From positions 1,221,623 through 1,285,622 of the forward strand of contig JAEPNK010000001.1 in NCBI GenBank assembly GCA_017643495.1: a DNA stretch of 64,000 bases, read 5' to 3'. The DNA is from Rhizobiaceae bacterium. GTDB taxonomy: Bacteria > Pseudomonadota > Alphaproteobacteria > Rhizobiales > Rhizobiaceae. Within the stretch, counting starts at the first letter, position 1. The number at the start of each line of letters is the position of its first letter. The translations under genes were made by a program, and so were the position numbers. The notes below the pieces were generated by a model. That model was not told the origin of the DNA. It did no database searches and was given only the letters and a program-made list of their open reading frames with translations. Positions 1 to 64,000 of the stretch are shown here, piece after piece.

Positions 1-716
1 GCGAGGTGATGCATGGGATCCCATTTTGTCTTGTATGTGTAGGCTTTGGCTGGTCCCGCACTGGTTTCAATCGCAAAACTCTCTATCCGCTCGACCAGGC
101 TTTCCTGGCGCTGGCGATAGCTGATGAGATCTGCAACGGAAACCGTTTTCAGCTTGTGGGTTTCTGCAAATGCCATGACTTGCGGCCCACGCATGACGGT
201 GCCGTCATCATTCACCAGTTCCGAGATAACGCCGACTTCGGGAAGGCTGGCAAGCTTGCAGAGGTCAACAGCTGCTTCGGTATGGCCAGAGCGCATCAGA
301 ACGCCACCTTCCTTTGCAACCAGCGGGAAAATGTGTCCTGGCCTTGAGAAATCCTGAGCGCCTGAATTCGGATTGGCAAGGGCGCGCACCGCCGAGGTGC
401 GATCCTCCGCAGAGATGCCGGTAGTGGTTCCGTGCCGGTAGTCCACCGAGACCGTGAATGCTGTTGCATGGGGGTCTTCATTGTTGGCCACCATGGGAGC
501 CAGGTTAAGCCGTGTTGCTTCGCCAATGGTCATCGGCGCGCAAACAATGCCTGATGTGTGACGGATGATGAAGGCCATTTTCTCGGAAGTGCAATGGACT
601 GCAGCAACAATCAGGTCACCTTCGTTTTCCCGGTCGTCATCATCGGTGACAACAACGATTTCACCGTTTTCAAAAGCCCGGATGGCTTCAACAATTTTCT
701 GCTGGTCGTAACTCAT
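1..716 (-). CDS. ribB: RibBA-type 3,4-dihydroxy-2-butanone-4-phosphate synthase, 3' end cut by window
   Basis: Makes 3,4-dihydroxy-2-butanone 4-phosphate from ribulose 5-phosphate for riboflavin synthesis in the cytoplasm. The frame begins MSYDQQKIVEAIRAFENGE and carries the metal and substrate loop DDDDRENEGDL near residues 25-35, then the conserved RPGHIFPL and SGHTEAAVDL stretches. The last visible residues (about 205-237, SAGPAKAYTYKTKWDPMHHL) match the opening of a GTP cyclohydrolase II-like domain, so the full gene is probably a RibBA fusion. I cannot tell whether the RibA half is catalytic because it leaves the window. The ATG follows the aroC stop directly, so the two are probably one transcript. 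Confidence 0.9.
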   Translation of the reverse strand, partial: MSYDQQKIVEAIRAFENGEIVVVTDDDDRENEGDLIVAAVHCTSEKMAFIIRHTSGIVCAPMTIGEATRLNLAPMVANNEDPHATAFTVSVDYRHGTTTGISAEDRTSAVRALANPNSGAQDFSRPGHIFPLVAKEGGVLMRSGHTEAAVDLCKLASLPEVGVISELVNDDGTVMRGPQVMAFAETHKLKTVSVADLISYRQRQESLVERIESFAIETSAGPAKAYTYKTKWDPMHHL

Positions 717-1826
717 TCAGTATTCTTTCTCGACGCGGCCGGTTTGCCCGCGATGCATCAGGTAATGGTCTGCCACTGCACATGCAACCATGGCTTCCCC
801 AATCGGTACCGCACGAATACCGACACACGGGTCATGACGCCCCTTGGTGACAACATCAACGTCTTTTCCTTCCGCGGTGACGCTTTTGCGCGGGGTCAGA
901 ATGGATGAGGTCGGCTTGACCGCAAACCGGGCTACGAGAGGCTGTCCGGTGGCAATACCCCCAAGCACGCCTCCTGCATGGTTCGACATGAACCGCACCG
1001 AACCGTCATTGCCCATGCGCATTTCGTCTGCATTTTCAACGCCGGTAATTTCTGCAGCCTCAAACCCGTTACCGATTTCAACACCCTTGACGGCGTTGAT
1101 CGACATCAGGTGCGATGCGACTTCCTGGTCAAGCTTGGCATAGACCGGTGCTCCGATCCCTGCCGGAATTCCTTCCGCCACAATTTCTATCACTGCCCCG
1201 ACCGAATTGCCGTCCTTGCGAAGTGCATTGAGATATTCCGTCCATTCCTCGACCACATCGGGATCAGGGCAGAACAGCGGGTTGGTGTCGACTGCGTCCC
1301 AGTTCCAGCGGGTGCGGTCAATTTTCTTCGTGCCCATCTGCACCATGGCCCCGCGTACCCTGAGGTGCGGGACAATTTTGCGCGCCACTGCACCTGCCGC
1401 AACGCGGGCGGCGGTCTCCCTGGCGGAGGAACGTCCGCCCCCGCGATAGTCACGAATGCCGTATTTCAGGTCATAAGCATAATCGGCGTGACCCGGACGA
1501 TAGCGGTTCCTGATTTCGGAATAATCCTTTGACCGCTGATCAGTATTGCGGATCATCATTGAAATCGGTGTGCCGGTAGTGGTCAGTTTCTCCGGTGTTT
1601 CGTCATCAGGCATGACACCCGAGAGGATCTCGACCTGATCGGGTTCCTGGCGCTGGGTTGTCAGCTTTGACTGTCCCGGCCGCCGCTTGTCCAGAAAGCG
1701 TTGCACTTCCTCGCGTGTGAAGGTGATGCCTGGCGGGCAGCCATCGATCACGCAACCCAATGCAGGGCCGTGGCTTTCACCCCAGGTCATTACCCTGAAC
1801 AGATGTCCGAAAGAATTGTAAGACAT
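717..1826 (-). CDS. aroC: Chorismate synthase
   Basis: Last step of the shikimate pathway: converts 5-enolpyruvylshikimate 3-phosphate to chorismate with reduced FMN. The 369-residue frame opens [20 protein letters not shown], has the [14 protein letters not shown] signature, the [14 protein letters not shown] block and [17 protein letters not shown], and ends in a family-typical region with [18 protein letters not shown]. Length is normal. Its TGA abuts the ribBA start. Upstream lie a VOC-family gene and a histidine phosphatase on the same strand with short gaps. Confidence 0.97.
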
Positions 1827-1899
1827 GAAGATTCCCGGTTTCGTCGCGCTCTTTTAAAACAAAGCCGTCCGGTTGGAAACCTGAAATGGAAAGAGAAAA

Positions 1900-2283
1900 T
1901 CAGGCCGGTGGGGGCGCAGTCGGTGCGCTGATGTCAATCAGTGTGCCGTCGGGGTCGCGAAGCAGCATGCGCCGTTGTCCGTAGGGCATGTCCCTGGGCG
2001 GTTCGACGATGACAGCATCCATAGACTTGGCGGTTTCGTAAACGGCATCCGTGTCATCCACAACAAAGGTCTGGATAATGCCCTGGGGTGCCATTCGCCC
2101 TTCTTGCGGAACAATCTCGTTGTTCCGGTCCAGCAAGCCGAATTCCAGTTGCGAAATTCCCGGATGGGTCAGAATGACAAACCAGTCGGAATCAAAATGG
2201 CGTGTCATGCCAAGCAGGCTTTCATAGAAACGGGCCGACTGCCCGACACTGTCAACCAGAAGACTGGTAAATGCCCTGTTCAT
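1900..2283 (-). CDS. VOC (glyoxalase/bleomycin-resistance) family protein
   Basis: A 127-residue single-domain vicinal-oxygen-chelate protein; substrate unknown. The pattern DSVGQSARFYESLLGM at the N-terminus and RMLLRDPDGTLIDI at the C-terminus are the usual beta-alpha-beta-beta-beta signatures of the two modules, and a Glu in QLEFGLLD fits one metal-ligand position. The start at 2283 is preceded by GGGAGGA; a longer reading frame upstream overlaps the histidine phosphatase gene and is unlikely to be used. It lies between that gene (23 bp gap) and aroC (73 bp gap). It could be an antibiotic-binding or lyase-type member; the sequence does not decide. Confidence 0.8.
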   Translation of the reverse strand: MNRAFTSLLVDSVGQSARFYESLLGMTRHFDSDWFVILTHPGISQLEFGLLDRNNEIVPQEGRMAPQGIIQTFVVDDTDAVYETAKSMDAVIVEPPRDMPYGQRRMLLRDPDGTLIDISAPTAPPPA

Positions 2284-2305
2284 GAAATTCGGTCCTCCCG
2301 TTGTT

Positions 2306-2899
2306 CTACACCCATTTTTCAAGACCCTTCCGAATGATGCAAAACTCATCCTGCGGGAAGGCAAAACGACTGTGGCTTTCCTCGCGAACATCAAGGCCAA
2401 GCAGGTAAATGCGAAGGATGCGCCCGATTGCACCGTGAGCTGCAACCACGCAATCACCGGTCAGTTCGCAATGCCACTCCCTGACGCGGGCAAGGGCATC
2501 TTCATGGCTCTCGCCATTGACCGGGCGAAACGTCCAGGGATTGCGTTTGCGCTGGTAATAGAGTTCCCGGTTGGATTTCTTGATTTCCGGTTGGGTAATG
2601 CCCTCAAGGTCACCGAACGAAATTTCAACGAGGCGTTCATCCGTCTCATAATCACCCGGCTCAAGGCCCATTTGTGTACGGACCCGCTCCATCGTTTCGC
2701 GCGCCCTGCCAAGTGGACTGGCGATGAACCGCATCCCTTCAGCCTTGCCGAGCAGCTTGGCAAGCTTGCGCCCGTTTTCATCTGCCTGGTTCTGGCCGTT
2801 GCGGTTGAGGGGGATGTCCTGACGTCCTTGGAACCGCAGTTCCGCGTTCCAGTCAGTCTGGCCATGTCTCACATAGTAGATCGTCGGATCGGCCATCAT
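2306..2899 (-). CDS. Histidine phosphatase (phosphoglycerate mutase-like) family protein
   Basis: A 197-residue member of the branch-1 histidine phosphatases. The catalytic RHG triad sits at residues 11-13 (YYVRHGQTDWNAE), followed by the FQGRQDIPLNRNGQNQA block. The second conserved region is ASPLGRARETM, then ISFGDLEGITQPEI and VVAAHGAIGR with the second catalytic His. Substrate specificity is not readable; relatives include sugar-phosphate phosphatases and alpha-ribazole phosphatases. It sits between fabI and the VOC gene on the same strand, a position common for such a gene in Rhizobiales next to fabI and aroC. Confidence 0.88.
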   Translation of the reverse strand: MMADPTIYYVRHGQTDWNAELRFQGRQDIPLNRNGQNQADENGRKLAKLLGKAEGMRFIASPLGRARETMERVRTQMGLEPGDYETDERLVEISFGDLEGITQPEIKKSNRELYYQRKRNPWTFRPVNGESHEDALARVREWHCELTGDCVVAAHGAIGRILRIYLLGLDVREESHSRFAFPQDEFCIIRKGLEKWV

Positions 2900-2929
2900 T
2901 CCTTGCCGGGGTTGCGTGTTTGGCTCGTG

Positions 2930-3748
2930 TTAATCCTTGACGACAGAAATGTCGGGAGCATCAACAGCCTTCATGCCGACCGTGTGATAGCCGCTGTCGA
3001 CATGGTGCACTTCGCCGGTAACACCGCGTGAAAGATCGGAAAGCATGTAAAGCCCGGCATCGCCGACTTCCTCGATTGTCACGGTTCGCTTGAGCGGCGA
3101 GTTGTATTCGTTCCACTTCAGGATATAGCGGAAATCGCCAATGCCTGACGCAGCAAGCGTCTTGATCGGGCCGGCTGAAATTGCATTGACCCGAATGGCC
3201 TTGCCGCCCAGGTCGACCGCAAGATACTTGACAGAGGTCTCCAGTGCAGCCTTGGCAACACCCATGACGTTGTAGTGCGGCATTACCTTCTCCGCACCGT
3301 AATAGGTGAGAGTGAGAAGGGACCCGCCATCTTTCATCAGTTTCTCGGCGCGTTTTGCAACGGCTGTGAAAGAATATACGGAGATATCCATTGTACGGCG
3401 GAAGTTGTCCGATGATGTGTCGACGTACCGGCCGGTCAGTTCATCCTTGTCTGAAAAGGCAATTGCATGAACCACAAAGTCGATTTTTCCCCAGCGCTCG
3501 GCAAGATTGTCGAACACTGCATCAATCGATTTTTCGTCAGTCACATCGCATTCGCCGGCAAGTGTTGCGTTCAACTGCTCGGCAAGGGGCCCCACGCGCT
3601 TTTTAAGTGCTTCTCCCTGGTAGGTCAGTGCCAGTTCTGCGCCCGCATCAGCACATGCCTTGGCAATGCCCCAGGCGATGGAACGGTTGTTCGCGACCCC
3701 CATTATCAGGCCACGCTTGCCAGCCATCAATCCGCTGGATCCACTCAT
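2930..3748 (-). CDS. fabI: Enoyl-[acyl-carrier-protein] reductase (NADH), FabI type
   Basis: Reduces trans-2-enoyl-ACP in the last step of each fatty acid elongation cycle. The 272-residue SDR protein has the divergent nucleotide-binding motif GLIMGVANNRSIAWGIA near residue 13 and the FabI catalytic pair Tyr-x6-Lys inside the YNVMGVAKAALE region. It also has NAISAGPIKTLAASGI and GEVHHVDSGYHTVGM at the end. Length is typical. The upstream 231 bp to the dnaJ-like gene gives room for its own promoter. The next gene downstream (histidine phosphatase) follows after 30 bp. Confidence 0.96.
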   Translation of the reverse strand: MSGSSGLMAGKRGLIMGVANNRSIAWGIAKACADAGAELALTYQGEALKKRVGPLAEQLNATLAGECDVTDEKSIDAVFDNLAERWGKIDFVVHAIAFSDKDELTGRYVDTSSDNFRRTMDISVYSFTAVAKRAEKLMKDGGSLLTLTYYGAEKVMPHYNVMGVAKAALETSVKYLAVDLGGKAIRVNAISAGPIKTLAASGIGDFRYILKWNEYNSPLKRTVTIEEVGDAGLYMLSDLSRGVTGEVHHVDSGYHTVGMKAVDAPDISVVKD

Positions 3749-3979
3749 TCTTTTTCTCCAAACCCGTCAGACAGTTGCACCAGACCGCTGCAATTTCAAT
3801 GTCTGTTCCCGATACCATCTCGATCTCCATGCGGTATGCCACAACCCATCATGAGCCGCAAGCTTGCAAGCCTCTGTTATGGCCCGTTCAGCCAGGTCGC
3901 GTTGCGCAATGTTTGCTTGAACATGAGCAGTGTATCATTTCCGCCTGTGCTGCCCGCATGGCATGCCCGGATAGCATCG

Positions 3980-4951
3980 TCAGTCGTTATCGCCCGAGAA
4001 AAACCGTGCGAGTTCGTCAAGACGGTCTTGCGGCAACTGGATTGACGCACTGACAAGAAGATCGCCAAAGCCACCTGACTTTTTGGGCAGGCCCTTGCCC
4101 TTCAGCCGGAAAACCTTGCCGGAAGATGTGCCGGCGGGAATGGTAAGGGAGAGTTTGCCATCCATGGTTTCCACCGGTGCCTTGCCGCCAAGCACCGCGG
4201 TTTCCAGTGGAACATGAATTTCGGCACGCAGGTCGGTTCCCTGTCGCTCAAAGGTCTGATGCTTGCGCATAACAAGGGTAACCAGGGCGTCGCCCGGCTG
4301 TCGGCCGGGTGCTTTCTGGCCCTTTCCTTTAAGGCGAATGGTCTGGCCGTCCTCGGCTTCTGCCGGTATTGAAACTGAAACCTGCTTGCCATCCGGCATA
4401 CGCACCGTGGTTTTCCCGCGCATCAGGTCTTCAATCGTTACAGCGGCTTTCATTTCGAGGTCGAGGGATGGTGCCGCTTTTCTGGACTGGCCGGCTGATG
4501 CTCCGCCAAACCCTGCACCGGGATCAAAATGCGTTCGTTGGCCGGCCCCGCGCGCTGCACGGGCATTGCCGCCGAAGGCCGAACCGAAAATTTCGTTCAG
4601 GATATCTTCTGCGCCGCCAAATCCTCCGCCATTGCCACCAAACGGATTCCCTTGCGCGCGCTGGCCACCCTGTCCGAACGGGTTGCCGTTACCGAACGGA
4701 TTGCCGCCCTCAAACCCGGCAAATCTCGGTTTGCCGGTTTCATCGATTTCGCCGCGGTCAAACTGGGTACGTTTTTCCCTGTCGCCGACGATTTCATAGG
4801 CCTGATTGACTTCAGCAAATTTCTTCTGTGCGGATTTGTCATCCGGGTTCTGGTCCGGATGGTATTTCTTGGCAAGCTTGCGGAAGGCGCTTTTGATTGC
4901 CTTTTCGTCGGCGCCTTTCTCCACGCCCAGTACCGTGTATGGATTACGCAT
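3980..4951 (-). CDS. DnaJ-class co-chaperone, CbpA-like (no zinc finger)
   Basis: Likely partner of DnaK. The 323-residue protein begins MRNPYTVLGVEKGADEKAIK with the J-domain HPD at residues 31-33. A Gly/Phe/Asn-rich linker covers about residues 70-145. Two C-terminal client-binding beta domains follow (DLEMKAAVTIEDLMRGK, VSIPAEAEDGQTIRLKGKG, LSLTIPAGTSSGKVFRLKGKG). The four CxxCxGxG zinc repeats of true DnaJ are absent, so this is the CbpA/DnaJ2 class. An upstream GTG at 5002 would add 17 residues, but family members start at the residue chosen here. Confidence 0.92.
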   Translation of the reverse strand: MRNPYTVLGVEKGADEKAIKSAFRKLAKKYHPDQNPDDKSAQKKFAEVNQAYEIVGDREKRTQFDRGEIDETGKPRFAGFEGGNPFGNGNPFGQGGQRAQGNPFGGNGGGFGGAEDILNEIFGSAFGGNARAARGAGQRTHFDPGAGFGGASAGQSRKAAPSLDLEMKAAVTIEDLMRGKTTVRMPDGKQVSVSIPAEAEDGQTIRLKGKGQKAPGRQPGDALVTLVMRKHQTFERQGTDLRAEIHVPLETAVLGGKAPVETMDGKLSLTIPAGTSSGKVFRLKGKGLPKKSGGFGDLLVSASIQLPQDRLDELARFFSGDND

Positions 4952-5078
4952 TTGTTCTCGGGTTTCCACAGCAAAATGCCAGCCGGGTGGATCCGCCAGC
5001 ACTTATGTTCATCTTCAACAGCGATATGGGAGTTAGTTTGCAGGAATTAAAGGGTTTTTGGCGCCAAAGTGGCTTTGG

Positions 5079-5534
5079 TCAGCCTTCATCACGAAGAAAC
5101 CAGGAAAGCACCCAGAAACCGCGACGCAGTTCACAGGTTTCCCCGTTGTAAATGGAAATGCCCATGAATGTGTCCACGGTGGTCTGGAATTTCTTGCATT
5201 TCTGACCATGACTGCCGGTAAACTTGTTGATCGCGGTTATGGTCCCCTTGCTGCCTGTGTCCGGGTTGGACCACGCAAGAAGGTTTGCATTCCCGTCGGC
5301 TTCAGCATCTGCAACGACGGTCTTGATTACCTCTGCATCGGCAGAAGCAACGCCTTGCGGTTCAACATTGCGTGTCACCGACTGGTCAACCAGCTTGCTT
5401 TCCTCGATAGCGGAATCAGTGGTTGATGCAACGGAACATGCAGAGGTCAAAAGGCTGCACAACAACACAATACCTGCTGCCCGCACATGCTTGACAGTGG
5501 AAGAGTGCTGTTCGATATGCTTGGTTGCTGACAC
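5079..5534 (-). CDS. Small surface antigen-like lipoprotein, RT0821/17-kDa family
   Basis: A 151-residue exported protein. A hydrophobic stretch [15 protein letters not shown] at about residues 19-33 ends in a Cys that resembles a lipobox, though the -3 residue is Thr. The C-terminal half ([18 protein letters not shown], then [24 protein letters not shown]) matches the RT0821/Lpp0805 surface-protein pattern of Rickettsia and rhizobia, with a conserved Cys pair. The GTG at 5534 has AGGAAG about 6 bases upstream and is preferred to a TTG at 5576. It is divergent from pdxH, and their starts are only 63 bp apart. Confidence 0.78.
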
Positions 5535-5597
5535 GTTCAACTTCCTGCTGGTTTGACTCGATACGAAAACCGGCAATTCTGCCGCAAAGGATTACCC

Positions 5598-6221
5598 GTG
5601 GATCATCAGGCAACAGGGTTAAGAAACCATAACCAGAATGATTCGAATCCGTTCGATATGTTTAATAATTGGTTAAAGCTCGCCAGCGAGAAGGAACCAA
5701 ACGATCCATCCGCCATGGCGGTGGCTTCGGTCGATGCCACCGGGCTTCCAAATGTCCGTATGGTGCTAATGCGGCGACATGATGAACGCGGTTTCTGCTT
5801 TTTCACGAATTTTGAAAGTACCAAGGGAGAGGAACTGCTCTCCATGCAAAAGGCGGCTGCGGTGTTTCACTGGAAATCAATCCGGCGTCAAATCCGTATC
5901 AGGGGGCCGGTAGAACCGGTAAGTCCGGCCGAAGCGGACGAGTATTTCAATTCCCGCCCTCGCGGGTCGCAGATTGCATCGAGTGCATCCAAACAATCCC
6001 GGCCACTGCCTGAGCGCGTGGAACTGGAACAGCGCATTGCCGAACTTGAAGCCGAGTACGAAGGCAAGCCGGTTCCCCGTCCCGAACACTGGTCGGGCTT
6101 TCGCATAATGCCGTTATCCATTGAATTCTGGGATGATGGCGAGTTCCGCACGCACGATCGTTTGCTGTTCCGGCGCAGGACGTTGGAAAGTGCGTGGGAA
6201 CAGGTGTGGCTGTATCCCTGA
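5598..6221 (+). CDS. pdxH: Pyridoxamine/pyridoxine 5'-phosphate oxidase
   Basis: FMN enzyme that makes pyridoxal 5'-phosphate from the pyridoxine or pyridoxamine phosphates. Visible family blocks in the 207-residue frame: [62 protein letters not shown], and the C-terminal [21 protein letters not shown]. The GTG at 5598 has AAAGGA at a normal distance and gives a family-typical N-terminus; the open frame begins earlier, at a TTG at 5553. It converges with tldD, 18 bp away. Confidence 0.94.
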
Positions 6222-6239
6222 ACCGGGTTGAAACGGGGA

Positions 6240-7652
6240 TCAGATACCGGTCCCGCCAACCGTTACCTGGTTCATTCGCAGGGTTGGCTGGCCAACACCG
6301 ACAGGGACACCCTGGCCGTTCTTGCCACACATGCCGATCCCCGTATCCAGTGCCATGTCGTTGCCAACCATGGCGATGCGCTGCATGGCCGCCGGACCGG
6401 AACCGATCAGGTTTGCACCTTTTAGCGGGCGGCCAACCCTGCCATTCTTGATCTCGTAGGCTTCTGTGCAGTCAAACACGAATTTTCCCGATGTGATATC
6501 CACCTGGCCGCCACCAAACGAAACGGCATAAATGCCGTCATTGACGGACTCGATGATCTCCTGCGGATCGTGGTCACCGGCCTTCATGTAGGTGTTGGTC
6601 ATGCGTGGCATGGGCTGGTGCGCATAGGATTGGCGGCGCCCGTTTCCGGTGGATTCAACCCCCATCAACCGGGCATTTTGCCGGTCCTGCATGTAACCGA
6701 CGAGAATCCCGTCCTCGATCAGGACCGTATCATTGGTCGGCGTTCCCTCATCATCCACAGAGAGAGAACCGCGTCGCCCCTCGATTGTGCCATTGTCAAC
6801 AACGGTAACCCCCCTGGAGGCAACCTGTTGTCCCATCAGGCCAGAGAAAGCGGATGTTTTCTTGCGGTTGAAATCGCCCTCCAGACCATGACCGACTGCT
6901 TCGTGAAGCATCACGCCAGGCCAACCTGATCCCAGAACGATGTCAAACGTACCGGCAGGTGCGGGAACAGCTTCAAGGTTGACTTTGGCCATGCGCAATG
7001 CCTCGCCCACAGCGTGCTGCCACTTTTCTTCTGTAATGAACTCGCCATACCCGGTGCGCCCGCCAAACCCGTATGAGCCGGTTTCCTGCCTGTCGCCGGA
7101 ACCGACAACAAGATTGACGCCGATGCGCACCAACGGACGTACATCACGAACAAGATGGCCGTCCGGGCGCAGGATCTCGACAACTTGCCAGTTTGCGCCC
7201 AGCGAAACGGTTACTTGCCGGACGTTTTCGTCAAGGGTTCTGGCATAGGCGTCGATTTGCTCAAGCAGTTTCACCTTGTCCTCGAAGGAAGGCTCCGCGA
7301 TAGGATTGTCCGCCGGATAGAGCATGCGGTTCGTACCCCTCGGGGCAGCCGCAAAAGAACCGCCATGTCCGCTGCGGATTGCCTTTACGGCATCGCAGGC
7401 GCGTTCAAGGCCGGCCCTGCTGATGTCGCCGGAATGCGAATATGCCGATACTTCTCCCGAAACTGCACGCAGCCCGAACCCCTGACGCGTGTCGAATGTT
7501 CCCGTTTTCAGGCGGCCATTGTCAAACACCAGCCCTTCGCTTTCGCAATACTCGATGAACAACTCTCCGTCTTCAACATTGCCGATGCTGTCCTTCAGCA
7601 TTGTTTCTATGCGGTTCTGGTCGATGTCGAATTGCTCGATTAGGGAGGTCAT
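6240..7652 (-). CDS. tldD: TldD metalloprotease family protein
   Basis: One half of the TldD/TldE(PmbA) zinc protease, known for cleaving unfolded peptides and processing microcin precursors. The 470-residue frame has the catalytic HExxxH motif as HEAVGH at residues 250-255 in GVMLHEAVGHGLEGDFNRK. Conserved ends include GRRGSLSVDDEGTPTNDTVLI and the C-terminal GVPVGVGQPTLRMNQVTVGGTG. The ATG at 7652 (CCGGAG upstream) is chosen; a longer open frame to 7736 has no family match. No tldE is in view. Confidence 0.94.
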   Translation of the reverse strand: MTSLIEQFDIDQNRIETMLKDSIGNVEDGELFIEYCESEGLVFDNGRLKTGTFDTRQGFGLRAVSGEVSAYSHSGDISRAGLERACDAVKAIRSGHGGSFAAAPRGTNRMLYPADNPIAEPSFEDKVKLLEQIDAYARTLDENVRQVTVSLGANWQVVEILRPDGHLVRDVRPLVRIGVNLVVGSGDRQETGSYGFGGRTGYGEFITEEKWQHAVGEALRMAKVNLEAVPAPAGTFDIVLGSGWPGVMLHEAVGHGLEGDFNRKKTSAFSGLMGQQVASRGVTVVDNGTIEGRRGSLSVDDEGTPTNDTVLIEDGILVGYMQDRQNARLMGVESTGNGRRQSYAHQPMPRMTNTYMKAGDHDPQEIIESVNDGIYAVSFGGGQVDITSGKFVFDCTEAYEIKNGRVGRPLKGANLIGSGPAAMQRIAMVGNDMALDTGIGMCGKNGQGVPVGVGQPTLRMNQVTVGGTGI

Positions 7653-7843
7653 GCTGGGCTCCGGTAGGTTCCGATCAGTGTAGAGATAACAGTTCACCGT
7701 GAAAATCCAAGCACTAACGGAACTTCTTGCCGACACGGTGATGATGCAGAAAAGGCGTTATTTTCGGACTCTGGCCACAAAACACCCGGCACCTCCGATA
7801 AGCGCCAACAATAAGGTCTCCGTCGTCAGATATTGAAGCTGGA

Positions 7844-8353
7844 TCAGGGTATTTTCGAATAGCCGTCCGAGAAGCCGTCAAGGTCGACCGGTATGCCGAT
7901 TCCCTCTTCGGGAGTCTGGAAAACAATAAAGGTCGCTGTTTCGCCCTTTTGCAGGGTTTCAAGCAATTCGCCTTTCAGGATCACTTCTGCATAGCAGCCA
8001 TCCTGAAAACACCGCACAAAATAGGCGCGACCGATATCCTTGCCATCCACGTTGAGTCCGAGCCCGTTTGGCAGAAGAACGCCGAGAGGTGCCAGAACGC
8101 GCATGATTTCCGATTCACCGTCCGCCGTTCGCAGCACGACAACAGACAGCCCCACCTCTGCACGATCCTGCGCCACGACATTTTGCATCAGGGCACATTG
8201 TTCGCTGGAGGCTCCGGGAGGCGTATCGCAGACCATGGACCAGGCACCATGGGTTGACCTGACGGCGCCTTGCGCATGAACTTCAACATTGGCCATGGAG
8301 ATGCCAAGCAGGGAAACGGCAAGCAGCGCCGGAAATTTTTTCAACAAATGCAT
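7844..8353 (-). CDS. Invasion-associated locus B (IalB) family periplasmic protein
   Basis: A 169-residue secreted protein named for Bartonella IalB; in free-living rhizobia its role is unknown. A signal peptide is clear (LLKKFPALLAVSLLGISMANVEVHA, cut after HA near residue 27). The mature part has THGAWSMVCDTPPG, SEQCALMQNV, VLAPLGVLLPNGLGLNVDG, YFVRCFQDGCYAEV and ETATFIVFQTPEEGIGIPVDLDGF, the typical IalB succession with two Cys pairs. The start at 8353 is set by the signal peptide. It is divergent from ctaC across about 400 bp. Confidence 0.9.
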   Translation of the reverse strand: MHLLKKFPALLAVSLLGISMANVEVHAQGAVRSTHGAWSMVCDTPPGASSEQCALMQNVVAQDRAEVGLSVVVLRTADGESEIMRVLAPLGVLLPNGLGLNVDGKDIGRAYFVRCFQDGCYAEVILKGELLETLQKGETATFIVFQTPEEGIGIPVDLDGFSDGYSKIP

Positions 8354-8750
8354 GTCGGTAACCTGTACTCTGTCATTCTCGCCCTCGCGGATAGTCAATA
8401 TCGTTGCTGGCGTAAAATACAACCGTATTCGGTGCAGGGCGGTACGCAGACAACACCGCCAGACTATGGTAATTTTACGGTTTACAAATGGTAAAGCGAT
8501 TGAAATTTGGAGTGATTGCGCAAGTTTTAGCACAAAATCCCTGTCAGGAAGCGGTGCTGGCGTTTTCGTGCAAATTTGCCGCACAGTTTTTTGGCCAAAA
8601 TCATTGCGAAGGGGCGTTGGTTGTGGTTTTTACAAGGCAATTTTGGGAAATAAGGCAGAATCGCTGCCACCGTTCGCACGGGTATATGGGACTTGTTGTC
8701 TTGAACCCTGGTGAAATCACCCGGCGGTGGGTCTCGACTGGAGAAGGTGT
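8354..8750. other. 397-bp intergenic region between ialB and ctaC
   Basis: No coding frame with a credible start or family match was found here. It separates two divergent genes and must hold the promoters of ialB and of the cytochrome oxidase cluster. The part nearest ctaC is rich in runs of T and G. I could not place a convincing -35/-10 pair, and no riboswitch or tRNA pattern was recognised. Confidence 0.6.
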
Positions 8751-11263
<2,513 letters not shown>

Positions 11264-11273
11264 TCAAAGCGAT

Positions 11274-11298
11274 AAGGCCGCCGCTTTGGCGGCCTTCT
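11274..11298 (+). terminator. Hairpin after ctaD
   Basis: AAGGCCGCC and GGCGGCCTT are perfect 9-bp arms around a short GCTTT-type loop, followed by CTT. The T tract is short, so it may attenuate read-through into ctaB rather than stop it. Confidence 0.65.
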
Positions 11299-11317
11299 TA
11301 CACGGGTATCGTTCACA

Positions 11318-12256
11318 ATGGCTGTAGAGAGCGCAAAATCCGAAACGGTTTTTCCGGTGATCTCATCGGCCATGCCGCATGACTATTTCCAGCTTTTGAA
11401 GCCGCGTGTCATGTCGCTGGTGATTTTCACGGCGCTGGTCGGCATGCTGTTGGCTCCGGGCGAAATAAACTGGCTGATCGGTTTTGTGGCAATCCTCTGC
11501 ATTTCCATCGGGGCAGGTGCATCCGGCGCGCTTAACATGTGGTACGATGCCGACATTGATGCCGTCATGGCCCGCACGGCAAAAAGGCCCATTCCCCTCG
11601 GCAAGATTGACCGGTCGCAGGCTTTGTCCTTCGGGGTTGTGCTGTCTTTCTTCTCGGTAATGACAATGGGGGTGGTGGTAAACTGGCTTGCCGCTGCGTT
11701 GCTGGCCTTTACCATTTTCTTTTATGCAGTCATTTACACGATGTGGTTGAAGCGCTCCACGCCGCAAAACATCGTGATTGGTGGTGCTGCCGGTGCATTT
11801 CCTCCAATGATCGGCTGGGCTGCCGTTACCGGAAATATTTCGTTTGAGAGCGTTGTCCTGTTTGCGATCATTTTCCTGTGGACGCCTCCCCATTTCTGGG
11901 CCCTCGCCCTGTTCCGCCTGCAGGACTATGAAAACGCCCATGTGCCGATGATGCCGAACGTTCACGGTGAAGCGCGCACCCGGTTGGAAATCTTCATTTA
12001 TTCCCTGCTTCTCGGGATAGCGAGTGTGCTGCCCACGGCTCTCGGCTTTGCAAGTCTCGCCTATGGTTTGGTTGCAGCCGCATTGGGTGGCTGGTTTGCG
12101 CTGCTCGGCTTCCGGGTCTGGAAAGAGGGTAGCAAGGACAATGGCTATGTCCGTGAAAAGAAACTGTTCCGGTTTTCGATTTTCTATCTTTTTGTGATCT
12201 TTGCAGCACTCGCCGCAGACGCACTCATCACGACAGCGGTGGCTTATTATGGCTGA
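11318..12256 (+). CDS. ctaB: Protohaem IX farnesyltransferase (haem O synthase)
   Basis: UbiA-family membrane prenyltransferase that farnesylates haem b to haem o for the oxidase. The 312-residue protein has the Asp-rich substrate motif [19 protein letters not shown] near residues 70-88, then [28 protein letters not shown] and the second Asp-type region around [14 protein letters not shown] and [12 protein letters not shown]. Several membrane spans follow. Start is ATG 11318. Its last bases overlap the coxF start by 8 bp. Confidence 0.95.
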
Positions 12257-12419
12257 AGGCAAATATACGCGGGAAAACGTTGAAATCACCGAGGAGCAGC
12301 TCAAGGCACGCCGTGCCCGCAATGTTGCAATCGGGCTTGTGCTCGCGGCTTTTGTGGCAATCATGTATTTCGTTACATGGACCAAACTTGGCATCAACAT
12401 CTTCAACAGGGAGTTATGA
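12249..12419 (+). CDS. coxF: CoxF-like small membrane protein of the oxidase cluster
   Basis: A 56-residue protein: a charged N-terminus [20 protein letters not shown], then one membrane span (about residues 27-45, [20 protein letters not shown]) and a short tail. Small genes of this form lie between ctaB and ctaG in many Rhizobiales oxidase operons and are called coxF; the biochemical role is not settled. It overlaps both neighbours, ctaB by 8 bp and ctaG by 4 bp (ATGA), so it is surely translated with them. Confidence 0.82.
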
Positions 12420-13036
12420 CGATGCACACCGGTGAAACGGCTTCCGAAAAGAATAACCTTCGGGTTGTAGGCATGTGCGTGGGCATGGTTCTGGCCATGG
12501 GCGGCCTGGCCTATGCTTCCGTGCCGCTGTACCAGCTTTTTTGTCAGGTTACCGGTTATGGCGGCACAACGCAGGTAGCTGAAACAGTGGACGGAATTCC
12601 GGTAATTGACCGGGACATAAGCGTTCGTTTCGATGCCAATACCGAAGCAAGCCTCAACTGGCGCTTCAAGCCGGAAACCCGCAAAGTCACCCTCAAGATG
12701 GGTGAGAAAATGGTGATCAACTACACGGCAGAAAACCTCTCGAATGAACCGATCAGCGGCATGGCCACATTCAATGTGACGCCGCAGGCAGCAGGTGCCT
12801 ACTTCAACAAGATCGAGTGTTTCTGCTTTACCGATACGTATATCGATCCGGGTGAAACACTGGAAATGCCGGTTGTGTTTTTCGTTGACCCGGAAATGGA
12901 CAAGGAAGAAGCCTTCAAGGCCATCAAGACAATAACGCTTTCCTATACCTTCTATGAAAGCGATCAACAGCCGGAAGCAGTATCCAGCGCCCAGGGGCGT
13001 AAAGATGCTGGCAGTACCGGAAAACAGAAGCTATAA
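12416..13036 (+). CDS. ctaG: Cytochrome c oxidase assembly protein CtaG (Cox11)
   Basis: Delivers copper to the CuB site of subunit I. The 206-residue protein has one N-terminal membrane anchor (about residues 16-40, ending ASVPLYQLFCQVTGYGGT, the standard Cox11 post-membrane motif with its Cys). A periplasmic immunoglobulin-like domain follows, with the copper-binding Cys pair in IECFCFTDTYIDPGE. Start ATG 12416 overlaps the coxF stop and has GGGAG just upstream. Confidence 0.95.
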   Translation: MTMHTGETASEKNNLRVVGMCVGMVLAMGGLAYASVPLYQLFCQVTGYGGTTQVAETVDGIPVIDRDISVRFDANTEASLNWRFKPETRKVTLKMGEKMVINYTAENLSNEPISGMATFNVTPQAAGAYFNKIECFCFTDTYIDPGETLEMPVVFFVDPEMDKEEAFKAIKTITLSYTFYESDQQPEAVSSAQGRKDAGSTGKQKL

Positions 13037-13090
13037 GACAGAAACAGCCTGCCGGGGGTATTGCAGGCAAGAAAGAAGCAGGAGTTGAGC

Positions 13091-13975
13091 ATGGCTGATA
13101 GTCACAACGTCAACCACGATTATCATATCATTGACCCAAGCCCTTGGCCGTTGATCGGCAGCATTGGCGGGCTTGTCATGGCAATTGGCGGGGTTTCCTA
13201 TATGCGTGCCCTGCAAGGCAGTGAATTCAGCCTTTTCGGCATGAACCTTGCTGCTGCAGGCCCGGTTACACTGCTGGTTGGCCTGGCAATCGTTCTTTAC
13301 ACCATGTTTGCCTGGTGGTCGGATACGGTCAAGGAAAGCCATCAGGGCCATCATACAAGAGTGGTCTCCCTGCATCTGCGATACGGCATGCTGCTTTTCA
13401 TTGCTTCGGAAGTAATGTTCTTTGTCGCTTGGTTCTGGGCATTCTTCGATGCGAGCCTGTTTGCCGACGAGGCATTGCAATATTCGCGCCTGGAATACAC
13501 GGGTGGCCAATGGCCGCCACAGGGAATCGAAGTGCTGGATCCGTGGCATCTGCCGCTGTTCAACACCGTTATTCTTTTGCTGTCCGGCACCACGGTAACC
13601 TGGGCGCACCATGCGTTGATCGAAAATGACCGCAAAACCCTGACATGGATGCTGTTCCTGACGGTTGCACTGGGAATCCTGTTCAGCTTTGTACAGGCAT
13701 ACGAGTATGCTCATGCCCCGTTCCAGTTCTCTGAGTCGATCTATGGCGCGACATTCTTCATGGCGACCGGCTTCCACGGTTTCCACGTATTGGTGGGTAC
13801 CATCTTCCTGATTGTCTGCCTGTTCCGTGCAATGTCTGGCCACTTCACACCGGAGAAGCATTTCGGGTTTGAGGCGGCCGCCTGGTATTGGCACTTTGTT
13901 GACGTGGTCTGGTTGTTCCTGTTCTGCGCGATTTACGTGTGGGCGTCTGCAGGGGCTACAATCGCTGCCCACTGA
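13091..13975 (+). CDS. ctaE: Cytochrome c oxidase subunit III
   Basis: Seven-span structural subunit of the aa3 oxidase. The 294-residue protein has [64 protein letters not shown], and the C-terminal [26 protein letters not shown], all typical. The start at 13091 has CAGGAG upstream. A strong terminator lies directly after it, closing the structural gene part of the cluster. Confidence 0.97.
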
Positions 13976-13997
13976 TGCACGGCATTCAAGAAAATGA

Positions 13998-14026
13998 AAA
14001 GGGCGGCCACTAAGCCGCCTTTTTTG
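13998..14026 (+). terminator. Rho-independent terminator after ctaE
   Basis: GGCGGC and GCCGCC arms with a 6-base loop are followed by six T. It is 20-odd bases past the ctaE stop and upstream of the DUF983 start, so downstream genes may use a further promoter or read-through. Confidence 0.85.
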
Positions 14027-14059
14027 TTCAGGCCCTTTTCACCAGTCAAGGAAACTGCA

Positions 14060-14467
14060 GTGTCGAAAAAGAACGGATTTGCAACTGAAGATGCAGTGGA
14101 TGCAGTGTCTCCTGCGCAGGTCGCTCTTCGAAACCGCTGTCCGCGGTGCGGGCAGGGCCGCCTGTTTGCCTCTGTCTTGAAGCCGGCTGCAGGCTGTGGG
14201 GAATGCGGACTTGACTACAGTTTCATTGATGCAGGTGACGGGCCTGCTGTCTTTGTGATTTTGATTGTGGGATTTGTTGTCACAGCCTTCGCAATGCTTT
14301 TGCAATCATTGCTTGCTCCTCCCATATGGGTTCACATGATCATATGGTTTCCCGTCATAGTCGGGCTTTCCCTCTGGTCTCTGCAGTTTGCAAAAGGTGT
14401 GCTGATCGCCTTGCAATATCGCACCAAGGCGAGCGAGGGAAAACTAACAGGAGGCAATGGCGCCTGA
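14060..14467 (+). CDS. DUF983 family membrane protein
   Basis: A 135-residue protein found in oxidase clusters of many alphaproteobacteria; function unknown. A zinc-ribbon-like region CPRCGQGRLFASVLKPAAGCGECGLDYSFIDAGDGPA (about residues 28-65) precedes two hydrophobic spans (FVILIVGFVVTAFAMLLQSLL and WVHMIIWFPVIVGLSLWSL). The GTG at 14060 with AAGGA upstream is preferred to an ATG at 13994 that lies inside the ctaE terminator. The stop overlaps the surf1 start (TGATG). Confidence 0.86.
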   Translation: MSKKNGFATEDAVDAVSPAQVALRNRCPRCGQGRLFASVLKPAAGCGECGLDYSFIDAGDGPAVFVILIVGFVVTAFAMLLQSLLAPPIWVHMIIWFPVIVGLSLWSLQFAKGVLIALQYRTKASEGKLTGGNGA

Positions 14468-15198
14468 TGCGCTTGTCCACAATCATTATCGTAGTCTTGA
14501 TGCTGGCAGGCCTGGTCGTCCTGTGTTCACTTGGCTGGTGGCAGGTTGAGCGTCTTTTCTGGAAAGAAGAACTGTTGCGTACGGTGCAGGAAAGGGTTTC
14601 CCGGCAACCGGTGCCAATTGACGAATTTCTGGGCAGGGAACTTCCGAAAGATCAATGGTCATACACACCGGTCACGGTAACGGGTACGTTCAACCATCAA
14701 GCTGAAGTTTATTATTTTGCGACCGGACAGTCCGGCGCATCGGGCTGGAATGTCCATACACCGCTCGAGAGGGAAGACGGAACTGCTGTGGTCGTAAACA
14801 GGGGCTTTGTGCCTTTTGACATGAAGGCGCCTGAAAAGCGCCCGGAGGGGCAGGTGGATGGTTTGCAGACGGTGACAGGGTTGATCCGTGTGCCGGCTGT
14901 GGAGAAACCATCGGCGGCTTTCGAGAATGCGCCTGAAAAGCGCGAGTTTTACTGGCGTGATCTTGAAGCGATGACCGCCCTGATGCGTTCTGGTTCCGGT
15001 CAAACGTTCCTGCCGCTCCTGGTGGAGGCCGACGAAACTGCCAATCCGGGGGGCTGGCCAAAGGGTGGCACAACCATTATCAAGTTTTCCAACAACCACC
15101 TGCAATATGCCATTACCTGGTTCGGCCTTGCTGCGACCATGTTGGGTGTTGGCGGTTACTTCCTCTATTCACGACGCAAGTTCGGGGCAGATGCATGA
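14467..15198 (+). CDS. SURF1-family cytochrome oxidase assembly protein
   Basis: Helps haem a insertion into subunit I. The 243-residue protein has N- and C-terminal membrane spans (about residues 5-23 and 217-236) around a periplasmic domain. Family marks are [56 protein letters not shown] and [24 protein letters not shown]. It starts inside the DUF983 stop codon and ends inside the ispH start (ATGA overlap), so DUF983, surf1 and ispH are coupled. Confidence 0.92.
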
Positions 15199-16184
15199 GC
15201 GACAAACCGAAACTGACTCTCCGCCTGTGCGGGCCAAGAGGCTTTTGTGCCGGTGTTGACCGGGCAATCCAGATGGTTGTGCTTGCCCTCAAGAAATACG
15301 GCGCACCGGTATATGTTCGCCATGAAATCGTTCACAATCGCTATGTGGTTGAGGGACTTGAGCAAAAGGGAGCAATTTTCGTCAAGGAGCTGGACGAGAT
15401 TCCTGAAACCAGCCAGCCGGTCATATTCTCGGCTCACGGGGTGCCGAAATCCGTTCCTCAGAATGCCGAGAAGCTCAATCTTTTATACCTGGATGCCACC
15501 TGTCCGCTGGTTTCGAAAGTGCACAAGCAGGCATTGCGCCATATCCGGCAGGGACGTCATGTCCTTCTGATTGGTCATGCCGGTCACCCCGAAGTGATTG
15601 GTACCATGGGGCAGGTGCAGCCCGGAGAAATGTCACTGATCGAGGATGTTGAATCCGCCCGCCTGTATCAACCGGAAGATCCGGAGGCTCTGGGCTATGT
15701 TACCCAGACCACGCTTTCTGTTGATGATACAATCGAAATACTCGAGACCTTGCAACACCGCTTTCCCAAGCTCGAGGCACCAGCCGCTGAATCGATTTGC
15801 TATGCAACAACGAACCGGCAGGAAGTCGTCAAGGTCGCTGCAAAAAATGCCGGGCATTTCCTGATTGTAGGCGCGCCCAACTCCTCAAATTCCAAAAGGC
15901 TTGTCGAGGTCGCAACCCGGGCAGGCGCTGCAAGATCGGCACTGGTTCAGAAAGCAGGGGACATTCCCTGGGATGAAATGCCGGATGGCGGCATAGTCGG
16001 TCTGTCTGCCGGGGCATCGGCACCGGAAATCCTCGTGAATGAAGTGATAGAAGCGTTCCGCGAACGTTTTGACATGACACTGGAACTGGTCGAAACAGTT
16101 AAGGAAGACGAGGAGTTTCTGGTGGCCCGGGACTTGCGGGATACTGAACTGACAGCCTCGGATATGGCATTCGTGAACGGGTAG
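15195..16184 (+). CDS. ispH: 4-hydroxy-3-methylbut-2-enyl diphosphate reductase
   Basis: Last enzyme of the MEP isoprenoid pathway, an iron-sulfur protein producing IPP and DMAPP. The 329-residue frame has the three cluster cysteines C18 ([11 protein letters not shown]), C103 ([12 protein letters not shown]) and C202 ([11 protein letters not shown]), and the [13 protein letters not shown] substrate loop. Length is normal. It sits between surf1 and thrB; isoprenoid supply next to haem-farnesylation genes is a known Rhizobiales arrangement. Confidence 0.96.
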
Positions 16185-16190
16185 AAAATA

Positions 16191-17156
16191 TTGGCAGTCT
16201 ATACGGAAATTTCCGAAAGCCAGATCAACGGGTTTCTGGAACAATATGACATTGGCGAACTGCATGCATTGAAGGGCATTGCGGAAGGCGTTGAGAACTC
16301 CAACTACCTGCTGACTACCGATGCCGGGCCGTACATTCTGACGCTTTACGAGAAGCGGGTGAATGAGGCCGACCTGCCGTTCTTTCTCGGGTTGATGGAA
16401 CATCTTGCAGACAATGGCGTAAACTGTCCGCAACCCGTTGCCATGACGAATGGCGAATACCTGAGCAGGCTTGCAGACCGGCCTGCGGCAATCATTTCCT
16501 ATCTTGACGGTTTCTCTGTCAGGCGCCCGAAGCCGAGCCATTGCAAGCAGGTTGGTGCCGCTCTCGCCCGAATGCACATGGCGAGCACGCGTTTTCCGCT
16601 TTCCCGAAAAAACGCCCTGACCGTCGATGATTGGCGCCCCTTGTTTGAAATGTCCGGTAGTCGAACGGATGAGGTTTCTCCGGGGCTGGCGAAGATGATT
16701 TCAACCGAACTGGATTTTCTGGAAAAGCAGTGGCCTCACACACTTCCGCGCGGCGTCATTCATGCCGACCTTTTTCCGGACAATGTCTTTTTCCTGAAAG
16801 GTGAGCTGTCGGGAATTATTGATTTCTATTTCGGTTGCAACGACCTTCTGGCGTATGATCTGGCAATCTGCATCAATGCCTGGTGCTTTGAACCCGATCA
16901 TTCATTCAACGTGACAAAGGCAAAAGCCCTGGTGAAAGGTTATCGGCAGGTGAGGGATCTAAGCGCGGAAGAACTTGAAAGCCTGCCGGTCCTGTGCCGG
17001 GGCTCTGCCTTGCGGTTTCTGCTGACCCGGCTCTATGACTGGCTCAACGTGCCGCCGGGCGCGCTTGTCGTTCCAAAGGATCCGTCAGAATACATTGCCA
17101 AACTGAAGTTTCACCAATCAGTGGGCTCTCCCGAAGAGTATGGAATACATGACTGA
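16191..17156 (+). CDS. thrB: Homoserine kinase, ThrB2 (aminoglycoside phosphotransferase-fold) type
   Basis: Phosphorylates homoserine for threonine synthesis. The 321-residue protein is of the APH-like kinase fold, not the GHMP fold of E. coli ThrB. Marks are [29 protein letters not shown] at the N-terminus, the catalytic loop [13 protein letters not shown] (Asp as general base) and [24 protein letters not shown] with the metal Asp. The start is a TTG six bases after the ispH stop, giving MAVYTEISE, which matches rhizobial relatives. The 3' end overlaps rnhA by 8-17 bp. Confidence 0.93.
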
Positions 17157-17592
17157 GACAGGTTTGGTTCAGATCTGGACCGATGGCGCTTGCTCGGGAA
17201 ACCCTGGGCCGGGTGGCTGGGGTGCTTTGCTGCGCTATGGCGACCGGGAAAAGGAGTTGTTTGGTGGTGAAAGCGAAACCACCAATAACCGCATGGAACT
17301 GACAGCGGCAATTGAGGCGCTCAATGCCCTGAAAAAGCCTTGCAAGGTAAAGCTGACGACCGATTCACAATATGTGAAGGGCGGAATAACAGGCTGGATT
17401 CACGGCTGGAAAAAGAATGGCTGGAAAACCTCGGCAAAGAAGCCGGTCAAGAATGCCGAACTGTGGCAGGCTCTGGATGAAGCCACCAGACGCCACGATG
17501 TTTCATGGCACTGGATAAAGGGGCATGCCGGGCATGCTGAAAATGAAAAGGCGGACGAACTCGCCCGCCGGGGGATGGAAGACTACAAATAA
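17149..17592 (+). CDS. rnhA: Ribonuclease HI
   Basis: Degrades RNA in RNA-DNA hybrids. The 147-residue frame contains the full active site: [17 protein letters not shown] (first Asp), [14 protein letters not shown] (Glu), [15 protein letters not shown] (Asp) and [16 protein letters not shown] (final His and Asp). The start could be ATG 17140 or 17149; both lie inside the thrB end, indicating coupling. It converges on the peroxiredoxin gene 48 bp away. Confidence 0.96.
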
Positions 17593-17639
17593 CCTTCCAT
17601 CTATCTTTGTTTTTGTCTCTAGCCGAATGGTCAATACGC

Positions 17640-18125
17640 TTAGAGGGCTTCCAGGATCTTTGAAGCACTTGAGGCATTTGCATCGCTCGGTACTTCATCG
17701 ACACCCAGCATGGTGACCTTGCCGTCTTCGACGATCATCGCGTAACGGCGGGAGCGCATGCCAAGACCGCGGGCAGTCAGGTCAAGGTCCATGCCGAGAG
17801 CCTTTGCAAATTCTGCGTTGGGGTCGGCCAGAAAATGAATTTTCCCTTCACCGCCGGAGATTGAAGCCCAGGCATCCATGACAAATGCATCATTGCAGGC
17901 TACAACAGCAATTTCGTCGACGCCCTTGTCCTTGATGGCCGCTTCATGTTCGATAAAGCCCGGCAAATGGTTGTTGCTGCAGGTTGGGGTGAATGCTCCG
18001 GGAACCGCAAACAGGACAACTTTCTTGCCATTGAAAACCTGGGCCGTACTCGTTTCCTCGGGGCCATTTTCTCCCATGTGATAAAACTTGGCGTCCGGCA
18101 GTTTGTCGCCGATGGAAATTGCCAT
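17640..18125 (-). CDS. Peroxiredoxin, Prx5 (glutaredoxin-dependent) type
   Basis: Reduces hydrogen peroxide and alkyl hydroperoxides. The 161-residue protein has the peroxidatic Cys in VPGAFTPTCSNNHLPGF (about residue 49) and a further Cys in VVACNDAFVMDAW. GLGMRSRRYAMIVEDGKV with the conserved Arg is typical of the Prx5 group. The ATG at 18125 has AAGGAG upstream. It lies 52 bp downstream of a DsbD N-domain gene on the same strand, so the pair is probably one transcript concerned with thiol redox. Confidence 0.93.
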   Translation of the reverse strand: MAISIGDKLPDAKFYHMGENGPEETSTAQVFNGKKVVLFAVPGAFTPTCSNNHLPGFIEHEAAIKDKGVDEIAVVACNDAFVMDAWASISGGEGKIHFLADPNAEFAKALGMDLDLTARGLGMRSRRYAMIVEDGKVTMLGVDEVPSDANASSASKILEAL

Positions 18126-18177
18126 AATGAAACTCCTTGGGTTGTAATCTTTGAAACTGTAATGATGATATGGCCTG

Positions 18178-18984
18178 TCAGCGGACCGTTTCAATGCCCT
18201 GATGACCGGTAACCAGTGTATAGCGGAGCTTTTCGGAAAGAACATCCGTTCCATCCGGGGCACGTGAAACATCCAGCTCGAAAAACGCTTCATTTTCGCT
18301 TTGCCTGAGCAGTTTGGCAGGTTGCAGATACCACTCATCGGGCCCTTCAACAAACAGCTGGGGTTTGCCGTGACTTGCCTTGTGCGCCATGGTTATCTGA
18401 AGTGAACCTTCGCCCGATTGCCTTACTTCCAGAACAGTTTCCTCCGGTTCGCGGTGTTCGGGAATGCGAAGTTTCGCAAGCTGTATTTTCTGGCTTGCAA
18501 CCGGGTCGGATTGTAGCAGTTGCCCGGAACGGATGTTCAGTTCTGCCTTGGCCGGTATACATATTTCAGAACAAACTCCGATCAAAAGGTCGAGTTGTAT
18601 TGTGCCGGGTGTGCCGGGAGCCATTGTTCCTTCAAACGGAAACAGGACCTGCTGCTTGTATCCAGCATAGTCTCCGCTTTCATATTCAAGCAGGGTTGGG
18701 GCGGGAAATTCCACTTCGCCGGGGAAAAAGCCCTGTGAGCGGGAAAAATCAAAAGTCGGGGGAATGCCCGAACTTCCCGGGTTTCTCCAATACGTACTCC
18801 AGCCCGGCTGAAGGCGGACCTCGACGGCCCCCTCCACTTCGTTGGTTTCCGGGTCCAGCTTGGCAATCAGTCGAGCCTCTCCGCCACCCAGGTCCTGCCA
18901 GTTGCTTGACGCAGCACCTGCATGCTGGCCGGGCATGATTGCGGCAAGCATTATTGAAATGGTTGTGATCAGGTGTGTTTTCAT
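18178..18984 (-). CDS. Secreted DsbD N-terminal-domain (alpha domain) protein
   Basis: A 268-residue secreted protein with a signal peptide (MKTHLITTISIMLAAIMPGQHAGA, residues 1-24). Its body matches the thiol-exchange alpha domain of DsbD: VEVRLQPGWSTYWRNPGSSGIPPTFDF, YKQQVLFPFE and LIGVCSEICIPAKAEL, the last holding a Cys-x3-Cys pair. The eight-span membrane domain and thioredoxin-like C-terminal domain of full DsbD are absent, so a separate CcdA-type transporter elsewhere would have to supply electrons. It is probably co-transcribed with the peroxiredoxin. Confidence 0.85.
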   Translation of the reverse strand: MKTHLITTISIMLAAIMPGQHAGAASSNWQDLGGGEARLIAKLDPETNEVEGAVEVRLQPGWSTYWRNPGSSGIPPTFDFSRSQGFFPGEVEFPAPTLLEYESGDYAGYKQQVLFPFEGTMAPGTPGTIQLDLLIGVCSEICIPAKAELNIRSGQLLQSDPVASQKIQLAKLRIPEHREPEETVLEVRQSGEGSLQITMAHKASHGKPQLFVEGPDEWYLQPAKLLRQSENEAFFELDVSRAPDGTDVLSEKLRYTLVTGHQGIETVR

Positions 18985-19125
18985 GTGTGAAACAGGCCTG
19001 TTGTTATGTTTTTGAAGACAACATGTGTTGTATATATTGGCAAAAGGTATGAAATCGAACCAAAATGGCAAACATGCATTCATATTTGAGTGATCAAAAC
19101 AGGCAAGGCAGGAGTTGTCCGCATA

Positions 19126-19716
19126 ATGACTAATGATTTCCCTTCCTTGTGTGGCAAGTTTCTTATCGCCATGCCCGGTATGGGGGATGCAAGGTTCGAA
19201 AAGGCCGTGATTTACATTTGTGCCCATTCAGAAGAAGGGGCGATGGGGTTTGTCGTCAACAAGGTGATGGATTCACTGGATGTTCCCGATTTTCTCGAAC
19301 AACTGGAAATCATCACCAGCGATGAACGCAACAGCCCCGCGCTGGACCATCTCCTTGATCAGGTCATGCATGTCGGCGGCCCGGTTGAGCCCGGTCGCGG
19401 TTTTGTGCTGCACACACCCGAGTTTGAAAGTCCCACGACACTTGATGTCAGCAGCGAGGTTCGTTTGACGGCAACCCTGGAAATTCTGCGGGCAATTGCA
19501 ATCGGAAAGGGGCCTAGCCGTTGCATTCTGGCGCTGGGATATTCGGGCTGGGGTGCCGGACAGCTAGAAGCGGAGATTTCCTCAAATGGCTGGCTGACAT
19601 CAGATTGTGATGAACAGATCCTGTTTGACGACAACCACCATACCAAATATGAGCGGTCGCTTGCCCTTCTTGGTGTTGATGCCCGGTTATTGTCCAGTGA
19701 AACGGGGCATGCTTGA
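19126..19716 (+). CDS. YqgE/AlgH family protein (UPF0301)
   Basis: A conserved 196-residue cytoplasmic protein of unresolved function. Family marks are GKFLIAMPGMGDARFEKAVIYICAHSEEGAMGFVVNK at residues 9-45, VMHVGGPVEPGRGFVLH, RCILALGYSGWGAGQLEAEI with its conserved GWGAGQLE, and ENGWL-like SNGWLTSDCDEQILFD. The ATG at 19126 lies 11 or so bases after AGGAG. It is divergent from the DsbD-domain gene and convergent with the GGDEF/EAL gene. Confidence 0.93.
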   Translation: MTNDFPSLCGKFLIAMPGMGDARFEKAVIYICAHSEEGAMGFVVNKVMDSLDVPDFLEQLEIITSDERNSPALDHLLDQVMHVGGPVEPGRGFVLHTPEFESPTTLDVSSEVRLTATLEILRAIAIGKGPSRCILALGYSGWGAGQLEAEISSNGWLTSDCDEQILFDDNHHTKYERSLALLGVDARLLSSETGHA

Positions 19717-19735
19717 GCCCCTTCGTGTCTGTTGA

Positions 19736-22669
19736 CTACTCGGCAGCTGCCTTGCGTTCTTCTTCAAGCGCAACATGAACACCGTCAATGTTTACCGGTT
19801 CCCCAAGCAGGTATCCCTGAACATATTTGCAGCCCAGTTGCATCAGTTCCACGAGGTCATTCTCGTATTCGACACCTTCTGCAATTATCGACTGGTTGAG
19901 GCCTTGCGCCAGTGTGATGATTGAACGCAAAACGACAAGGCGCTCGTTCTGGCCTCTTGCCTGTACAAAGGACTTGTCGATCTTGATCGTGTCGAACGGA
20001 AACTTCATCAGATAGGCAAGGCTGGAATGGCCGGTTCCGAAATCATCAAGGGAAATGCCGATCCCCAGTGCCTTGATACGATTGAGTATCTGGGTTGAAT
20101 GTTCCGGGTTTTCCATCACAAGACTTTCGGTCAGCTCGATGCGAAGCTGTTCGGCTTCAAGTCCCGTGGTTTCCAGAATTCCTGAAATGTCCTGCACAAT
20201 GTCGGTGCGCAACAACTCCCGGCTGGAAATGTTGACGCTGACGAAATACTTGTGCCCATCACGAGGCTCGATGGCAGCAAAATCACGTGCCGCCTTTTCC
20301 ATGATGTGCAGGCTGAGTTCCTGTATCAGGCCCGAGCTTTCGGCAATCGGGACAAAATCGTTTGGCATCAGCAAGCCAAGTCTGGGATGCCGCCAGCGTG
20401 CCAGTGCCTCAAATCCGTGAATGCAACGGTCATCCAGACTTACAATCGGTTGGTAAACCAGCTCGATTTGTTCCAGCGCCATGGCATTTTTCAGATCATC
20501 CAGCAGAATAATGCTTTCATCCTTTGAAGAGCGCAAGGCAGGATGGAATGTCTCAGTGTTGTCACCGCCTTTGCGCTTGGCTTCGCGTTTTGCAAGCTCT
20601 GCATCGCGCATCATCTGTTCAGCCCGTTTGTGCTCGGCAGTCCAGCTTACAAGCCCGATTGATGTGGAAAGGACAATCTCCTCATCGGCGAAATCCATAG
20701 GTGCCTTCACCGTGCTGCGTATGGCATTTGCAAAGGTTGCAATCTGTTTTGGCTCCGTTTCAGACACCAGCATCAGCACAAACTGGTCACCTGAAACCCG
20801 GGCCAGGCTGTCACCGGTCCGCAACAACCTGTCCAGCCTGCGGGCAATGGCCATCAGCATGTTGTCGGCATTGTTGTAGCCATAGGTTTTGTTGATCTCG
20901 CTGAAACCGTCAATGTCGATATGAAAGACGGTTGGACGAAGCTTGCTTTCACGATCTGCGGCAAGGTCGATAAGGGTTTGCAGTCGGCTTGTGAAGATTT
21001 CCCGGTTTTCAAGGCCGGTCAGGTGATCGTGGACAGAATCCCGCAACAGCCTGTCTTCGGCCCTTTGCTGTGCCGTTACATCACTGAGGGTTCCGATGCA
21101 GCGGGCAACTTCACCAGCAAGGTCAAGAAGCGGCCGTGCCCGCAGTTTGAACCAGTGGTATTGTCCGTCATTGGAGCGTAGCCGGAATGCCTGGGATATC
21201 TTGCCCCGTTTGTGTTCCACGATGGCAGAGAGAGTGGACTGGAACCGGTCGCGGTCGTTCGGGTGAATGATTTTTTTCCAGTTGTCAGGTGACGCATTCA
21301 GTTCCCTTCGGTCATGATGCAGCAATTCACCCAGCCCGTCTCCGACGGACAGCATGTTGCGGTTCACGTCCCAGTCCCACATGATGTCGCCGGACCCGGT
21401 AAGGGCAAGTGCCGCACGTTCTGCATCGCTGACCAGCCCCTGCGCAAATACGCCGCCCGCGAAGGCATGCTGCATTACAGTAAAACAAAGCAGGAGGACG
21501 ACGAGCACCAGACCGCCACCCAGGGCAGGCTGGATAATGTCATTTTCTATTTGTCCCGTGACTGTCATGGCGGCGCCAGCTGTCCAGAACGTCAGCAATA
21601 TCCAGGTTGGTATCAGCATGACCGCCCGGTCATACTGCTTGAACGCGAGATAGAACACGAGGAAGATGCCGACCAGAACGCTGATTGCGATGGAAACCCG
21701 GGCAACGCCCGATGCAATGTGAGGTTCGAAAACTGCTGCGCCCATGACGATAATCAGTGCCATGATCCAGCCGATGGCGATCAGTGACAGGCGGTTGTGC
21801 CACCGGCTAAGGCTGAGATAGGCGTACAGGAAAACAACCAGGCTTGCCGCCAGAAAGACTTCCGCTCCGGCCCGCCAGAACGGTTCATTGGATACGGGGG
21901 CGCTTACAACCTTGTTCCAGAAACCGAAATCCACGCAGATATAGGCAAGCACACCCCATGCAAGGCATGCTGTTGCCGGGAACATTGCAGAGCCCTTGAC
22001 GACAAACAGAATGGTCAGGAAAAGCGCCAGCAACCCTGAAATACCCAACACTATCCCGTAATAGAGCGTGTAGCTGTTGGTTGTATCCTTGTAGGCATCC
22101 GGTTCCCACAGATACAGTTTTGTCAGATCGGCAGTTTTTTGTTCGGCGATGAAGGTGATGACAGCGCCGGGATCAAGCGTGATCAGGAAGACATCAGCTT
22201 CGGTATCGACCTGACGGTCGAGCGAGAACCCTTCACTGGGTGTTATGGCAATAATCCGGGAGGTATCGAGATCGGGCCGGAATACCCCGGAATTTACCAT
22301 CCTGTAATGGGGAGAGACCAGTAGCCGGTCAATCTGTTCATCCGTTGTATTGGCCAGCGCAAACACTGCCCAGTGTGATACGGGATTGGCGGTTTTGGAA
22401 CGCACTTCAACACGGCGTACAATGCCTTCTGCATCCGGTGCAGTCGAAACCTGGAGCGCCCCGTCGGTTTGCCGGTAACTGTCAATGGTGCTTGTTATGT
22501 CAATCGCTATGTCATCAAGGGTGATGCGCACGGGTTCCATGGCCAGGGCAGAAACGGGCAGCAGCAACAGCACGGCAAAAAAGCAGGCAACCCATGCTTT
22601 TATCCACCCGGCAATCCGGCCTGTATGTCTGTAACCCTGAAGCAATCCGTATCCCCGCAAGCCCTTCAC
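19736..22669 (-). CDS. Membrane GGDEF/EAL protein with degenerate GGDEF site, probable c-di-GMP phosphodiesterase
   Basis: A 977-residue signalling protein. An N-terminal hydrophobic signal (about 25-43) is followed by a periplasmic domain to about 198. About seven membrane spans follow (201-410, resembling a 7TMR-DISM module), then a PAS domain (about 418-535), a GGDEF domain (about 545-705) and an EAL domain (about 725-965). The GGDEF active site reads SGDQF at 626-630, so cyclase activity is unlikely. The EAL site looks intact: EAL 754-756, the Mg Asp pair DDFGTG 875-880, K898 in IDKSF and EGVE 931-934. The natural role would be to lower c-di-GMP in response to a periplasmic or redox cue. 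Confidence 0.93.
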   Translation of the reverse strand: MKGLRGYGLLQGYRHTGRIAGWIKAWVACFFAVLLLLPVSALAMEPVRITLDDIAIDITSTIDSYRQTDGALQVSTAPDAEGIVRRVEVRSKTANPVSHWAVFALANTTDEQIDRLLVSPHYRMVNSGVFRPDLDTSRIIAITPSEGFSLDRQVDTEADVFLITLDPGAVITFIAEQKTADLTKLYLWEPDAYKDTTNSYTLYYGIVLGISGLLALFLTILFVVKGSAMFPATACLAWGVLAYICVDFGFWNKVVSAPVSNEPFWRAGAEVFLAASLVVFLYAYLSLSRWHNRLSLIAIGWIMALIIVMGAAVFEPHIASGVARVSIAISVLVGIFLVFYLAFKQYDRAVMLIPTWILLTFWTAGAAMTVTGQIENDIIQPALGGGLVLVVLLLCFTVMQHAFAGGVFAQGLVSDAERAALALTGSGDIMWDWDVNRNMLSVGDGLGELLHHDRRELNASPDNWKKIIHPNDRDRFQSTLSAIVEHKRGKISQAFRLRSNDGQYHWFKLRARPLLDLAGEVARCIGTLSDVTAQQRAEDRLLRDSVHDHLTGLENREIFTSRLQTLIDLAADRESKLRPTVFHIDIDGFSEINKTYGYNNADNMLMAIARRLDRLLRTGDSLARVSGDQFVLMLVSETEPKQIATFANAIRSTVKAPMDFADEEIVLSTSIGLVSWTAEHKRAEQMMRDAELAKREAKRKGGDNTETFHPALRSSKDESIILLDDLKNAMALEQIELVYQPIVSLDDRCIHGFEALARWRHPRLGLLMPNDFVPIAESSGLIQELSLHIMEKAARDFAAIEPRDGHKYFVSVNISSRELLRTDIVQDISGILETTGLEAEQLRIELTESLVMENPEHSTQILNRIKALGIGISLDDFGTGHSSLAYLMKFPFDTIKIDKSFVQARGQNERLVVLRSIITLAQGLNQSIIAEGVEYENDLVELMQLGCKYVQGYLLGEPVNIDGVHVALEEERKAAAE

Positions 22670-22766
22670 GCCTTGTCTTCAAGGTTCGTGAATCTATTCC
22701 TTACACCACATGAACGGACTTTGTTCCAGACCATGATGGCTATTTTCAGGGCGCAAGTTTGTTGTT

Positions 22767-23402
22767 TTAAGTGCGATTGGTTGTCCGGGAAACTGCCAGT
22801 CGGTCTGACTTCAGCCTTGCGAACAGGACATGGTCCTCCATCATGCCGTTGATTTCGAGATACTCCCGGGCAAACCCTTCCTTGTGAAAACCGCATGAGG
22901 TCAGGAGGTGGATTGAACGTGAGTTTGCAGGAACACACGCGGCCTCCACCCGGTTCAGCCCGAGATCATCAAACGCATGATCAAGAAAGGCGGGAACGGT
23001 TTTTTTCATGTGGCCCTGATTGGCGTGATGCACTCCCATCCAGTACCCAAGGGTTGCACTGTGGGAGATGCCGTGGACGATACGGGTCAGACTGATTCCG
23101 CCAATCAGAAGTCCGCGTTCCGTGTCATGAAGGAAATAGGTTCGGCCCCAACCACTCTGGCGCTGCTGTGCATAGGCTTTCAGCCTGCGTTGAAAGCCGA
23201 GCTTGGTGAGGTCATCTTTGGGCCATTCCGGCTCCCAGGGCCTCAGAAACGCTTCGCTTGCCTGCCGCAGGCTCACCCATTGTTCAAAATCGGTTGAATG
23301 CGGTGTTTTCAGGATAAGATTTGTGCCGGGAATGGTCAGGGTTTTCCAGCGAAGCCGGGACAATAAACGCAAATGCAGGTTCATGCCCCGCAACGCCGAC
23401 AT
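22767..23402 (-). CDS. GNAT family N-acetyltransferase, RimJ/RimL-like
   Basis: A 211-residue acetyltransferase of the RimJ/RimL group, which typically acetylates protein N-termini or antibiotics. The acetyl-CoA binding region is represented by GGISLTRIVHGISHSATLGYWMGVHHANQGHMKKTVPAFLDHAF, then LNRVEAACVPANSRSIHLLTSCGFHKEGFAREYLEING. Substrate unknown. Its ATG shares one base with the stop of the M16 peptidase, so it is translated from the thrC-peptidase transcript. Confidence 0.9.
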   Translation of the reverse strand: MSALRGMNLHLRLLSRLRWKTLTIPGTNLILKTPHSTDFEQWVSLRQASEAFLRPWEPEWPKDDLTKLGFQRRLKAYAQQRQSGWGRTYFLHDTERGLLIGGISLTRIVHGISHSATLGYWMGVHHANQGHMKKTVPAFLDHAFDDLGLNRVEAACVPANSRSIHLLTSCGFHKEGFAREYLEINGMMEDHVLFARLKSDRLAVSRTTNRT

Positions 23403-24688
23403 TACTCGGCTGCCTCTTGCCGTTTGGTGCCCAGCCTCTCGCGTATGTCTTCAAGCCTTGGCGCATTGGCTATCGGTCCAACAGCGGCCAGGGTAGGCAC
23501 ACTTTCCTGGAAGATGCGGCCAGCAAGATCACGCACACGTTCGACGGAAAGGGCATCAAGCCGCTCCATCAGTTCCTCATTCGGTATCTGGCGTCCGAAC
23601 AGCAGGATTTGCCGGGCAATTTGTCCGGCCCTGGCAGCAGGGCTTTCCATCGCCATCAACAGGCCTGCCCGTATTTGTGCACGTGCCCGGTCCAGTTCCG
23701 ACTGCTTGATGGTTTCACTTGCCCGCTGCAGTTCGGTCAATGTGAGGGTAACGAGTTCCTGAAGGTCTTCCTGTCCGGTTGCGGCATGAATGCCGAACAC
23801 TCCCGTATCAGAAAAGCCCCAGTGGAACGCAGAGATCGAATAACAAAGGCCATGCCGTTCGCGGATTTCCTGAAACAGCCTGGATGACATGCCGCCGCCA
23901 AGAATCGTGGCAAGCAGTTGTGAGGCATAGAAATCCTTCACGTGATATGCCCGGCCTTCGAAACCGAGGATGATTTGCGCTTCCTGAAAATCGTCCTCCA
24001 GCCTGACTTCACCCCCTACATAGGAGGCTTCGCTGGCTTCCTCTACAGGACTGTCAGGAAAATGCGCAAATGTGTTTTCGGCCTGTTTCAGCAATGAAGC
24101 ATGATCGACTGATCCGGCTGCGGAAAGCACCATGTTGGGGCCGTGATAGTGGTCGGACAGATAGTCACGGATCTGGCTGGTAGTAAAATCGCTTACGGTT
24201 TCAGGCGTACCCAGGATCGGTCTCCCGATGGGCTGGTTGTTGCCGAATGCAGTGCTTTGGAAATGGTCGAACACCAAATCGTCCGGCGCATCGAGAGCAG
24301 CACCGATTTCCTGAAGGATTACATGCTTTTCGCGTTGCAGTTCCTGCTCGTCAAAAACCGAATTGGCCAGAATGTCATGCAGAATATCTGCAGCGTGATT
24401 AACTTCTGAAGAGAGCACCCGGGCATAATAAGCAGTGGTTTCTACGCTGGTGGCTGCGTTCAGTTCACCGCCCACACTTTCAATTTCCTCGGCAATTCCA
24501 AGGGCACTTCTGTTTTTTGTGCCCTTGAACGCCATGTGTTCAAGCAAATGGGCAATGCCGTGCTGATCACGGTTTTCATTACGGGATCCGGCCTTTACCC
24601 AGACGCCGAGCGCAGCGCTTTCCAGATGGGGCATGTGGTCGGTTACGACCGTCATGCCGTTGGCAAGCTTTGAGATTTCAATGGTCAT
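23402..24688 (-). CDS. M16 family zinc metallopeptidase (processing-peptidase-like)
   Basis: A 428-residue pitrilysin-family protease resembling the mitochondrial processing peptidase beta subunit. The inverted zinc motif HxxEH is HLLEH in HGIAHLLEHMAFKGTKNR at about residues 46-63, with the distal Glu in the VGGELNAATSVETTAYYARV block. The glycine-rich LATILGGGMSSRLFQEIRERHGLCYSI block is also present. It follows thrC by 45 bp and overlaps the GNAT gene by one base; this thrC-M16-GNAT order is common in Rhizobiales. Natural substrate unknown. Confidence 0.93.
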   Translation of the reverse strand: MTIEISKLANGMTVVTDHMPHLESAALGVWVKAGSRNENRDQHGIAHLLEHMAFKGTKNRSALGIAEEIESVGGELNAATSVETTAYYARVLSSEVNHAADILHDILANSVFDEQELQREKHVILQEIGAALDAPDDLVFDHFQSTAFGNNQPIGRPILGTPETVSDFTTSQIRDYLSDHYHGPNMVLSAAGSVDHASLLKQAENTFAHFPDSPVEEASEASYVGGEVRLEDDFQEAQIILGFEGRAYHVKDFYASQLLATILGGGMSSRLFQEIRERHGLCYSISAFHWGFSDTGVFGIHAATGQEDLQELVTLTLTELQRASETIKQSELDRARAQIRAGLLMAMESPAARAGQIARQILLFGRQIPNEELMERLDALSVERVRDLAGRIFQESVPTLAAVGPIANAPRLEDIRERLGTKRQEAAE

Positions 24689-24733
24689 CGCGCGATACTA
24701 GTGGTTTGGTTGCAAGATGTCATCAGCGGATTT

Positions 24734-26140
24734 TCACACGCTGTTGTGGGCTGCGCGGGACTTGCTTTCAATGAAGTCCTCGACGGCCTTGATGTCACCG
24801 GGAAGCGTTTCAAATCGTTCCGCCCGTTCCATCATGTCACCCATCCTGGCAGGCAGGTCGGGATGTATGCCGGTGGCGGCCTCGACAGCCGCAGGAAACT
24901 TTGCCGGATGCGCAGTGGAAAGCGTAATCATCGGGGTTTCTCTGGAAACATGTTGCTCAGCCACAAACAATCCGACTGCCGTGTGCGGGTCAACAAGATA
25001 GCCGGTTTCTCCCAGCGTTTTGCGGATTTGTCCGCTTGTCTGCTCTTCCCCGCATGCCCCTGCAGCAAAATGACCGGCAATACGTTCCATCGTCGCTGCA
25101 TCTATGGAAAAACCGCCCGACTGGTTCAGTCCGTCCATCTGGTTGCGGATAATGCCGGCATCCCGGCCATTTGCCTCAAACAGCAACCGTTCGAAATTCG
25201 ATGAAACCTGGATATCCATGGAAGGGGAAATGGAGGGAACCGTACCGCGTTTTTCATAGCGGGCGGTCGCAAGGGTGCGCGCAAGAATGTCATTCTGGTT
25301 GGTCGCAATGACCAGTTCCTTTACCGGCAGGCCCATCTGGCGGGCGGCGTGGCCGGCAAAAATGTCTCCAAAGTTGCCGGTCGGCACGGTGAACGAAACT
25401 TCCCGGTCCGGGCTGCCCAGGCTTGTTGCAGAAGAAAAGTAGTAGACGATCTGGGCCATGATCCGGCCCCAGTTGATCGAATTGACTCCCGAAAGCTGCA
25501 AACGGTCACGAAACCCGTGATTGTTGAACATTGCTTTGACAAGGGCCTGGCAATCATCGAAATCGCCCTCGATAGCCATGGCATGCACATTGTTGTCCGG
25601 AACGGTTGTCATCTGCCGTTGTTGAACGGGCGAAACCTTGCCTGCGGGAAACAGGATGAAAATGTCTGTATTGTCCCGCCCGCGAAAGGCTTCGATGGCC
25701 GCCCCTCCCGTATCCCCCGAAGTCGCGCCGACTATGGTCGCTTTCTGGTCGCGTTCTGCCAGTACATGGTCCATCATCCGCGAAAGCAGTTGCATGGCCA
25801 CATCCTTGAAGGCGAGGGTGGGGCCGTGGAAAAGCTCCATCACGAAATGATTGTCGCCAATCTGGGAAAGCGGGGTGACCGCAGGATGTTGAAACGTGCC
25901 ATAGGCGGCATCTATCATTCTGCCGAAATCATCTGCCCCGATTTCGCCTTCCACAAACGGTGCAAGAATGCGTTTGGCAATCTCCGCGTATGGAAGACCG
26001 GCAAGGCTACTGATTTCTTCCTTGGAAAAAACAGGCCAGGTTTCCGGTACGTAGAGGCCGCCATCACGGGCAAGGCCGGTCAGAAGTGTGTCACGAAATC
26101 CGAGTTTCGGTGCCTGGCCTCTTGTGGATATGTATTTCAC
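24734..26140 (-). CDS. thrC: Threonine synthase
   Basis: PLP enzyme that converts O-phosphohomoserine to threonine, completing the pathway whose kinase (thrB) is 8 kb away in this window. The 468-residue frame opens MKYISTRGQAPKLGFRDTLLTGLARDGGLY. The PLP lysine lies in FHGPTLAFKDVAMQLL, and the phosphate-binding loop in GATSGDTGGAAIEAF. Start is GTG 26140, matching the family N-terminus. It heads the thrC-M16-GNAT transcript. Confidence 0.96.
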   Translation of the reverse strand: MKYISTRGQAPKLGFRDTLLTGLARDGGLYVPETWPVFSKEEISSLAGLPYAEIAKRILAPFVEGEIGADDFGRMIDAAYGTFQHPAVTPLSQIGDNHFVMELFHGPTLAFKDVAMQLLSRMMDHVLAERDQKATIVGATSGDTGGAAIEAFRGRDNTDIFILFPAGKVSPVQQRQMTTVPDNNVHAMAIEGDFDDCQALVKAMFNNHGFRDRLQLSGVNSINWGRIMAQIVYYFSSATSLGSPDREVSFTVPTGNFGDIFAGHAARQMGLPVKELVIATNQNDILARTLATARYEKRGTVPSISPSMDIQVSSNFERLLFEANGRDAGIIRNQMDGLNQSGGFSIDAATMERIAGHFAAGACGEEQTSGQIRKTLGETGYLVDPHTAVGLFVAEQHVSRETPMITLSTAHPAKFPAAVEAATGIHPDLPARMGDMMERAERFETLPGDIKAVEDFIESKSRAAHNSV

Positions 26141-26186
26141 GGTGGCTCTGGTTCGTTGGGGAGTTGAAATTTTTGGCCGGATGCAT

Positions 26187-26220
26187 TTGCTTGCCGTCTT
26201 TTAGCCCCTTATAAGGGCTA
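26187..26220 (+). promoter_or_regulatory. Possible promoter with palindrome between thrC and the lipoprotein gene
   Basis: TTGCTT (26187-26192), a 17-bp gap and TATAAG (26210-26215) could be a sigma70-type promoter reading into the lipoprotein gene. The -10 lies within a palindrome, CCCTTATAAGGG flanked by TAGC and CTA, which could be an operator. No experimental support. Confidence 0.35.
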
Positions 26221-26285
26221 GTTGCAATAACGAAAGCCCGCCGGGGCGGGGTATTTAGCTGATAATGAGCGTAAGGGCGAATGTA

Positions 26286-26888
26286 ATGATTACGGGTTTG
26301 CGCGAAAGTCTGAACCTTAAAACTGTGGTTTTGCTGGCCGGTTGTGCTGCATTGACCGCATGCAATTCAACTTCGGGAAACAATGCGGCCACCGCATTGT
26401 CGAGTGCGGCTGGCAATCAGGAAAATGCGTCGGTCGCTGCGCCGGACCGTTCTCAGGACCTTCGCGCCTTCTGCCCCAAGACATTCATCCGGGATGGAAC
26501 CGAGGTCTATCGCACGTTTGAAAAAGGTGTGAAAAAGGACGATCCGGACGCGTTGAAGTCGTTGCGCTTCCAGTCCACCATTACCGAAGTTGTCCGGGAA
26601 TGTAATTACAACCCTCAGACACTTGCGATGCGGGTCGGCATAAAGGGCCGGGTGATAAACGGGCCGTCCGGTGCTTCGGGAACCCTTGATGTGCCGGTCC
26701 GGGTAGCAATAGCAAACCCGTCGACCAAGGAAGTGGTTTACTCACAGCTTCACCAGGTTCCGGTTACCTTGCAGCCCGGCCAAAGCAATGCACGGTTCAG
26801 TTTCATCGATTCGCAGATCGACATACCGATTCCCGAAAAGGAAAATATCGTGGTTTATGTCGGGTTTGACGAAGGTCCGCCCGCCTAG
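26286..26888 (+). CDS. Conserved lipoprotein of unknown function
   Basis: A 200-residue exported lipoprotein: signal MITGLRESLNLKTVVLLAGCAALTAC with lipobox LTAC at about residues 23-26. A Ser/Asn/Ala-rich linker follows, then a folded domain (FCPKTFIRDGTEVYRTFEKGVKKDDPDAL, STITEVVRECNYNPQTLAMRVGIKGRV, DVPVRVAIANPSTKEVVYS, NIVVYVGFDEGPP). A Cys pair in the folded part may form a disulfide. Proteins of this plan are widespread in Rhizobiales, but I know of no function. The start could be ATG 26265 instead; 26286 has AAGGG upstream. Confidence 0.8.
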   Translation: MITGLRESLNLKTVVLLAGCAALTACNSTSGNNAATALSSAAGNQENASVAAPDRSQDLRAFCPKTFIRDGTEVYRTFEKGVKKDDPDALKSLRFQSTITEVVRECNYNPQTLAMRVGIKGRVINGPSGASGTLDVPVRVAIANPSTKEVVYSQLHQVPVTLQPGQSNARFSFIDSQIDIPIPEKENIVVYVGFDEGPPA

Positions 26889-26927
26889 GAAGTCCAGGTG
26901 CTTGCCCGCCCGTCTTGGTAAGGCGAC

Positions 26928-27617
26928 TCAGTGTATGCCGCCCCAGCCGGAAAATGCCTCAACAACGGAGGGCAACTCGCTCATCCGGTTGATCACGGTT
27001 TCCGCCCCTGCCTCGATCAGGTCGTCTGCATGGGTGGGATAGGTATGGCTTGCGCCTGTAAATCCGACAATCCTGCACCCGGCTGCAACAGCTCCGTGAA
27101 TTCCGTGTACCGAATCCTCGACGACAAGTGTTTCCGTGGGACTTGCTTCGAATTCTTCCATCGCGTTGAGAAAGAGATCGGGTCTTGGCTTGAAGATCGG
27201 TGGCTGGATTGCCTGCGCGGAGAATATGTATGGTTTGAAGCGGTCATAAAGGCCCACACGCGTGAGCATTTGTTCGAGCCGGATCACGGGTGAATTGGAG
27301 CAGACACATCGAGCCTGGTCGAGACGGTCAAGGACCGTGTCGGCATCCGGTATCATGGCTGCTTCCTTTCCGGTCTTTTCGTTAACAAGCTTTCGGGTAT
27401 CAGGCACGACCGTGTCTGGCAGTTCCCGTCCCAGTTCCTCTTCCATCCGCGCCTTGACCTTGGCCGCATCCAGTCCGGCAAACCGTTCGGCAAATTCCTT
27501 CGCCGTCATTTCCACACCGTATTCGGAATAGACTTCCAGCTCTGCTGCCGCGGCAACGATTTCCGAATCCATCAATACGCCGTCGCAGTCAAAAATAACC
27601 AGTTTGATATCGCTCAT
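26928..27617 (-). CDS. HAD-superfamily hydrolase, phosphoglycolate-phosphatase-like
   Basis: A 229-residue HAD phosphatase of subfamily IA. Motif I is VIFDCDGVLMDSEIV (nucleophile Asp near residue 9), motif II is in CVCSNSP, motif III in FKPRPDLFLNAME, and motif IV is VVEDSVHGIHGAVAAGC. The helical cap follows motif I. Relatives act on small sugar phosphates; the true substrate is unknown. An ATG nine bases upstream is equally possible. It is divergent from ccrM. Confidence 0.9.
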   Translation of the reverse strand: MSDIKLVIFDCDGVLMDSEIVAAAAELEVYSEYGVEMTAKEFAERFAGLDAAKVKARMEEELGRELPDTVVPDTRKLVNEKTGKEAAMIPDADTVLDRLDQARCVCSNSPVIRLEQMLTRVGLYDRFKPYIFSAQAIQPPIFKPRPDLFLNAMEEFEASPTETLVVEDSVHGIHGAVAAGCRIVGFTGASHTYPTHADDLIEAGAETVINRMSELPSVVEAFSGWGGIH

Positions 27618-27640
27618 GGGTCCCATTTCGTTTCAGTCAG

Positions 27641-27645
27641 GAATC
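27641..27645. promoter_or_regulatory. GANTC (CcrM) site upstream of ccrM
   Basis: One GAATC lies 76 bp upstream of the ccrM start in the ccrM/HAD intergenic region. In Caulobacter, methylation of such sites near the ccrM promoter feeds back on its transcription; whether this single site does so here is unknown. Confidence 0.35.
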
Positions 27646-27711
27646 GTAACCCATTCTTTACCCTGATCAGTAATAGTCAGTACACCACGACACCCGATTT
27701 GTTTTGCGTAA

Positions 27712-28854
<1,143 letters not shown>

Positions 28855-28868
28855 CCACTTGTAGCCGA

Positions 28869-28904
28869 GAACATGGCTGCGCACGTTTTGCGCGCAGCCT
28901 GTTC
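28869..28904. terminator. Hairpin between convergent ccrM and DUF1328 genes
   Basis: GAACA and GGCTGCGC pair with GCGCAGCC and TGTTC, with one bulged T and a roughly 9-base loop. It sits between two convergent stops and could act in both directions, though no T tract follows on either strand. Confidence 0.5.
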
Positions 28905-28920
28905 CCACAAACTTGCCTGC

Positions 28921-29082
28921 TCAGGCAATGGCAATGACGCCAAACAGGAGCAGGATAAACAACAACAGCGTTACAAAGATCAGGAACTTCGCGCCGGTTG
29001 CCGCAACGCCGGCAACACCGCGAAAGCCGAGCAGGCTTGCAATTGCTGCTACGGCAAGCAGGATCAAAATCCATTTTAACAT
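28921..29082 (-). CDS. DUF1328 small membrane protein (YtjA-like)
   Basis: A 53-residue hydrophobic protein with two membrane spans: MLKWILILLAVAAIASLLGF, the Gly-rich turn RGVAGVAATGAK, then FLIFVTLLLFILLLFGVIAI. This is the whole of a DUF1328/YtjA protein; function unknown. A perfect GGAGGT lies 7 bases before the ATG at 29082. A promoter of the EcfG general-stress type lies immediately upstream, which suggests induction in stress or stationary phase. Confidence 0.88.
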   Translation of the reverse strand: MLKWILILLAVAAIASLLGFRGVAGVAATGAKFLIFVTLLLFILLLFGVIAIA

Positions 29083-29108
29083 AATTTTACCTCCGGATTA
29101 TCAGCGTT

Positions 29109-29130
29109 AATAACGGTAAAAACCGTTATT
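29109..29130. repeat. Perfect inverted repeat upstream of DUF1328 gene
   Basis: Arms AATAACGGT and ACCGTTATT (9 bp) surround an AAAA loop. It overlaps the putative EcfG -10 element, so it may be an operator or a coincidental symmetry of the promoter. A 14-bp near tandem repeat (GGATGTATTT at 29141 and 29155) lies just beyond. Confidence 0.6.
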
Positions 29131-29136
29131 GGTTCC
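29112..29136 (-). promoter_or_regulatory. EcfG-type (general stress sigma) promoter of the DUF1328 gene
   Basis: On the minus strand GGAAC (29136-29132), a 16-base spacer and CGTT (29115-29112) match the alphaproteobacterial EcfG/RpoE2 consensus. The CGTT is 30 bases upstream of the start codon, which fits a short leader with the GGAGGT ribosome site. Confidence 0.65.
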
Positions 29137-29171
29137 CATTGGATGTATTTAAGTGGATGTATTTCAATGGT

Positions 29172-29190
29172 CTGATCCTTGCAGGATCAG
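29172..29190 (-). terminator. Hairpin at the mutY stop codon
   Basis: CTGATCC and GGATCAG are perfect 7-bp arms with a 5-base loop, overlapping the mutY TGA. No T run follows, so termination by it alone is uncertain. Confidence 0.4.
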
Positions 29191-30233
29191 GCAAGGGCCG
29201 AAGCAAGCACCTTGCGCATGACGGTTGGCAAGGCTTCATCGGAAAGCCTGTCTATGGGACACCACCACCCGTCCATGGCGGGGGCCTGCTCACTTCTGGC
29301 ATGCCAAACCACCAGATCAAGGTGGAAATGTGTGAACGTATGACGGATATCTGGCATCCTGCGCCATTTGGCTGAAACCGGGGCGGCCAGACTGTCTGTT
29401 TTTCCGTCACTGCGGGAATTCCAGTTTGTGGTTGGAACCTGGGTCATGCCCGCCAGCAGGCCGGTACTGCCGCGTTTGCAGAGAAATATCTCTCCCGCCT
29501 GGTTCTCGATCACATAAGCGGCCCCCTTCCGCTCGGGCTTTTCGGTTTTCGGCTTTTTGCGCGGAAAGGTCTCGACATCCACCTGAAATGCACTTTTGCA
29601 TTCCGCGTTGAGCGGACAAATGCCACATGCCGGACGTTTCGGTGTGCAAATGGTTGCACCCAGGTCCATCATGGCCTGCGCAAACTCTCCCGGTTTTTCC
29701 GGATCAAGCAGCGTTGCAAGCAACCCTCTCACAATGCTCTTGGCAGCCGGGAAAAGCTCATCAATCCGTTCATGCCGTGCCATGACCCGTTCCACATTGC
29801 CATCGATTACCGCAACCGGCTGGTCGAAGGCGATGGCGGCAATGGAAGCTGCCGTGTAGTCACCGATTCCCGGCAGTTTTTTGAGTGAATCTGCCGTACG
29901 GGGAAACTCGCCATTGTGTTCTGCAGTCACGACATTGGCGCATTTTTTCAGGTTACGGGCCCGGGAATAGTAACCCAGCCCCGCCCAGGCCTTGAGAACA
30001 TCGTCTTCGTCACTCTTCGCCAAGTCTTCTATGCTCGGCCATTTCCGGATGAATTTCAGATAATAATCGCGAACTGTTGCCACCTGTGTCTGTTGCAGCA
30101 TGACTTCTGACAGCCAGACATGGTAGGGGGCTGCGCGCTTTCCCCGGGCATGGGCATGTGGCGGTACACGCCAGGGCATGTCCCTTGCATGGGTTGAGTA
30201 CCACTCCAAAAGTTTGCCGGCAAAGCTTGTCAA
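29187..30233 (-). CDS. mutY: A/G-specific adenine glycosylase
   Basis: Removes adenine mispaired with 8-oxoguanine. The 348-residue protein has the catalytic Glu in LSEVMLQQTQV (about residue 43) and the helix-hairpin-helix with Asp, KLPGIGDYTAASIAAIAFDQPVAVIDGNVERV. The iron-sulfur ligands are CTPKRPACGICPLNAEC (C-x6-C-x2-C-x5-C). A C-terminal NUDIX-like 8-oxoG recognition domain follows (GAAYVIENQAGEIFLCKRG). The start is a TTG at 30233 with AAAGGA upstream. It is divergent from the DUF721 gene. Confidence 0.95.
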   Translation of the reverse strand: MTSFAGKLLEWYSTHARDMPWRVPPHAHARGKRAAPYHVWLSEVMLQQTQVATVRDYYLKFIRKWPSIEDLAKSDEDDVLKAWAGLGYYSRARNLKKCANVVTAEHNGEFPRTADSLKKLPGIGDYTAASIAAIAFDQPVAVIDGNVERVMARHERIDELFPAAKSIVRGLLATLLDPEKPGEFAQAMMDLGATICTPKRPACGICPLNAECKSAFQVDVETFPRKKPKTEKPERKGAAYVIENQAGEIFLCKRGSTGLLAGMTQVPTTNWNSRSDGKTDSLAAPVSAKWRRMPDIRHTFTHFHLDLVVWHARSEQAPAMDGWWCPIDRLSDEALPTVMRKVLASALA

Positions 30234-30301
30234 TCTGGTTCCTTTTCCGGTTTTGTGTTATGGAATAACTACACAATGTGCTTGTCAGGGAAAATCAAGC
30301 C

Positions 30302-30820
30302 ATGACCGGAAAATCCGGAAAGAAGCCGGGGAAAACCGGCACGGGCGAAGCCCGCGCAATGTCCGAGCTGCTGGGTCAGGTCATGGAACCGGTCATGCAG
30401 CGCCGTTCGGGAATGACGGTGGCGCTGTTGAAGGCATGGGGTGAAATTGCCGGTGACGAGTTTCGCGATACCACAAAACCCGAACGGATAGACTGGCCCC
30501 GCCGTGCCCATGAGGAAGATCCGTTCGAACCTGCAACGCTGGTCGTTGCTTGTGACAATTCATCCGCCGTTTTTTTTCAGCATGAACAGGCCGTGATCCT
30601 GGAAAGGGTGAACCTGTTTTTCGGCTTTGAAGCGGTGCGGCGGATCCGGATTGTGCAAAAACCGGTTCATCAGGTGAAACCGGCGAAGGAAAAACAGGCC
30701 CGTTCGCTTTCCGGCACAGAGGAGGCCGAGCTTGCCAGCAGGGTTTCCGACATTGACAACCAGACCCTCAAGCAAACCATGATGAAACTGGGACGCGCGG
30801 TTCTTGCCCAGTCACGTTAG
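30302..30820 (+). CDS. DUF721 (DciA-like) family protein
   Basis: A 172-residue protein with the DUF721 domain; DciA members load the replicative helicase in bacteria lacking DnaC. Visible are MSELLGQVMEPVMQRRSGMTVALLKAWGEIAGDEF at residues 20-54 and TLVVACDNSSAVFFQHEQAVILERVNLFFGFEAVRRIRIVQ. The low-complexity basic N-terminus fits the family. Position between mutY and a DsbA-like gene ahead of smc is the usual alphaproteobacterial order. ATG 30302 has AGGGA upstream. Confidence 0.85.
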   Translation: MTGKSGKKPGKTGTGEARAMSELLGQVMEPVMQRRSGMTVALLKAWGEIAGDEFRDTTKPERIDWPRRAHEEDPFEPATLVVACDNSSAVFFQHEQAVILERVNLFFGFEAVRRIRIVQKPVHQVKPAKEKQARSLSGTEEAELASRVSDIDNQTLKQTMMKLGRAVLAQSR

Positions 30821-30831
30821 AGGCAACTTCC

Positions 30832-30851
30832 GGCCGATACGGGTTTCGGCC
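30832..30851 (+). terminator. Possible hairpin after the DUF721 gene
   Basis: GGCCGA and TCGGCC arms enclose an 8-base loop, 12 bases past the stop. No T tract follows. Confidence 0.35.
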
Positions 30852-30913
30852 ACTCGCTGAACAGGTGGTTCAGGCAGGGTTCACGCAATGACGCATATGT
30901 TATCGGCAAGACA

Positions 30914-30941
30914 CGAAATGCCGCGCTTTTGGCGCATTTCG
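30914..30941. repeat. Inverted repeat upstream of dsbA-like gene
   Basis: CGAAATGC and GCATTTCG form perfect 8-bp arms around a 12-base centre in the 193-bp gap between the DUF721 and DsbA-like genes. It may be a terminator stem, an operator or a short palindromic repeat; the sequence does not decide. Confidence 0.45.
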
Positions 30942-31013
30942 GTGGTTGTAGGTATGGCAACCAGCCTTTATTTTTGATGCTGACGCCCAACACGAATTGA
31001 TTTGGAGTATTTC

Positions 31014-31673
31014 ATGAAAATTTCCCGTCGCCAGGCTTTGCCTGTCCTTGCTGCCACCGGTGCATCCGCTGTTGGAGCGTTTAACACATTGCCCGGTCTC
31101 AATGATGTGCTGGGTACACACGGGGCATTCGCACAGGACCTGTCCAGCCTGATGGAGCCCGGTCCGCTTGGCGAACACGTGGTTGGTGATCCGGAAGCGC
31201 CGGTAACAATCATTGAATATGCCTCAATGACATGCCCGCATTGCCGTACGTTCCACATCAATGAATATCCGAAGATCAAGGAAAAATATATCGATACAGG
31301 CAAGGCGAAACTGTATTTCCGGGAATTCCCGTTTGACCCGGCTTCAGCCGCCGCTTTCATGCTTGCCCAGTGTTCCGGAGAAGAGAAGTATTTCTCCATG
31401 GTGGACATCCTGTTTGAGCGGCAGTCCACTTGGCAAAGGGGCAAGGTTGTGGATGAACTGTTTAAAATTGCCAAACTGGCAGGCTTTACACAGGAAAGCT
31501 TCAACGCCTGCTTGCAAGATCAGGAGCTTCTGGACAATGTGTTGGCAGTCCAGAAAAAAGCGGCAGAAGAATACAAGGTCAATGCGACGCCAACCTTCTT
31601 CATCAATGGCACCAAATATTCAGGCAGCATGTCTGCGGAAGACATGGGCAAGATCATCGACGGTCTCGTCTGA
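31014..31673 (+). CDS. DsbA-family thiol oxidoreductase
   Basis: Periplasmic disulfide oxidoreductase of 219 residues. The active site is CPHC at residues 74-77 (EYASMTCPHCRTF) in a thioredoxin fold, with the cis-proline loop in VNATPTFFINGTKY near the end. The N-terminus MKISRRQALPVLAATGASAVGA has a twin-arginine-like signal, so export may be by Tat. GGAG precedes the ATG at 31014. A strong terminator separates it from smc. Confidence 0.93.
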   Translation: MKISRRQALPVLAATGASAVGAFNTLPGLNDVLGTHGAFAQDLSSLMEPGPLGEHVVGDPEAPVTIIEYASMTCPHCRTFHINEYPKIKEKYIDTGKAKLYFREFPFDPASAAAFMLAQCSGEEKYFSMVDILFERQSTWQRGKVVDELFKIAKLAGFTQESFNACLQDQELLDNVLAVQKKAAEEYKVNATPTFFINGTKYSGSMSAEDMGKIIDGLV

Positions 31674-31699
31674 TCGAGACAGCTTATGTGCTGTTGCAA

Positions 31700-31731
31700 A
31701 CGGGTGCATGGCTTCCATGCGCCCGTTTTTT
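31700..31731 (+). terminator. Rho-independent terminator after dsbA-like gene
   Basis: ACGGG-T-GCATGG and CCATGC-G-CCCGT pair around CTT, followed by a run of T. The T run ends about 45 bases upstream of smc. Confidence 0.85.
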
Positions 31732-31775
31732 GATGGAGTGCACATTTTTGTGCCCGGATCGGGGAGGGCGACCCG

Positions 31776-34700
31776 ATGAAGTTCAACAAGCTCAGGCTGC
31801 TTGGTTTCAAGTCATTTGTTGAGCCGACCGAATTCCTCATCAAGGACGGTCTTACAGGCGTGGTCGGGCCGAACGGTTGCGGCAAGTCGAACCTCGTTGA
31901 AGCCTTGCGTTGGGTGATGGGAGAGAACTCCTACAAGAACATGCGTGCTTCCGGCATGGATGATGTGATTTTTTCCGGCTCGGGAAACCGTCCGGCGCGC
32001 AATACCGCAGAAGTTTCCCTGTTTCTCGACAATACAGATCGCACAGCCCCTGCAGCTTTCAATGATACGGACGAATTGCAGGTATCAAGGCGCATAGAGC
32101 GGGAATCTGGGTCGGTATACCGTATCAATGGCAAGGATGTTCGCGCCAAGGATGTGCAGCTGCTTTTTGCCGATGCTTCAACCGGTGCCCGCTCTCCTTC
32201 GATGGTGGGGCAGGGTCGCATCGGCGAACTTATCTCGGCCAAGCCGCAGGCACGCCGGGCCCTGCTTGAAGAGGCTGCCGGTATTTCCGGCCTTCATTCC
32301 CGCCGTCATGAAGCGGAATTGCGCCTTCGTGCAGCCGAAACCAATCTGGAACGTCTTGACGATGTTGTCGGCCAGCTCGACAGCCAGCTGGAAAGCCTGA
32401 AGCGGCAGGCCAGACAAGCCAATCGCTATCGCAATCTGTCAGGCGAAATCCGCAAGACGGAAGCGCTCCTGTTTCATTTGCGATGGTCAGCGGCAAAAGC
32501 CGGTGAGGCAGAGGCGGAAAGTGCCCTGTCCGAGCACACTCTTGCCATGGGGCAGAAAGCTGAAATCCAGGCTCGCCTTGCCAAGGAAGAGGCGGTTCTG
32601 GCTTCAAAGCTCCCCGGATTGCGGGAAGAAGAGGCAAAGGCTGCAGCCATTTTGCAACGGCTGCAGATCGCCAAGGGTCAGGTTGAGGAAGAAGCTGCCC
32701 GCCTCCAGACAAGGCGCTCGGAATTGGAAAACCGCCTTGCCCAGTTCAGGAGTGACCTTGAGAGGGAAGAGCAACTTCTTGCCGATAACAACCAGACACT
32801 TGAACGACTGGATGCAGAACAGAACGAACTGGAAGAGCAGAGCCGTCAGGTCGGGCAAGTTGAGGAAACTTCGAAACAGGAACTGGAAACGGCTACCGCT
32901 GCATTGGGTAACAGTGAGGCAACCTTCTCGGAACTGACTGTAAAGCTGGCAGATGAAAATGCCCGCAGGAGCCAGTTGCAGCGTTCGCTGGAAGAGGCAA
33001 GGGCACGCCAGCAGCGGATCGAAGACCAGAAGAAAACCGTTGAAGCCGATCTGGCATCAATTGTTTCGCAAATCAGCGAAATGGAAGGCCCTGCAACCCG
33101 GCAGGAAGAAGTTGCCCGGCTTGAAAGGGAAATTGCTTCCGCAGAAGAAACCCTGGCCAAGGCCGAGGCCGCAACGGCACAGGCCCGTGTCGGCGAACAG
33201 GAAATGCGTACGCCGCTCGAAACCGCTGAAGGAATGCTTCGCGAAATCGAGACCGAAGCCCGTACCTTGCGACAGATATTGAACCGGGGTGGTCAGGACC
33301 TGTTTCCTGCTGTGGTTGAACGGATTGGGGTTGAGCCGGGTTTTGAAGCTGCGTTGGGTGCTGCACTGGGCGAAGACCTTGATGTTTCCTCTGATGACAG
33401 CGCGCCGGTTCATTGGGGTGCCAGTGGTGATGCGGGTGGCGATGCAACATTGCCGGATGGCGTTCGTCCGTTGGCCGAACTTGTCAACGCACCGGCAGAG
33501 CTTTCACGTCGTCTTGGCCAGACGGGGGTTGTGGATAAGGCGTACGGTCCGAAAATCGCGCTGCTTCTGAAACCTGGCCAGCGCATTGTTAGCACTGAAG
33601 GCGATCTCTGGCGCTGGGACGGCTTTGTCGCTTCTGCCGAGGCTCCGACCGCAGCTGCAATGAGACTTGCACAGAAAAACCGGTTGTCGGAACTGGATAA
33701 GCTGGCCGGTGAGCAGCATGCCGCAGTCAAGGTAGCCCAGGAGGCTTATGACTCCGGCAAGAATGCCACGGCGGTGGCGATTGAGGAAGAACTCCAGGCG
33801 CGTGACCACACGCGCAACCTCCAGCGTGCATTGGCAGAAGCCCGCGAGGCGCTCAGTCAGGCCGAGCGTTCTGTCAGCCAGCTTTCCTCAAAACGATCGG
33901 CGCTTGAAGAAGCACGTAACCGGTTGGAAGAAGACGCCGCGGAAACCGGCAAGCGGATTGTTGAAAATGACAGCGCACTGATGGCGATGGTCGATACCAG
34001 CGCCGCCGAGGCTGAGCTTGAAACCCTGCGCACCCGCGTTGCTGAGGACCGGGCGCGGCTGGCAGAGGCGCGCGCCGCATCGCAAAGTCTCTCCCGTGAA
34101 GCCGAGGCGCGGGGGCGGCGGCTTGAAACCATCAAGGTGGAAAAGCAAAACTGGCAGTCACGCATGAAAAATGCTTCGCGCCAGCTCGAGGTATTGGCCA
34201 AACGCCGTGATGAAACATCCGAAGAGTTGGCAAAGCTTGAAGACGCGCCTTCCGAATATGAGCAGAAGCGCCGGGATATCGTTCGCCAGCTTGAAGGGGC
34301 GGAGCAGGCCAGGCGTGAAGCTGCCGATATGCTCGCAAAAGGCGAGACCAGTCAGGCAGAAGCTGACCGGGCAGCACGAAACGCTGTTGATGAACTGGCC
34401 AATGCAAAGGAAAAGGTAGGCCGGGCAGAAGAACGGCTCAACGCGGCCAGGGAACGCCGTGCCGAAGTCGAGGCCCGGATCCGCGAAGAGCTGGAGTGCC
34501 ATCCCGCTGATGCGATGAAGCTTGCCGAGATCGGGCCGGATGACAATCTGCCTGATACTGCGAAAGTAGAGACAAAACTCGAACGGCAGAAGGCCGAACG
34601 CGAACGGCTGGGCGCCGTTAACCTGCGTGCTGAAACCGAGCAGACGGAAATCGAAAGCCAGCGCAATGAAATTGTTACCGAACGCGATGACCTGATCGGT

Positions 34701-35234
34701 GCGATTGCAAAACTCCGCTCCGGCATTCAAAGTCTCAACAAGGAAGGCCGGGAGCGGTTGCTCGAAGCGTTTGAGGTTGTGAACACTGAATTCAAGCGTC
34801 TGTTCACCCATCTTTTTGGCGGCGGTACGGCCGAACTGCAACTGGTTGAGTCTGATGACCCGCTGGAAGCCGGGCTTGAAATCATGGCCCGTCCGCCCGG
34901 CAAGAGGCCGCAAACCATGACCTTGCTTTCCGGTGGCGAGCAGGCACTGACAGCGATGGCGCTGATTTTCGCTGTATTCCTCACAAATCCGGCTCCGATC
35001 TGTGTGCTGGACGAGGTTGATGCACCGCTTGATGACCACAATGTTGAGCGTTTCTGCAATCTCATGGATGAGATGGCCGCAACCACTGATACAAAATTCG
35101 TGCTGATCACCCACAACCCGATTACCATGGCCCGAATGAACCGGATGTTCGGGGTCACAATGGCTGAACGCGGCGTCAGCCAACTCGTGTCAGTAAATCT
35201 TGAAGAAGCCGAGAAACTGCGCGAGACCGCATAA
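31776..35234 (+). CDS. smc: Chromosome segregation protein SMC
   Basis: Condensin ATPase that compacts and segregates the chromosome. The 1152-residue protein has the Walker A GPNGCGKS at 31-38, two long coiled-coil arms with Glu/Ala/Arg-rich heptads, and a hinge around residues 490-640. The ABC signature LSGGEQ is at about 1051-1056 and Walker B LDEVD at about 1078-1082. All catalytic motifs are intact and length is typical. It starts shortly after the dsbA terminator; a BKACE gene follows in 22 bp. Confidence 0.98.
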   Translation: MKFNKLRLLGFKSFVEPTEFLIKDGLTGVVGPNGCGKSNLVEALRWVMGENSYKNMRASGMDDVIFSGSGNRPARNTAEVSLFLDNTDRTAPAAFNDTDELQVSRRIERESGSVYRINGKDVRAKDVQLLFADASTGARSPSMVGQGRIGELISAKPQARRALLEEAAGISGLHSRRHEAELRLRAAETNLERLDDVVGQLDSQLESLKRQARQANRYRNLSGEIRKTEALLFHLRWSAAKAGEAEAESALSEHTLAMGQKAEIQARLAKEEAVLASKLPGLREEEAKAAAILQRLQIAKGQVEEEAARLQTRRSELENRLAQFRSDLEREEQLLADNNQTLERLDAEQNELEEQSRQVGQVEETSKQELETATAALGNSEATFSELTVKLADENARRSQLQRSLEEARARQQRIEDQKKTVEADLASIVSQISEMEGPATRQEEVARLEREIASAEETLAKAEAATAQARVGEQEMRTPLETAEGMLREIETEARTLRQILNRGGQDLFPAVVERIGVEPGFEAALGAALGEDLDVSSDDSAPVHWGASGDAGGDATLPDGVRPLAELVNAPAELSRRLGQTGVVDKAYGPKIALLLKPGQRIVSTEGDLWRWDGFVASAEAPTAAAMRLAQKNRLSELDKLAGEQHAAVKVAQEAYDSGKNATAVAIEEELQARDHTRNLQRALAEAREALSQAERSVSQLSSKRSALEEARNRLEEDAAETGKRIVENDSALMAMVDTSAAEAELETLRTRVAEDRARLAEARAASQSLSREAEARGRRLETIKVEKQNWQSRMKNASRQLEVLAKRRDETSEELAKLEDAPSEYEQKRRDIVRQLEGAEQARREAADMLAKGETSQAEADRAARNAVDELANAKEKVGRAEERLNAARERRAEVEARIREELECHPADAMKLAEIGPDDNLPDTAKVETKLERQKAERERLGAVNLRAETEQTEIESQRNEIVTERDDLIGAIAKLRSGIQSLNKEGRERLLEAFEVVNTEFKRLFTHLFGGGTAELQLVESDDPLEAGLEIMARPPGKRPQTMTLLSGGEQALTAMALIFAVFLTNPAPICVLDEVDAPLDDHNVERFCNLMDEMAATTDTKFVLITHNPITMARMNRMFGVTMAERGVSQLVSVNLEEAEKLRETA

Positions 35235-35256
35235 GCCAGCAGCGAGGTGTGCAGTA

Positions 35257-35979
35257 ATGATCATCCAGGCTTGCCTCAATGGCGCACGGCCAAACAATTA
35301 TCACGCTGCACTGCCCGTCACTGTAGACGAAATCGTCGAAGCTTCGGTCAAAGCTGTACAGGCAGGTGCAGCAGAATTGCATGTCCATCCAAGGGACAAG
35401 CAGGGGAAAGAAAGTCTCGCTGCCATTGATGAAACGGTCAGCGCACTTCGTAATGCCTGTCCCGGAACATTTGTGGGAATTTCGACCGGCGACTGGATTG
35501 AGCAGGATCCCAGCCGCACCCTGAAATGTATTGAAGAATGGCAGGTGCTGCCGGATTATGCCTCCGTCAATCTCTCCGAGGAGGGTGCGCCGGCAGTCAT
35601 GGACTTGCTGTGCCGGAAAGGAGTTGGCATTGAGGCCGGCCTTGCAACGCTTGGCGATGCGGAACGTTTTTTGGTGACCCCGGGTTTTGATCGCGTGCTG
35701 CGAATACTGATCGAGATTGAAGAGCAGGATATCACCAAGGCCGATAAAATTGCTGATGATATTTGTTCTGTATTGGCTGCTTCCGGACTTTGCAAGCCGG
35801 TACTTCTGCACGGGTTTGATGATACCCTCTGGCACTTTGTGCGCAGGGCAAGGAAAGAGAAGTTCTCAACCCGTGTGGGACTTGAGGACGGCAACCAAAT
35901 GCCGGATGGCAGTTTGGCACCCGATAATACATCGATGGTTTTGGCTGCGGCCAAACTATATCAGGCTGAATTTGGTTGA
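35257..35979 (+). CDS. BKACE family (beta-keto acid cleavage enzyme, DUF849) protein
   Basis: A 240-residue TIM-barrel protein whose family condenses a beta-keto acid with acetyl-CoA. The metal-binding HVHPRD lies in AAELHVHPRDKQGKESL, and the N-terminal IIQACLNGARPNNYHAALPVT and C-terminal RVGLEDGNQMPDGSLAPDN regions are typical. It is shorter than most members (about 270-310 residues), chiefly in the middle. Substrate unknown; relatives cleave 3-keto-5-aminohexanoate or dehydrocarnitine. It starts 22 bp after smc and may share its transcript. Confidence 0.85.
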   Translation: MIIQACLNGARPNNYHAALPVTVDEIVEASVKAVQAGAAELHVHPRDKQGKESLAAIDETVSALRNACPGTFVGISTGDWIEQDPSRTLKCIEEWQVLPDYASVNLSEEGAPAVMDLLCRKGVGIEAGLATLGDAERFLVTPGFDRVLRILIEIEEQDITKADKIADDICSVLAASGLCKPVLLHGFDDTLWHFVRRARKEKFSTRVGLEDGNQMPDGSLAPDNTSMVLAAAKLYQAEFG

Positions 35980-36003
35980 AAGCCACAGCCTTGCCGGTCT
36001 TGC

Positions 36004-36912
36004 TTAATGCACCTCAATGAGTATCGCGCCAGCGGCAATCAGTCCGATGATGGCAAGGCGTTTGAGGTCGACCCGTTCATGAAAGAAAAGCACACCGATG
36101 CCGGTAGCGAAGATGATTGATGTCTCGCGCAGGGCAGCCGCTTCACTTACCTTGCCGATACGCGTTGCCAACATCAGCGAGCCGAACGAGAAAAACGCGA
36201 TCAGTGCGCCGAATATTCCGCGTACTGCCAGTGGTGGCAAGGCGGGCCTGTCTGCCATTTTCAGGTAGCGATGGGCGGCGATGAATGGGAAGCCGAATCC
36301 GCCGAGGAAGAAAAACCAGGCCAGGAATGTAAAGGGATTGGCAGTCAGTCTGATGCCATAGGCGTCAGCGGTCGTGTAAAGGGCAACAAAAACGCCAGCG
36401 CCAATTGCGAGCATGATTGAAACGGACAGGTTGTGTCTGGTTTCACTGGCAAGATCCTTTTCAATCATGTTGACGCCAGCCAGGGAAATGATTGCACCGG
36501 AAAGCAGTATCAGTCCGAACCACTGTGTTGCGGCAAGGCTTTCGCTGAACACGATCAGTGCGAAGAGCGCCGTAACGAGGGGCCCGATCCCGCGGGCTAT
36601 CGGATACACAAGCGTGAAAGCCCCCCTTGAGAAGGCTCCCGCCTGTAACCATTCATAGCCGATATGCAGAAAGAACGAGAGGGCAAGAACCGGAATGAGG
36701 AATCCTTCAGGCAGGGGAAACACAAATAGGGCAAAGGGGGCAGCCATCAGGGAATAGGCGACGTTGATTGCACCCCGGTTCAGGTAAGGGTCGACCCCTC
36801 CCTTGTTCACTGCCGCAAAGATGGCGTGCGCAAGGGCAGACATGAGCGCAAGAAAGAAGGCGAGCACTTCACCTTCCTTGGTTCCGGCCATCGCCACAAA
36901 AGTTTCACCCAT
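36004..36912 (-). CDS. DMT superfamily (EamA) transporter
   Basis: A 302-residue inner-membrane protein with ten predicted spans in two EamA repeats. Visible are ALMSALAHAIFAAVNKGG with FTLVYPIARGIGPLVTALFALIVFSE in the first half, and ADAYGIRLTANPFTFLAWFFFLGGF with AALRETSIIFATGIGVLFFHERV in the second. Such proteins export metabolites or amino acids; the substrate is unknown. The start at 36912 is chosen over 36954. It is divergent from a HAD gene 88 bp away and converges on the BKACE gene. Confidence 0.88.
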   Translation of the reverse strand: MGETFVAMAGTKEGEVLAFFLALMSALAHAIFAAVNKGGVDPYLNRGAINVAYSLMAAPFALFVFPLPEGFLIPVLALSFFLHIGYEWLQAGAFSRGAFTLVYPIARGIGPLVTALFALIVFSESLAATQWFGLILLSGAIISLAGVNMIEKDLASETRHNLSVSIMLAIGAGVFVALYTTADAYGIRLTANPFTFLAWFFFLGGFGFPFIAAHRYLKMADRPALPPLAVRGIFGALIAFFSFGSLMLATRIGKVSEAAALRETSIIFATGIGVLFFHERVDLKRLAIIGLIAAGAILIEVH

Positions 36913-37000
36913 AAGTTTTGTCTTTCCTGCCCAAAGCATGATACATGCCCTCAAGGCTTTGGCCTGTCAAAACTTCTTTCGGCAAAACGGAACAGCGATA

Positions 37001-37705
37001 ATGGATATCAAGGCAATCCTTTTTGACAAGGATGGCACACTCTTTGATTTTTCGGCGACATTTGATGCGGCAACGGCACTTGTTCTCGATGAAATCTGTC
37101 AGGGAAACAAGGAACTGGTCAGCAAGGCGGCGGAAGCCATCAATTATGACCTGAAAACAGCAAAGATTTTGCCCGACTCCATTGTGGTTGCCGGTACCGG
37201 TGCAGACATCGCCCAGGCGCTGTCCCCTGTCTTGCAGATTGGTGATGTCGAACGTTTCGGTCAGGGCATTGACGAGTTGTATGGAGAGATTTGCATCAAC
37301 ACGGTCAAAACAATTAATGGCGTTGGAAAGACCCTGGACAGCCTTCATGAGGAAGGCATCTTGCTCGGGCTTGTTACCAATGACACAGAAGAAAACGCCA
37401 TTTCACAGATGGAGCAGGTCGAACTGGATCACCTGTTTGAAAACATCATGGGTGCCGACTCCGGGTACGGGCAAAAACCCGGATCGGGCATGATTGATGC
37501 CTTTGTCGGGTTTCACGGTCTTCAACCCTACCAGGTGATGATGGTGGGTGACAGCGTTCACGACATGGATGCCGGAGTGGCGGCAGGAGTGGTGACAGTA
37601 GCGGTTGAAACCGGTCCGGCTACCCGCGAAGAGCTTGAGCCACATGCGGACTTTGTGATTGCATCAGTGAATGCCTTGCCCGATCTGATCGCTGGCCGGG
37701 CGTGA
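37001..37705 (+). CDS. HAD-superfamily hydrolase
   Basis: A 234-residue HAD phosphatase. Motif I AILFDKDGTLFDFSATF (Asp 9/11), motif II GLVTNDTEENA, motif III QKPGSGMID, and motif IV MMVGDSVHDMDAGVAAG are clear; the cap is helical. The second motif-I Asp and the overall layout resemble phosphoglycolate phosphatases. Substrate unknown. The ATG at 37001 gives the family N-terminus; a longer open frame would overlap the divergent DMT gene. Confidence 0.9.
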   Translation: MDIKAILFDKDGTLFDFSATFDAATALVLDEICQGNKELVSKAAEAINYDLKTAKILPDSIVVAGTGADIAQALSPVLQIGDVERFGQGIDELYGEICINTVKTINGVGKTLDSLHEEGILLGLVTNDTEENAISQMEQVELDHLFENIMGADSGYGQKPGSGMIDAFVGFHGLQPYQVMMVGDSVHDMDAGVAAGVVTVAVETGPATREELEPHADFVIASVNALPDLIAGRA

Positions 37706-37797
37706 AGGTGAACCATGCTTGATCGCAAAGGTATGAGGCGCTAGACCGTTTGATTGCCGGTTATGGTGAAACCGGTATTGTGGGAAGGGACAGGTCG

Positions 37798-38673
37798 ATG
37801 GTCGGTATTTACGAAGAAAGGCGCTCACGGGCTGCTCTCTGGTGCCAGCGCTTCGCCGTTTTCCTGCTGCCGTATTTTGCAATTGTCATCGTTCTTTACC
37901 GGTTTTCAAAAATCGATACGCTGCGGATGCTGGTGCTTGTCGCTTGCGGGTTGGTCATGGCCTTGCTGGCAATTGTTTTCGGATTACGCGCAATAGTCGA
38001 ATTGTGGACCCGCGGTTTTCGAGGCGGCTCACAGGTAGTCAGGGGACTTGTGATTACACTTCTCGTGCTGATGCCTTTTGGGTATTACATGTTCCTTGGG
38101 CTTCAGCATCCGCTTGCCAATGATGTCTCCACTGACACGTTCGATCCCCCTGACTATGTCAGTGCACAGGATTTGCGCGCCACGGCTGCTGCAGAGGGTG
38201 TTAACCCGGTGCTGGAATATTCGGATGAATATGCCGATACAATCGTTGCGGCCTACCCGAAATTGCGCTCCAGACGATACCCGGCAGGAGCAGACCGTGT
38301 GCTTGAAGCGGTCCGCAACATCATCACCGAAAATGACTGGCCGATTACAGGCTCGTCCGGCTTGCCGGAGCCAAGGAGTGAAACCGATGCAGTGGTTGAT
38401 GAAGACACCCGGCAGCAGGGCTCGGAACTGACGCTGGACGACAATCCGCAGGCCCCGGATGATATCTATATAGAATTTGTCGACAGGACCCCGGTCTTTG
38501 CATTTGAGAACGATGTGGTTGTCCGCATTGTCAGCGAAGATGAAAACACACTCGTGGATGTCCGCTCGTCCTCGCGGTGGGGAAAGCATGACTTTGGCTA
38601 CAATGCCCGTTTGATCGAGAAGTTTCTTACCGAACTTGATACCGCTTTGCTGGGTATTGCAGGCGAAGGGTGA
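37798..38673 (+). CDS. DUF1499 membrane protein
   Basis: A 291-residue protein with three N-terminal membrane spans (about residues 15-35, 43-66 and 83-102). A long periplasmic or cytoplasmic DUF1499 domain follows (IVAAYPKLRSRRYPAGADRVLEAVRNIITENDWPI and VVVRIVSEDENTLVDVRSSSRWGKHDFGYNARLIEKFL). An acidic insert with DEDTRQQGSELTLDDNPQAPDD is unusual but within family variation. Function unknown. AAGGGA precedes ATG 37798. Confidence 0.85.
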   Translation: MVGIYEERRSRAALWCQRFAVFLLPYFAIVIVLYRFSKIDTLRMLVLVACGLVMALLAIVFGLRAIVELWTRGFRGGSQVVRGLVITLLVLMPFGYYMFLGLQHPLANDVSTDTFDPPDYVSAQDLRATAAAEGVNPVLEYSDEYADTIVAAYPKLRSRRYPAGADRVLEAVRNIITENDWPITGSSGLPEPRSETDAVVDEDTRQQGSELTLDDNPQAPDDIYIEFVDRTPVFAFENDVVVRIVSEDENTLVDVRSSSRWGKHDFGYNARLIEKFLTELDTALLGIAGEG

Positions 38674-38798
38674 GTGAACAAGGGATCTTGCAGAATTTTG
38701 CACTTGACTAAATAGAACATAAAGTGAACATGTAATTTGGAGACAGGCATTCATGGAAATGCTGTCTTCAGGAAGCGCCTGACACAAGGGAGGTTTGT

Positions 38799-39185
38799 AT
38801 GTTCACAGGTGGGTGTGAGTGTGGAAAAGTAAGGTTTGAGGTAAACAAGGTTCGCGAAACCGTCACCGTTTGCCATTGCAGTCAGTGCCGGAGGACAAGT
38901 GGCCATTTCTGGGCCTCTACCCATGCGCCGTTTTCGGATGTTACCTTCCTGAAGGATGAAGGCTTGGAATGGTTTGCTTCATCCGATTTTGCCTGCCGGG
39001 GCTTTTGCCGGTTTTGTGGTTCCAGCCTGTTCTACAAAATGAATGATGAAACCGGCATTGGCATTGCGGCAGGATGCCTTGACCAGACCTCGGGCATGAA
39101 AGTATCAAAGCACATTTTTGCCGCGGACAAGGGTGAGTATTACGAAATCGCAGATGGCAAGCCGGTTCATGAAGCTGGCGGGTAA
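38799..39185 (+). CDS. GFA/CENP-V family zinc protein
   Basis: A 128-residue protein of the glutathione-dependent formaldehyde-activating (GFA) family. Zinc-binding cysteines are in GGCECGKVRFEV, TVCHCSQCRRTSGHFWAS and CRGFCRFCGSSLFYK. Most members have no proven formaldehyde activity, so this is a fold assignment. It converges on the MBL hydrolase. Confidence 0.9.
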   Translation: MFTGGCECGKVRFEVNKVRETVTVCHCSQCRRTSGHFWASTHAPFSDVTFLKDEGLEWFASSDFACRGFCRFCGSSLFYKMNDETGIGIAAGCLDQTSGMKVSKHIFAADKGEYYEIADGKPVHEAGG

Positions 39186-39203
39186 CCGGCGGCTTTCATC
39201 AAT

Positions 39204-40121
39204 TCACTGCCTGTCGGCCGGCTCGTAAACAGAACCGAGGCCCGGTGCTCCCTCACAGTGAACCAGCCCTTTCTGCACCAGTTCTTCGAGATGGGCGAAA
39301 ACAGACAATCCTGCCGCTCCGTGCAATCTCGGATCAGTGTCGCGATAAATGACCGAAACGACTTCCGGTATCGTGCGGTCGCCTGCCCGGATACGCGAAA
39401 GGATTGCTGTTTCCCGCATTTTCCGGTGCGCACGCAGGGCACGTACAAACTCCCGTGCCTTTTCAAGCCGTCCGCCATGCCCGGGCAGATAAAGGCTTTC
39501 AGTTCTCTGGGTCATCAGGTCAAGCGATGACATGTAATCGGCCATTGAGCCATCCGGAGGCGCTACAATGGAGGTGGACCAGCCCATGACATGATCGCCT
39601 GAGAAGATCAGGTCACGATCAAGCAGCGCAAAACATGCATGATTGGCAGCATGACCAGGTGTCAGGATTGTTTCCAGTTTCCAGTCCTTGCCTTCAACAA
39701 TATCTCCGTGTTTCAGCCGTACATCGGGCTGGAACTCCCTGTCTCCGGCAGCATCCAGCGAATTGACCTCTCCAAGGTGAAGGGCTCTCGAGTCCCTGTG
39801 GGGCCCCTCGGCATAGATGGTTGCTCCGGTATGTTCCTTGAGCGGCATGGCAAGCGGGGAGTGGTCCGCATGGGTATGGGTTACAAAGATGTGGGTAAGT
39901 TTGCGACCATCCAGTACCCGTTTGAGGTGCTCAAGATGATTCGCATCTGCAGGACCCGGATCAATTACGGCAACTTCATCCTTCCCCAGAATGTAGGTGT
40001 TGGTGCCACGAAAGGTAAAAGCACTTTCATTTGGAGCAGTCACGCGCTGTATACCCGGCAATACATCAACTGCCTGTCCGTGTGCGGGATCGAACTGTAG
40101 GCGAAATTTCGGAGCGGCCAT
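39204..40121 (-). CDS. Metallo-beta-lactamase fold hydrolase
   Basis: A 305-residue two-metal hydrolase. The metal motif is HTHADHS (VFVTHTHADHSPLAMPL) with later ligands in GHAANHACFALLD and FSGDHVMGW, and the final His in LPGHGGRLE. The C-terminal winged-helix-like tail (ARTILSRI to HLEELVQKGLVH) is typical of LACTB2-like hydrolases. Substrate unknown. It is divergent from bioY. Confidence 0.9.
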   Translation of the reverse strand: MAAPKFRLQFDPAHGQAVDVLPGIQRVTAPNESAFTFRGTNTYILGKDEVAVIDPGPADANHLEHLKRVLDGRKLTHIFVTHTHADHSPLAMPLKEHTGATIYAEGPHRDSRALHLGEVNSLDAAGDREFQPDVRLKHGDIVEGKDWKLETILTPGHAANHACFALLDRDLIFSGDHVMGWSTSIVAPPDGSMADYMSSLDLMTQRTESLYLPGHGGRLEKAREFVRALRAHRKMRETAILSRIRAGDRTIPEVVSVIYRDTDPRLHGAAGLSVFAHLEELVQKGLVHCEGAPGLGSVYEPADRQ

Positions 40122-40228
40122 CTGAATATATTCTCTTATGGATGTGTCTTTTTGCAGGTGAGGAGATGCTTGCTAAGCAGGTGGGGAACCAATATACCTT
40201 ATGCAAACAATAAATCACGGAGCGGGAA

Positions 40229-40837
40229 ATGTCTTCATTCACCTCGAGTAACGCACTGGCCGTTCGTGCTTTTGCACATACCTCAGCAAAATATGGAACA
40301 TGGCTGTTCCTGGTTGCCATCGGCGTTGCCCTGATAGCAATCTCGTCGAAAATCAAGGTCCCGCTGTGGCCAAACCCGACGCCGGTTACCCTTCAAACCC
40401 TGGCAATTTTCACGCTTGCCTCTGCTTATGGCAGCCGTTTGGCAGTAGCCACGGTCTTCGCGTATCTCGTCACCGGCGCGATGGGCATGCCCGTCTTCAC
40501 CGGCACTCCGGAGAAAGGCATTGGCATTGCATATATGGCAGGCCCGACTGGCGGATATCTGGCAGGCTTCCTTGTGATGGCCCTGGTTACAGGTCTGGCA
40601 GCTGATCGTGGCTGGAGCAAGAACGCTTTCAAGATGGCTGGTGCCATGATGGTCGGCGAGTTCCTCATGCTGGTGATGGGTGCGCTCTGGATGGGATACC
40701 TGTTTGGCTCGGACAAGATCATTGCCTGGGGTGTTGGTCCTTTCATCATCACGGACCTGATCAAGCTGGCCATTGCAGCCTGTATCGTTCCGGCTGTCTG
40801 GGGAATCCTCCAGCGTTTCATGAAAAGTGATCGCTGA
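40229..40837 (+). CDS. bioY: Biotin transporter substrate-binding subunit BioY
   Basis: Biotin-specific S-component of an ECF-type transporter, a 202-residue six-span membrane protein. Family marks are KIKVPLWPNPTPVTLQTLAIF at about residues 42-62, then GMPVFTGTPEKGIGIAYMAGPTGGYLAGF and a final basic end. No bioM/bioN ATPase or permease gene is adjacent, so it either uses shared ECF modules or works alone as some BioY do. I found no clear BioR box in the 107-bp upstream gap. A strong terminator follows. Confidence 0.93.
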   Translation: MSSFTSSNALAVRAFAHTSAKYGTWLFLVAIGVALIAISSKIKVPLWPNPTPVTLQTLAIFTLASAYGSRLAVATVFAYLVTGAMGMPVFTGTPEKGIGIAYMAGPTGGYLAGFLVMALVTGLAADRGWSKNAFKMAGAMMVGEFLMLVMGALWMGYLFGSDKIIAWGVGPFIITDLIKLAIAACIVPAVWGILQRFMKSDR

Positions 40838-40866
40838 GTAGCATCCAATACGAAAAGTTATGACAG

Positions 40867-40895
40867 GCCCCGCTTTCAAGCGGGGCTTTCTTTTT
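40867..40895 (+). terminator. Rho-independent terminator after bioY
   Basis: GCCCCGCTT and AAGCGGGGC are perfect 9-bp arms with a 2-base loop, followed by TTTCTTTTT. Confidence 0.88.
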
Positions 40896-40920
40896 ATGGC
40901 TACCGGTTGATTGCTTGTGC

Positions 40921-42108
40921 CTAGTGGGAAAGCTCTTTCAGTCCGGCTTCCAGTCCGGCAATCGTCATCGGAAACATCCGGCCTGCAAAAAGCTTGTTGA
41001 TCATCTGTGTCGATTGCGTGTAACGCCAGTGTTTTTCAGGCACCGGGTTCAGCCAGATCGTGTTTGACCAGTGATCGGATGCCCGTTTCAGCCAGACATG
41101 GCCCGCTTCCTCGTTCCAGTGTTCAACTGATCCGCCCGCATAGGCAATCTCATAAGGGCTCATCGCTGCATCCCCGACAAAGATGACCTTGTAGTCAGAT
41201 CCGTAGGTATGCAGCACATCCCAGGTCGGCATGCGTTCCTGGTATCGGCGGGCATTGTCTTTCCAAACGCCTTCATACAGGCAATTGTGAAAGTAGAAAT
41301 ATTCAAGGTTCTTGAGCTCCATGCGCGCAGCAGAAAAGAGCTCTTCCACCATCTTTACGTGGTCATCCATTGAGCCGCCGACATCAAGGAAGAGAAGCAC
41401 CTTCACCGCATTCCTGCGTTCGGGGCGGGTCTTCACATCAAGATAACCATGTTCGGCCGTCGCCCGTATCGTGCCGTTCAGATCCAGTTCGTCGTCAGCT
41501 CCGTCCCTGACCCAGCGCCGCAGCCGCTTCAGCGCAACCTTGATGTTTCTGGTGCCAAGCTCAACAGAATCATCGAGATTGCGAAACTCCCGCTTGTCCC
41601 AGACCTTGACAGCGCGACGGTGACGGCTTTCGTGCTGGCCGATCCGGATTCCTTCCGGGTTGTAGCCATAAGCCCCGAATGGTGACCTGCCGGCAGTTCC
41701 AATCATCTTGGAGCCACCCTGATGGCGCTTGTGCTGTTCTTCCAGCCGCTTTTTCAGGGTTTCCATCAGCTTTTCCCAGCCGCCGAGGGATTCAATCTCT
41801 TTTTTTTCGTCTTCCGACAGGTGTTTCTCGGCAAGCTTGCGAAGCCATTCTTCCGGCAATTCCTGCCGGGCTACTTCGCCTGCGCTTCCCGATACTGCTT
41901 CCAGCCCTTTGAAACATTCGGAAAAAACCACATCAAACCGGTCAAGGTTGCGCTCATCCTTTACCAGTGCAGAACGGGCGAGATAGTAGAACCCCTCCAC
42001 GTCATAGGTGACAAGGTTCTGCTCCATTGCTTCCAGCAGGGTCAGATATTCCCGCAGGGTTACGGGAATTCTGGCTTCCTTGAGTTTCAGAAAAAAGGGA
42101 AGGAACAT
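40921..42108 (-). CDS. VWA domain (CoxE-like) protein, MoxR partner
   Basis: A 395-residue protein whose C-terminal half is a von Willebrand A domain with the metal site DVGGSM (KVLLFLDVGGSMDDHVK) and a further Asp in VIFVGDAAMSPYEI. The N-terminal half is helical and charged (FLKLKEARIPVTLREYLTLLEAM, HLSEDEKKEIESLGGWEKLMETLKKRLEEQHKRHQ). CoxE-type VWA proteins work with MoxR AAA ATPases in protein or metal-cofactor maturation, and a MoxR gene lies 1.2 kb upstream with metA between. AAGG precedes the ATG. Confidence 0.9.
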   Translation of the reverse strand: MFLPFFLKLKEARIPVTLREYLTLLEAMEQNLVTYDVEGFYYLARSALVKDERNLDRFDVVFSECFKGLEAVSGSAGEVARQELPEEWLRKLAEKHLSEDEKKEIESLGGWEKLMETLKKRLEEQHKRHQGGSKMIGTAGRSPFGAYGYNPEGIRIGQHESRHRRAVKVWDKREFRNLDDSVELGTRNIKVALKRLRRWVRDGADDELDLNGTIRATAEHGYLDVKTRPERRNAVKVLLFLDVGGSMDDHVKMVEELFSAARMELKNLEYFYFHNCLYEGVWKDNARRYQERMPTWDVLHTYGSDYKVIFVGDAAMSPYEIAYAGGSVEHWNEEAGHVWLKRASDHWSNTIWLNPVPEKHWRYTQSTQMINKLFAGRMFPMTIAGLEAGLKELSH

Positions 42109-42224
42109 GGTTGGACCTTACAGTTTCATTCTAACCTGATGCTACCGGCATGCGGTAATAGCCTGCAAGCTTTGTCTGTTGCATTGCCCGATAGAACTGG
42201 CTGTCCCAGCCCGCAAAATCAAGT

Positions 42225-43148
42225 TCAATCATTCAGCCCGATTTCTTCAATGTTGAAGGGGGTTGTCTGATAGGTCTGGTTGATCCAGTTGCCGAACAAC
42301 AGGTGGGCATGGGAGCGCCAGCGGTTCAGTGGTTCATTTTCCGGATTGTTGAAGGGGAAGTAATTCAACGGAATTTCGATACGTTCACCCTTGGATATGT
42401 CACGGTGGTATTCTTCGGCAAGCGAGGATGAATCGTATTCTATGTGGTTGAAGATGTAGAGCCTGTTTCCCCGGTCTTCCTGCAGGAAACAGGGGCCGGT
42501 TTCCTCGGAATCCATCAACAGTCTCAACCCGCTTTCCGGTTTGATGTCTTCAGCGCGTACCTCCGTCCACCGGGAAACGGGAATGGAGAAATCATCTGAA
42601 AAGCCGCTGAGATAGGGAGAAGCAGGCACAAGGTTCTTGTGTCGGTAAACGCCAAAAGCCTTTTTGGGCAGGTTATACTTGGGCACGCCATGGAAATACT
42701 GCGCTGCCGCCATTGCTCCCCAGCAGATATTGAGAAGGGAGTGAACATTTGTCCGGGTCCAGTCAAAAATCCGGCAAAGTTCATCCCAGTATCTCACTTC
42801 CTCAAAGGGCAGGGTTTCTATCGGGGCTCCGGTAATGATGAAGCCGTCAAACTTCCTGTCCCTGATCTCTTCCCAGGTGTTGTAGAAGTCCAGCAAGTGA
42901 TCAGCTGATGTATTCTTGGCCTTGTGGCTGCCAATACGAACCAGCGTGAGTTCGACCTGCAGGGGCGTTGCACCAATTAGCCGGGCAATCTGGGTTTCCG
43001 TCCTGATCTTGTTCGGCATCAGGTTGAGCAGACCAATCTGCAGCGGACGAATGTCCTGCTTGCCGGCATCTGTTTCCTTGAGAAGCTGAACCCCTTCCTG
43101 CTCAAGGGTAGCAGCGGCGGGCAGACCATCAGGTATGCGAATAGGCAT
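42225..43148 (-). CDS. metA: Homoserine O-acyltransferase, MetA type
   Basis: Acylates homoserine in methionine synthesis; MetA homologues in this group usually use acetyl-CoA. The 307-residue protein has [20 protein letters not shown] at the start and [32 protein letters not shown]. The nucleophile Cys is in [10 protein letters not shown], and the catalytic His and Glu in YIFNHIEYD and [21 protein letters not shown]. The ATG at 43148 is preceded by GAGGAAA and by a SAM-II riboswitch, which marks control by methionine supply. It splits a MoxR/VWA pair. Confidence 0.95.
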
Positions 43149-43156
43149 GTGCAATT

Positions 43157-43213
43157 TCCTCTTTAGCGAGTTGTTTAACGTGGCTGCAAGCCGGATGGCC
43201 AAATCACCACGGA
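43157..43213 (-). promoter_or_regulatory. SAM-II riboswitch controlling metA
   Basis: On the minus strand the leader carries CGTGGTGATTT, then GGCTTGCAGCCACG and CGCTAAAGAGG, the conserved core of SAM-II aptamers known upstream of metA in Rhizobiales. GTGG and CCAC form the first stem. AAAGAGG at the 3' end is at once the last pseudoknot strand and the metA ribosome binding site, so SAM binding would hide the site. Confidence 0.92.
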
Positions 43214-43222
43214 ACGCTATTT

Positions 43223-43249
43223 ATTATACCGGCAGACAGGCAGGGTCAA
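43223..43249 (-). promoter_or_regulatory. Probable metA promoter
   Basis: Minus-strand TTGACC (43249-43244) and a perfect TATAAT (43228-43223), separated by 15 bases, place a start of transcription only a few bases before the SAM-II aptamer. The spacer is 2 bases shorter than ideal. Confidence 0.6.
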
Positions 43250-43265
43250 ATCCCGCCGGCAGGTC

Positions 43266-43290
43266 TTGCGATCATCTTTTGTGATCGCAA
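43266..43290. repeat. Perfect inverted repeat between moxR and metA
   Basis: Arms TTGCGATCA and TGATCGCAA (9 bp each) flank a 7-base loop, 48 bp after the moxR stop and upstream of the metA promoter. It is probably a terminator of moxR without T tract, or an operator. Confidence 0.6.
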
Positions 43291-43337
43291 ATGCGAATCA
43301 TCTCAGCTCGATCCCCTGAACGCGCGGATACGACCGG

Positions 43338-44177
43338 TCAGCGACCTTGCTTGGCCATGAATGCCAGCCGTTGCAACAGGTGGACATCCTGCTCATTTTT
43401 CAGCAGTGCTCCATGCAGTCGGGGCAGGGCATCACTGGCGTCGCCGCGCAGATCCGTGGCGTCTATCTCGTCGGCAACGAGCAGGCGAATCCAGTCCAGT
43501 GCCTCAGAGGTCGAGGGCTTTTTCTTGAGCCCGGGTGTTTCGCGGATTTCGTAGAACTGGGTAAGCGCTTCACGCACCAGGTTCTTCTTGATGCCGGGGT
43601 AGTGAACATCCACAATCTGCTCAAGCACCTCTGTTTCAGGAAAGCTGATATAGTGAAAGAAGCAGCGGCGCAGAAATGCATCGGGCAGTTCTTTCTCGTT
43701 GTTGGACGTGATGATGACAATCGGCCGGTTGTCCGCTTTCACATTCTCGTTGGTTTCGTAAACATGGAATTCCATCCGGTCGAGTTCCTGCAGCAGGTCA
43801 TTCGGAAACTCGATATCCGCCTTGTCGATTTCGTCTATCAGCAGAACAACTTTCTCTTTGGCTTCAAACGCCTCCCACAATTTCCCCTTGCGAATATAGT
43901 TGCGCACATCATGCACCCGTTCGTCACCGAGCTGGCTGTCGCGCAGGCGTGAAACTGCATCATATTCGTACAGGCCTTGCTGGGCTTTGGTTGTGGACTT
44001 CACATGCCATTCGATCAGGGGCAGGTTGAGAGAAGCGGCAACCTGCTTTGCAAGTTCGGTTTTCCCCGTGCCCGGCTCTCCCTTGACGAGTAATGGTCGC
44101 TCAAGGGCTATGGCTGCATTGACTGCCACAGTGAGGTCATCGGCAGCGACGTAGGAAGATGTGCCTTCAAAACGCAT
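43338..44177 (-). CDS. MoxR family AAA+ ATPase
   Basis: A 279-residue AAA+ chaperone-like ATPase that partners with VWA proteins. Walker A is KGEPGTGKTELA (about residues 32-43) and Walker B is VVLLIDEIDKADIEF. Sensor 1 is IVIITSNNEKELPDAFLRRCFFHYI with the arginine finger. A helical lid closes the C-terminus. The start at 44177 (MRFEGTSSYV) fits the family better than 44210. The VWA partner lies two genes downstream, past metA. Confidence 0.93.
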   Translation of the reverse strand: MRFEGTSSYVAADDLTVAVNAAIALERPLLVKGEPGTGKTELAKQVAASLNLPLIEWHVKSTTKAQQGLYEYDAVSRLRDSQLGDERVHDVRNYIRKGKLWEAFEAKEKVVLLIDEIDKADIEFPNDLLQELDRMEFHVYETNENVKADNRPIVIITSNNEKELPDAFLRRCFFHYISFPETEVLEQIVDVHYPGIKKNLVREALTQFYEIRETPGLKKKPSTSEALDWIRLLVADEIDATDLRGDASDALPRLHGALLKNEQDVHLLQRLAFMAKQGR

Positions 44178-44344
44178 GAACAAAGGTTCCCGGTTGATAT
44201 TTGGGCGCAACCTATTCGTTCAATTCTGGTTCGGCAAGTTGCGAAATCCGGTTATCTGTCAGTCATTCCTTTCGGGTTGCAAGCTTGACCGCACCAATTC
44301 TCCACCTGTTGTGAAAAATGTCCTTGTTTCGGAAAGAAACAATG

Positions 44345-44373
44345 TTGCAGCCGACGTCTCTTGTCGCTATAGA
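44345..44373 (+). promoter_or_regulatory. Promoter of tRNA-Gln
   Basis: TTGCAG (44345-44350) and TATAGA (44368-44373) are 17 bases apart, ending 12 bases before the tRNA. This is a good sigma70-type match. Confidence 0.7.
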
Positions 44374-44385
44374 GTGCGTCAGCGT

Positions 44386-44460
44386 TGGGGTGTAGCCAAG
44401 CGGTAAGGCAGCGGTTTTTGGTATCGCCATGCGCAGGTTCGAATCCTGCCACCCCAGCCA
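44386..44460 (+). tRNA. tRNA-Gln (anticodon TTG)
   Basis: A 75-base cloverleaf. The acceptor TGGGGTG pairs with CACCCCA and a CCA tail is encoded. The anticodon stem GCGGT/ATCGC holds a TTTTGGT loop, anticodon TTG, and the T arm is GCAGG-TTCGAAT-CCTGC. The gene stands alone with its own promoter. Confidence 0.97.
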
Positions 44461-44611
44461 CTCTGTCGCCCATCCCCTCAAAATTCCCGTTTTGCATCAC
44501 TGCCATGCAGCAAACTGTAGCCTTTCAGACGGCTGCGCAAGAACTGTGACTGAGGCCCGGTGTGTTCAAACAGGCATTGAACGTATGTGCCGGGACTGGG
44601 AATATTGCGGT

Positions 44612-45022
44612 TCAGTATTTCATATTCTGAACATCGGCTATCGACGTGGTTGCAAAGCGTTCAACCAGTTCCCGTTCAATACCTTCCAGCACTTTCGAGA
44701 CTTGTTCATGCAAGGCATGCTCGATGGAACAATGATGGTTTGCATGAGGGTCATCCGGCGCGATCAGGCGTTCATCAAGGGCAAGATACACATCTGCAAG
44801 CGTGATTTCTTGCGGAGAACGGGCCAGTTTCCATCCTCCTGAATGGCCCTTTTCGGAGACCAATAACCCGGCTTTGCGCAATGGTCCCAAAACACGGCGG
44901 ACAACAACGGGGTTGGTCCCGGCATGTGCGGCAATGTCAGCTGAAGTCTTCCACTGTTTGGGCTCCGCCGCCATGTGGCCGAGCGTGTGCAAAGCAAGAG
45001 ACAGGCGGCTGTTGCGTTTCAT
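44612..45022 (-). CDS. Rrf2 family transcriptional regulator
   Basis: A 136-residue winged-helix regulator. The HTH is in SADIAAHAGTNPVVVRRVLGPLRKAGLL and the wing in SEKGHSGGWKLARSPQEITLADVYLALDE, both typical of Rrf2. Only one Cys (HHCSIEHAL) lies in the effector region, so it is not an obvious [2Fe-2S] IscR/NsrR-type sensor; His residues nearby could bind metal. It is divergent from a COG0523 metallochaperone gene, with two palindromes between them that could be its operators. Confidence 0.92.
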   Translation of the reverse strand: MKRNSRLSLALHTLGHMAAEPKQWKTSADIAAHAGTNPVVVRRVLGPLRKAGLLVSEKGHSGGWKLARSPQEITLADVYLALDERLIAPDDPHANHHCSIEHALHEQVSKVLEGIERELVERFATTSIADVQNMKY

Positions 45023-45050
45023 CTGTTGATCCCTTCCATTGCCATTTCAT

Positions 45051-45067
45051 GTAACAATTATAGTTGC
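45051..45067. promoter_or_regulatory. Operator-like palindrome 1, GTAAC-N7-GTTGC
   Basis: Arms GTAAC and GTTGC, extended by AT and AT to ATGTAAC/GTTGCAT, 6 of 7 symmetric. It lies 28 bp upstream of the Rrf2 gene start. Confidence 0.5.
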
Positions 45068-45076
45068 ATCACTCTA

Positions 45077-45093
45077 GTAACTGTGCCAGTTAC
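45077..45093. promoter_or_regulatory. Operator-like palindrome 2, GTAACTG-N3-CAGTTAC
   Basis: Perfect 7-bp arms with a TGC centre. The centre is 26 bp from that of the first palindrome, which shares GTAAC-N7-GTTRC. It lies 33 bp upstream of the COG0523 start. Confidence 0.6.
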
Positions 45094-45126
45094 GTGAAAA
45101 CGAATTCTTGTATAGAGGTATGATCT

Positions 45127-46338
45127 ATGTCTGATCCCCGTCTTCCTGTCACGGTGCTTTCCGGATTTCTGGGTGCCGGAAAGACCACATTGCTCAACCG
45201 TGTTCTGAACAATCGCGAAGGCCGTCGTGTAGCGGTGATCGTAAACGACATGTCTGAGGTCAATATCGATGTTGACCTTGTCCGGGCAGACACGGAACTG
45301 AGCCGTACTGATGAAACGCTTGTTGAGATGTCTAACGGTTGTATTTGCTGCACATTGCGTGATGACTTGTTGAAAGAAGTGCGTCGTCTGGCAGGCGAGG
45401 GGCGGTTTGACTATCTCCTGATTGAATCCACCGGCATTTCGGAACCTCTGCCGGTGGCAGCAACATTCGACTTTCGTGATGAGGCTGGCGCCAGTTTGTC
45501 AGATGTATCCCGTATCGACACGATGGTCACGGTTGTTGATGCCGTAAACCTGCTCAGGGATTACGCATCACATGATTTCCTCCATGACCGGGGAGAGGCG
45601 CTCGGGGAAGAGGATGAACGCACGCTCGTACACCTGCTGACAGACCAGATCGAGTTTGCCGATGTTGTGATTCTCAACAAGGTGAGTGATGCAGGGGCCG
45701 ATCGTGTGGATGCCGCACGCAAGATCATTCGCAGTTTGAATGCGGATGCGCGGATCATCGAAGCCGACCATTCCGATGTTCCGGCCGAAGCGATTCTGGA
45801 TACAGGCCTGTTTGATTTTGAAAAGGCCCATGAACATCCGATGTGGGCGAAGGAGCTTTACGGATTTGCAGACCATGTTCCGGAAACCGAGGAATATGGG
45901 GTTGCGTCCTATGTCTACCGGGCCCGGCAACCATTTGTTCCGGAGAAAGTCGCTGAGGTTCTGAATGGAGAAATGCCGGGAGTGATCCGGGCAAAGGGAC
46001 ATTTCTGGCTGGCCACACGTCCTGATTGGGTGGCGGAGTTTTCTCTGGCTGGAGCGCTGTCGTCAGTAGTTCCGCTCGGGATCTGGTGGGCAAGTGTTCC
46101 CGAAGAACGCCGACCCACCCATGAAGCCGGACGCTCATACCTTCAGGCGCATTGGCAGGAGCCCTGGGGAGACCGACGACAGGAAATTGTTTTCATTGGT
46201 TCCGGGATTGACTGGATGTCATTGAAGGCGCGTCTTGATGATTGTCTGGTTCCTGTAACCGAGGCATCAAGTATTGAAGAGCTGCCCGACTACCCGGATC
46301 CCTTTCCCGACTGGAGACGTAAAGAGCAAGCCGCATGA
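45127..46338 (+). CDS. COG0523 (CobW/ZigA-like) GTP-binding metallochaperone
   Basis: A 403-residue G3E GTPase that probably delivers zinc or another metal. Walker A is [11 protein letters not shown] at 13-23, the metal motif is GCICC at 71-75 with C72, C74 and C75, and ESTGISEP and NKVSD nucleotide motifs follow. The CobW C-terminal domain is present ([25 protein letters not shown]). GAGG precedes the ATG at 45127. It overlaps DUF1826 by 4 bp and is divergent from an Rrf2 regulator, so the three form a likely metal-homeostasis unit. Confidence 0.92.
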
Positions 46339-46967
46339 CCCTTGTTCGGGAAACAGTCAGGGATGCCGCAGTCGGGGTTGGTATAACCGATACTGCCGAA
46401 GGCCTGTCCGTTATTCACAAACCGGGCAGTGCTGCTGCTATCTGGCGGCGCAATCCGGTTCCGGGTTTTCAACCATGGATCGACGGATTGCAGCCCGAAC
46501 ATTTGCCGAAGGCTCGTGTTATCCTGCCACGTCAAAACGTGCGTGAAGTTGTTGGTCAAATCTGTGATTCATGTAGGACACCTGATGGCGGCGAACGCAA
46601 GGTGTTTATTGACGATGTTGTGGCACTTGCTGACATCTTTGCCAGCATAGTACCGACGTCTTATCTTCAACTTCGGTTTGATGTCATAAACACGAATGCA
46701 TGCCGGAAATTTCATATCGATGCTGTAAAGGCACGTCTCGTCTGTACGTACAGGGGGACGGGCACACAATACGGAATCTCAACTGATGGTGAAGAACCGC
46801 GCCGTGTGTTCACTGTGCCAACGGGCTCAGTGATGATGTTGCGTGGCACATTGTGGCCGGAAAACCCGAAGTCCGGACTGCTCCACCGTTCTCCACCGAT
46901 TGAAGGGAGCGGAGAAACCAGGTTGTTGCTTGTGCTGGACCCGGTCGATGCGCCTGTGAAAGAGTGA
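46335..46967 (+). CDS. DUF1826 family protein
   Basis: A 210-residue protein of a family often found beside COG0523 genes in low-zinc regulons; function unknown. Characteristic regions are [18 protein letters not shown] and [37 protein letters not shown] near residues 112-148, the latter rich in potential metal ligands (Cys, His, Asp), then [14 protein letters not shown] and [21 protein letters not shown]. Its ATG overlaps the COG0523 stop (ATGA). Confidence 0.86.
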
Positions 46968-46988
46968 CGTGGTTGCGTGCTACGCCGG

Positions 46989-47636
46989 TCACCTGATGGT
47001 GCCCAGACAGGCATAGCCGCGATAGAGCGGATCGAACAGGCAGTTGCGGCCGTGTTGCATGGCAAAATCGTGGGCAACCTCTCCAAGCCCCTCACGTGGC
47101 GCTACATGAAACAGGTCGAGCCATTTTCGCAACACGAGACGTGACCATCCGGGCAGGCCGGATTGATCCCAGAAATCAACAAAGACCAGCTTGCCGTTAT
47201 CCGACAGTACACTGATTCCCTTTTGCAGCGCCTGATCCCATGGAGGGATCATGGACAGGGTGTAGGACATCAACACGGCGTCAAATGTCTGGCGGCCAAA
47301 CAGTTCTCCGGCATCAAACCGGGCAGCGTCAGCACAAGCCAGCCTGATACGCTCGGACAGGCCTACCTTTGCGATGGAGGAGCGGGCGGTGGAGAGCATT
47401 TCAGATGAGATATCCAGCCCGTGAAATGTAACATCCGGATACTGTCTTGCCGCGATGATCAGGTTGCGTCCGGTGCCGCAACCGATTTCCAGTACATGCC
47501 CTCCTGATGGTGGGGTAAGTTCGCTGATTGCACGGTCCCGCCCCAGCAAATAGTATTTTCTGGTCAGGTCATAGATATGGCGCTGCCGGGCATAAACGCC
47601 ATCCATGAGCTTCGCATGGGCCATGTTGCCGGTCAC
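46989..47636 (-). CDS. btaB: BtaB, diacylglyceryl-homoserine N-methyltransferase
   Basis: Triple N-methylation of DGHS to the betaine lipid DGTS, on the inner face of the membrane. The 215-residue class I methyltransferase has VLEIGCGTGRNL for SAM, FHGLDISSEMLSTAR, LMSYTLSMIPPW and KLVFVDFWDQSGLPGWSRL. The BtaB N-terminus DGVYARQRHIYDLTRKYYLLGRDR is clear. It starts at GTG 47636, 3 bp after the btaA stop, with AGGGG upstream; ATG 47624 is an alternative. Context with btaA makes the call firm. Confidence 0.92.
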   Translation of the reverse strand: MTGNMAHAKLMDGVYARQRHIYDLTRKYYLLGRDRAISELTPPSGGHVLEIGCGTGRNLIIAARQYPDVTFHGLDISSEMLSTARSSIAKVGLSERIRLACADAARFDAGELFGRQTFDAVLMSYTLSMIPPWDQALQKGISVLSDNGKLVFVDFWDQSGLPGWSRLVLRKWLDLFHVAPREGLGEVAHDFAMQHGRNCLFDPLYRGYACLGTIR

Positions 47637-47639
47637 TGC

Positions 47640-48965
47640 TCAACCCCTGAAAACGTAGAGATGAAATCCGCCGTAAATCGATGACCGGTCTCTGGCATGA
47701 AATGCGAGCGATTCCTCCATGCGGTAGTCCCACTGCTTGAGGATATGGTCAGCCACCCGGCCGGGCAGGAGTGTTGGTTCTGCCGCAGTGCGGAAAATCA
47801 CACGTGCTCCCGGGGCAGCTGTCCGGGTAATCTCGTTCCACAGTTCATTGAGCTGGTTGTCATTCATCCAGTCCTGGGCATCCAGCAGAACATATCCGCC
47901 CATTGAATTGTCCGGCTCTCTTTTGAGCCGTTCCGTAAAGGAAACATTCTCGATGCTGATCCGGTCGGACCGTTCACGGATTTGGGCAAAATTTGCTTCT
48001 TTCAGGTAAGGGGGAAGTGGCCCTGATGGACCACCTCCATAGCGTTTGCCAAATGCCTGCCACGCGAAGTAGTTTTCCGAAAGGTCAAAATTGCAGGCAA
48101 GGTTCTCAAGACGTTGCTTCAGCACTTCCGACATGCGTCCGTTGCCGGCTGACGCCAGCGCCTCGTATTGCATCGGCGGAATGCCGAGACCGTAAAGTGA
48201 AACCTTCTTGGAAGTCATCCACCTGACGACCCGCTTGTCGAACAGCGGAGCCAGACGTTTTTCGAAGAAGCTGCGCTGTTCCTCACGCGAACTGGTCTGG
48301 GTGATTTCCTGCAGGTTGACGCCGTAGGCACGGGCAATCAGGTGTCCGGCCCAAATAAAGTATCCCAGCAAACCGTGCTGGTAGAGATCCCGCGAAAACA
48401 GGGTAATGCGCTTGCGCCGGAACATGTCTCTCTGTTCCCAGTATGCTTCAACATTCCTGTCGATGTTTCCCTTGAGGAACCGCTTGTATGCCGCAAGGTT
48501 TGCCTTCTCGTTGGCTTCTGCAAAGAAACGGTAGAAAACACCGTAATTCGGCAGGCGGCGCACGCCTTCCACTTTCAGTTTTGAAAGGGCTATGTGCGCC
48601 GTGTTGAGGTCGACTGCAATTATCTCTTTCGGATCGGCTGTCAGATAGGACAGCATGTTGCATCCCCCGGACGTAATCGTAATGATCCTGGTATCCGGCT
48701 GGATGGCAAGCGCCTCCATGTCGACTTCCGGGTCCTCCCAAATCTGGGGGTAAACCAGCCCCTTGAACATCCATGTAAACATCCGCTCAGCAAGGCCGTG
48801 CCCTGCCTGGGCCTTGCTGATCAGCGAGCCGGAATGTCTGGTTGAATTTGTGGTTGTTTCTGGAGCAGGAATATCAGTCACTTGAATGTCCGAATGCTGG
48901 TTGAACCGTTCCGCTTCACGGAAAGCTTGGTGTGAACCGGGTATCTGTTCGTAGCTTTGGGACAT
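47640..48965 (-). CDS. btaA: BtaA, S-adenosylmethionine:diacylglycerol 3-amino-3-carboxypropyltransferase
   Basis: Transfers the 3-amino-3-carboxypropyl group of SAM to diacylglycerol, making DGHS, the first step of betaine-lipid (DGTS) synthesis. The 441-residue frame contains FKGLVYPQIWEDPEVDMEAL, RIITITSGGCNMLSYL, NPA-type AVDLNTAHIALSKLK, and a C-terminal SAM-fold repeat (YVLLDAQDWMNDNQLNELWNEI). The N-terminal 50 residues are poorly conserved. The ATG at 48965 lies in a candidate PHO box and has no good ribosome site. A GTG at 48881 is an alternative start that would give 413 residues. Confidence 0.93.
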   Translation of the reverse strand: MSQSYEQIPGSHQAFREAERFNQHSDIQVTDIPAPETTTNSTRHSGSLISKAQAGHGLAERMFTWMFKGLVYPQIWEDPEVDMEALAIQPDTRIITITSGGCNMLSYLTADPKEIIAVDLNTAHIALSKLKVEGVRRLPNYGVFYRFFAEANEKANLAAYKRFLKGNIDRNVEAYWEQRDMFRRKRITLFSRDLYQHGLLGYFIWAGHLIARAYGVNLQEITQTSSREEQRSFFEKRLAPLFDKRVVRWMTSKKVSLYGLGIPPMQYEALASAGNGRMSEVLKQRLENLACNFDLSENYFAWQAFGKRYGGGPSGPLPPYLKEANFAQIRERSDRISIENVSFTERLKREPDNSMGGYVLLDAQDWMNDNQLNELWNEITRTAAPGARVIFRTAAEPTLLPGRVADHILKQWDYRMEESLAFHARDRSSIYGGFHLYVFRG

Positions 48966-48992
48966 GACTGTACGGTGACAGTTCGATGAAGG
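48964..48992 (-). promoter_or_regulatory. Putative PHO box at btaA
   Basis: On the minus strand CCTTCAT, CTGTCAC and CAGTCAT follow each other at exact 11-bp spacing. The PhoB consensus is CTGTCAT repeated every 11 bp. The last unit overlaps the annotated ATG of btaA. Confidence 0.6.
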
Positions 48993-49035
48993 AATTTTGG
49001 CAACCAATCCCGGGCAGTGGACAATTTGGCTGCGT

Positions 49036-49053
49036 AATTCATCAAACTGTCAT
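49036..49053 (+). promoter_or_regulatory. Weak PHO-box-like repeat upstream of aqpS
   Basis: A perfect CTGTCAT unit (49047-49053) preceded at 11 bp by AATTCAT (4 of 7). It is 86 bp upstream of the aqpS start in the shared btaA/aqpS gap. Confidence 0.35.
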
Positions 49054-49138
49054 GTAATGCGGTTAGGCGAACACACTTGGTCGTATGGCCTCGCAAGACG
49101 GGATGTCCTGTTTGTCAGGTACATTGCAGGAAATGACA

Positions 49139-49828
49139 ATGTCAGAAATTTCGACAGCGCAAAAGGTGACCGCAGAATTTACCGGCACCGCCTTTCTTCT
49201 GGCGACAGTGGTGGGTTCCGGCATAATGGCGGAAAATCTGGCTGGCGGTAATGTGGCTGTTGCCCTGATGGGCAATACCATTCCGACCGGTGCAATCCTT
49301 TATGTCCTGATCACAATGCTTGGACCTGTGTCCGGTGCCCATTTCAATCCTGCTGTCACGTTGGTATTCCGGCTCAAAAAGGAAATTTCCGGCCATCTTT
49401 CGTTGATTTACGTGTTGGCGCAGATAGCAGGCGGCATTCTCGGTGTCTTTGTTGCCCATTTGATGTTCGAGGTCGACATGCTGCAATTCTCGCAAAAGGC
49501 AAGGACCGGAAGTCCCCAGTGGTTCGCAGAAATGGTTGCCACTTTCGGTCTTGTCGTCACCATCCTTGGTACGCTGAAGGCAAGGACCGGGGCGGTGCCA
49601 CTTGCTGTCGGTCTGTATATTACTGCCGCCTACTGGTTTACTGCATCAACTTCATTTGCAAACCCTGCAGTCACGATCGCCCGTTCACTTTCAAACACCT
49701 TTTCAGGTATTGCCCCTGCCCATGTTGGTGCATTTGTACTCGCACAATTGGCCGGTGCAGTGATTGCCTGGCTCTATTGCAAATGGCAGTTTGAGAGAAA
49801 GTCAGAATCGCAAGGAAAACATGCATGA
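49139..49828 (+). CDS. aqpS: AqpS-like aquaglyceroporin (MIP family)
   Basis: A 229-residue MIP channel with six spans. The two NPA boxes are at 70-72 (GAHFNPAVTL) and 175-177 (FANPAVTIARS) with the selectivity Arg at 182. It is fused in position to arsC (4-bp overlap), as in the Sinorhizobium ars operon where AqpS, a downhill arsenite exit channel, replaces ArsB. ATG 49139 has AGGA upstream. I see no arsR or arsH alongside. Confidence 0.85.
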   Translation: MSEISTAQKVTAEFTGTAFLLATVVGSGIMAENLAGGNVAVALMGNTIPTGAILYVLITMLGPVSGAHFNPAVTLVFRLKKEISGHLSLIYVLAQIAGGILGVFVAHLMFEVDMLQFSQKARTGSPQWFAEMVATFGLVVTILGTLKARTGAVPLAVGLYITAAYWFTASTSFANPAVTIARSLSNTFSGIAPAHVGAFVLAQLAGAVIAWLYCKWQFERKSESQGKHA

Positions 49829-50172
49829 CTATTGTTGTTCACCACAATCCGGGTTGCGGCACTTCCAGGAACGTTCTTGAAATTATCCGGAACTCCGGGG
49901 AAGAGCCGGTCGTGATCGAGTATCTTGACGAAGGCTGGACGCGCGCCCAGTTGCTGGGGCTTTTTGCGGCGGCCGACATCACTCCGAGAGAAGCCTTGCG
50001 CGTTCAGCGTTCACCGGCAGAAGAGCTTGGGTTGCTTGAGGACGGCGTGAGCGAGGAAGCGATTCTCGATGCGATGATCGAGCATCCGGTTCTCGTTAAC
50101 CGTCCGATTGTGTGCACACCGAAAGGTGTCCGGCTTTGCCGCCCTTCCGAGACGGTTGAAATACTGCTGTAA
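49825..50172 (+). CDS. arsC: Arsenate reductase, glutaredoxin-coupled ArsC
   Basis: Reduces arsenate to arsenite with glutathione and glutaredoxin. The 115-residue protein has the nucleophile C11 in HHNPGCGTSRN, and the three anion-binding arginines R59, R93 and R106 in the same pattern as E. coli ArsC (60, 94, 107), including NRPIVCTPKGVRLCRP. It starts inside the aqpS stop codon (ATGA), so product arsenite and its channel are made together. It converges on agt. Confidence 0.93.
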   Translation: MTIVVHHNPGCGTSRNVLEIIRNSGEEPVVIEYLDEGWTRAQLLGLFAAADITPREALRVQRSPAEELGLLEDGVSEEAILDAMIEHPVLVNRPIVCTPKGVRLCRPSETVEILL

Positions 50173-50186
50173 CCCCGCAAGGCCGG

Positions 50187-51266
50187 TCAGCCGTTTCTCA
50201 TTTCAGCCTTCAGTTTTTGTTCCGGTTCTTCAACTGGGTGCTGCCGGCCTCTCACCGGGACCAGATTGTCGAGCAGCATCCGTGCCGTATTTTCCCACGT
50301 ATACGTCGCCGCGTGCGCTTTTGCATCTTCTCGTTCAAGGGTGAGTCCTCGTTCGATGGCCTTGGAAAGGTCCTTGTCGAGTGCTCCCGAAACCCCGTCC
50401 TGGACAACATCGACCGGCCCCATGACAGGATAGGCGGCAACGGGAAGACCACAGGCCATCGCCTCTATCATGACAAGGCCGAAAGTGTCGCTCTTGCTTG
50501 GGAAAACGAACAGGTCGGCACTGTTTATCTTGCGGGCAAGTTCTTCGCCGAACAGGTATCCGGTGAAGACGGCATCAGGATATTTTTTCTCCAGCCGCGC
50601 ACGTGACGGGCCGTCACCAATTACAAGCTTGGTCCCGTCCACCTTTGCTCCAAGAAAGTCCTCAATTCCCTTTTCAATGGCGAGCCTGCCAACATAGGCA
50701 AGTACCGGTCGTTCAGTTCCCGGCGGCGGTTTCTCCCTATAATCCCTGAATGTCTGGTGATCGACCCCGCGCGTCCAGGTTATGACATTGCGGAACCCTT
50801 TTTCTTCAAGGTCCCGGCTTATGCTTTTTGTCGGTGTAAGGACGGCTTTGCTGGGTCGGTGAAACCATCGCAACAAGGCGTATACTGCTTTTACCACACC
50901 AGGTACAGGAAGGCGCGCTGAAGCATATTCTGCAAATCGTGTGTGGTAACCGGTGGTAAAACTAAGGCCGTTGTTCAGGCAGTAACGCCGCATCGCCAAA
51001 CCAACAGGCCCTTCCGTTGCAATGTGGATGCAATCGGGTTCGAAGGTTTTTACCTCTGCGGCTATTTCCTTTTGCGAAAAATGCGCAAGCCGGATTTCCG
51101 GATAGAACGGCAATGGCCAGGTTTTTTTCCCCTCATGGGAAAACACCTTCACTGTATGGCCAAGCTGAACAAGTGTTCTTGCTGTATTGTCGAGAGTGCG
51201 AACAACCCCGTTAACCTGCGGATACCAGGCGTCTGTCGCGATCATCAAGCGTGTTGGTTTCATCAT
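50187..51266 (-). CDS. agt: GT4 glycosyltransferase, probable diacylglycerol glycosyltransferase (Agt-like)
   Basis: A 359-residue GT-B family 4 enzyme. N-terminal RLMIATDAWYPQVNGVVRTLDNTARTL and C-terminal PVLAYVGRLAIEKGIEDFLGA, GDGPSRARLEKKYPDAVFTGYL and SDTFGLVMIEAMACGLPVAA (donor-binding Glu pair) are typical. Its start lies inside the 3' end of plcP (56-bp overlap), and plcP-agt is the known pair that makes glycolipids from DAG in phosphate-starved Alphaproteobacteria. The context therefore suggests glycosylation of diacylglycerol to glucosyl or glucuronosyl lipids. GGAG precedes ATG 51266. Confidence 0.82.
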   Translation of the reverse strand: MMKPTRLMIATDAWYPQVNGVVRTLDNTARTLVQLGHTVKVFSHEGKKTWPLPFYPEIRLAHFSQKEIAAEVKTFEPDCIHIATEGPVGLAMRRYCLNNGLSFTTGYHTRFAEYASARLPVPGVVKAVYALLRWFHRPSKAVLTPTKSISRDLEEKGFRNVITWTRGVDHQTFRDYREKPPPGTERPVLAYVGRLAIEKGIEDFLGAKVDGTKLVIGDGPSRARLEKKYPDAVFTGYLFGEELARKINSADLFVFPSKSDTFGLVMIEAMACGLPVAAYPVMGPVDVVQDGVSGALDKDLSKAIERGLTLEREDAKAHAATYTWENTARMLLDNLVPVRGRQHPVEEPEQKLKAEMRNG

Positions 51267-52038
51267 TGGTGATCTCCAGTCCCTGAAAACGGGTCCAGTC
51301 AAGCAGTTCGAACCGGCCGTCAGAATGCTCGACCAGGGCAGAACAGGATTCCACCCAATCACCGTCATTGCAGTAATGTATGCCGTTGATCATGCGCATT
51401 TCCGGTGTGTGAATGTGCCCGCAGACTACGCCGTCCACTTTCTTTTCCTGGGCGCGACGGACAACAGCCTCCTCGAAATTCCCGATGAACTCCACGGCAC
51501 GCTTTACCCGGCGTTTCAGGAAGGCTGAAAGGGACCAGTAGGGCAGGCCGATGAGACGGCGGGCCTTGTTGTAATAGTGGTTCAGGGAAACTGCGGTCTC
51601 GTATGCGCGGTCACCCAGAAACGCGAGCCATTTTGCATAGAGGACAACGCCGTCGAACTCGTCACCATGAAGGATGAGATAACGTTTTCCGTCTGCTGTT
51701 TTGTGAATGTCATTCAGCCGGATTTGTATCCGCCCGAAATCATTGTTGGTGAAGGCACGCAATGCTTCATCGTGATTGCCCGGAATGTAGACAACTTTTG
51801 TACCCTTGCGCGCCTTGCGAAGGATTTTCTGTATCACGTCATTATGTGTCTGCTGCCAGAACCATTTGCGCTTCAATGCCCAGTTGTCGATGATGTCACC
51901 GACCAGATAAAGCTTTTCACACTCCACATGTTTCAGAAAATGCAGGAGCAAATCGGTTCTTGAGCGTTTGGTGCCGAGATGGATGTCTGAGATGAATACG
52001 GTACGGTATTTCATGTTCAGCGGCTGGAGCACGTCCAT
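51211..52038 (-). CDS. plcP: PlcP-like phospholipase C (calcineurin-fold metallophosphoesterase)
   Basis: Converts phosphatidylcholine or phosphatidylethanolamine to diacylglycerol in phosphate-starved cells. The 275-residue metallophosphoesterase has the full metal set: SDIHLG (residues 18-23), VGDIIDNW, IPGNHDEAL, HGDEFDG and CGHIHTPEM. It is often annotated UDP-2,3-diacylglucosamine diphosphatase (LpxH-like) because the fold is shared. Adjacent agt and nearby btaA/btaB favour the phospholipase role. ATG 52038 has AAGG at 8 bases. PHO-box-like repeats lie just upstream. Confidence 0.85.
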   Translation of the reverse strand: MDVLQPLNMKYRTVFISDIHLGTKRSRTDLLLHFLKHVECEKLYLVGDIIDNWALKRKWFWQQTHNDVIQKILRKARKGTKVVYIPGNHDEALRAFTNNDFGRIQIRLNDIHKTADGKRYLILHGDEFDGVVLYAKWLAFLGDRAYETAVSLNHYYNKARRLIGLPYWSLSAFLKRRVKRAVEFIGNFEEAVVRRAQEKKVDGVVCGHIHTPEMRMINGIHYCNDGDWVESCSALVEHSDGRFELLDWTRFQGLEITNDETNTLDDRDRRLVSAG

Positions 52039-52077
52039 GGCAAGACCTTCTCACTTGGTTATGGTCTTCGCTTAGCC

Positions 52078-52124
52078 GTGACAGATGACAGTTGGAAGAA
52101 GCTTCCGTGACGCCTTGGTGACAG
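52078..52124 (-). promoter_or_regulatory. Putative PHO boxes upstream of plcP
   Basis: On the minus strand CTGTCAC (from 52124), GCGTCAC (52113), a poor unit (52102) and CTGTCAT (52091) occur at exact 11-bp intervals. A second CTGTCAC abuts the last. The array ends 39 bases before the plcP start, the right distance for a PhoB-activated promoter. Confidence 0.7.
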
Positions 52125-52185
52125 GGTCAGTTAGCCACAAGTTTGCAGCAGTCTTGGCCGCTTGCTGATTGCGGTTGTTTCCCGC

Positions 52186-52932
52186 TCAGGCCGATGCAAT
52201 GAACGGACCGTTCCGGTATTCGTCTTTGCCGTAGAGGAACGGGGTGTTTTCAGGTGTTGTCACGTGACCACCGGCTGCCAGCAACACGGCTTGTCCGGCT
52301 GCAGTATCCCATTCCATGGTTGGGCCGAAACGCGGATATATGTCCGCCTCGCCGCTTGCCACCAGACAGAACTTCAGCGACGAACCGATGGATACGGTTC
52401 TGGATATGTTGTTCTCGGCAAGCCACTGGTTGGTCATCTCGTCCCTGTGCGACGCACTGGCAACGGCGGTTCGCTCGCCGTTGTGCGGTTTTCTTGCATG
52501 TATGGGCTGTTCGTTCAAAAAGGCGCCGTCGCCGGTTGAGCCGGTAAACATCTTTTCGAGGGCGGGTGCATAGACAATGCCCAGAACCGGAACCCGGTTT
52601 TCCACGAGGCCTATATTGACAGTGAAGCTTCCCTTGCCGTCGCGTTTCAGGAATTCCTTTGTGCCGTCCAGAGGGTCCACGAGAAAGAATCTGTCTGGCG
52701 CATCGATGGCATGGCTGTTTGCGTTTTCCTCGGAAATGATCGTGATATCCGGTGCGTGTTGACGCAGGGCAGCGAGCAGGATGGTTTCAGCTTTCTGGTC
52801 TGCTTCTGTTACCGGTGAGCCGTCAAGCTTGATTTCCGCATCCGGGTTGCGGTGATAGATACGCATGATTTCATCACCTGCCAGTCGCACTGCCGGAACT
52901 AGCTTTTCAATCAGTTCTTTTCTATAGGGCAT
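52186..52932 (-). CDS. cysQ: 3'(2'),5'-bisphosphate nucleotidase CysQ
   Basis: Removes the 3'-phosphate of PAP formed in sulfate assimilation. The 248-residue inositol-monophosphatase-fold protein has GSPVTEADQKAE, IISEEN, the metal loop DPLDGTKEF (about residues 86-94) and the distal WDTAAGQAVLLAAGG. Length and order are typical. It starts 65 bp from the putA stop on the same strand. Confidence 0.93.
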   Translation of the reverse strand: MPYRKELIEKLVPAVRLAGDEIMRIYHRNPDAEIKLDGSPVTEADQKAETILLAALRQHAPDITIISEENANSHAIDAPDRFFLVDPLDGTKEFLKRDGKGSFTVNIGLVENRVPVLGIVYAPALEKMFTGSTGDGAFLNEQPIHARKPHNGERTAVASASHRDEMTNQWLAENNISRTVSIGSSLKFCLVASGEADIYPRFGPTMEWDTAAGQAVLLAAGGHVTTPENTPFLYGKDEYRNGPFIASA

Positions 52933-52996
52933 GACGTGTTTCCGATGCTTCCGCGCACTGTGTGCAACATCCGGAGGCCGGAGAAAAGGAAAAAAT

Positions 52997-55900
52997 CTAG
53001 CTGCCGATCAGTTCTGCATTTCCTCCTGCAGCGGTGGTGTCAATGCAGACAAGCCTTTCGGTAACCAGCCACTGCGCAAAGTCTTCATTTGCAAGCAGCG
53101 GAACAATCGGTCCGGCGCGTTCCGCAAGGGCAGTGCGAACATTCCCTGCATCCTCGTCAAACAGCACAACCGCATCAAGCAGCGTTTTGGTGTTGAGGCC
53201 TGTCAGGTCGGAAGCATCCCCAATCACGGCTTCGCAACCCAGCCCACGCGCTGTTTCTGCCTGCTGTTCGGCAAGCGCGCTCCCCGGACCAAGGCAAAGC
53301 ACGTGCCTGCGGGCTTTGGTGCTGTAGCGGTTGGATTCCCCGGTTGGTCCCGGCAGTTCGATAGGTTTTGCCACTGGAGAAACCTGCTCAAATGAGCCCG
53401 GCTTCATAAACCGTTTCAGATAAAGCGGGCCGCCTGCTTTCGGGCCTGTACCGCTCAGGCCTTCGCCGCCAAAGGGTTGTGAGCCGACAACAGCGCCAAT
53501 CTGGTTGCGGTTGACATAGATATTGCCGGCTTCAATGTGGTCGACAATGTGCTGTACCCGGTCATCAATACGGGTATGGAGACCAAAGGTAAGGCCGTAG
53601 CCGGTGGCATTGACTTGTTCAATGACACTGTCAATCTCGTGCCCCTTGAACGTGGCAATGTGGAGGACAGGGCCAAATATCTCCTCTTCCAGGTCGGCAA
53701 TGCCGTTAACCCGGATAACGGTGGGGGCAACGAAATTGCCTTCACCGGGAGCGTCGATTTCTTTCATCAAGCGGCCACTTTCACGTGCCTTTGCGATGTG
53801 CGTCTCGATTTTTGCGCAGGCCTGCTTGTCGATCACCGGCCCGACATCGGTATCAAATTCCGCCGGGTCGCCGACTTTCAATTCGTCCATCGCCCCGAAC
53901 AGCATGGTAAGAAATGTATCGGCCACGTCTTCCTGGATGTACAAAACCCGCAAGGCACTGCATCGCTGTCCGGCCGATTGAAAAGCGGAAGCCAGAACAT
54001 CGCGCACGGCTTGTTCAGGCAATGCCGTTGAATCAACTATCATGGCATTGAGCCCGCCCGTTTCGGCAATCAAGGGCGCCGAGGACGACAGGTGGCTCGC
54101 CATGGAGCGGTGAATGGTCTGCGCGGTGGCCGTGGAACCGGTAAAGCAGATGCCCGCTATCCGTGGATGGCTGGACAGGATGCTGCCGACCTCGCGTCCG
54201 GTGCCGGTCAGCAATTGCAGCACGGGTTTTGGAACTCCGGCCTTGTGCATCAGCGATACGGCCAGCGAGGCGATGAGAGGCGTGGATTCTGCCGGTTTGG
54301 CAACTACGCCGTTTCCTGCAGCAAGCGCTGCTGAAATCTGTCCGGTGAAGATCGCAAGTGGAAAGTTCCAAGGTGAAATACAGCCGAATACGCCAATAGC
54401 TTCGCCCTTTCCCTTTTCGGCCTCTTTTGCGTAAAATCGGAGAAAGTCTACCGCTTCCCTGAGTTCCCCGACACAGTCCAGCAGGGTTTTGCCCGCTTCC
54501 CGGGAAAGCAGCGCGAATATTTCGTGTGCATTTTCTTCATAAAGGGCCGCGGTCTTCCGGAGAATCCCGGCTCTTTCGCGGGCACTTGTACCACTCCAGG
54601 GCGTGGCCTTGTTGCAGGCTTTTCCTGCTTCGTCTGCATTGAAGAACTTTACCCGCCCGACCGGGTTGCCAGTGGCCGGGCTGGTAATCTCGTGCGAGGT
54701 TTTGGAGCGTGCAGCAAAGTTCCATGTTTTCTTGCGGAACGGTGCCATGCCGCTTTCAAGTTCAAGAAGGGTCGCCGGCTCATTGAGGTCCCAGCCCCGT
54801 GAATTCTGTCGTTCCGGCTGAAACAGGTCAGCCGGCATTCTAATCGCAGGATTGTGCGGCTCGTTAATCCATGTTTCGACCTTGCCGAACGGATCGGCTG
54901 CAACTTCTTCAGCAGGCACGTCCTCATCAACGATCTGATTCACAAATGAGGAGTTGGCTCCGTTTTCCAGCAACCGCCGAACAAGGTAGGCGAGCAGGTC
55001 CTTGTGAGCACCAACCGGCGCGTAAATCCGGCAGCGTGTGCCGTTTTGTTTCAGCACGGCATCATGAAGCGCTTCTCCCATACCGTGCAGGCGCTGGAAT
55101 TCAAAAGGTTTCCGGTCCTCTGCCATTTCCAGAATGGCTGCAACCGTATGCGCATTGTGGGTGGCAAATTGCGGATAGATATGGTCCGTCATGGACAACA
55201 GTTTTCTCGCGCAACAAATATAACTCACATCGGTGGAAGCCTTTTGGGTGAATACCGGAAAGGCTTCATGGCCCTCGAATTGCGAAAGCTTGATTTCCGT
55301 ATCCCAGTAAGCACCTTTCACAAGTCTGACCATGATCTTGCGATCAAGCTTGCGTGCAAGTTCATGAAGCCAGTCCAGTACCTGCGGGGCACGAATGCCA
55401 TAGGCTTGCACAACCACACCAAATCCGTCCCAGCCTTTCAGGACAGGATCACTGAGGATGGCCTCAATCACGTCCATGGAAATTTCCAGGCGGGCAGCTT
55501 CCTCCGCATCAATGTTGAAGCCGATACCTGCAGATTTGGCGAGGATGGCCAGGGACCTTGCGCGGGGCACGAGCTCGGTCATGACGCGTTCGTGCTTCAG
55601 CGTTTCGTATCGCGGATGAAGTGCCGAGAGTTTGATCGAGATGCCCGGATTGTCGCGGATGTCGTCAGAATTGCTTACTTTTGCAAGCTCGCCAATCGCA
55701 TCGGAATAGGCGAGGTGGTAGCGTTTGGCATCGCGCTCGGTGCGTGCCGCTTCACCCAGCATGTCATAGGAATAGGTAAAACCTTCTTTTTCCTTGTTTG
55801 CCGCAGCGCGTGACATTGCCTTTTCAATTGTTTCGCCAAGAACGAACTGCCTGCCCATCTCTTTCATGGCGCGGGTAACCGCCTGACGGATAATCGGCTC

Positions 55901-56341
55901 TCCAAGGCGCTTGATTGCACCGTGGAGGATGCCTGCCATCGGGCTGGTTTCTTCGTCGTCGAGAACCTTGCCGGTTAGAAACAGGGCCCAGGTTGAAGCG
56001 TTGACCAACGGTGAGTGTGATTGCCCAAGGTGCTTGCCCCATTCACTCGGAGCAACCTTGTCTTCAATCAACGCATCTATCGTGTCTCCATCCGGAACCC
56101 TCAGCAAGGCCTCTGCAAGACACATGAGGGCGACACCCTCATCGGTTGAAAGACCATATTCGGCAAGAAACAGTTCCATCATGCCGGGCCGGCTGCCGGA
56201 CCGGATATGCTCTACAAGCTCAATGGCGCGGCCGGTTATCCTTTTACGCAGTTCCGGTTCAGGACCGGCTTCGGCCAATAACTGTTGAAGGACAATTTTT
56301 TCCCTGTTTTCACCCTGAGAAATTGCAAAGCGTGCTTTCAT
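52997..56341 (-). CDS. putA: Bifunctional proline dehydrogenase / P5C dehydrogenase PutA
   Basis: Oxidises proline to glutamate in two steps. The 1114-residue protein has an N-terminal helical part, then the FAD-linked proline dehydrogenase barrel (GISIKLSALHPRYE, RLVKGAYWDTEIK, FATHNAHTVAAI, FEFQRLHGMGE). The aldehyde dehydrogenase half follows, with ISPWNFPLAIFTGQI, the Glu of AETGGLNAMIVD and the catalytic Cys of AGQRCSALR. A C-terminal domain ends TTAAGGNAELIGS. There is no ribbon-helix-helix DNA-binding domain, so regulation is by the divergent Lrp-type gene. Confidence 0.96.
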   Translation of the reverse strand: MKARFAISQGENREKIVLQQLLAEAGPEPELRKRITGRAIELVEHIRSGSRPGMMELFLAEYGLSTDEGVALMCLAEALLRVPDGDTIDALIEDKVAPSEWGKHLGQSHSPLVNASTWALFLTGKVLDDEETSPMAGILHGAIKRLGEPIIRQAVTRAMKEMGRQFVLGETIEKAMSRAAANKEKEGFTYSYDMLGEAARTERDAKRYHLAYSDAIGELAKVSNSDDIRDNPGISIKLSALHPRYETLKHERVMTELVPRARSLAILAKSAGIGFNIDAEEAARLEISMDVIEAILSDPVLKGWDGFGVVVQAYGIRAPQVLDWLHELARKLDRKIMVRLVKGAYWDTEIKLSQFEGHEAFPVFTQKASTDVSYICCARKLLSMTDHIYPQFATHNAHTVAAILEMAEDRKPFEFQRLHGMGEALHDAVLKQNGTRCRIYAPVGAHKDLLAYLVRRLLENGANSSFVNQIVDEDVPAEEVAADPFGKVETWINEPHNPAIRMPADLFQPERQNSRGWDLNEPATLLELESGMAPFRKKTWNFAARSKTSHEITSPATGNPVGRVKFFNADEAGKACNKATPWSGTSARERAGILRKTAALYEENAHEIFALLSREAGKTLLDCVGELREAVDFLRFYAKEAEKGKGEAIGVFGCISPWNFPLAIFTGQISAALAAGNGVVAKPAESTPLIASLAVSLMHKAGVPKPVLQLLTGTGREVGSILSSHPRIAGICFTGSTATAQTIHRSMASHLSSSAPLIAETGGLNAMIVDSTALPEQAVRDVLASAFQSAGQRCSALRVLYIQEDVADTFLTMLFGAMDELKVGDPAEFDTDVGPVIDKQACAKIETHIAKARESGRLMKEIDAPGEGNFVAPTVIRVNGIADLEEEIFGPVLHIATFKGHEIDSVIEQVNATGYGLTFGLHTRIDDRVQHIVDHIEAGNIYVNRNQIGAVVGSQPFGGEGLSGTGPKAGGPLYLKRFMKPGSFEQVSPVAKPIELPGPTGESNRYSTKARRHVLCLGPGSALAEQQAETARGLGCEAVIGDASDLTGLNTKTLLDAVVLFDEDAGNVRTALAERAGPIVPLLANEDFAQWLVTERLVCIDTTAAGGNAELIGS

Positions 56342-56464
56342 GACATCACCCCTGAAACGATCTGCACAGTTTATCAGTAATGATGAATTGATTTTTCCTA
56401 TAGAGTTAACTAAAATTAGAATAAATCAACAAAATATAAATAAAAATCAGGGAATATTTTTTCA

Positions 56465-56935
56465 ATGGATGGAAAAGGAAGGGAAATCGACCGAATTGAT
56501 CGGAAGATTCTTCAGGAGATCAGCCACCATGCCCGCATCACAGTAACTGAACTCTCCGAGCGGGTCGGTTTGTCCAAAACGCCATGCCATGCCCGTTTGC
56601 GGTCGCTGGAAGAGCGTGGCTACATTCTGGGATACCGTGCATTACTCGACCCCGTAAAGCTCGGGCTTGACCACATTGCCTTTGTCGAGGTCAAACTCAA
56701 CGACACAAAGGAGGAGGCTCTGCACGCTTTCAACGATGCGGTTGTGAAGCTGCCTGAGGTTGAGCAATGTCACATGATCGCCGGAAGTTTTGACTATCTG
56801 CTCAAGGTGCGCACCCGCAATATCTCGGACTACCGGAAACTGCTCGGAGATACGCTTTCGGCCATGCCCCATGTTGCCCACACTTCGACATACGTTGTTA
56901 TGGAAGCGGTGAAAGATACAGCCATGTTCGACTAG
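56465..56935 (+). CDS. putR: Lrp/AsnC-family regulator, probable PutR
   Basis: A 156-residue regulator. The N-terminal HTH (IDRKILQEISHHARITVTELSERVGLSKTPCHARLRSLEERGYILGY) and the C-terminal RAM ligand domain (FVEVKLNDTKEEALHAF, EVEQCHMIAGSFDYLLKVRTRNISDYRKLLGD) are complete. It is divergent from putA across a 123-bp AT-rich gap, as PutR is in rhizobia, where it activates putA in response to proline. It converges on the ornithine cyclodeaminase gene. Confidence 0.92.
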   Translation: MDGKGREIDRIDRKILQEISHHARITVTELSERVGLSKTPCHARLRSLEERGYILGYRALLDPVKLGLDHIAFVEVKLNDTKEEALHAFNDAVVKLPEVEQCHMIAGSFDYLLKVRTRNISDYRKLLGDTLSAMPHVAHTSTYVVMEAVKDTAMFD

Positions 56936-56959
56936 TCTGGAGAAAGGACGCATGGAGTA

Positions 56960-58018
56960 TCAGCCTTTTGCGCGTTGAACCATGCCGTACAGGTCCCGGG
57001 GGTCATCAGGGTCGGCGATCATGTCCAGATCGACGTAATGCCCGGTTCGTTCAAGTTGGTCGTGAATGTAGCGCAGAGCCGAGAAATCCTCGATGGCAAA
57101 GCCAACGCTGTCAAACAGCGTAATCTGGTTGTCGGAACTGCGGCCCTTGCTTGTTCCAGCCATTACTTCCCACAATTCCGTCACACCATGGTCTTCCGGC
57201 AGTTGCTGGATTTCACCTTCAATCCGGGTCTGCGGTGGATATTCGACAAAAATGTCAGACCGCAGCAGGATATCCTTGTGAAGCTCGGTCTTTCCCGGAC
57301 AATCTCCTCCGATCGCATTGATGTGTATGCCCGGGCCGACCATGTTGTCCGTTAGGATCGTGGCATACTGCTTGTCAGCGGTGCATGTGGTAATGATTTC
57401 CGCCCCGCTAACGGCATCCTGTGAAGTATTGCACGAAATGACCTCCAGTCCGCTTCCTTGAAGGTTGGCTGCCGCCTTGCGGGTTGCCTGGGGATCAATG
57501 TCGAACAGGCGGACAGTTTCGATGCCGAGCACAGTTTTAAAGGCCAATGCCTGAAATTCACATTGTGCGCCGTTTCCGATCATGGCCATCGTTTTTGCAT
57601 TCCTGGGCGCCAGCTGTCTGGCGGCAACGGCCGATGTTGCAGCTGTGCGAAGTGCGGTCAGCACAGTCATTTCCGAAATCATCAGCGGGTAACCTGTGTC
57701 TACACGCGCAAGCACTCCGAATGCAGTGACGGTCTGGAAACCGCGAGCCATGTTTGCCGGATGGCCGTTCACATATTTGAACCCGTAGGTTTCGCCATCG
57801 CTGGTCGGCATGAGTTCGATCACACCCTCGGCAGAATGGGCCGCTACTCTGGGTGTCTTGTCAAACTTTTCCCATCTCAGGAAATCTGCCTCGATATACT
57901 CCGCAAGTTCGGCAAGGATTTTTTCAGCGCCGATCGTGTTGACGATGCGCATCATGTTTTCCACGCTGACAAAGGGCACCATGGCCAGTTCGGAGGGCAG
58001 CGGAGCAGATGAGGTCAT
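56960..58018 (-). CDS. ocd: Ornithine cyclodeaminase
   Basis: Converts ornithine to proline and ammonia with NAD. The 352-residue protein has VSVENMMRIVNTIG, GFKYVNGHPANMARGFQTVTAFGVLARVDTGYPLMISEMTVLTALRTAATSAVAARQLAP, the Rossmann MAMIGNGAQCEFQALAF, and HINAIGGDCPGKTELHKDIL with the catalytic Asp region. It lies 21 bp downstream of arginase and 24 bp from the convergent putR. The alternative mu-crystallin name is less likely given context. Confidence 0.95.
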   Translation of the reverse strand: MTSSAPLPSELAMVPFVSVENMMRIVNTIGAEKILAELAEYIEADFLRWEKFDKTPRVAAHSAEGVIELMPTSDGETYGFKYVNGHPANMARGFQTVTAFGVLARVDTGYPLMISEMTVLTALRTAATSAVAARQLAPRNAKTMAMIGNGAQCEFQALAFKTVLGIETVRLFDIDPQATRKAAANLQGSGLEVISCNTSQDAVSGAEIITTCTADKQYATILTDNMVGPGIHINAIGGDCPGKTELHKDILLRSDIFVEYPPQTRIEGEIQQLPEDHGVTELWEVMAGTSKGRSSDNQITLFDSVGFAIEDFSALRYIHDQLERTGHYVDLDMIADPDDPRDLYGMVQRAKG

Positions 58019-58039
58019 GGGTTTTCCTTCATTGTGGGG

Positions 58040-58969
58040 TCAGAAACTGCGTGTCGGGCGGTCCAGAACCTTGCGTCCCAGCAGGCTTGCGCAAAGATCG
58101 ACCATCAGTTTTGCCGTGCGCCCGCGTTCATCGAGAAACGGGTTGAGCTCGACAAGATCAAGCGAGGTGACGAGCCCGCTGTCGCACAAGTGTTCCATGA
58201 TCAGGTGTGCTTCGCGGAAAGTGGCTCCGCCCGGTACTGTGGTTCCCACTGCAGGGGCGATTTCGGGATCGAGAAAGTCGACATCAAAACTCACATGCAG
58301 CCTGCCGTTCGATTTCTTCACCCTGTCAAGAAACGCGCGCAGGGGTTTCGCAACTCCATGTTCGTCAATTGCCCGCATGTCGAACACTTCTATGCCTGCC
58401 TGTTCCAGAATGGCCTTTTCCGCGCCGTCTACCGAACGCAGGCCCATCATGCAGATATTTTCATTCTTGATGACCGCCGGAACGTCCGGATAAGCATTCG
58501 CAAAGCCGGACTGCCCGGTGAAATAGGCAACGGGTGTACCGTGCAGGTTTCCGCTGCGGGTGCTGTCCAGTGAATGAATGTCCGGATGGGCATCAAGCCA
58601 GAGAACAAATTGCGGCTGACCCAATTCATCGCAATGGCGGGCGACACCGGGTACGGTGCCCGCTGCCATGCTGTGGTCGCCACCCAGAAATATCGGAAAG
58701 TCTGTCTCTCGTGCTGCCTGGTATGCGGCTTCCTGCAAACTCTCTATCCACCCGGCAGTTTCGGCAAGATGGCGGACGGCCTTGTTGGGGTGGCTGATTG
58801 TGCCGAATGCGGGACGCGGCAAGTTCCCGTAATCCTGTACACTGTGATTCAGGGAAGCGAGACTTTCAGTGATCCCGGCAGTCCGCAAGGCATCAGGGCC
58901 CATCAGGCATCCCTCCTGATGTGTGCCGGATTGTACGGGGGCACCAATCAGCCCGCAGACCAGTCCCAT
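58040..58969 (-). CDS. rocF: Arginase
   Basis: Hydrolyses arginine to ornithine and urea. The 309-residue protein has the binuclear Mn motifs GGDHSMAAGT (FLGGDHSM), WLDAHPDIHS with substrate loop, and SFDVDFLDPEIAPAVGTTVPGG, plus NPFLDERGRTAKL-like C-terminal ELNPFLDERGRT. ATG 58969 has GGGAG upstream and fits family length; a longer open frame to 59074 runs into the divergent Lrp promoter. It is transcribed with ocd. Confidence 0.95.
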   Translation of the reverse strand: MGLVCGLIGAPVQSGTHQEGCLMGPDALRTAGITESLASLNHSVQDYGNLPRPAFGTISHPNKAVRHLAETAGWIESLQEAAYQAARETDFPIFLGGDHSMAAGTVPGVARHCDELGQPQFVLWLDAHPDIHSLDSTRSGNLHGTPVAYFTGQSGFANAYPDVPAVIKNENICMMGLRSVDGAEKAILEQAGIEVFDMRAIDEHGVAKPLRAFLDRVKKSNGRLHVSFDVDFLDPEIAPAVGTTVPGGATFREAHLIMEHLCDSGLVTSLDLVELNPFLDERGRTAKLMVDLCASLLGRKVLDRPTRSF

Positions 58970-59091
58970 TGCGATCTCCCAATAACGATTGGAGACAGTA
59001 TCTACGCGCAAAAATTCCGTACAACTTGGCAAATTGATCAAAAATGATAAGAGATTAACCAAACTAATAAGCAAGTTTATGGAATTGCATC

Positions 59092-59520
59092 ATGGAGCTC
59101 AGTCAGGTGGATCGCCAATTGTTGAGCGTTCTGAAACATGACAGCCGTGCCTCGGTTACTACCCTGGCAAGCACACTTGGTGTTTCCCGCAACACCGTCC
59201 AGACCCGCCTGGAACGGCTGGTGGCCGGCAGCATCATTCGGCGCTTTACGATTGAAGTCGATTCCTCGGTGGAGGAGAACTTGGTGAGGGCGGTCATGAT
59301 GGTGGAAATCGAGGGAGCGCGAGCACGCAGTGTAACTGCTGCACTCAAGCGCATTCCAGAAGTTGCTTCGCTGCATACAACAAACGGGTCGTGGGATCTT
59401 GTCGCGCAGATAGAAGCAGGCAGCCTGGCGGATTTTGACCGGATATTGCGTGAAGTGCGTGAAATCCGGGGGGTTTTGAACAGTGAAACCAGTCTGCTGC
59501 TGAACCGGGCCGTAGCCTGA
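59092..59520 (+). CDS. Lrp/AsnC-family regulator, probable arginine catabolism regulator
   Basis: A 142-residue regulator with HTH (VDRQLLSVLKHDSRASVTTLASTLGVSRNTVQTRLERLVAGSIIRRF) and a RAM domain (VRAVMMVEIEGARARSVTAALKRIPEVASLHTTNGSWDLVAQIEAGSLADFDRILREVREI). It is divergent from arginase across 122 bp. This mirrors ArcR beside arcA/arcB in Agrobacterium, so it probably responds to arginine or ornithine. Confidence 0.9.
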   Translation: MELSQVDRQLLSVLKHDSRASVTTLASTLGVSRNTVQTRLERLVAGSIIRRFTIEVDSSVEENLVRAVMMVEIEGARARSVTAALKRIPEVASLHTTNGSWDLVAQIEAGSLADFDRILREVREIRGVLNSETSLLLNRAVA

Positions 59521-59654
59521 TCTGCCAGTGGTTTCATTACACTTAGAACCCACTCTATTCTTGCTTTCTGTTTGAAAGTCCTTTTTTGGCAAAAACCCTG
59601 CCACATGCTTCCAATCTGGGATATATGTCTGCAAAGTGCGTTCGGAGGTACATC

Positions 59655-61151
59655 ATGTCATCACTTTCCATGCCCGCTCTTGATGATGCGGTCATTGCCC
59701 GCCGTGAGCAGATTATTGCTGCCCTGTCTGCGATTGTGCCGGGTGAAGGGGTTGTGGTCGACGAGAACGAAATGCGGGCATTTGAGTCAGACGGCCTGAC
59801 TGCATACAAGGCCCTGCCTTTCATTGTGGTGCTTCCGGAGACCGTTGAACAGGTTGCTTCCGTACTCGAATATTGTCATTCGCAGGGGATCAAGGTCGTT
59901 CCGCGCGGATCAGGCACCAGCCTTTCGGGGGGCGCACTTCCCCTTGAGGATGCAGTTCTGCTGGTCATGTCGAAATTCAATTCGGTTCTTGAGATCGACT
60001 ATCCCAACCGCTGTGCTGTAGTGCAGCCGGGCGTAACCAATCTGGGCATCACACATAGTGTTGAAGATGAGGGGTTTTATTATGCACCTGACCCTTCTTC
60101 ACAGATCGCTTGTTCGATTGGCGGCAATGTCGCTGAAAATTCCGGTGGTGTGCATTGCCTGAAATACGGTCTCACAGCGAACAACATTCTCGGCATTGAA
60201 TTTGTCACCATGGAAGGTGAAGTGATGCGTATCGGCGGCAAGCATCTGGATGCTGAAGGCTACGACCTGCTGGGCATCATTACAGGTTCGGAAGGCCTGC
60301 TCGGGGTCGTGACCGAAGTTACGGTTCGTATCCTGCAAAAGCCGGAAACCGCGAGAGCACTGCTGGTTGGCTTTCCAACATCCGAAGAGGGCGGGCAATG
60401 TGTTGCCGACATCATTTCCGACGGCATTATTCCCGGCGGCATGGAAATGATGGACAGTCTGGCAATACAGGCTGCGGAAGACTTTGTGCATGCAGGTTAC
60501 CCGCTGGATGTTGAGGCCCTCCTGATTGTAGAACTTGATGGCCCCGAAGCCGAGGTTGACTACCTGATTGAGCGGGTTGAGGCAATCGCCCGAAAAAACA
60601 ATTCAAAGACCTTGCGTGTTTCTCAAAGTGAAGAGGAACGGGCCAGTTTCTGGGCAGGTCGCAAGGCAGCCTTTCCCGCAGTGGGGCGTATTTCACCGGA
60701 TTATTACTGCATGGATGGCACGATACCGCGCAAGGAACTTCCGAAAGTGCTTGCGCGAATGCGGGAATTGTCAAAGGAGTACGGCCTTCGCGTCGCCAAT
60801 GTGTTTCATGCAGGGGACGGCAATTTGCATCCGCTGATCCTCTATGATGCAAATGTTCCCGGCGAACTTGAGCGGACAGAAGAGTTCGGTGCCAAGATAC
60901 TCAAGCTTTGTGTCGAGGTTGGCGGTGTACTTACAGGTGAACACGGTGTCGGAGTGGAGAAACGAGACCTGATGCCGGAAATGTTTACCGAGGATGACCT
61001 GAAGCAGCAGCAACGGGTGAAGTGCGCATTTGATGCCAAGCAACTTCTCAATCCTGGCAAGGTTTTCCCGCAACTTCACCGCTGTGCCGAGCTTGGCCGC
61101 ATGCATGTTCACCGCGGTCACATGCCGTTCCCCGACCTGCCGAGGTTCTAG
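59655..61151 (+). CDS. glcD: Glycolate oxidase FAD-linked subunit GlcD
   Basis: Oxidises glycolate to glyoxylate with GlcE and GlcF at the membrane. The 498-residue FAD protein has LPFIVVLPETVEQVASVL, the flavin loop VVPRGSGTSLSGGALPLED and CSIGGNVAENSGGVHCLKYGLTANNI. The C-terminal HAGDGNLHPLILYD and GEHGVGVEKRDLM with metal and substrate residues follow. ATG 59655 has GGAGGT upstream. It lies 5 bp from glcE. Related D-lactate dehydrogenases share this fold, but glcE and glcF settle the call. Confidence 0.95.
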   Translation: MSSLSMPALDDAVIARREQIIAALSAIVPGEGVVVDENEMRAFESDGLTAYKALPFIVVLPETVEQVASVLEYCHSQGIKVVPRGSGTSLSGGALPLEDAVLLVMSKFNSVLEIDYPNRCAVVQPGVTNLGITHSVEDEGFYYAPDPSSQIACSIGGNVAENSGGVHCLKYGLTANNILGIEFVTMEGEVMRIGGKHLDAEGYDLLGIITGSEGLLGVVTEVTVRILQKPETARALLVGFPTSEEGGQCVADIISDGIIPGGMEMMDSLAIQAAEDFVHAGYPLDVEALLIVELDGPEAEVDYLIERVEAIARKNNSKTLRVSQSEEERASFWAGRKAAFPAVGRISPDYYCMDGTIPRKELPKVLARMRELSKEYGLRVANVFHAGDGNLHPLILYDANVPGELERTEEFGAKILKLCVEVGGVLTGEHGVGVEKRDLMPEMFTEDDLKQQQRVKCAFDAKQLLNPGKVFPQLHRCAELGRMHVHRGHMPFPDLPRF

Positions 61152-61155
61152 TTCG

Positions 61156-62370
61156 ATGACAGCAGAAAACCAGGCCGGACCGGCTGTCGATCCTGACACA
61201 AACGCCGACCTTCATCCAAAAACCAATGCAGATGTGCTTGCGGCAGTGAAATGGGCTGCGGGGGATCAAGTGCCGCTGGAAGTGGTTGGTCAGGGCAGCA
61301 AGCGCGCACTTGGCAAGCCGGTGCAGGCAGCTCACCTGCTGGACTTGTCCGGTCTGAGCGGCGTCACACTGTTTGAGCCAGAGGAGCTTGTCTTGTCCGC
61401 CAAGGCCGGGACTCCGTTGGTAGAAATTCAGGCGCTTCTGGATGAACACGGTCAGGAGATGCAGTTTGAGCCGTGTGATCTCGGCCCTCTTCTGGGCGGA
61501 GAAGCCGGCACTGGCACTTTGGGCGGTCTGGTCAATACAAACCTGTGTGGTCCCCGACGCCTCAAATCGGGTTCGGTGCGTGACCACATTCTCGGCATCA
61601 AGGCTGTTTCCGGACGGGGGGAGGCATTCAAGTCCGGCGGGCGCGTGGTGAAAAATGTAACCGGTTATGACCTGGCCAAGGGAGTGACCGGGTCGTATGG
61701 CACACTTGCCGTTCTTACCGACATCATTATCAAGGTTCTGCCGAAAGCCGAAACGGAACAAACCCTCGTGATAAGGGAGCTGGATGATGCACGGGCCACA
61801 GAAGCAATGGCCCTGGCCATGGGGTCCAGCGGAGAAGTTTCAGGAGCCGCCCATATTCCGGGTGTAGACGCCTGTACGTATTTGCGGCTGGAAGGGTTTG
61901 AACCCTCCGTAAAATCAAGGATTGCGAAACTGGCAAAACTGCTGGAAGGCTTCGGGAAGCATGAGCAACTGCCTGAAACCGCGTCGCGCAGCCAATGGGC
62001 AGGCATTCGCGATTGCGGTTCTTTTGTCGGAAAGCAGGGATTTGTGTGGCGCATTTCATGCACACCCTCTGAAGGGCATCGCATTGTCGCCGATATCGGA
62101 AATTCCTTGCCGGTCGAAGCTGTCTATGATTGGCAGGGTGGTCTGGTCTGGTTGCTTGTGGAGGACGAGAAACCCAATGCCCGGCTTGTGCGTTCATCTG
62201 TTTTCAATCACGGCGGGGGGCATGCCACGCTCATCCGGGCAGATGCTGCAACACGACAGTCGGTGCCTGTCTTTGAACCGCAGCCAGGTGCGCTCGGTCG
62301 CCTGAGTAAGCGTTACAGGGAAAATTTCGACCCGTTCGGCATACTTAATCCCGGCCGCATGGGAGCATAG
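61156..62370 (+). CDS. glcE: Glycolate oxidase subunit GlcE
   Basis: Second FAD-binding subunit, 404 residues. Marks are PLEVVGQGSKRALGKPVQAAHLLDLSGLSGVTLFEPEELVLSAKAGTPL, EPCDLGPLLGGEAGTGTLGGLVNTNLCGPRR, DHILGIKAVSGRGEAFKSGGRVVKNVTGYDLAKGVTGSYGTLAVLTDI and the C-terminal RYRENFDPFGILNPGRM. It follows glcD by 4 bp and leads glcF by 8 bp. A longer in-frame reading to 61030 lies in glcD and is not used. Confidence 0.95.
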   Translation: MTAENQAGPAVDPDTNADLHPKTNADVLAAVKWAAGDQVPLEVVGQGSKRALGKPVQAAHLLDLSGLSGVTLFEPEELVLSAKAGTPLVEIQALLDEHGQEMQFEPCDLGPLLGGEAGTGTLGGLVNTNLCGPRRLKSGSVRDHILGIKAVSGRGEAFKSGGRVVKNVTGYDLAKGVTGSYGTLAVLTDIIIKVLPKAETEQTLVIRELDDARATEAMALAMGSSGEVSGAAHIPGVDACTYLRLEGFEPSVKSRIAKLAKLLEGFGKHEQLPETASRSQWAGIRDCGSFVGKQGFVWRISCTPSEGHRIVADIGNSLPVEAVYDWQGGLVWLLVEDEKPNARLVRSSVFNHGGGHATLIRADAATRQSVPVFEPQPGALGRLSKRYRENFDPFGILNPGRMGA

Positions 62371-62378
62371 GGGCTATC

Positions 62379-63680
62379 ATGCAGACCAGTTTTTCGATTG
62401 CACAACTTGCCGATCCGGCAATCAGGGAAGCCGACAGCATTCTGCGCAATTGCGTCCATTGTGGTTTCTGTACGGCAACCTGCCCGACTTATGTGACCTT
62501 GGGGAGCGAACTCGACAGCCCGCGTGGCCGCATTTACCTGATCAAGGACATGCTCGAAAACGATCGCCCTGCTGATGCACAGGTCACAACGCATATTGAT
62601 CGTTGCCTGTCCTGTCTTTCCTGCATGACAACCTGCCCTTCAGGTGTGCATTACATGCACCTTGTGGATCATGCCCGGGTACACATAGAAAAAACGGGAA
62701 AGCGCCCCTTTCTCAATCGAATGACAAGGAACATGCTGGCCGCAGTGCTGCCTTTCAGGGAGCGTTTTTCCGCAGCAATCTGGTTCTCTAGGTTTGGCAA
62801 GCCCTTTGCATTCCTGTTCGACCGGATAGGCCCGCTGAAGCCGATTGCTGCGATGTTGCGTCTGGCACCAAAGAATGTCGACGAACAGACCCGGTTTGTA
62901 AAACCCGGCATATTTGCCTCCAGTGGCGTGCAAAAAGCGCGCGTCGCGATGCTTACCGGCTGCGCCCAACCGCTGCTCGATGCAGAAATCAATGAAGCAT
63001 CCATCGAATTGCTGAACAGGTTGGGGGTCGAAGTCGTCCTTCCAGAGGGAGAAGCATGTTGCGGGTCTCTTGTCCATCATATGGGGCGTGAGGAACAGGC
63101 CCTGGCTTCCGCCCGTCACATGGTTGATGTCTGGTCTCGTGAAATTGAGCAGGGCGGGCTTGATGCCATTTTGGTGACGACATCGGGTTGCGGCACCACC
63201 ATCAAGGATTACGGCCATATGCTGCGACATGACGAGGCCTATGCGACCAAGGCGGCGCGTGTCTCGGAACTGGCCATGGATATCTCTGAATTCCTTGTGA
63301 CCCTCGACCTGCCGGATCCGGTCGTTCCGCAAAAGGAAATGGCGGTGACCTATCATTCGGCTTGCTCCCTTCAACACGGTCAGAAAATCAGGTCAGCACC
63401 CAAGGAGCTTCTCAAGAAGGCAGGGTTTGCCGTTCGCGAAGCGAAAGAAGCCCATTTGTGTTGCGGATCGGCGGGAACCTACAATATCATGCAGCCGGAA
63501 ATCGCGGACCGTCTCAAGCAACGCAAGGTTCGCAACCTTGCAGAAACCTCACCGGACGTGATTGCTGCCGGAAATATTGGCTGCCTCACGCAGATAGCAA
63601 GTGCTACGCAAACACCCGTTGTGCACACGGTCAAGCTTCTCAACTGGGCCTATGGCGGCGCCCGGCCCCGCGAATTGTAG
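62379..63680 (+). CDS. glcF: Glycolate oxidase iron-sulfur subunit GlcF
   Basis: Carries electrons from GlcDE to quinone. The 433-residue protein has two 4Fe-4S motifs, CVHCGFCTATCP and CLSCLSCMTTCPSGVHY, and two CCG-type domains, GEACCGSLVHHMGRE and HLCCGSAGTYNIMQPE, with a further Cys set in VTYHSACSLQHG. Length and layout are standard. It completes the glcDEF unit; no glcC regulator is in the window. Confidence 0.96.
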   Translation: MQTSFSIAQLADPAIREADSILRNCVHCGFCTATCPTYVTLGSELDSPRGRIYLIKDMLENDRPADAQVTTHIDRCLSCLSCMTTCPSGVHYMHLVDHARVHIEKTGKRPFLNRMTRNMLAAVLPFRERFSAAIWFSRFGKPFAFLFDRIGPLKPIAAMLRLAPKNVDEQTRFVKPGIFASSGVQKARVAMLTGCAQPLLDAEINEASIELLNRLGVEVVLPEGEACCGSLVHHMGREEQALASARHMVDVWSREIEQGGLDAILVTTSGCGTTIKDYGHMLRHDEAYATKAARVSELAMDISEFLVTLDLPDPVVPQKEMAVTYHSACSLQHGQKIRSAPKELLKKAGFAVREAKEAHLCCGSAGTYNIMQPEIADRLKQRKVRNLAETSPDVIAAGNIGCLTQIASATQTPVVHTVKLLNWAYGGARPREL

Positions 63681-63692
63681 TGGAGAAATGCA

Positions 63693-64000
63693 ATGGTACA
63701 CCCGTTGATCAGCCAGAATGACATTGATGCCTTTCAAAGGGACGGGGTTGTGTTGGTGAAAGGGCTTTTTGCCGACCATGTGGAAACCCTTGCCCGCGGT
63801 ATTGAAGTCAACATGCGTGAGCCAGGTCCGTACGCTGCGGAAAATCTCAAGGACGGGGAGGCGGGCCGCTTCTTTGACGATTACTGCAACTGGCAGCGTA
63901 TCCCCGAATTTGAAAAGGTCATCCGGGAATCTGCTGTTGCCCGAGTTGCTGCCGATCTCATGAAGTCACAGACCACCCGGCTGTTTCATGATCATGTGCT
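63693..64000 (+). CDS. Phytanoyl-CoA dioxygenase (PhyH) family protein, 5' part only
   Basis: The first 102 residues run off the window edge. The start MVHPLISQNDIDAFQRDGVVLVKGLFADHVETL and GRFFDDYCNWQRIPEFEKVIRES are typical of a PhyH-type Fe(II)/2-oxoglutarate oxygenase, and FHDHVL at the edge holds the first His of the expected HxD facial triad. GGAG precedes the ATG at 63693. It follows glcF by 12 bp and may be co-transcribed. Substrate unknown. Confidence 0.8.
   Translation, partial: MVHPLISQNDIDAFQRDGVVLVKGLFADHVETLARGIEVNMREPGPYAAENLKDGEAGRFFDDYCNWQRIPEFEKVIRESAVARVAADLMKSQTTRLFHDHV

Follow-up and report, generated by a model that had tools for sequence, protein, structure and literature searches.

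We analyzed a 64,000-nucleotide stretch of a Rhizobiaceae genome, hereafter the window, in which six neighboring genes form three predicted units: by the layout of their open reading frames, btaA-btaB runs leftwards, aqpS-arsC rightwards and plcP-agt leftwards (Table 1). A first-pass annotation had claimed this set as the pairs btaA-btaB, aqpS-arsC and agt-plcP, and Pfam and NCBIfam profiles bore it out, as all six are open reading frames at the positions and of the families it had given. The btaB-like gene lies 3 nt downstream of btaA, aqpS and arsC overlap by 4 nt, and agt, which has candidate starts at 51266, 51263, 51248 and 51245, shares its first 35-56 nt with the 3' end of plcP.

Table 1. 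Genes of the block and the PHO-like sites before its three units (window positions)
Feature	Position	Strand	Evidence
btaB-like methyltransferase	46989..47636	-	Pfam models of SAM methyltransferases (best E 4.6e-18); follows btaA in the btaA-btaB unit
btaA (DUF3419)	47640..48965 as drawn	-	PF11899, E 6.9e-110
PHO array before btaA	48964..49003	-	21/28; two-half-site scores 12/14 and 11/14
PHO box before aqpS	49036..49053	+	11/14; resembles plcP promoter over 37 bases
aqpS-like MIP channel	49139..49828	+	PF00230, E 9.6e-26; two NPA motifs
arsC, glutaredoxin-type arsenate reductase	49825..50172	+	PF03960; TIGR00014 above cut-off
agt-like GT4 glycosyltransferase	50187..51266	-	PF13692, PF00534, PF13439
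plcP-type metallophosphoesterase	51211..52038	-	PF00149; GNHDE motif
PHO array before plcP	52085..52124	-	20/28; only 10/14 as a two-half-site box

BtaA is 54-65% identical to its best 80 named homologues, among which the nearest btaA genes are those of Stappia, Breoghania, Phyllobacterium and their kin; comparison with solved structures returned chance-level matches only. The second gene of this unit matches only generic SAM-methyltransferase models in Pfam and NCBIfam, and we assigned it as BtaB from its position after btaA, a position that btaB occupies in all 80 of the named btaA loci examined. The glycosyltransferase matches GT4 domains only in both profile collections, and its closest solved structures are tetrahydrobiopterin glucosyltransferases. 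We call it agt-like from the GT4 domains; sequence cannot tell its substrate.

The metallophosphoesterase, present as a single copy in the genome, has LpxH proteins as its nearest solved structures (best E 3.3e-4), as would be expected if it were not a phospholipase but a genuine LpxH acting in lipid A synthesis. However, it scored far under the cut-offs of two LpxH models (53.5 bits against 134 and 43.4 against 190.35), and it is only 22% identical to E. coli LpxH, compared with 51-68% to PlcP-type homologues. The motif GNHDE, present in it and in 11 of 11 homologues of full length, stands in place of the GNRDF of E. coli LpxH, and the genome encodes a protein that matches LpxI_C above cut-off. 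Moreover, none of the other 11 genomes in the genus has a match to plcP, and in relatives plcP adjoins agt or bta; in the window it overlaps agt and lies near btaAB, and thus stands beside genes for phosphorus-free lipids. A FastTree phylogeny of 14 sequences, weak taken alone, had a single LpxH, at the end of a very long branch, and counted a partial copy of the window's plcP among its sequences. That the protein is LpxH is therefore most improbable, given the model scores, the GNHDE motif and the presence of LpxI, and the earlier assignment as PlcP held. We predict that PlcP acts as a phospholipase C on PC/PE, releasing diacylglycerol.

Arsenic is a poison that is mistaken for phosphate at uptake, and the middle unit of the block resembles a route for its disposal. 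In alignment to 1jzw, the E. coli ArsC, the window's ArsC retains all four active-site residues, Cys12, Arg60, Arg94 and Arg107. AqpS, besides its NPA motifs, is linked to ars genes in that arsC adjoins it and that its homologues mostly lie near arsR (86 of the 142 loci described below), often with arsC or arsH. These features argue against a reading in which neither protein has to do with arsenic, AqpS being a channel for glycerol, silicic or boric acid and ArsC a family member with some other job. This reading gains from the nearest solved channels to AqpS, the NIP2-1 aquaporins, a class that passes further small solutes too, and from the narrow margin of less than 1 bit by which ArsC clears TIGR00014 (cut-off 106.05 bits, score 106.5); weighing both sides, we regard it as very unlikely.

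We examined the promoters of the three units with a PHO consensus, CTGTCATNNNNCTGTCAT, a pattern that was set before the search. A simple PHO box was scored as two half-sites (maximum 14) and a PHO array as four half-sites in 11-bp phase (maximum 28), with up to three mismatches allowed in the CTGTCATNNNNCTGTCAT scan. The window held 12 such matches compared with 4.93 expected, a number reached in 0 of 100 shuffles, and three of the 12 fell within 48964-49053, between btaA and aqpS. Since the whole genome contains 435 matches of this type against 192 for the reversed pattern, lone weak PHO matches mean little. The only perfect PHO-like site of the genome (L169) has neighbors that do not resemble Pho genes. 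Array scores of at least 20/28 occurred at only two of 127,922 window positions, one before btaA and one before plcP. Thus the PHO-like repeats that the first-pass annotation had placed before plcP and btaA proved stronger than claimed, as they are the window's two best four-half-site arrays. The box before aqpS was absent from that annotation.

The promoters also resemble one another. The longest inverted repeat of the 44200-52300 region links the aqpS promoter (49038-49074) with the plcP promoter (52064-52100), which are identical at 27 of 37 bases, a value that 0 of 200 shuffled pairs reached; their 16-base core alone was equalled by 1 of 200 shuffles. One core common to the btaA, aqpS and plcP promoters matched three times compared with 0.42 expected, although the pattern was built from these same three sites and so is no independent test. 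When the three promoters were aligned, a similar stretch lay at about equal distance behind each box. This spacing would put the drawn btaA start at 48965 too far upstream, and since that start also overlaps the gene's own PHO array, the true start is likely downstream, probably at GTG 48881 or ATG 48782. Among homologous loci, sites scoring at least 11/14 were found in 22 of 87 btaA upstream regions on the gene strand versus 1 of 87 on the other strand, in only 3 of 10 plcP upstream regions (the window's plcP, at 10/14, falls below this threshold) and in 0 of 8 agt upstream regions.

Since aqpS has a box of its own and a promoter like that of plcP, the arsenic pair looks co-regulated with the lipid genes. 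The contrary view is that only the lipid genes are Pho-regulated and that aqpS-arsC is an ordinary arsenic-resistance pair caught between them by chance, under a distant ArsR. Consistent with this view, arsR is the usual neighbor of aqpS in the 142-locus set (86 loci), a second ArsC-family protein is encoded elsewhere in the genome (at C11), which leaves room for further ars genes, the box before aqpS scores only 11/14, and the core that aqpS and plcP have in common did recur once among the shuffles. Against it, the window's aqpS has no arsR-model match closer than 3 kb, the likeness to the plcP promoter extends over 37 bases, and aqpS promoters of the same genus carry boxes of 14/14 (G005) and 13/14 (G001), although a third genome (G008) reaches only 9/14. 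As aqpS-arsC also recurs beside bta-plcP-agt in two other families (see below), we judge the contrary view rather unlikely.

A wider comparison of aqpS loci bears on co-regulation by PHO boxes. Of 154 loci given, from which the lowest-scoring aqpS places had been left out, 12 were dropped as duplicates and 142 were used; a PHO box was counted if it scored at least 11/14 within 200 bp before aqpS, and arsR was called near if a model match started between 1.2 kb before and 1.8 kb after the aqpS start. PHO boxes were avoided where arsR lay near: a box preceded aqpS at 12 of the 56 loci without arsR near, compared with 1 of the 86 with it (Fisher 5.7e-5), and the remaining 44 of the 56 had no box at this threshold. 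The contrast was sharper in the first 62 loci, scored over 250 bp (11 of 22 without arsR versus 0 of 40 with it), and weakened in the 142-locus set. In upstream regions of other genes, which served as a control, boxes were equally rare at arsR-less loci (3/302) and at arsR loci (3/361). Loci below 55% GC, a thin sample, gave 7 of 24 without arsR versus 0 of 15 with it (P 0.03). On a maximum-likelihood tree of the 142 AqpS proteins, whose bootstrap has not settled, the PHO label changes about eight times, at least six of them forced by supported branches. Thus, the regulation of aqpS appears to have changed on more than one occasion.

We next considered how often the genes of the block occur together. 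The first-pass annotation had called it unusual to find both non-phosphorus lipid branches and arsenic genes in one block. Within flanks of at most 10 kb, some of them ended by contig ends, plcP lies near btaA in 2 of 80 named btaA loci, as plcP-agt-btaA-btaB in Pseudaminobacter arsenicus (L060) and as plcP-btaA-btaB in Aquamicrobium sp. LC103 (L072). Three further genomes (G038, G061 and G095) have plcP, agt, btaA and btaB all together, while G074 has plcP and btaAB with agt in pieces and G088 the same without agt. With four-gene sets in P. arsenicus and these three genomes, and with the fragmented agt of G074, the dual lipid branch is not unusual. Of the combination that the annotation had singled out, the arsenic part stood as the newer feature and the lipid part did not.

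The synteny comparison that the annotation had proposed found the six-gene set in two more families. In sequence reaching about 1.5 kb or more to each side, bta and plcP genes accompany aqpS at three of the 142 loci, namely the window, G270 and G315; wider stretches brought out all six genes in G270 and G315. In G270, btaA-btaB-plcP-agt-aqpS-arsC run in one direction after phnL and phnM (both above NCBIfam cut-off). In G315, agt-plcP diverges from btaA-btaB-aqpS-arsC near ugp genes, of which UgpE and UgpC are above cut-off and UgpB and UgpA below. No PHO box of at least 11/14 was found at either block; the best site of G270 precedes btaA and that of G315 precedes aqpS, each at 10/14. In the genus of G315, two genomes (G230 and G301) have aqpS-arsC with arsR near, and in two others (G409 and G427) both arsR and the box are absent. 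The three loci belong to different families (f1, f27 and f23 for the window, G270 and G315), differ in gene order and have aqpS genes from different parts of the aqpS tree. Thus, we infer that the six-gene association arose or was rearranged separately.

Both aqpS and btaA are present in 71 of 397 genomes. We compared their coordinates by eye; in 6 of the 71, one of the two places was missing from the list, and in 3 of the 65 with both places listed they lie within 5 kb. Excluding the window's genome, two such co-locations among 70 genomes compare with 0.15 expected (P ~0.01, assuming a mean genome size). The assemblies were often fragmented, and further co-locations may be hidden.

Within the window's own genus, the 11 other genomes lack plcP, as noted above, and their only btaA match is one of 24% in G005, while three of them have aqpS at 68-71%; only 4 of the 12 genomes in this set, counting the window's, reach 90% completeness with contamination of 5% or less. 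So the lipid genes would have been gained by, or kept only in, the window's lineage. This distribution could also mean that the genes came together by chance or on a mobile island and have no functional connection, and a tRNA-Gln gene at 44386 and zigA, which has no close orthologue in the genus (matches of about 31%), point the same way. However, GC content is flat (0.51-0.57), no integrase was seen among the window's open reading frames, the btaA, aqpS and plcP units have promoter features in common, and the two other genomes in which aqpS and btaA are linked exceed the number expected and have other gene orders. We therefore consider a chance or mobile collection of unconnected genes very unlikely.

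A model that accommodates these data, and that we consider likely, is that the block is a phosphate-starvation module whose three units, each with a PhoB-type promoter, would spare lipid phosphorus and dispose of arsenate; the phosphate-starvation reading of the first-pass annotation thus appears supported. At low phosphate, PhoB would become active and bind the three promoters. PlcP would convert phospholipids to diacylglycerol and a phosphoalcohol. Diacylglycerol would then serve Agt as substrate for glycolipid and BtaA and BtaB as substrate for the betaine lipid DGTS. Glycolipid and DGTS would then replace phospholipid, freeing phosphorus. Control of plcP and btaAB by PhoB and lipid replacement at low phosphate are described in rhizobia (PMC3972451, PMC10315480). 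High-affinity phosphate uptake, induced at the same time, would presumably admit arsenate, and the arsenate-to-phosphate ratio is reported to climb as phosphate is depleted (PMC6426599). ArsC would reduce the arsenate to arsenite and AqpS would let it out, a role in arsenic disposal for which AqpS has precedent (PMC4435449, PMC6426599). Phosphate scarcity, and not the arsenic sensor ArsR, would turn on the arsenic defence.

We lean, with less assurance, towards a broader proposal: that arsenic defence moved more than once from ArsR to PhoB control, and that in at least three families aqpS-arsC was built into a block for membrane phosphorus, forming one anticipatory response with phosphate uptake. 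If so, phosphate scarcity would itself serve as a warning of arsenate entry, and arsenate disposal would be armed whenever phosphate uptake rises, before arsenic arrives, a form of anticipatory regulation that is testable. Arsenic cycling in low-phosphate habitats would be tied to membrane lipid chemistry, and surveys based on arsR would overlook loci of this class. Looking before aqpS for either a PHO box or arsR would then offer a simple rule for finding further cases.

Among the papers listed by a literature search, read mainly by title and abstract opening and covering few subscription journals, there was no paper joining plcP, bta or agt with aqpS-arsC and no report of PHO boxes before aqpS. 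Parts of the arrangement have parallels. In marine heterotrophic bacteria, plcP is described as type 1 (with btaAB) and type 2 (with agt), with putative Pho boxes and phosphorus-free lipids at low phosphate, as proposed for the window; however, those types are described singly, and the main text contains 'arsen' 0 times, whereas the window joins both branches and adds aqpS-arsC (PMC4796936). In the Sinorhizobium meliloti-type ars operon, a MIP channel and arsC likewise provide an arsenite route (PMC4435449). Compared with the operon described there, the window has no arsR near aqpS, a PHO box instead, and lipid genes on both sides. SAR11 strain HTCC7211 also pairs an arsenate reductase with AqpS, and this pair is commoner at low phosphate; its LMW-ArsC is from a family unrelated to the window's ArsC, and the account of it describes no Pho box or lipid-gene linkage (PMC6426599).

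Other systems place arsenic genes beside phosphate genes. Arsenic islands that also carry pst, phn and pho genes resemble the window in this respect and have independent origins across strains, but they center on the arsenite oxidase genes aioBA, with arsB or acr3, and 'lipid', 'plcP' and 'aqpS' each occur 0 times in the main text (PMC3834237). ArsR is described as controlling a pst-phoB locus (PMC7965956). In Halomonas HAL1, a Pho box and PhoB govern aioBA at low phosphate, much as we propose for aqpS; unlike in the window, that system oxidizes arsenite instead of reducing arsenate for efflux, and its description mentions no lipid genes (PMC4563254). That arsenic genes can be coupled to phosphate genes is thus already known (PMC3834237, PMC4563254, PMC7965956), and the newer part of the block is the arsenic link, not the dual lipid branch.

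The BtaA encoded in the window matches the BtaA proteins of G083 and G100, two genomes from other families (f24 and f41, respectively), at 65%. Because these are closer than any BtaA within its own family (61% at most), the protein sequences hint at transfer.

To the left of btaB, the ZigA-like zinc GTPase scored 581 of 600 bits in the model scan, and matches to it in the rest of the genus are only about 31%. A putative zinc-starvation pair thus adjoins the phosphate-starvation block. In another compared genome, G022, aqpS is preceded by a PHO box scoring 12/14 and is followed directly by a COG0523-type GTPase (CobW/YjiA-like).

Only one perfect PHO-like box occurs in the whole genome of the window (locus L169), and it may be a site for a different OmpR-type regulator.

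The window's genome also encodes a second ArsC-family protein, which scores 59.3 bits with a model whose cut-off is 24 and may be either Spx-like or another reductase. At the position equivalent to Arg60 of E. coli ArsC, the ArsC of the block in G315 has leucine; arginine is present in the ArsC proteins of the window and of G270, the other genome outside the family with all six genes together.

Positions of the features discussed
Feature	Sequence	Position	Remark
tRNA-Gln, Rrf2-family regulator, ZigA-like zinc GTPase, DUF1826 gene	window	44386-46967	immediately left of btaB
btaA	window	47640-48965	
aqpS and COG0523-type GTPase	G022, L105	5725-7352	
Perfect PHO-like box	L169	1501-1518 (own genome C11:732784)	apparent tctC-type protein on one side, apparent response regulator/sensor pair on the other
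Second ArsC-family protein	own genome, C11	1059613-1059918	
ArsC of block	G315, L326	11034-11378
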